From: Holosporaceae bacterium
GTDB lineage: Bacteria; Pseudomonadota; Alphaproteobacteria; UBA3830
NCBI GenBank assembly: GCA_031276835.1
Contig: JAISMI010000011.1
Coordinates: 1-14,331 of the forward strand
Direction of reading: 5' to 3'
Length of the DNA: 14,331 nt
The notes under the pieces were generated by a model. It was not told where the DNA came from. It worked only from the letters and a program-made list of their open reading frames with translations, and searched no databases. Shown one piece after another: positions 1 through 14,331 of this stretch. How positions within the stretch are numbered: the first letter of the stretch is position 1; every line of letters begins with the position of its first letter. The position numbers were made by a program, and so were the translations under genes.

Positions 1-38
1 TTTTGAAATGCATCGGTCGGAATGTTATATTCTATCAT
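1..38 (-). CDS. Possible 5' end of a leftward gene leaving the window (unrecognised)
   Basis: On the minus strand an ATG at 38-36 opens a frame that stays open to the window edge and encodes about a dozen residues beginning MIEYNIPTDAF. An AAGGA-like ribosome binding site lies about 10 bases upstream on that strand (around 49-53). Nothing in these few residues identifies a family. The plus strand here also has short frames that end at stops at 45-47 and 68-70, so the segment could instead be the tail of a rightward gene. This is a weak candidate, listed because the segment is otherwise unexplained. Confidence 0.22.
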   Translation of the reverse strand, partial: MIEYNIPTDAFQ

Positions 39-82
39 GCTGTATAAATCCTTTTTCTCTGAAACTCTAAGAGTTATACAGC
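39..82. repeat. 9-bp perfect inverted repeat (hairpin or operator)
   Basis: GCTGTATAA at 39-47 is the exact reverse complement of TTATACAGC at 74-82, with 26 bases between. No T-run follows on either strand, so it is not a typical intrinsic terminator. It sits directly upstream of the possible minus-strand start at 38, with the AAGGA-like ribosome binding site inside the loop. It could therefore be an operator or translational control hairpin for that gene, or a chance repeat in AT-rich DNA. Confidence 0.4.
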
Positions 83-292
83 TATTCCAAATAAATTAAA
101 ATTTCCTAACGAAACCTAATATTATATAAGGCATTGTGGAGAAAATAGCAAGTTTTTTGTGGCGGCGTTGTGGCGTTTTTTCTATTTGCATAGGGCGAAA
201 GGCGTTAGTTTTAATAAAAAGCAATATATCAAAAAACATTGATTTTTCAGAGCGTGAGTGCCATATATAAGTTTATGGGAAAACCTATACTG
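83..292. other. Non-coding stretch, no supportable gene
   Basis: I see no gene here. A short repeat of the word GTGGCG around 160-176 and a short AAATAG/CTATTT inverted repeat (around 145-186) flank a T-rich segment. Neither makes a convincing terminator or RNA fold. If the tRNA-Glu fragment at 293-341 is an attachment-site remnant, this stretch would be the right-hand end of the inserted DNA. Confidence 0.4.
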
Positions 293-341
293 TCGCCCTT
301 TCACGGCGGCAACGCGGGTTCGAATCCCGCTGGGGACGCCA
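293..341 (+). tRNA. tRNA-Glu(UUC), 3' half only (partial; possible att remnant)
   Basis: The anticodon arm is intact: stem 293-297/305-309 with loop CTTTCAC and anticodon TTC at 300-302. A 4-base variable region (310-313) follows, then a perfect T arm (314-318/326-330, loop TTCGAAT), the 3' acceptor strand TGGGGAC (331-337), the discriminator G and an encoded CCA (339-341). The 5' acceptor strand should read close to GTCCCCA, followed by a D arm, but neither occurs upstream. The sequence before 293 cannot pair with the acceptor and has no D arm. Tyrosine integrases commonly duplicate the tRNA from the anticodon arm to the 3' end, so an integration-site remnant is the preferred reading. A decayed tRNA gene is the alternative. 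It is not a usable tRNA as written. Confidence 0.7.
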
Positions 342-420
342 TGTTTTCGGTTGGTCTCGCGGCGTTAGGAAAAAATATTTTTATGGAAGATGATTGCTTT
401 TATGGACGCAGTATTTTGTG

Positions 421-426
421 TACAAT
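421..426 (+). promoter_or_regulatory. Candidate -10 element for leuS
   Basis: TACAAT differs from the TATAAT consensus at one base. A start 7 bases after its last base would be A433, exactly the first paired base of the long hairpin at 433-530. No good -35 hexamer lies 16-18 bases upstream (TTTATG at 398-403 is poor), so the call is tentative. An alternative weak pair is TTGTTG (437-442) with TTAAAT (461-466), spacer 18. Confidence 0.35.
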
Positions 427-432
427 GCTGCA

Positions 433-530
433 ATCGTTGTTGACTTATGTTCTTTGGTGATTAAATCTTTTGTGGTTACATTGTTGTGCGTGTGTTATCA
501 ATCATTACAAAGACGTAGGTTAACAACGAT
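433..530 (+). promoter_or_regulatory. Long imperfect hairpin in the leuS leader
   Basis: Positions 433-462 pair with 500-530. The first 18 pairs (433-450 with 513-530) are continuous, with three G-U wobbles. One bulged T (451) follows, then five pairs (452-456 with 508-512), a small internal loop (457 against 505-507) and five more pairs (458-462 with 500-504). The apical loop is 37 bases (463-499). No T-run follows, so it is not an intrinsic terminator. The leuS ribosome binding site (542-547) starts 12 bases after the stem. It could be a 5'-terminal stabilising or regulatory structure of the leuS mRNA, a separate small RNA, or a palindromic repeat element. Confidence 0.65.
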
Positions 531-551
531 CTTGGTCTATTGGAGTGAATT

Positions 552-3131
552 ATGTCTGTTGATATTTCGGAAATAGCGCCCTATAATTTTTCCGTAATAG
601 AGCCTAAATGGCAAGATTTTTGGTTAAAAAACGATTCGTTTCGTACGGATTGCAATTCGTCAAAGAAAAAATACTATGTGCTGGAGATGTTCATGTATCC
701 GTCTGGGAAAGTGCACATTGGCCACGTTCGAAACTACGCCATAGGCGATGCAATTGCCCGTTTTAAGAGAGCCGGCGGGTTTTCAGTTCTGCATCCCGTC
801 GGATGGGACGCCTTCGGACTTCCGGCGGAAAACGCCGCTCTCAAACAGGGGGGGCGTCCCCAGGATTGGACCTATAAAAATATTGAAATTATGAAAAAGC
901 AACTGCTATCTCTCGGATTTTCCTACGATTGGAAACGGGAGTTTGCCACTTGCGACGAAAAATATTATAAATTTCAGCAGAAAATTTTTCTTGCTTTCTA
1001 CAAAAATGGATTAATCTATAGAAAAAAATCAGAAGTAAATTGGGATCCGGTGGATAATTGCGTGCTGGCAAACGAGCAGGTTATCGGCGGTCGCGGCTGG
1101 AGATCCGGAGCTCCCGTGGAGAAAAGAAAACTCTCCCAATGGTTTTTGAAAATAACGGATTTTGTCGACGAACTATTGGACGGACTGGATCATCTGGAAG
1201 GATGGCCGGAAAAAGTGAAGATCATGCAGCGTAATTGGATAGGAAGATCCGAAGGATGCTCCATTGATTTCAAAACCGACGACGGAGATGAAATTGTCGT
1301 GTTCTCAACCCGTCCGGAGACTATTTTTGGGGCGACATTTCTGGCTATTTCTCCGGATCATTCGCTGGCGACAAAATTGGCTTCCGGAAACGAAAAAATA
1401 AAGTCGTTCGTCGAAAAATGCAAAAAAGGATCGGTGGCGCAGGAATTTTTAGATAGGCAGGAAAAATTAGGAATGGATACGGGATTAACGGTTAATCATC
1501 CGTTTTTGGATAAAAAACTTCCGGTTTACATAGCAAATTTCGTCCTCATGAATTACGGGACCGGCGCCATTTTCGCTACTCCCGCTCACGATGAAAGAGA
1601 CTACGAATTCGCCGTCAAGTACGACTTGCCCATTGAACGGGTCATGGTCTCTACCGCAGACGGCGACGAATTGCCTCAAGTCGACGACGGAATTCTCGTC
1701 AATTCAGATTTTCTAGACGGATTGAATGTCGCCGAAGCCAAGGAGGCCGTTATTCGCCGTTTATGCGAAATGGGAATCGGCAAGCGCGAGGTGTTTTTTA
1801 GACTTTTAGATTGGGGAATTTCAAGACAAAGATATTGGGGATGCCCAATTCCTATGGTTCATTGCGATAAATGCGGAGTCGTTCCCCTTGAGGAGAAAGA
1901 TTTACCGGTTTTACTTCCCCGAGACGCGACTTTTTCCGGCGTCGGAAATCCGCTGGAAAAACACGAGGTCTGGAAGCGCGTTAAATGTCCGTGTTGCGGC
2001 CGCGACGCCGTTCGAGAGACCGATACCCTCGATACATTTTTTGATTCTTCCTGGTATTTTTTGCGTTTCTGCGTAAACGATCGGGAAAATGAAAATCTTC
2101 TGGAGAAAAAAGACGTTTCTCAATGGATGCGAGTGGATCAATATATTGGGGGAATCGAGCACGCCGTTTTGCATCTTTTGTACGCAAGATTTTTCTCCAA
2201 GGCGCTTACGAGATGCGGGTTTGTGGACGTGTCGGAACCGTTTGAGAATTTATTTACTCAAGGCATGGTCTGCAATGTCGCCTATCGCAAAGAAAACGGC
2301 GATTGGTTGTTTCCGGAAGAAGTTCAAAAAAGATCCAACGGCGAATACGAGGTCATAGCCACCGGCGAAAAGGTCGTCGTTGGAGGCGTCGAAAAAATGA
2401 GCAAATCAAAGAAAAATGTCGTGGATCCGGACGCCATTATAAAAAACTACGGAACAGACGCTCTGCGATTGTTTGTGGTTTCCGACACTCCTCCAGATAA
2501 AGATTTTTTGTGGTCGGACGAAGGACTGGAGGGATGTTGGAGATTCGTCAATCGAGTATGGCGTTTGTTTGTGTATGCGCAGTCGCGTGGAATTTGCGCA
2601 AAAAAATGCCAACGGGACGTTGAGATCGATACCCTAGATCCGGCCGTCCAAAAATTGTATAAGGATTTTCATCGAACGATAAAAAATGTCTCCGATTCTC
2701 TGGAGGAAAGATCCATGAACAAAGTTGTCGCCTTCATAAGAGAGTGCGTAAACTCTTTATATTCGTTTCTTGAGCAAATCAAAAACAACGAGACGGTTTT
2801 TTCCCTTATGATTCGCGATCTGATAAAATTATTGGCTCCCATCGCTCCGCACATCTGTGAAGAAGCGTGGAGTATGCTGGGATTTGAGGGATTGGTTTCG
2901 GATAGTAATTGGCCCGTATACCAGAAGGAATATCTAGAAGTTTCCACCATTGATCTGCCGATACAAATTAATGGGAAATTTCGCGGAATCGTCGCCGTAG
3001 GCGTCGACGACGACGAAGAGGTCGTTTGGGAGAAGGCTTTACAATTGCCGTCGGTGCAGAGCGCCATGGCTGGAAAGTCGCTGAAAAAGAAAATTTTTGT
3101 AAAAGGAAAAATAATAAATTTTGTTTTATAA
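552..3131 (+). CDS. leuS: Leucyl-tRNA synthetase
   Basis: This is a class Ia aminoacyl-tRNA synthetase that charges tRNA-Leu in the cytosol. The 859-residue length is normal for bacterial LeuRS. The HIGH signature is at residues 55-58 (within [13 protein letters not shown]) and KMSKS at 615-619. The CP1 editing domain is present, with the threonine-rich STRPET segment near 252-257 and PAHDERD at 344-350, whose Asp347 matches the conserved editing aspartate. Cys438/Cys441 and Cys479/Cys482 form two pairs that could bind zinc, ahead of the conserved [16 protein letters not shown] segment. The ATG start has GGAGTG at 542-547. The gene heads an operon and overlaps lptE by 11 bases. Editing and aminoacylation motifs look intact, so a functional enzyme is expected. 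Confidence 0.99.
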
Positions 3132-3588
3132 GTATCTTATTTTTTTAATATGCGCTGGATGTTCCGTAAGTCCGTTGCATGACGGCGGATCGTTGAAGGC
3201 GAATAACATAGACGTCGACGTAATCGCGGAGCGCGACGGACAGATTCTGCGCGGTTTCGTCGTGGATTCTTTGCGGGATTTGAGTTTTGCAAAGGAAAAG
3301 TATCGTCTGACAATTTCGCTGACATATGTCGAGAAACCTTTCGCAATTGCAACCGACGGAAACGCTAAACGGGTTAGTTTATCGTACGTGGCCAACGTCG
3401 TTTTAAAAAATCATAGGGAAGAGGTCGTATTTACGCGACCTGTTTCCGTCCACGCCAGTAGTAATATTTCAAGCGCGCAGGGGGAAGCGATTCTCTCCTT
3501 GTACGGACGCGACAATGGCGCGCTGCTGAAGGAATTAGGCCGTAGAATTTTGGAGAGTTTAAAGGTGTTTTTATCCAATGAAAGTTGA
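3121..3588 (+). CDS. lptE: LPS-assembly lipoprotein LptE-like
   Basis: This 155-residue predicted outer-membrane lipoprotein would plug the LptD translocon for lipopolysaccharide insertion. A short hydrophobic leader ends in CAGC with the lipidation Cys at 14, followed by SVSPLH, which resembles the C-G-F-x-P-L-Y start of alphaproteobacterial LptE. The -3 lipobox position is Cys rather than Leu, which is atypical. Family sequence conservation is low. The call rests largely on the leader plus the position between leuS and holA, a widely conserved order. A stop at 3115-3117 in this frame forces a start at TTG 3121 (or ATT 3118), inside the end of leuS, with AAGGAA at 3103-3108 rather far upstream. 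Translation is probably coupled to leuS. Confidence 0.78.
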
Positions 3589-4363
3589 TTTTAAAAATAT
3601 AAACGCAAATCATATAAAAGCGGGAAGCATTTTCTACCTGTACGGAAATTATAAAAAGACGTTTGATGTGTTTTGCAATTTTGTTTGCGCTGAACTGAGG
3701 AAAAAATCTCAAAATATCAAGGTTCATTTCTGTTCCGTCTCCGAGAGTTTGCAAATTATAAATGAGCAATGCGATTTATTTGGGATGGAGATGGATTGCT
3801 TTTTCATAAAGAACGTCGAAGACCAGCATTTGGAAAAAATCTCCAAATTTTTCAATGAAAAAAACAGCGTTTTTGTATTGGAAAGCGGAAACTACATAAA
3901 ATCCAAAAAAATCACCGATTATTTCTTAAAGAGCGAAGCCATATCTGTGGCCTCGTTTGCCAACGACGCGACTTTGCATTCGTTGTGCAGAATGATTTTT
4001 CCCAATATTTCTCAGATTGCGTGCGATGAAATTGTGAAAATTATCGACAACACCGACGAAGAGCTTTACTCGGTTTTTTTGAAAATATCTCTACTGCTGG
4101 ACGGTCGCAATTGGGAAGATTTGAAAAGCTACGCAGTTCATAAACGATCGCTGTTGGGCGGATTGGATCTCATTCCTTTGATTAGATTTTTACTGCAGAC
4201 GGTTATGCGGGAAAGAATTCTAAAATCGGCGAATTTTTCTAAAATCAGCATAGGGAATAGGGACGCGATTCATCACCTTTTGAATGCGGAATTGATGCAA
4301 AAATTTGGATCGGAAATAAGTAAAAGTTACGTCTATCATAAGCTGATTACCGATCAAAATTGA
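3578..4363 (+). CDS. holA: DNA polymerase III delta subunit (HolA)-like
   Basis: HolA is the clamp-loader subunit that opens the beta sliding clamp during replication. The 261-residue protein shows the family's N-terminal pattern: IFYLYGNYKK near residues 18-27 and FVLESGNYIKSKK near 99-111, in the place of the conserved hydrophobic strand followed by a Lys-rich segment. The gene position after leuS-lptE agrees. At 261 residues it is clearly shorter than the roughly 340 of typical HolA, suggesting a compact or reduced collar domain. The ATG start overlaps lptE by 11 bases and has AAAGGTG about 10 bases upstream (3561-3567). The 3' end overlaps the convergent rluB by 10 bases. The sequence is divergent and the assignment depends partly on context. 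Confidence 0.75.
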   Translation: MKVDFKNINANHIKAGSIFYLYGNYKKTFDVFCNFVCAELRKKSQNIKVHFCSVSESLQIINEQCDLFGMEMDCFFIKNVEDQHLEKISKFFNEKNSVFVLESGNYIKSKKITDYFLKSEAISVASFANDATLHSLCRMIFPNISQIACDEIVKIIDNTDEELYSVFLKISLLLDGRNWEDLKSYAVHKRSLLGGLDLIPLIRFLLQTVMRERILKSANFSKISIGNRDAIHHLLNAELMQKFGSEISKSYVYHKLITDQN

Positions 4364-5088
4364 ATTATTTTCAGCAGATTATCGATTTCTTTTCGAGAGG
4401 CGCGGACGACGTCTCCAGGTTTTAGATCGCCGAGGGTAAATGGTCCATAACTTATTCTGATCAATCGGTTTACGATACAGCCGACGTATTCCATTATTTT
4501 CCTGATTTCTCGATTTTTCCCCTCGCTCAACGTCGCCGTGATCCAGGAATTGGCGCGGCCGCCGTCGGCGTTGACGACTACGTCGACCGATCCATATTTT
4601 ATGCCGTCGACGGTTACTCCGTTTTTTAATTGGCGGATTTTTTCCTCCGTTAGATTTCCGAAAATTCTTCCGCGGTATGTTCTTTTCAATCCGGTGCTTG
4701 GAAGCTCGAGTTTTCGGGCCAGATCTCCGTTGTTGGCGAACAGAAGAAGCCCCTCGGAGTTGTAGTCCAATCTTCCGACGTAGAGTAGTCTATGTTCGGC
4801 GATATTCGGAAAAAAATCAAAAACCGTTCTGCGATTTGTTTCGTCGCTTTTGGCGGTGATCACTCCTTTGGGTTTATGAAATTTCCAGATAATTATTTCT
4901 TTTGATTTTTTGCCGATTTCTTTGCCGTCGATTGTTATTTTCGACTGATCTGTAACAAAAAAAACCGGAGTTTTGACGACCTCGCCGTCGACTGCGACCC
5001 GTCCGGTTTCTATCAATTTTTCGGCTTCTCGTCGGGACGCAATTCCGCTTTCGGCTATTTTTTTAGCGATTCTGACGGCGGAGGTCAA
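4354..5088 (-). CDS. rluB: RsuA/RluB-family 23S rRNA pseudouridine synthase
   Basis: This enzyme would isomerise a specific uridine in ribosomal RNA, in RluB the helix 80 region of 23S rRNA. An N-terminal S4 RNA-binding domain (about residues 4-50, with SGIASRREAEKLI) is followed by the RsuA-type catalytic domain. The catalytic aspartate is Asp108 in GRLDYNSEGLLL, and the family motif EGKNREIRK lies at 189-197. Length (244) is normal. RluB rather than RsuA or RluF is inferred from overall resemblance (NRLIRISYGPFTLG) and is less certain than the family. The best start is TTG at 5088, two bases after the upstream gene's stop. No ATG or GTG lies nearby in frame and the ribosome binding site is weak, so coupling to the upstream gene is likely. 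Confidence 0.9.
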   Translation of the reverse strand: MTSAVRIAKKIAESGIASRREAEKLIETGRVAVDGEVVKTPVFFVTDQSKITIDGKEIGKKSKEIIIWKFHKPKGVITAKSDETNRRTVFDFFPNIAEHRLLYVGRLDYNSEGLLLFANNGDLARKLELPSTGLKRTYRGRIFGNLTEEKIRQLKNGVTVDGIKYGSVDVVVNADGGRANSWITATLSEGKNREIRKIMEYVGCIVNRLIRISYGPFTLGDLKPGDVVRASRKEIDNLLKIIQF

Positions 5089-5090
5089 GA

Positions 5091-6467
5091 TCAGTATCCG
5101 GTCATTATTCGATCCACCAGCTGTTGAGTCGTGGGGATGAAATTATTCGCGTAAAAGGGATCTTCTCCGAAACGATATGCCGAATGTCCCGCGAATATCA
5201 AACTGGCGTCAAGATCTCCTCCGTGCGCCGCCGCCTGTAGGCTTTTTTGTATGCAAAAACTTCGGGGATCTGGAATTTTCCCCAACGATCCTCCATTCTG
5301 ACACCAGCTGCTGAAACGACACGCGCTCAAACAGCCGCAGCAGCTTCTTTGGTCGCTCAAAATTCGCTTGGACTGCTCCGGAGTCGCGAAAATAACAGTT
5401 TGGGAAGGGGTCGACATCGCCGCGGAAAATCCATTTTTAATCCAGGAATTTACTTCTTCGCTTCGGGAGACGTCGATGGATACTTCTCTTCCCGACGCAA
5501 TGATTTTTAGAGGAGAATCTTCAACAATATCCACCTGACGATCTTGTAATTCCAGTAAATCCGTCAGCATTTTATTGCCGATGGCCGACGAATAAAATCC
5601 CGTCGGACTTAGGGGAGTTAATTTCACGTCTCCTTTTTTCAGAGACATTAACTTCGGCTGCCAGGTTTTGGCCACCGGACATTCGGTCGTTAAAATTGAG
5701 CGGGTTCCGAATTGAAAAGCCGTTAAACCCAATTCTTTGTTGTCGACATAGTCCTCCCATTCGGAAAGCCACCAGACGCCGCCGGCGATGATTATGGGAG
5801 TAGTCTGCAGAGAGAAATTGTCCATAGTTTTTCGCAATTCCACAAGACGCAGATATGGATTGAGCGGTTTTAGCGGATCTTCCGCGTTGGATAATCCGTT
5901 ATGCCCTCCGGCGAGCCATGGATCTTCATAAACGACTCCGCCGAGAAAATCGCGCGCCTTCTTGAATGATCTTCGGAATAGCGCTGAAAACGCTCTTGCG
6001 GAAGATACTATCGGATAGTAATAAACTCCAAATTGAGAGGCGATTTCTCCCAGATTGTAGGGCATGCCGGCTCCGCAGACTATCGCGTGGACGCAGCCCT
6101 TGGCTCCCTCGAGAATTCGAAAGAGAATTTCTTCGCAGGCGCCCATTTCCCACAGGACGTTCATATGAATTCGGCCTTTTCCATTTGATCTTTCTCGGGC
6201 GATTTTCGCCTGAGCTATGCCGCCGGCGACGGCATAGTCGATCAACTCCTGCCGGCGCTCCAAACGAGACCTTCCGCGATAAATTTGGGGAATGATTTTT
6301 CCGTTTTCATCATAGGAATCGGCGTTTACGGCGGAAAACGTCCCGACTCCTCCGGCGGAAGCCCATGCTCCGCAGGTCTCTCCGGTAGAAATAGAAATTC
6401 CCTTTCCGCCTTCTACCAGTGGCAACACTTCAACTCCAGAAATTTTTACAAGATCCAACTTTAACAC
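5091..6467 (-). CDS. Nitronate monooxygenase-like flavin oxidoreductase with Cys-rich C-terminal extension
   Basis: This is a TIM-barrel FMN protein of the 2-nitropropane dioxygenase/nitronate monooxygenase family. It has GGHNG at 187-191, the phosphate-binding IIIAGGVW around 226-232 and FQFGTR at 251-256. The 458-residue length exceeds classical NMO because of a C-terminal extension with Cys376, 377, 379, 383, 389 and 405, followed by AHGGDLDASLIFAGHSAYRF and DPFYANNFIPT. From memory, long alphaproteobacterial relatives share this ending, so the extension looks like a subfamily feature, perhaps a metal or Fe-S site (inference). The physiological substrate is unknown. The GTG start is supported by AGGAG at 6473-6477. 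An ATG at 6471-6469 is in another frame. It is followed two bases later by rluB and is divergent from the M16 cassette. Confidence 0.88.
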   Translation of the reverse strand: MLKLDLVKISGVEVLPLVEGGKGISISTGETCGAWASAGGVGTFSAVNADSYDENGKIIPQIYRGRSRLERRQELIDYAVAGGIAQAKIARERSNGKGRIHMNVLWEMGACEEILFRILEGAKGCVHAIVCGAGMPYNLGEIASQFGVYYYPIVSSARAFSALFRRSFKKARDFLGGVVYEDPWLAGGHNGLSNAEDPLKPLNPYLRLVELRKTMDNFSLQTTPIIIAGGVWWLSEWEDYVDNKELGLTAFQFGTRSILTTECPVAKTWQPKLMSLKKGDVKLTPLSPTGFYSSAIGNKMLTDLLELQDRQVDIVEDSPLKIIASGREVSIDVSRSEEVNSWIKNGFSAAMSTPSQTVIFATPEQSKRILSDQRSCCGCLSACRFSSWCQNGGSLGKIPDPRSFCIQKSLQAAAHGGDLDASLIFAGHSAYRFGEDPFYANNFIPTTQQLVDRIMTGY

Positions 6468-6472
6468 GCATA

Positions 6473-6477
6473 CTCCT
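6473..6477 (-). promoter_or_regulatory. Ribosome binding site deciding the GTG start of the flavoprotein gene
   Basis: AGGAG on the minus strand lies five bases before GTG 6467-6465. It selects this GTG over the nearby out-of-frame ATG. Confidence 0.7.
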
Positions 6478-6499
6478 AAACTTTAGCGAGGCCTATATT

Positions 6500-6528
6500 A
6501 ATATAATATTAACCGAATTACATCATAA
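6500..6528 (-). promoter_or_regulatory. Candidate sigma70-like promoter for the leftward flavoprotein-rluB unit
   Basis: On the minus strand TTATGA (6528-6523), a 17-base spacer and TATATT (6505-6500) give a -10 with five of six consensus bases and a -35 with three of six. Initiation near 6493 would leave a leader of about 25 bases carrying the AGGAG site. The region is very AT-rich and includes a 12-base palindrome (6494-6505), so chance matches are easy. Confidence 0.35.
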
Positions 6529-6650
6529 AATTAGACGCCGTCGGAAAAATAAGACCGCTCTCTGTTCGGTTCTTCTGTATTTTAGATATTTTTGGACGAA
6601 AAAAGAGAATCAATTTGCCGCGCTTCCAAAATAAAAAACTTCCATTATTT

Positions 6651-6656
6651 TATAAT
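6651..6656 (+). promoter_or_regulatory. Candidate -10 element for the M16 cassette
   Basis: A perfect TATAAT ends seven bases before the ATG at 6664, so initiation would fall at or next to that ATG and give a leaderless message. This fits the absence of any ribosome binding site before 6664. No -35 hexamer is visible at the right distance, so the evidence is one-sided. A second TATAAT at 6502-6507 is another possible -10. Confidence 0.3.
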
Positions 6657-6663
6657 TTATGCC

Positions 6664-8001
6664 ATGAATATTACTAGGTTGAGTGTTTTTACTGTGAAGA
6701 AAATAGTTCTGGGTTTTATTCTACTTTTTGGAGGATCTCAGGCGAAATATAACGTTGTTGATTTCGTTCTGGAAAATGGTCTTCGGGTGGTTTGCATCGA
6801 GAAAAAAACCTCTCCAATTACGTTCTTTTCGATTTGGTACCGATGCGGATCCAAATGCGACGCCATTTCTAAATCTGGAGCGGCCCATTATTTAGAGCAC
6901 ATGGCTTTTGTCGCCAATAAAATGGAATTCAGTAATTTTTTGGAGGACGTAGGAGCCGATAAAAATGCATTTACCTCGATTAACGCCATTTGCTTCCACG
7001 AATTGGTTCCCAAAGAAAACATAGAGACCGTTTTCATCCATGAGAGTCGTCGCATGATCTCTCTGGATATCGACGACGACGCCTTTCTATCGGAGAAGGG
7101 CGCTATACTGGAGGAGCGCAGCACGAGGGTCGACAACGATCCCAACGGAGCGTCGCAGGAGTCGCTGCTGTCAAATATTTTCAATAGGGAAGCGGGAGGC
7201 ATTGGGATTATCGGATGGAAACATGAAATACAATCCATAACCAAAAAGGATCTATACAAATTTCATCGCAAATGGTTTGCTCCCAACAACGCCGTTGTCG
7301 TGCTATCCGGAGATTTCGATTTGAATCAGATAAAAAAAATGGCCGAAAAGTATTTCGGAAAAATTCCGCCAAAAAAATTACCGAAGAGGGTCAAAAAAAC
7401 TCCGTCTGGGCCTTGTCTGAAGGAAATAAAATACGGCTCTCCTAAAAATGGATCCGCTTCTGTGGCGGAGTATATATACCGGACTCCATTTTCTTCCAAA
7501 GAAAGTTTGAAAAAAACGATAGCTCTGGAGGTCGCCCTTAAGGTTATGAATCGGCCGGCTTCATTTGTGAAAAAAATCCTGAAGGACGCTTTAAACCATG
7601 CGACGGAAGTCGCGTTTTCATACGTTGATAGGTTGTTTCAATATGATATTGTCGTGTTGGAAATTGCGTCTCCGTCAATCGACGATCTGGGCGATGCGGA
7701 AAACGCGTGGCGCTACTTAAAAAACAAGTTGGCCTACGCGGGCGTTTTAAAGTCGGAATTGGATGCGGTAAAGAGGCAAGAACTCGTTTCTCTAGCCTAT
7801 AAAAAAGACGATATCATAGAAATGTCCAACTATTTCGGATGGCTGCTGATAAACGGATATTCGGTGGACGAAATACAGTCTATAGACGACATGATACAGG
7901 AGGTTTCTGAAAAAGAATGTAACGATCTTCTGAGGGAAATTTTTTCACAGGATCCTATAGCTATATTCAGAATTTTACCGAAGAGTTACGACCGTGAATA
8001 A
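6664..8001 (+). CDS. M16 zinc metallopeptidase, catalytic subunit (first of four)
   Basis: This is an exported M16 (pitrilysin/MPP-like) peptidase of about 445 residues. The inverted zinc motif HYLEH lies at 75-79 (His75, His79 as ligands, Glu78 as catalytic base), and the downstream glutamate ligand is in ILEERSTR (Glu150/151). The N-terminal strand FVLENGLRVV and WYRCGSKCD are typical of M16. The Arg/Tyr substrate-contact motif of the C-terminal M16 domain is not recognisable, as expected of the catalytic partner in an M16B heterodimer. A signal peptide ends at GGSQA. The frame is open from TTG 6592, but residues before 6664 do not resemble a signal peptide. ATG 6664 is preferred, and GTG 6694 (starting KKIVLGF) is also plausible. 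It overlaps the next gene by 8 bases. Confidence 0.93.
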   Translation: MNITRLSVFTVKKIVLGFILLFGGSQAKYNVVDFVLENGLRVVCIEKKTSPITFFSIWYRCGSKCDAISKSGAAHYLEHMAFVANKMEFSNFLEDVGADKNAFTSINAICFHELVPKENIETVFIHESRRMISLDIDDDAFLSEKGAILEERSTRVDNDPNGASQESLLSNIFNREAGGIGIIGWKHEIQSITKKDLYKFHRKWFAPNNAVVVLSGDFDLNQIKKMAEKYFGKIPPKKLPKRVKKTPSGPCLKEIKYGSPKNGSASVAEYIYRTPFSSKESLKKTIALEVALKVMNRPASFVKKILKDALNHATEVAFSYVDRLFQYDIVVLEIASPSIDDLGDAENAWRYLKNKLAYAGVLKSELDAVKRQELVSLAYKKDDIIEMSNYFGWLLINGYSVDEIQSIDDMIQEVSEKECNDLLREIFSQDPIAIFRILPKSYDRE

Positions 8002-9319
8002 AATAATACTTCTGCCTCTGTTATTTATTTTGTTTTTCGCCGACGCCGTTGAAGAGAAGTCCCGTCGATCTCAGGTAAAGGAATTAATAAGCGACGGCGG
8101 CGTGAAATTTTGGTTCATGAACGACGACGGCGCGCCTCTGATACATATAAAAATAGCGTTTAAAAATGCCGGATCTTCCTATCAGGAAAAAACAAAAACG
8201 GGAGTTCCAGTATTTTACTCCGACGCGGTTTTTTGCGGCTCCGGAAAATATTCTAAAACGCAATTTTCGGAGGCCTGTTCCAATATATCCGCCAAAATAT
8301 ACTGCAACGCCGATATGGATAACATATATTTTTCTCTGACGGCGCCGAAAATAACTCTGAACGATGCGATTTCCCTATTTAATACGGCAATTACTTCTCC
8401 AAATTTTGAAGAGGATAAGGTAAAAATTATACAAAACGGCTTGGGATATTCCGCCTATAATTACTCGCTGGATCCGGTTGGAGTCGCTTTTTCTTCGATC
8501 ATTCCGTCAATAATTTTCAAATCCCATCCCTATGAAAACGGAGTCGTCGGTTTTCCGGAAGATTTTATGAAGTTGTCCATAGAGGATCTAAAAAGCTATA
8601 AATCAAAATTTTTGACGGCGCGGAACGCGGAGATTTGCGTATTCGGCGACGTCTCCGAAAACAGAGCGAAATCATTGGTCGACAAAGCGTTTTCCGGAGT
8701 TGAAAGAGGAACTCCCTCCGCGGACGACGTCAAAGACGTTACGCCAACGCTAAATGCGGAATTAAAAAAATATTACGTCGATGGACCGCAGAGTTCCATT
8801 TTTTTTGTGCTTAAAATGGAAAAACCGCCGTCGCCCAAGCGCTATATCGCCGCGGTTTTGTATAGAGTTCTCGGAGAAGGATATGTTTTTAGGGGGAAAA
8901 TTCTTTCTGAACTGAGAACGAAGAAAGGATTAATCTACAGCGGATCCCTATGCTACGTCGATCTAAACCACGCCAGTTACGTTTTTGGAAAAGTTCAAAC
9001 GGATAACTCCAAAGCGCAGAGCGCAATCGATTCGCTGAAGGAAATTATCAAAAATCTTCGCGAGAATGGAATAAACCAGTCGGAATTGCAATTTGCCAAA
9101 AGCAACATAAAGGGGAAGATGCTGGTCGGACTGCGAAATGCGGAAAATCTCTGTCATTTTTATTTTCTCAAGAAATTACGCGGATTTGGTAAGGACGTTC
9201 TGTCCGAGATCATGGAAAAAACCGACGCCGTTACGCTGCAGGAGGTAAATTCTCTGGCTAAAGAAATTCTTGACGAAAAGCGTATGTCGTTTGTGGTTAT
9301 AGGCGGAGGATCAATTTGA
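7994..9319 (+). CDS. M16-family protein, non-catalytic Arg/Tyr partner subunit (second of four)
   Basis: This 441-residue exported M16 homologue lacks a zinc site. After the conserved FKNAGSSYQEK segment, the HxxEH position reads VFYSD. The C-terminal half keeps the partner signature SELRTKKGLIYSG, with Arg308 and Tyr315 at the family spacing of seven, just after a glycine-containing loop (GEGYVFRG). M16B heterodimers divide labour in this way: one subunit supplies zinc and the other supplies the Arg/Tyr pair. The leader MNKIILLPLLFILFFADA is a typical signal peptide with an A-x-A cleavage site. The GTG start overlaps the first M16 gene by 8 bases, with AAGAG about 8 bases upstream. It most likely pairs with the product of the preceding gene. 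Confidence 0.87.
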   Translation: MNKIILLPLLFILFFADAVEEKSRRSQVKELISDGGVKFWFMNDDGAPLIHIKIAFKNAGSSYQEKTKTGVPVFYSDAVFCGSGKYSKTQFSEACSNISAKIYCNADMDNIYFSLTAPKITLNDAISLFNTAITSPNFEEDKVKIIQNGLGYSAYNYSLDPVGVAFSSIIPSIIFKSHPYENGVVGFPEDFMKLSIEDLKSYKSKFLTARNAEICVFGDVSENRAKSLVDKAFSGVERGTPSADDVKDVTPTLNAELKKYYVDGPQSSIFFVLKMEKPPSPKRYIAAVLYRVLGEGYVFRGKILSELRTKKGLIYSGSLCYVDLNHASYVFGKVQTDNSKAQSAIDSLKEIIKNLRENGINQSELQFAKSNIKGKMLVGLRNAENLCHFYFLKKLRGFGKDVLSEIMEKTDAVTLQEVNSLAKEILDEKRMSFVVIGGGSI

Positions 9320-10569
9320 GAAAATATCTGCGAAATAACGGGTTATTTTTCCAATTAGCGGCGAGTTTTCTGTTATTTTTTCAGCAGTCCTTCGGCGTTT
9401 CGAGCTGGGAAAGCGGATTGCGCAAATGCGTGCTGAGCAATGGCGTAGACGTCATATTGCATGAAAATTTTCGAATGCCGGTAGTGGTGGTCGGAATAAT
9501 TTTTCACGTCGGATATTTTCATGCTCCAATTAGCAAACAGGGCGTTAACGATTTGGTCGCCGCCAATCTGATTGATCAAAAATCTCGTATGAAATTATCG
9601 GACGTCGGCGTTTTATATGAAATAAACTCCTACGGCGCCCATACGGAAATTCTTGCGATGATGGCGCCTAAACATTTGAAGAGATTCTTTCAAATTATAT
9701 CGGAAAGTAGTTTTTCCGTAAAAAATCTCGAGACGTTAAAAAAACAAATGTGCGTTAACAATAAACTCGCCCGTTATTGTTTCGAGGACGCCGTCCATAA
9801 TGAGATTTTCTCCAACATAAAATATAAAAATTCCAATTTCGGCGGCGCCGTCTTCAACGAGCAAGCTCTATCGGCCGTTTCCTCCGCCGACGTAAAAGAT
9901 TTTTTCGAGGAACATTATAAAAAATGCCATTTGTCCGTCGTCATATGCGGAGCGGTAGGCCATAAGAATCTCATAAAAATCTTGCAGTCGACGGTATGTA
10001 ATCTACCGCCTCGGCGGAAAGTCTCCCATGATCGTTGTTTGGATAGAATTCCCAAAAATATTACCATCGAGAGTAAATATGCCGGTAGATCCGTACGATA
10101 TTTTTACAAAATTTCCAAGGAAGACGTTCCCCTTTTCGAGGCGTTTTCAAAAATTCTTAATTACGAATTATTTAGATTTTTCGAAAAAACAAATAAAATA
10201 ATCTTCGACTATAAAAATCATAATATTGCGACCAACGGAGACTGTATTTGCGGAATTGTTTTCTATCCAAAAAGCGACGTTTCCCTGTCTGATTTTCAAA
10301 GAGCGTACGAAATTTTTGTTCATCGGCTTTGCGGTCAAGAGTTTTCCGAAGACGATCTGGAAAAAGCGCGACGGTATGCCGATTATTCCCGACAGTTTTT
10401 ATTGGGCGATTTGTACGACGTCTATCGCAGAGTAAAAAATGATTACTTAAACGGATTGAATTCGGAAACGGAAATTCATAATTCGAAACAATTTAACTCG
10501 TTTGCCGAAAAACTTTTTCGACAAAATTTAACGCTTCAAATTATTACAAGATACAGACCGGATAAGTAA
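9316..10569 (+). CDS. M16-family pseudoenzyme, degenerate catalytic-type subunit (third of four)
   Basis: This 417-residue exported protein has an M16 N-terminal fold most like the first gene: CVLSNGVDVILHEN aligns with its FVLENGLRVVCIEK, and SKQGVNDLVAAN with its SKSGAAHYLEHM. All three HxxEH positions are replaced (Asp79, Ala82, Ala83) and no Glu-Glu ligand motif follows. The Arg/Tyr partner motif is also absent; the equivalent region reads FFEKTNKIIFDYK. It therefore has neither half of an M16 active site. The hydrophobic leader to about residue 27 suggests export. The TTG start overlaps the preceding stop (TTGA) and has a strong GGAGGA at 9305-9310, five bases away. The reading frame is intact, which argues for a retained non-enzymatic role. 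Confidence 0.8.
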   Translation: MRKYLRNNGLFFQLAASFLLFFQQSFGVSSWESGLRKCVLSNGVDVILHENFRMPVVVVGIIFHVGYFHAPISKQGVNDLVAANLIDQKSRMKLSDVGVLYEINSYGAHTEILAMMAPKHLKRFFQIISESSFSVKNLETLKKQMCVNNKLARYCFEDAVHNEIFSNIKYKNSNFGGAVFNEQALSAVSSADVKDFFEEHYKKCHLSVVICGAVGHKNLIKILQSTVCNLPPRRKVSHDRCLDRIPKNITIESKYAGRSVRYFYKISKEDVPLFEAFSKILNYELFRFFEKTNKIIFDYKNHNIATNGDCICGIVFYPKSDVSLSDFQRAYEIFVHRLCGQEFSEDDLEKARRYADYSRQFLLGDLYDVYRRVKNDYLNGLNSETEIHNSKQFNSFAEKLFRQNLTLQIITRYRPDK

Positions 10570-10571
10570 CC

Positions 10572-11873
10572 ATGTCCAAAAAACTACAAATAATAATCTC
10601 CGCCGTATTAATCGCGTTAATTTCCGCCACAATTCTTTTTAAGAAGGAAATACTATTCATAAAAATTTCGGAAGTCGGCAACAATTACGGGATGACGGCT
10701 TATCAAATAAGGGTAAAGAGCAATAATTTACTATACGTAAAGTGCGTGTTTAAAAATTCCGGAGCGCTGCGCAACGCTCCGGAGAAACGCGGAATTTCCG
10801 TTGTGGTCGGAGACCTTCTTTGCAGAAGAATTGGCGGATTATCTCCGGAGGAAACCAAAGAGAAATTACTGGATCTGGGAGTGCAAGATCTATCCATTCG
10901 GGCCTGCGAGGACGATTTCATCCTGTCTTTTTATGTTTTAAAGGACAAAGCCCCAGAGGCGTTGAAATTTTTGTCTCCAATTTTTTTTAGGCCTGAATTT
11001 TCTAAAAATGACTTGGAATTTGTGAAGGAAAAGTATCCAATTACGTCGGATCTGGACTTATCTCATCCCCGCGAGTTGCTTTTTGATAAACTCATGGAGA
11101 CGCTCTACACGAATCACAACTATGGATTGAATGTTACCGGAAACGCGCGATCCATTGCCGGCATTTCGGAAGACGACGTTCGTAATTTTGTAAAGTCGAA
11201 TTTCTCCCGAGATAATCTTGAGGTTTTTTTCACCGGAGACATATCTCAGTCCGACGTCGAAACTCACGTTGAAACTCTATTTTCCAAGATTCCAGAAAAA
11301 GGTAGTCGGGATTTTATCGATAAAATCGGCGACGTTTCTTCTTGTCCTTTGTCCGAGGAAAAAGACTACGTAATTCTCAAGCCTAATATGAAGGATATTG
11401 TCGGGATAATATGCGGATTCCGCGTGGATAATCTGGATAGGAAGGAAGAGGCGGCCGCCCATGTGATAATAAATACTCTCTTCGACGCCAAAATCGGAGA
11501 TTTTTCCCAGGGACTTCGGGCGCGCAAAATAGCCTACAGTTGCGATTTTCATTTCATTCAACGGAATCAGTCTAATGTTTTTTTTCTGGAGATCTACGTG
11601 TATAAAAATGATCTGGAGAATTACAAAAAATATTTAGAGGAAAAAATATCCCAATACGGCTGCAAATTAAATTTGAAAAAATTGGAGCGAACTAAAGATC
11701 AATTGGCGATGCAATCTGGGGTAGGATTCGCCAATATTTTCGACGTCGACAAGAAAATGAAGTATAGTTCTCTGCCATTTTCCCAAATTACCCGGGAAAT
11801 TTTTTCTAATACCATGAAAAAACTTTTTGACAGGTCCCGAATGAGGGTAGTCTACGTCCAATCCGAACGTTGA
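10572..11873 (+). CDS. M16-family protein, non-catalytic partner type, membrane-anchored (fourth of four)
   Basis: This 433-residue M16 homologue resembles the second gene. It has FKNSGALRNAPEKRG where that has FKNAGSSYQEKTKTG, and the zinc position reads VVVGD (compare VFYSD). The partner motif is partly kept as GLRARKIAYSC, with Arg316 and Tyr322 spaced one residue shorter than in the second gene. The N-terminal hydrophobic stretch (about residues 5-23, flanked by Lys) has no clear cleavage site and may act as an inner-membrane anchor with the body in the periplasm. ATG 10572 lies two bases after the previous stop, with a weak GGATAAG site. No further gene follows for about 150 bases, so it ends the cassette. 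Confidence 0.8.
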   Translation: MSKKLQIIISAVLIALISATILFKKEILFIKISEVGNNYGMTAYQIRVKSNNLLYVKCVFKNSGALRNAPEKRGISVVVGDLLCRRIGGLSPEETKEKLLDLGVQDLSIRACEDDFILSFYVLKDKAPEALKFLSPIFFRPEFSKNDLEFVKEKYPITSDLDLSHPRELLFDKLMETLYTNHNYGLNVTGNARSIAGISEDDVRNFVKSNFSRDNLEVFFTGDISQSDVETHVETLFSKIPEKGSRDFIDKIGDVSSCPLSEEKDYVILKPNMKDIVGIICGFRVDNLDRKEEAAAHVIINTLFDAKIGDFSQGLRARKIAYSCDFHFIQRNQSNVFFLEIYVYKNDLENYKKYLEEKISQYGCKLNLKKLERTKDQLAMQSGVGFANIFDVDKKMKYSSLPFSQITREIFSNTMKKLFDRSRMRVVYVQSER

Positions 11874-11882
11874 CGGGCCGTT

Positions 11883-11907
11883 AAAATCTCATGGAATCCG
11901 TGATTTT
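11883..11907 (+). terminator. Weak inverted repeat after the M16 cassette
   Basis: AAAATC (11883-11888) and GATTTT (11902-11907) form a 6-bp stem with a 13-base loop, shortly after the last M16 stop. The stem is AT-rich and no clean T-run follows, so intrinsic termination is doubtful. It is the only hairpin candidate between this operon and the next promoter. Confidence 0.22.
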
Positions 11908-11970
11908 CGTTTCGCCGGAAATTTATTAGATAATAGGGCGTTCTGAATCAATTTTTATTGCAGCGATCTG

Positions 11971-11999
11971 TTGCAAGTTTCATTCTACGGTAATATACT
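11971..11999 (+). promoter_or_regulatory. Sigma70-like promoter for the PPIase gene
   Basis: TTGCAA (11971-11976), a 17-base spacer and TATACT (11994-11999) match the consensus at five of six and five of six positions respectively. Initiation near 12006 gives a leader of about 20 bases ending in the GGAGAG ribosome binding site. This is the best promoter in the window and marks the start of the transcription unit that probably runs through rpmI, rplT, dksA and lepB. Confidence 0.72.
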
Positions 12000-12015
12000 A
12001 CATCGATTTTTATGT

Positions 12016-12021
12016 GGAGAG
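12016..12021 (+). promoter_or_regulatory. Ribosome binding site deciding the PPIase start
   Basis: GGAGAG lies five bases before ATG 12027. A longer in-frame start at ATG 12012 would put this site inside the gene and place charged residues ahead of the signal peptide, so 12027 is preferred. Confidence 0.75.
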
Positions 12022-12026
12022 ATATT

Positions 12027-13088
12027 ATGAAATTTAAAGTTGGATGTGCAATGGCGGTTTTGGCCGTCATGTTTTTTGATACGGCTCGTGGGGGCGCGCT
12101 GAAAAAGCATTTTAGCAATGGCGAGCAGTCGACCAGTCTTGAAGTGGGAGAGAAAAGTGCGCCTTCTGAAGACGGAGGCGTCGCCGCTAACGATTCGGCG
12201 GAATCGTCAAAAGAAGACGCTTCTAAAGCCGCTGCCATAGCGACTCAACCGGAAGAAAACGCCTCTAGTTCTTCGGAGAAGAAAAAAATAGTCGGAGATC
12301 CAGTTGTGTTAAGGATTAATGGGAAAAAAGAATATAGGCGCAGCCACATTCTTGCCGATATGAAAATGATTCCTCCACAAATGATTCAGGGAGTTTCTCC
12401 GGATAAATTGTTCGAGATGCTGAGAGACCAAAGATTAAAGGCCTATCTTATGATTGAGCAGGCCAAAAAAGCCGGTATGGATCGCACAAAGGAGTTTTTC
12501 GATAGGGTCGAGCAGCTTAAAGAAGAGTTATTGGGGAGGATGTTCCTCATGAAAGAATTGGCTCCGAAGACCGAAAACGAATCCGCCCTGAAGGCGAGAT
12601 ATACGAAATATCTTGTCGAATTCAAAAAGGGAAAGGAGTTTAAGATATATCACATTATGACCTCCACCGAAGCGGAAATAAAAGAAGTTTTGGCCGCTCT
12701 TGGAAAAGGCGAGGATTTCTCTAAATTAGCCAAACAAAAAAGTATGGCTCCGTCGAAAGAAAAAGACGGAGAAGAGGGATACATTCCGGTCGACATAATG
12801 CCGTCCCAGATAAAGGATAAAGTTATTCTTCTTAAAGTCGGCGAATACACAAAAGATTTCGTGAAAACAGAAAACGGATTCCATGTGTTTAAGGTGGGAG
12901 ACATAAGAGATACCACTCCGCAGAAGTATGAAGAAGCCGTTCCGATGCTGAAGCAGCTTGTTTTGCATGAGGAAATGACCAAAATGCTAGATAGGCTCGA
13001 AAAACAGGCGAAGGTGGAGCGATTCAATGAAGACGGGACTCCGGCCGCCGCCCCTAAGGAAAAAAAGTCGGAGGCTCCGGCCGTATAA
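12027..13088 (+). CDS. Periplasmic parvulin-type peptidyl-prolyl isomerase (SurA/PpiC-like)
   Basis: This exported PPIase of 353 residues would catalyse Xaa-Pro isomerisation and chaperone outer-membrane or periplasmic proteins. The signal peptide (about residues 1-24, MKFKVGCAMAVLAVMFFDTA) precedes a Ser/Glu/Ala-rich low-complexity linker (about 25-90). Next come a SurA-like N-terminal helical region (about 93-155, including QRLKAYLMIEQAKKAG) and one parvulin domain (about 203-295: KEFKIYHIMT, GEDFSKLAKQKS, GEEGYIP, VKTENGFHVFKVGD). The C-terminus is acidic, basic and Pro/Ala-rich. Only one parvulin domain is seen, unlike E. coli SurA with two, so a PpiC-like alphaproteobacterial peptidylprolyl isomerase is the safer name. 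It has its own promoter and precedes rpmI by 82 bases. Confidence 0.87.
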   Translation: MKFKVGCAMAVLAVMFFDTARGGALKKHFSNGEQSTSLEVGEKSAPSEDGGVAANDSAESSKEDASKAAAIATQPEENASSSSEKKKIVGDPVVLRINGKKEYRRSHILADMKMIPPQMIQGVSPDKLFEMLRDQRLKAYLMIEQAKKAGMDRTKEFFDRVEQLKEELLGRMFLMKELAPKTENESALKARYTKYLVEFKKGKEFKIYHIMTSTEAEIKEVLAALGKGEDFSKLAKQKSMAPSKEKDGEEGYIPVDIMPSQIKDKVILLKVGEYTKDFVKTENGFHVFKVGDIRDTTPQKYEEAVPMLKQLVLHEEMTKMLDRLEKQAKVERFNEDGTPAAAPKEKKSEAPAV

Positions 13089-13089
13089 T
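13084..13089 (+). promoter_or_regulatory. Candidate -10 element for rpmI-rplT
   Basis: A perfect TATAAT overlaps the PPIase stop codon. Initiation near 13096 would produce a leader containing the whole hairpin 13115-13148. The -35 position is an A-run (13061-13066) with little resemblance to consensus, so this is only suggestive. Confidence 0.25.
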
Positions 13090-13114
13090 TTAGAAAGGTC
13101 GTTGATTGTTTAAA

Positions 13115-13148
13115 ATCGAGTCGGGTGTGTGGGTATACCTGGCTCGAT
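13115..13148 (+). promoter_or_regulatory. Leader hairpin upstream of rpmI (candidate r-protein operator)
   Basis: ATCGAGTCGGGT (13115-13126) pairs along its full length with ACCTGGCTCGAT (13137-13148), a 12-bp stem with two G-U wobbles and a 10-base loop that includes GTGGGTAT. No T-run follows; the next bases are ATTTATAAATAT and then the rpmI ribosome binding site at 13161. The position fits a translational operator for the L35-L20 genes, which L20 controls in E. coli and Firmicutes. The structure is not one I recognise from those systems, so function is inferred from position only. Confidence 0.55.
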
Positions 13149-13160
13149 ATTTATAAATAT

Positions 13161-13166
13161 GGAGGA
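13161..13166 (+). promoter_or_regulatory. Ribosome binding site deciding the GTG start of rpmI
   Basis: GGAGGA followed by four A's precedes GTG 13171. The longer in-frame start at 13129 would lie within the leader hairpin and add 14 residues not found in L35. Confidence 0.8.
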
Positions 13167-13170
13167 AAAA

Positions 13171-13368
13171 GTGCCCAAACTAAAAACAAAAAGCTCAGCT
13201 AAAAAACGTTTCAATTTTACCGCTACTGGTATGGTAATCGCTCAGCCGGCTTTCAAAAGACATAATTTAAGAAAACGTTCTCAGAAAATGAAAAGGCAAG
13301 CTCGAGGAACTATGATTTTAAGCGTCTGCGACGCGAAAAATATCGCCAAATATATGCCGTACAAATAG
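13171..13368 (+). CDS. rpmI: 50S ribosomal protein L35
   Basis: This small basic protein of the large ribosomal subunit is 65 residues long, the usual L35 length. The N-terminus [13 protein letters not shown] and the [20 protein letters not shown] segment are diagnostic, and the tail [16 protein letters not shown] matches the alphaproteobacterial style. GTG 13171 is chosen because of the strong GGAGGA site and because mature L35 begins at this PK. It is followed by rplT after 10 bases. infC, which usually precedes rpmI, is absent here, and the upstream neighbour is a PPIase gene. The leader carries a 12-bp hairpin that may regulate it. Confidence 0.97.
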
Positions 13369-13378
13369 GGAGTGAAAA

Positions 13379-13735
13379 ATGTCGAGAGTAAAAAGAGGCG
13401 TAACGGCTCATGCGCGTCATAAAAAGGTCATAAAACTTTCCAAAGGGTTTATCGGACGTTCAAAAAATTGCTACCGTTCTGCAGTGGAAAGGTTGGAAAA
13501 GTCCATGCAGTACGCCTACAGAGATCGCCGCAATAGAAGGCGAGATATGCGGGAGCTGTGGATTGTGAGAATCAATGCCGCGGTTAGGGCTCATGGAATG
13601 AAATATTCTCAATTTATCCATGGATTGGTCAAGGCAAATATGCTAATTGATAGAAAAATACTGTCTGAATTGGCCATTAACGATAAAGCGGCGTTTTCTG
13701 AAATCGTTAATAGAGTTAAAACTATTTTGGCTTAA
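13379..13735 (+). CDS. rplT: 50S ribosomal protein L20
   Basis: L20 is an early-assembly large-subunit protein that binds 23S rRNA. The 118-residue length is typical. The sequence shows the strongly basic N-terminal extension ([20 protein letters not shown]), the [18 protein letters not shown] segment, the Arg-rich [16 protein letters not shown] helix and the globular C-terminal domain with [23 protein letters not shown] at 13368-13374 overlaps the rpmI stop, coupling the two genes. In E. coli and Bacillus L20 represses its own operon by binding the leader mRNA, and the hairpin before rpmI is the candidate target here. pheS, a common downstream neighbour, is replaced by dksA. Confidence 0.99.
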
Positions 13736-13749
13736 TTTTAGGTGATTTT

Positions 13750-14181
13750 ATGGACAACAAAATTTGTGAATTGCCCAAGGGATATAAGCCTTCTGAAAAA
13801 GAAGAGTTCATGAACGATTATCAGCGCGAATATTTTCGACGCAGATTAATCCAGTGGAAAGACGATATCGTCAAGGGCGCCGACGAGGTTATAAAGTACC
13901 TTCAAGAGGAGGGAAAAACCTGTACGGACGTCGCCGATAGAGCTTCGACGGAAACCGATCTAGCATACGAATTGAGAAGTAAAGAAAGAGCGCGAAAACT
14001 TATAAGTAAAATTGACGAGGCTCTTCTAAAAATAAAAAACGGAACCTATGGATACTGCGAAGAAACCGGCGAGCCAATTTCTCTAAAAAGGCTGGAGGCA
14101 AGACCGGTGGCGGTGTTGAGCATAGAGGCTCAGGAGCGTCATGAAAAACAGGAACGGGTGCAGAAAGACGATAGACAATGA
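13750..14181 (+). CDS. dksA: RNA polymerase-binding transcription factor DksA
   Basis: DksA binds the RNA polymerase secondary channel and, with ppGpp, adjusts rRNA and amino-acid promoters. The 143-residue protein has the long coiled coil (about residues 20-95) with the tip motif DVADRA (Asp60, Asp63, Ala65), matching the D-x-x-D-x-A tip needed for activity in E. coli. The C-terminal globular domain reads YGYCEETGEPISLKRLEARP and keeps only one of the four zinc-finger cysteines (Cys103). Such reduced-cysteine DksA proteins are common in Alphaproteobacteria, so this is a lineage trait rather than damage. The ribosome binding site is AGGTGA (13740-13745). It overlaps the next gene by ATGA, and its position after rplT suggests co-expression with ribosomal proteins. 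Confidence 0.95.
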   Translation: MDNKICELPKGYKPSEKEEFMNDYQREYFRRRLIQWKDDIVKGADEVIKYLQEEGKTCTDVADRASTETDLAYELRSKERARKLISKIDEALLKIKNGTYGYCEETGEPISLKRLEARPVAVLSIEAQERHEKQERVQKDDRQ

Positions 14182-14331
14182 ACGACGATATGCCCAAGAA
14201 TGTTCAAGAATCGAAAAATGTCGAAGCGCCGAGCGCAAAGGACAAACTAAAGGACGATCTGCGTTTTATTCTCATTTTTGTATTCTTTTTTTTCCCATTT
14301 CGGTTCTTTGTCTACGATTGGTACATTGTTC
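14178..14331 (+). CDS. lepB: Signal peptidase I, N-terminal part (cut by window end)
   Basis: About 51 residues are visible. A polar N-terminus rich in Lys/Asp/Glu is followed by one transmembrane segment (about residues 31-41, Phe-rich) and then FRFFVYDWYIV. This matches the run that in LepB leads into the P-S-G-S-M catalytic serine motif, and the window stops just before where that motif should appear. LepB would cleave signal peptides in the periplasm, including those of the exported M16 and PPIase proteins here. The start ATG overlaps the dksA stop (ATGA), implying translational coupling; ATG 14190 is an alternative. The missing catalytic motif keeps confidence moderate. Confidence 0.7.
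   Translation, partial: MNDDMPKNVQESKNVEAPSAKDKLKDDLRFILIFVFFFFPFRFFVYDWYIV

Follow-up and report, generated by a model that had tools for sequence, protein, structure and literature searches.

Why would a bacterium keep four genes of the M16 peptidase family next to each other, one of them with a zinc site and three without? This question is raised by a 14,331-nucleotide stretch of DNA from a Holosporaceae bacterium (assembly GCA_031276835.1, contig JAISMI010000011.1), here called the window, in which four M16 genes, P1 to P4, run in the same direction and overlap or abut. All coordinates given below are window positions on the + strand. P1 (6664..8001; frame open already from a TTG at 6592) encodes a zinc-bearing putative A-type M16B subunit of 445 residues, with a signal-peptide-like N-terminus ending SQA-K, and P2 (7994..9319) a putative I-type M16B subunit of 441 residues that lacks the zinc motif HxxEH, retains an R/Y pair and again starts with a signal-peptide-like segment. 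They are followed by two candidate pseudopeptidases without HxxEH: P3 (9316..10569; 417 residues, hydrophobic N-terminus, no R/Y pair), termed A'-type, and P4 (10572..11873; 433 residues, an N-terminal anchor that looks uncleaved, a degenerate R/Y pair), termed I'-type. The first-pass annotation of this DNA had reported four adjacent M16 genes in one direction; its coordinates are right, and the M16 C-terminal domain (PF05193) scores over its cut-off of 23 bits in all four (68.7, 90.3, 28.0 and 57.0 bits for P1 to P4), PF00675 being found at 45.3 bits in P1 and 36.2 in P2. Scans of the window returned 13 promoter-like sites against 12.5 expected and 13 terminator-like sites against 7.8 expected, which do not delimit the transcript, and no tRNA.

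A zinc-bearing subunit and its R/Y partner

The zinc motif of P1 is HYLEH (residues 75-79, 6886..6900), with His75, Glu78 and His79, and the distal zinc-ligand position is occupied by Glu150-Glu151 (7111..7116); these five residues are invariant in all 31 complete P1 proteins, the window's included. The earlier reading that HxxEH is confined to the first gene extends to the relatives: the motif is present in 31/31 complete P1 proteins and in none of 33 P2, 33 P3 or 27 P4 proteins, and relatives that keep it in all four genes, which the first-pass annotation had named as speaking against its view, are not encountered: no fetched relative has it in P2, P3 or P4. At the aligned positions P2 reads VFYSD (8210..8224), P3 DLVAA (9550..9564) and P4 VVVGD (10800..10814), as had been noted. 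The R/Y pair, which completes the active site, is distributed the other way. Indeed, R and Y (R308 to Y315 in the window's P2, 8915..8938) are found in 33/33 P2 proteins and in 4/4 and 5/5 I-type outgroups, and both together in 0/31 P1 and 0/33 P3 proteins.

Such a division of labour is known. In Sphingomonas sp. A1, SPH2681/SPH2682 (PDB 3amj, 3ami) join a zinc-bearing and a zinc-less M16B partner, as P1 and P2 would do, and PA0372/PA0371 and TTHA1264/TTHA1265 are pairs of the same kind. In particular, the best PDB match of P1 is the active chain of this system (3amj_C, 'zinc peptidase active subunit', E 1.6e-42), while the P2 family profile matches best 3gwb_A ('M16 inactive domain family protein', E 1.9e-32) and second best the inactive chain 3amj_B ('inactive subunit', 7.1e-32). 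M16B pairs are described in the available part of PMC12731061, and two-gene M16B operons are mentioned in that of PMC11266112. According to the portion of PMC8960859 at hand, HxxEH lies in Bcn-gP2 and R/Y in Bcn-gP1, a split like that of P1 and P2. The spacing from the second His to the distal Glu is 72 residues in 8/8 P1 proteins and 75-77 in 11 A-type outgroups; in the accessible text of PMC12731061 it is 76 in SPH2681 (H55 to E131) and 72, as in P1, in AlbF (H58 to E130). P1 (68.4 of 250 bits) and P2 (60.9 of 285) miss the cut-offs of YfmH and YfmF (NCBIfam NF047421, NF047422). A further M16 gene with HxxEH, MPP-like and single, is present on another contig of the same genome (contig 42); unlike the split P1/P2, this kind carries HxxEH and R/Y on one chain (5/5 rows), and it forms a separate clade in both careful trees described below.

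There is thus good support, at the level of sequence, for considering P1 and P2 a normal bacterial M16B heterodimer, and for P1:P2 as the probable active pair, because HxxEH and the distal Glu are kept in 31/31 P1 proteins, R/Y is kept in 33/33 P2 proteins, and the two are divided as in SPH2681/SPH2682. The earlier description of one active and three inactive paralogues therefore holds in part: the HxxEH counts do give one zinc-bearing and three zinc-less genes, but the zinc-less genes are not equivalent, as P2 is the ordinary R/Y partner and only P3 and P4 are novel.

Fold and subunit type of P3 and P4

The first-pass annotation had named a fold outside M16 for the zinc-less genes as the result that would speak against it, and for P3 and P4 the opposite is found. 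Both are predicted to fold as M16 proteins, with a mean pLDDT of 80 and a pTM of 0.73 in the best of five AlphaFold2 models of P3 (60-70 in the other four) and a mean pLDDT of 88 for P4 (86-88 across all five). The best Foldseek match is 3ami_A for P3 (E 1.6e-23) and has an E of 7.6e-25 for P4, and the 50 matches listed per protein consist of M16 peptidases and of entries from respiratory complexes, the latter presumably complex III core subunits. Together with the PF05193 scores, these models and matches led us to reject the possibility that P3 or P4 lies outside M16.

The two proteins differ in which member of the catalytic pair they resemble. The P3 profile scores 158 against P1, 107 against P4 and 58 against P2, while the P4 profile scores 186 against P2, 107 against P3 and 66 against P1; against the pairs of other families, P3 scores 214 with A-type and 161 with I-type proteins, and P4 303 with I-type and 147 with A-type. 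The two profiles also differ in the bacterial PDB chains that they match: that of P3 finds the active 3amj_C but neither 3amj_B nor 3gwb_A, and that of P4 finds the latter two but not 3amj_C. Two careful trees of hand-picked rows (54 of 87 rows, then 60 rows including 8 of 11 new pairs) group P3 with the A side (100/99 and 99/98) and, at 100/99 in both, P4 with the I side. AU tests give no decision on these placements. A tree constrained to join P3 with P1 gained 9.3 log units over the free quick tree and one joining P4 with P2 gained 12.3, so the quick tree, which already contained a P3+P4 grouping, is not optimal. In the set with the pairs of other families, a short motif loop (31 residues in P1, 28 in P3, 29-31 in P5; 33-36 in the other proteins) is found only in A-type proteins of the Holospora-related family. 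VIA-align does not separate A from I for P3; for P4 it ranks two inactive chains first and third, with 7v4y_A, probably the zinc-bearing TTHA1264 chain, tied with both. The P3 alignment included all 12 relatives and the P4 alignment 30 of 34, a fusion (P0032) and the weak P0044-P0046 being excluded. Collectively, the profiles, the PDB searches and the two careful trees, next to undecided AU tests, give moderate support to P3 as A-type and P4 as I-type, and the cassette looks like an A-I-A'-I' series, in which a catalytic pair is followed by a dead pair resembling a copy of P1-P2.

If P4 is an I-type subunit, it could take the place of P2, yielding a membrane-tethered P1:P4 enzyme of another specificity, while P3 would act as a decoy or inhibitor on I subunits. 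Both careful trees and the profile agree with such an exchange of partners, and the R...Y pair is still present in 10/27 P4 proteins, including the window's (R316-Y322, 11517..11537). This remnant is, however, one residue shorter than the pair of P2, and R and Y are each found in 16/27 P4 proteins, with one or the other lost in 17/27; the exchange cannot therefore be a general role, and we consider it quite unlikely.

Conservation and spread of the cassette

The cassette recurs well beyond the window: 25 out of 40 genomes in the Holospora-related family carry P1-P4 in order on a single contig, and with the HxxEH counts this shows that the pattern is not chance. P2 (counted from 75 bits) and P3 are each present in 33 of the 40 and P1 in 32; an HxxEH frame of genome G012 (L048), whose best match is P2 at only 58 bits, was left out of the P2 count and is taken to be an MPP-like gene. 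P3 accompanies P2 in 33/33 genomes. With each gene taken to begin at its earliest possible start codon, P1/P2 and P2/P3 overlap in 33/33 loci each, and P3/P4 are spaced by -47 to +2 nt in 27/27. P4 is less constant: in the 33 genomes with P3 it is not found in three, which keep P1-P3 without it, and is located elsewhere in two. A strict four-part machine is thus not general.

That P3 and P4 might be functionless duplicates in decay is suggested by their lost active-site residues and by the mean column identity of P3, the lowest of the four at 34% (P1 54%, P2 49%, P4 45%). Against this, all 33 P3 and 27 P4 copies counted are complete open frames, gene order is kept, and dN/dS between close pairs, all outside the window's genus, is 0.10-0.28 for P3 and 0.07-0.35 for P4, next to 0.05-0.26 for P1/P2. 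These values indicate that P3 and P4 are under selection, and decay appears highly improbable.

The genes around the cassette differ between genera while the cassette itself is constant. In a survey of frames of at least 150 residues at 35 loci, several of them cut by contig ends, no conserved extra partner gene was found: the commonest neighbour family, an outer-membrane efflux protein, occurs at just 7 loci, all in the window's genus and none in the window itself, followed by a proton pyrophosphatase and a Glu/Gln-tRNA-synthetase-like protein, at 6 loci each, and by MutS at 5 loci, those with MutS all belonging to one genus (g6). At three loci of another genus (L038, L040 and L042 of g5), the next same-strand gene was considered as an M16 replacement for the missing P4 and rejected; its family (F9) is the exonuclease VII large subunit (Pfam, one locus), with no profile match to P1-P4.

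These neighbourhoods also bear on the idea that P3 and P4 work outside proteolysis, belonging to another envelope complex as parts of its structure or as chaperones, like the cores of bc1, and merely share the operon. It would fit the respiratory-complex entries, which we take as complex III cores, that both proteins have among their best fold matches, and the separability of P4 from the cassette. Core proteins without HxxEH are also known, as stated in the available part of PMC12731061. Yet P3 is coupled to P2 in 33/33 loci while most other neighbours vary between genera, and the annotated neighbours point to no common complex; we judge this alternative unlikely.

Outside the family, none of 76 loci among the matches listed has three or more M16 genes (57 hold one M16 frame and 19 two), and the same is true of 12 loci from eight other alphaproteobacterial families, hand-picked from among the best partial P4/P3 matches, of which 11 are an A-I pair and one an I-type frame alone. 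These counts rest on custom profiles and short stretches, which diverged copies could escape. Full-length P3 and P4 are shown to be restricted to the Holospora-related family among the genomes searched. Its named carriers are Holosporaceae MAGs, whose isolate codes lead us to infer termite guts as their habitat; any part of the cassette in host-associated life is speculation.

A proposed peptidase with non-catalytic companions

An export signal or N-terminal anchor had been noted in each of the four proteins. In a crude hydropathy test, which is not a signal-peptide predictor, export-like hydrophobic N-termini occur in 31/31 P1, 32/33 P2, 31/33 P3 and 27/27 P4 proteins, with a loose cleavage site in 20/31 P1 and 14/33 P2. 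For P4, the N-terminal hydrophobic segment (10572..10637) is a probable inner-membrane anchor, modelled by AlphaFold2 as a helix over residues 2-22 (block pLDDT 74, 66 and 44); all 27 P4 proteins have a hydrophobic 12-mer, and 2/27 a loose AXA-like site.

On balance, we favour as probable a periplasmic P1:P2 peptidase to which P3 and P4 are added as non-catalytic subunits through an A-I-A'-I' operon. P1, with the zinc site, and P2, with the R/Y pair, would form a heterodimeric endopeptidase of the M16B type, closing around peptides and cutting them; the other two proteins would be diverged A-type and I-type relatives jointly unable to build an active site, and translational coupling may cause them to be made in step with the enzyme. 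Most likely P3 and P4 would attach to P1:P2 or to its substrates, and P4 may tether the assembly to the inner membrane. More tentatively, the four proteins might form one machine, in which the P1:P2 clam-shell is joined by a dead one, formed by P3:P4 or by P3 sharing P2 and tethered to the inner membrane, that would select, hold or gate peptides for the live one.

In ClpP/ClpR of plastids and cyanobacteria, and in chloroplast FtsHi, inactive paralogues stand beside active subunits in known assemblies. Inactive paralogues accompany active ones here as well, but the fold is unrelated and the assembly a proposed one. If real, the four-subunit machine would be an M16 counterpart of ClpP/ClpR that arose from the copying of a whole heterodimer and was kept in one family. 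The pseudoproteases FtsHi1-5 of chloroplasts are named in the accessible part of PMC11266112. Within M16, systems of the SPH2681/SPH2682 type consist of two genes, whereas here an A'-I' pair without an active site is added in the same operon. Likewise, Bcn-gP1/Bcn-gP2 (lanthipeptide) and AlbE/AlbF (subtilosin maturation), from Bacillus and relatives, are two-subunit systems with no extra pseudo-pair in the portions of the sources available. No title or abstract opening among the matches listed mentions a cluster of three or more bacterial M16 genes, in a coverage that leaves out most subscription journals; this is weak evidence of novelty.

The physiological substrates of prokaryotic M16 peptidases are described as poorly defined in the available text of PMC12731061. 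In this lineage, it seems that a whole heterodimer was copied, that the active site of the copy was lost, and that the copy was kept coupled to the live pair. The cassette gives a definite rule for which subunits would pair, A with I, and its dead pair, coupled to a live one, provides a natural test of the role of an M16 chamber that lacks catalysis.

An M16 cassette with one complete active site

The four M16-family genes P1 (6664-8001), P2 (7994-9319), P3 (9316-10569) and P4 (10572-11873) are open frames on the forward strand whose products all score above the Pfam cut-off for the M16 C-terminal domain, P1 and P2 also for the N-terminal domain, which P3 and P4 do not reach; the first-pass annotation's reading of four adjacent M16 genes in one direction thus holds. 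Its assignment of P3 and P4 to the family is likewise favored by the predicted folds, as their AlphaFold2 models match M16 structures. In particular, the P3 model has a mean pLDDT of 80 (four remaining models 60-70; homologue alignment of 12 sequences) and the P4 model of 88 (five models 86-88; 30 sequences), and the 50 Foldseek matches listed for each are all M16 peptidases or respiratory-complex chains, the latter presumably complex III core subunits. The assembly is 727 kb in 99 contigs and 69% complete. Divergent from the cassette lies a 458-aa protein (5091-6467, reverse strand) resembling nitronate monooxygenase/FabK-like proteins only weakly (30.4 bits against 28), and after the cassette a parvulin-type PPIase (12012-13088, forward; PF13145, PF00639), matches to which were absent from the remaining fetched cassette loci. 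An LptE-like protein under the Pfam cut-off (14.6 of 23 bits) follows leuS at 3121-3588, forward.

The zinc motif HxxEH had been noticed in the first gene only, with VFYSD, DLVAA and VVVGD in the others, and alignment reproduces these residues. Among complete frames of the family genomes, the motif is present in every P1 (31/31) and in no P2 (0/33), P3 (0/33) or P4 (0/27); P1 also keeps both distal Glu without exception. According to PMC12731061, the M16 active site is completed from the opposite half by an Arg and a Tyr. This R/Y pair is kept in P2 (33/33) and absent from P1 (0/31) and P3 (0/33), while P4 has the Arg in 16/27, the Tyr in 16/27 and both in 10/27, at a spacing one residue shorter. 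Thus, P1 and P2 together hold one complete active site, and P3 and P4 together none. In P1 (6886-7116) a distal Glu lies 72 residues past the second His of HxxEH, compared with 75-77 in 11 A-type (zinc-bearing) subunits and 76 in three MPP-like outgroups; PMC12731061 gives 72 for AlbF as well.

Distribution in the family and beyond

Conservation was evaluated in 40 genomes of the family, with 40 stretches fetched; nearly all named relatives are labelled Holosporaceae bacterium. The synteny search recovered P1-P2-P3-P4 in this order on a single contig in 25 of the 40 (G019 with a P1 truncated at the contig end), and a contig end interrupts the cassette in three more (G005, G018, G027). Other genes follow P3 in five genomes, with P4 located elsewhere in two (G003, G030) and not found by the family genome search in three (G007, G026, G028, the last with P1 itself split by a contig end). 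P1-P3 are absent from seven of the 40 (G012, G013, G014, G031, G032, G033, G039), G014 having an isolated P4 next to a contig end. In total, P1 was found in 32 genomes, P2 and P3 in 33 each, and P4 in 31, including a fragment in G005. G006 holds two diverged copies (L031/L032), one of P1-P3 that runs into a contig end and one with all four genes; its contamination estimate is 4%, and one copy may be of foreign origin.

Full-length P3 and P4 were confined to this family in a search of 49 genomes of the order. When 385 genomes were drawn evenly across the class, only two carried them, the window's genome and G030, both from this family; the next best match to P4 scored 133 bits and covered part of the model, and that to P3 scored 65 bits. 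Simple pairs of an A-type subunit and an I-type (zinc-less, R/Y-bearing) partner occur in each of the three remaining families of the order, in 1/1, 1/5 and 3/3 genomes. Similarly, among 12 loci picked from the best matches in eight further families of the class, 11 contained such a pair and none a larger cassette. The A-I pair is probably the ancestral state.

Origin of P3 and P4

The cassette is likely to represent A-I-A'-I', with P3 and P4 as dead relatives of the two subunit types. In profile-profile comparisons, P3 scores 158 to P1, 107 to P4 and 58 to P2, and P4 scores 186 to P2, 107 to P3 and 66 to P1; against subunit pairs of other families, the scores of P3 are 214 (A-type) and 161 (I-type), those of P4 303 (I-type) and 147 (A-type). 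Among bacterial PDB chains, sequence searches give the same picture. The best match of P1 is 3amj_C, an active chain, and the P2 profile matches best to two inactive chains, 3gwb_A and 3amj_B. With the P3 profile, 3amj_C is recovered at E 0.01 but neither inactive chain; with the P4 profile, both inactive chains are recovered at E 1e-6 but not 3amj_C. The top matches of both profiles are mitochondrial MPP-beta and complex III chains, which would agree with an A-type P3 but disagree with an I-type P4. In each of two careful trees, which differ in their outgroups, P3 falls on the A side (support 100/99 and 99/98), whereas P4 falls on the I side (100/99 both times); the first tree joins P4 to P2 as its sister at 92/81, a placement that the second leaves unresolved. 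The motif loop is short in P1 (31 residues), P3 (28) and P5, a fifth M16 protein (29-31), compared with 33-36 in all other rows of that comparison; the 87-row set has one P1 with 30 and four cyanobacterial-type A rows with a long insert. The short loop is consistent with P3 arising from an A subunit inside the family.

Other results speak against this origin. A quick 87-row tree put P3 outside the A side, joined to P4 with support 76, though trees constrained to P3+P1 or P4+P2 scored above it. AU tests rejected P3 on the I side once (p 0.039) and not a second time (0.34), and rejected neither an A-side P4 (0.08, 0.12) nor a P3+P4 clade (0.14, 0.14); long branches lead to both proteins. The second careful tree groups P1 with A subunits of other families (92/96), separate from P3 and P5; P3 and P5 are weakly joined in the first (76/73). 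P5 lies away from the cassette on contig 2 of the window's genome (L053:2160-3479, forward), counts as A-type from its profile scores (373 with A, 169 with I), lacks HxxEH in the nine copies examined and exceeds 330 bits in 37/40 family genomes, including some without the cassette.

Gene coupling and predicted assembly

With each gene taken from its earliest possible start codon, P1 and P2 overlap in 33/33 loci (by 14 nt in 14), P2 and P3 in 33/33 (by 4 nt in 21), and P3 and P4 are spaced by -47 to +2 nt in 27/27. Neighbours are partly common within genera and hardly across them, with no neighbour family in more than 7/35 loci: an efflux protein adjoins the cassette in seven loci of the window's genus, and MutS in 5/5 loci of genus g6. 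For close pairs (at least 68% identical, some with saturated dS, drawn from genera other than the window's), dN/dS is 0.10-0.28 (P3), 0.07-0.35 (P4) and 0.05-0.26 (P1 and P2); the low values indicate purifying selection on P3 and P4 where measurable.

The metagenome protein P0032 (679 aa) is an in-frame fusion of a P4 orthologue with an LD-carboxypeptidase (PF17676, PF02016), known from a single 2223-base contig; frames similar to its second half are absent from the fetched loci. The fusion hints weakly at peptidoglycan peptides, or else stems from a faulty assembly.

The cassette is real, conserved and, within the literature and genomes searched, undescribed. The first-pass annotation was right on this four-gene arrangement, which is a variant of the known M16B heterodimer and not a new kind of system. 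P1:P2 is predicted to be a periplasmic clam-shell peptidase, to which P3 and P4 would add non-catalytic surfaces; these may gate, feed, inhibit or tether it. P3 accompanies P2 in every genome with P2 and, because some genomes have P3 without P4, probably touches P1:P2 directly, perhaps as a partner of P2. The P4 N-terminus resembles an uncleaved anchor (a loose cleavage site in 2/27), and P4 may be an optional tether.
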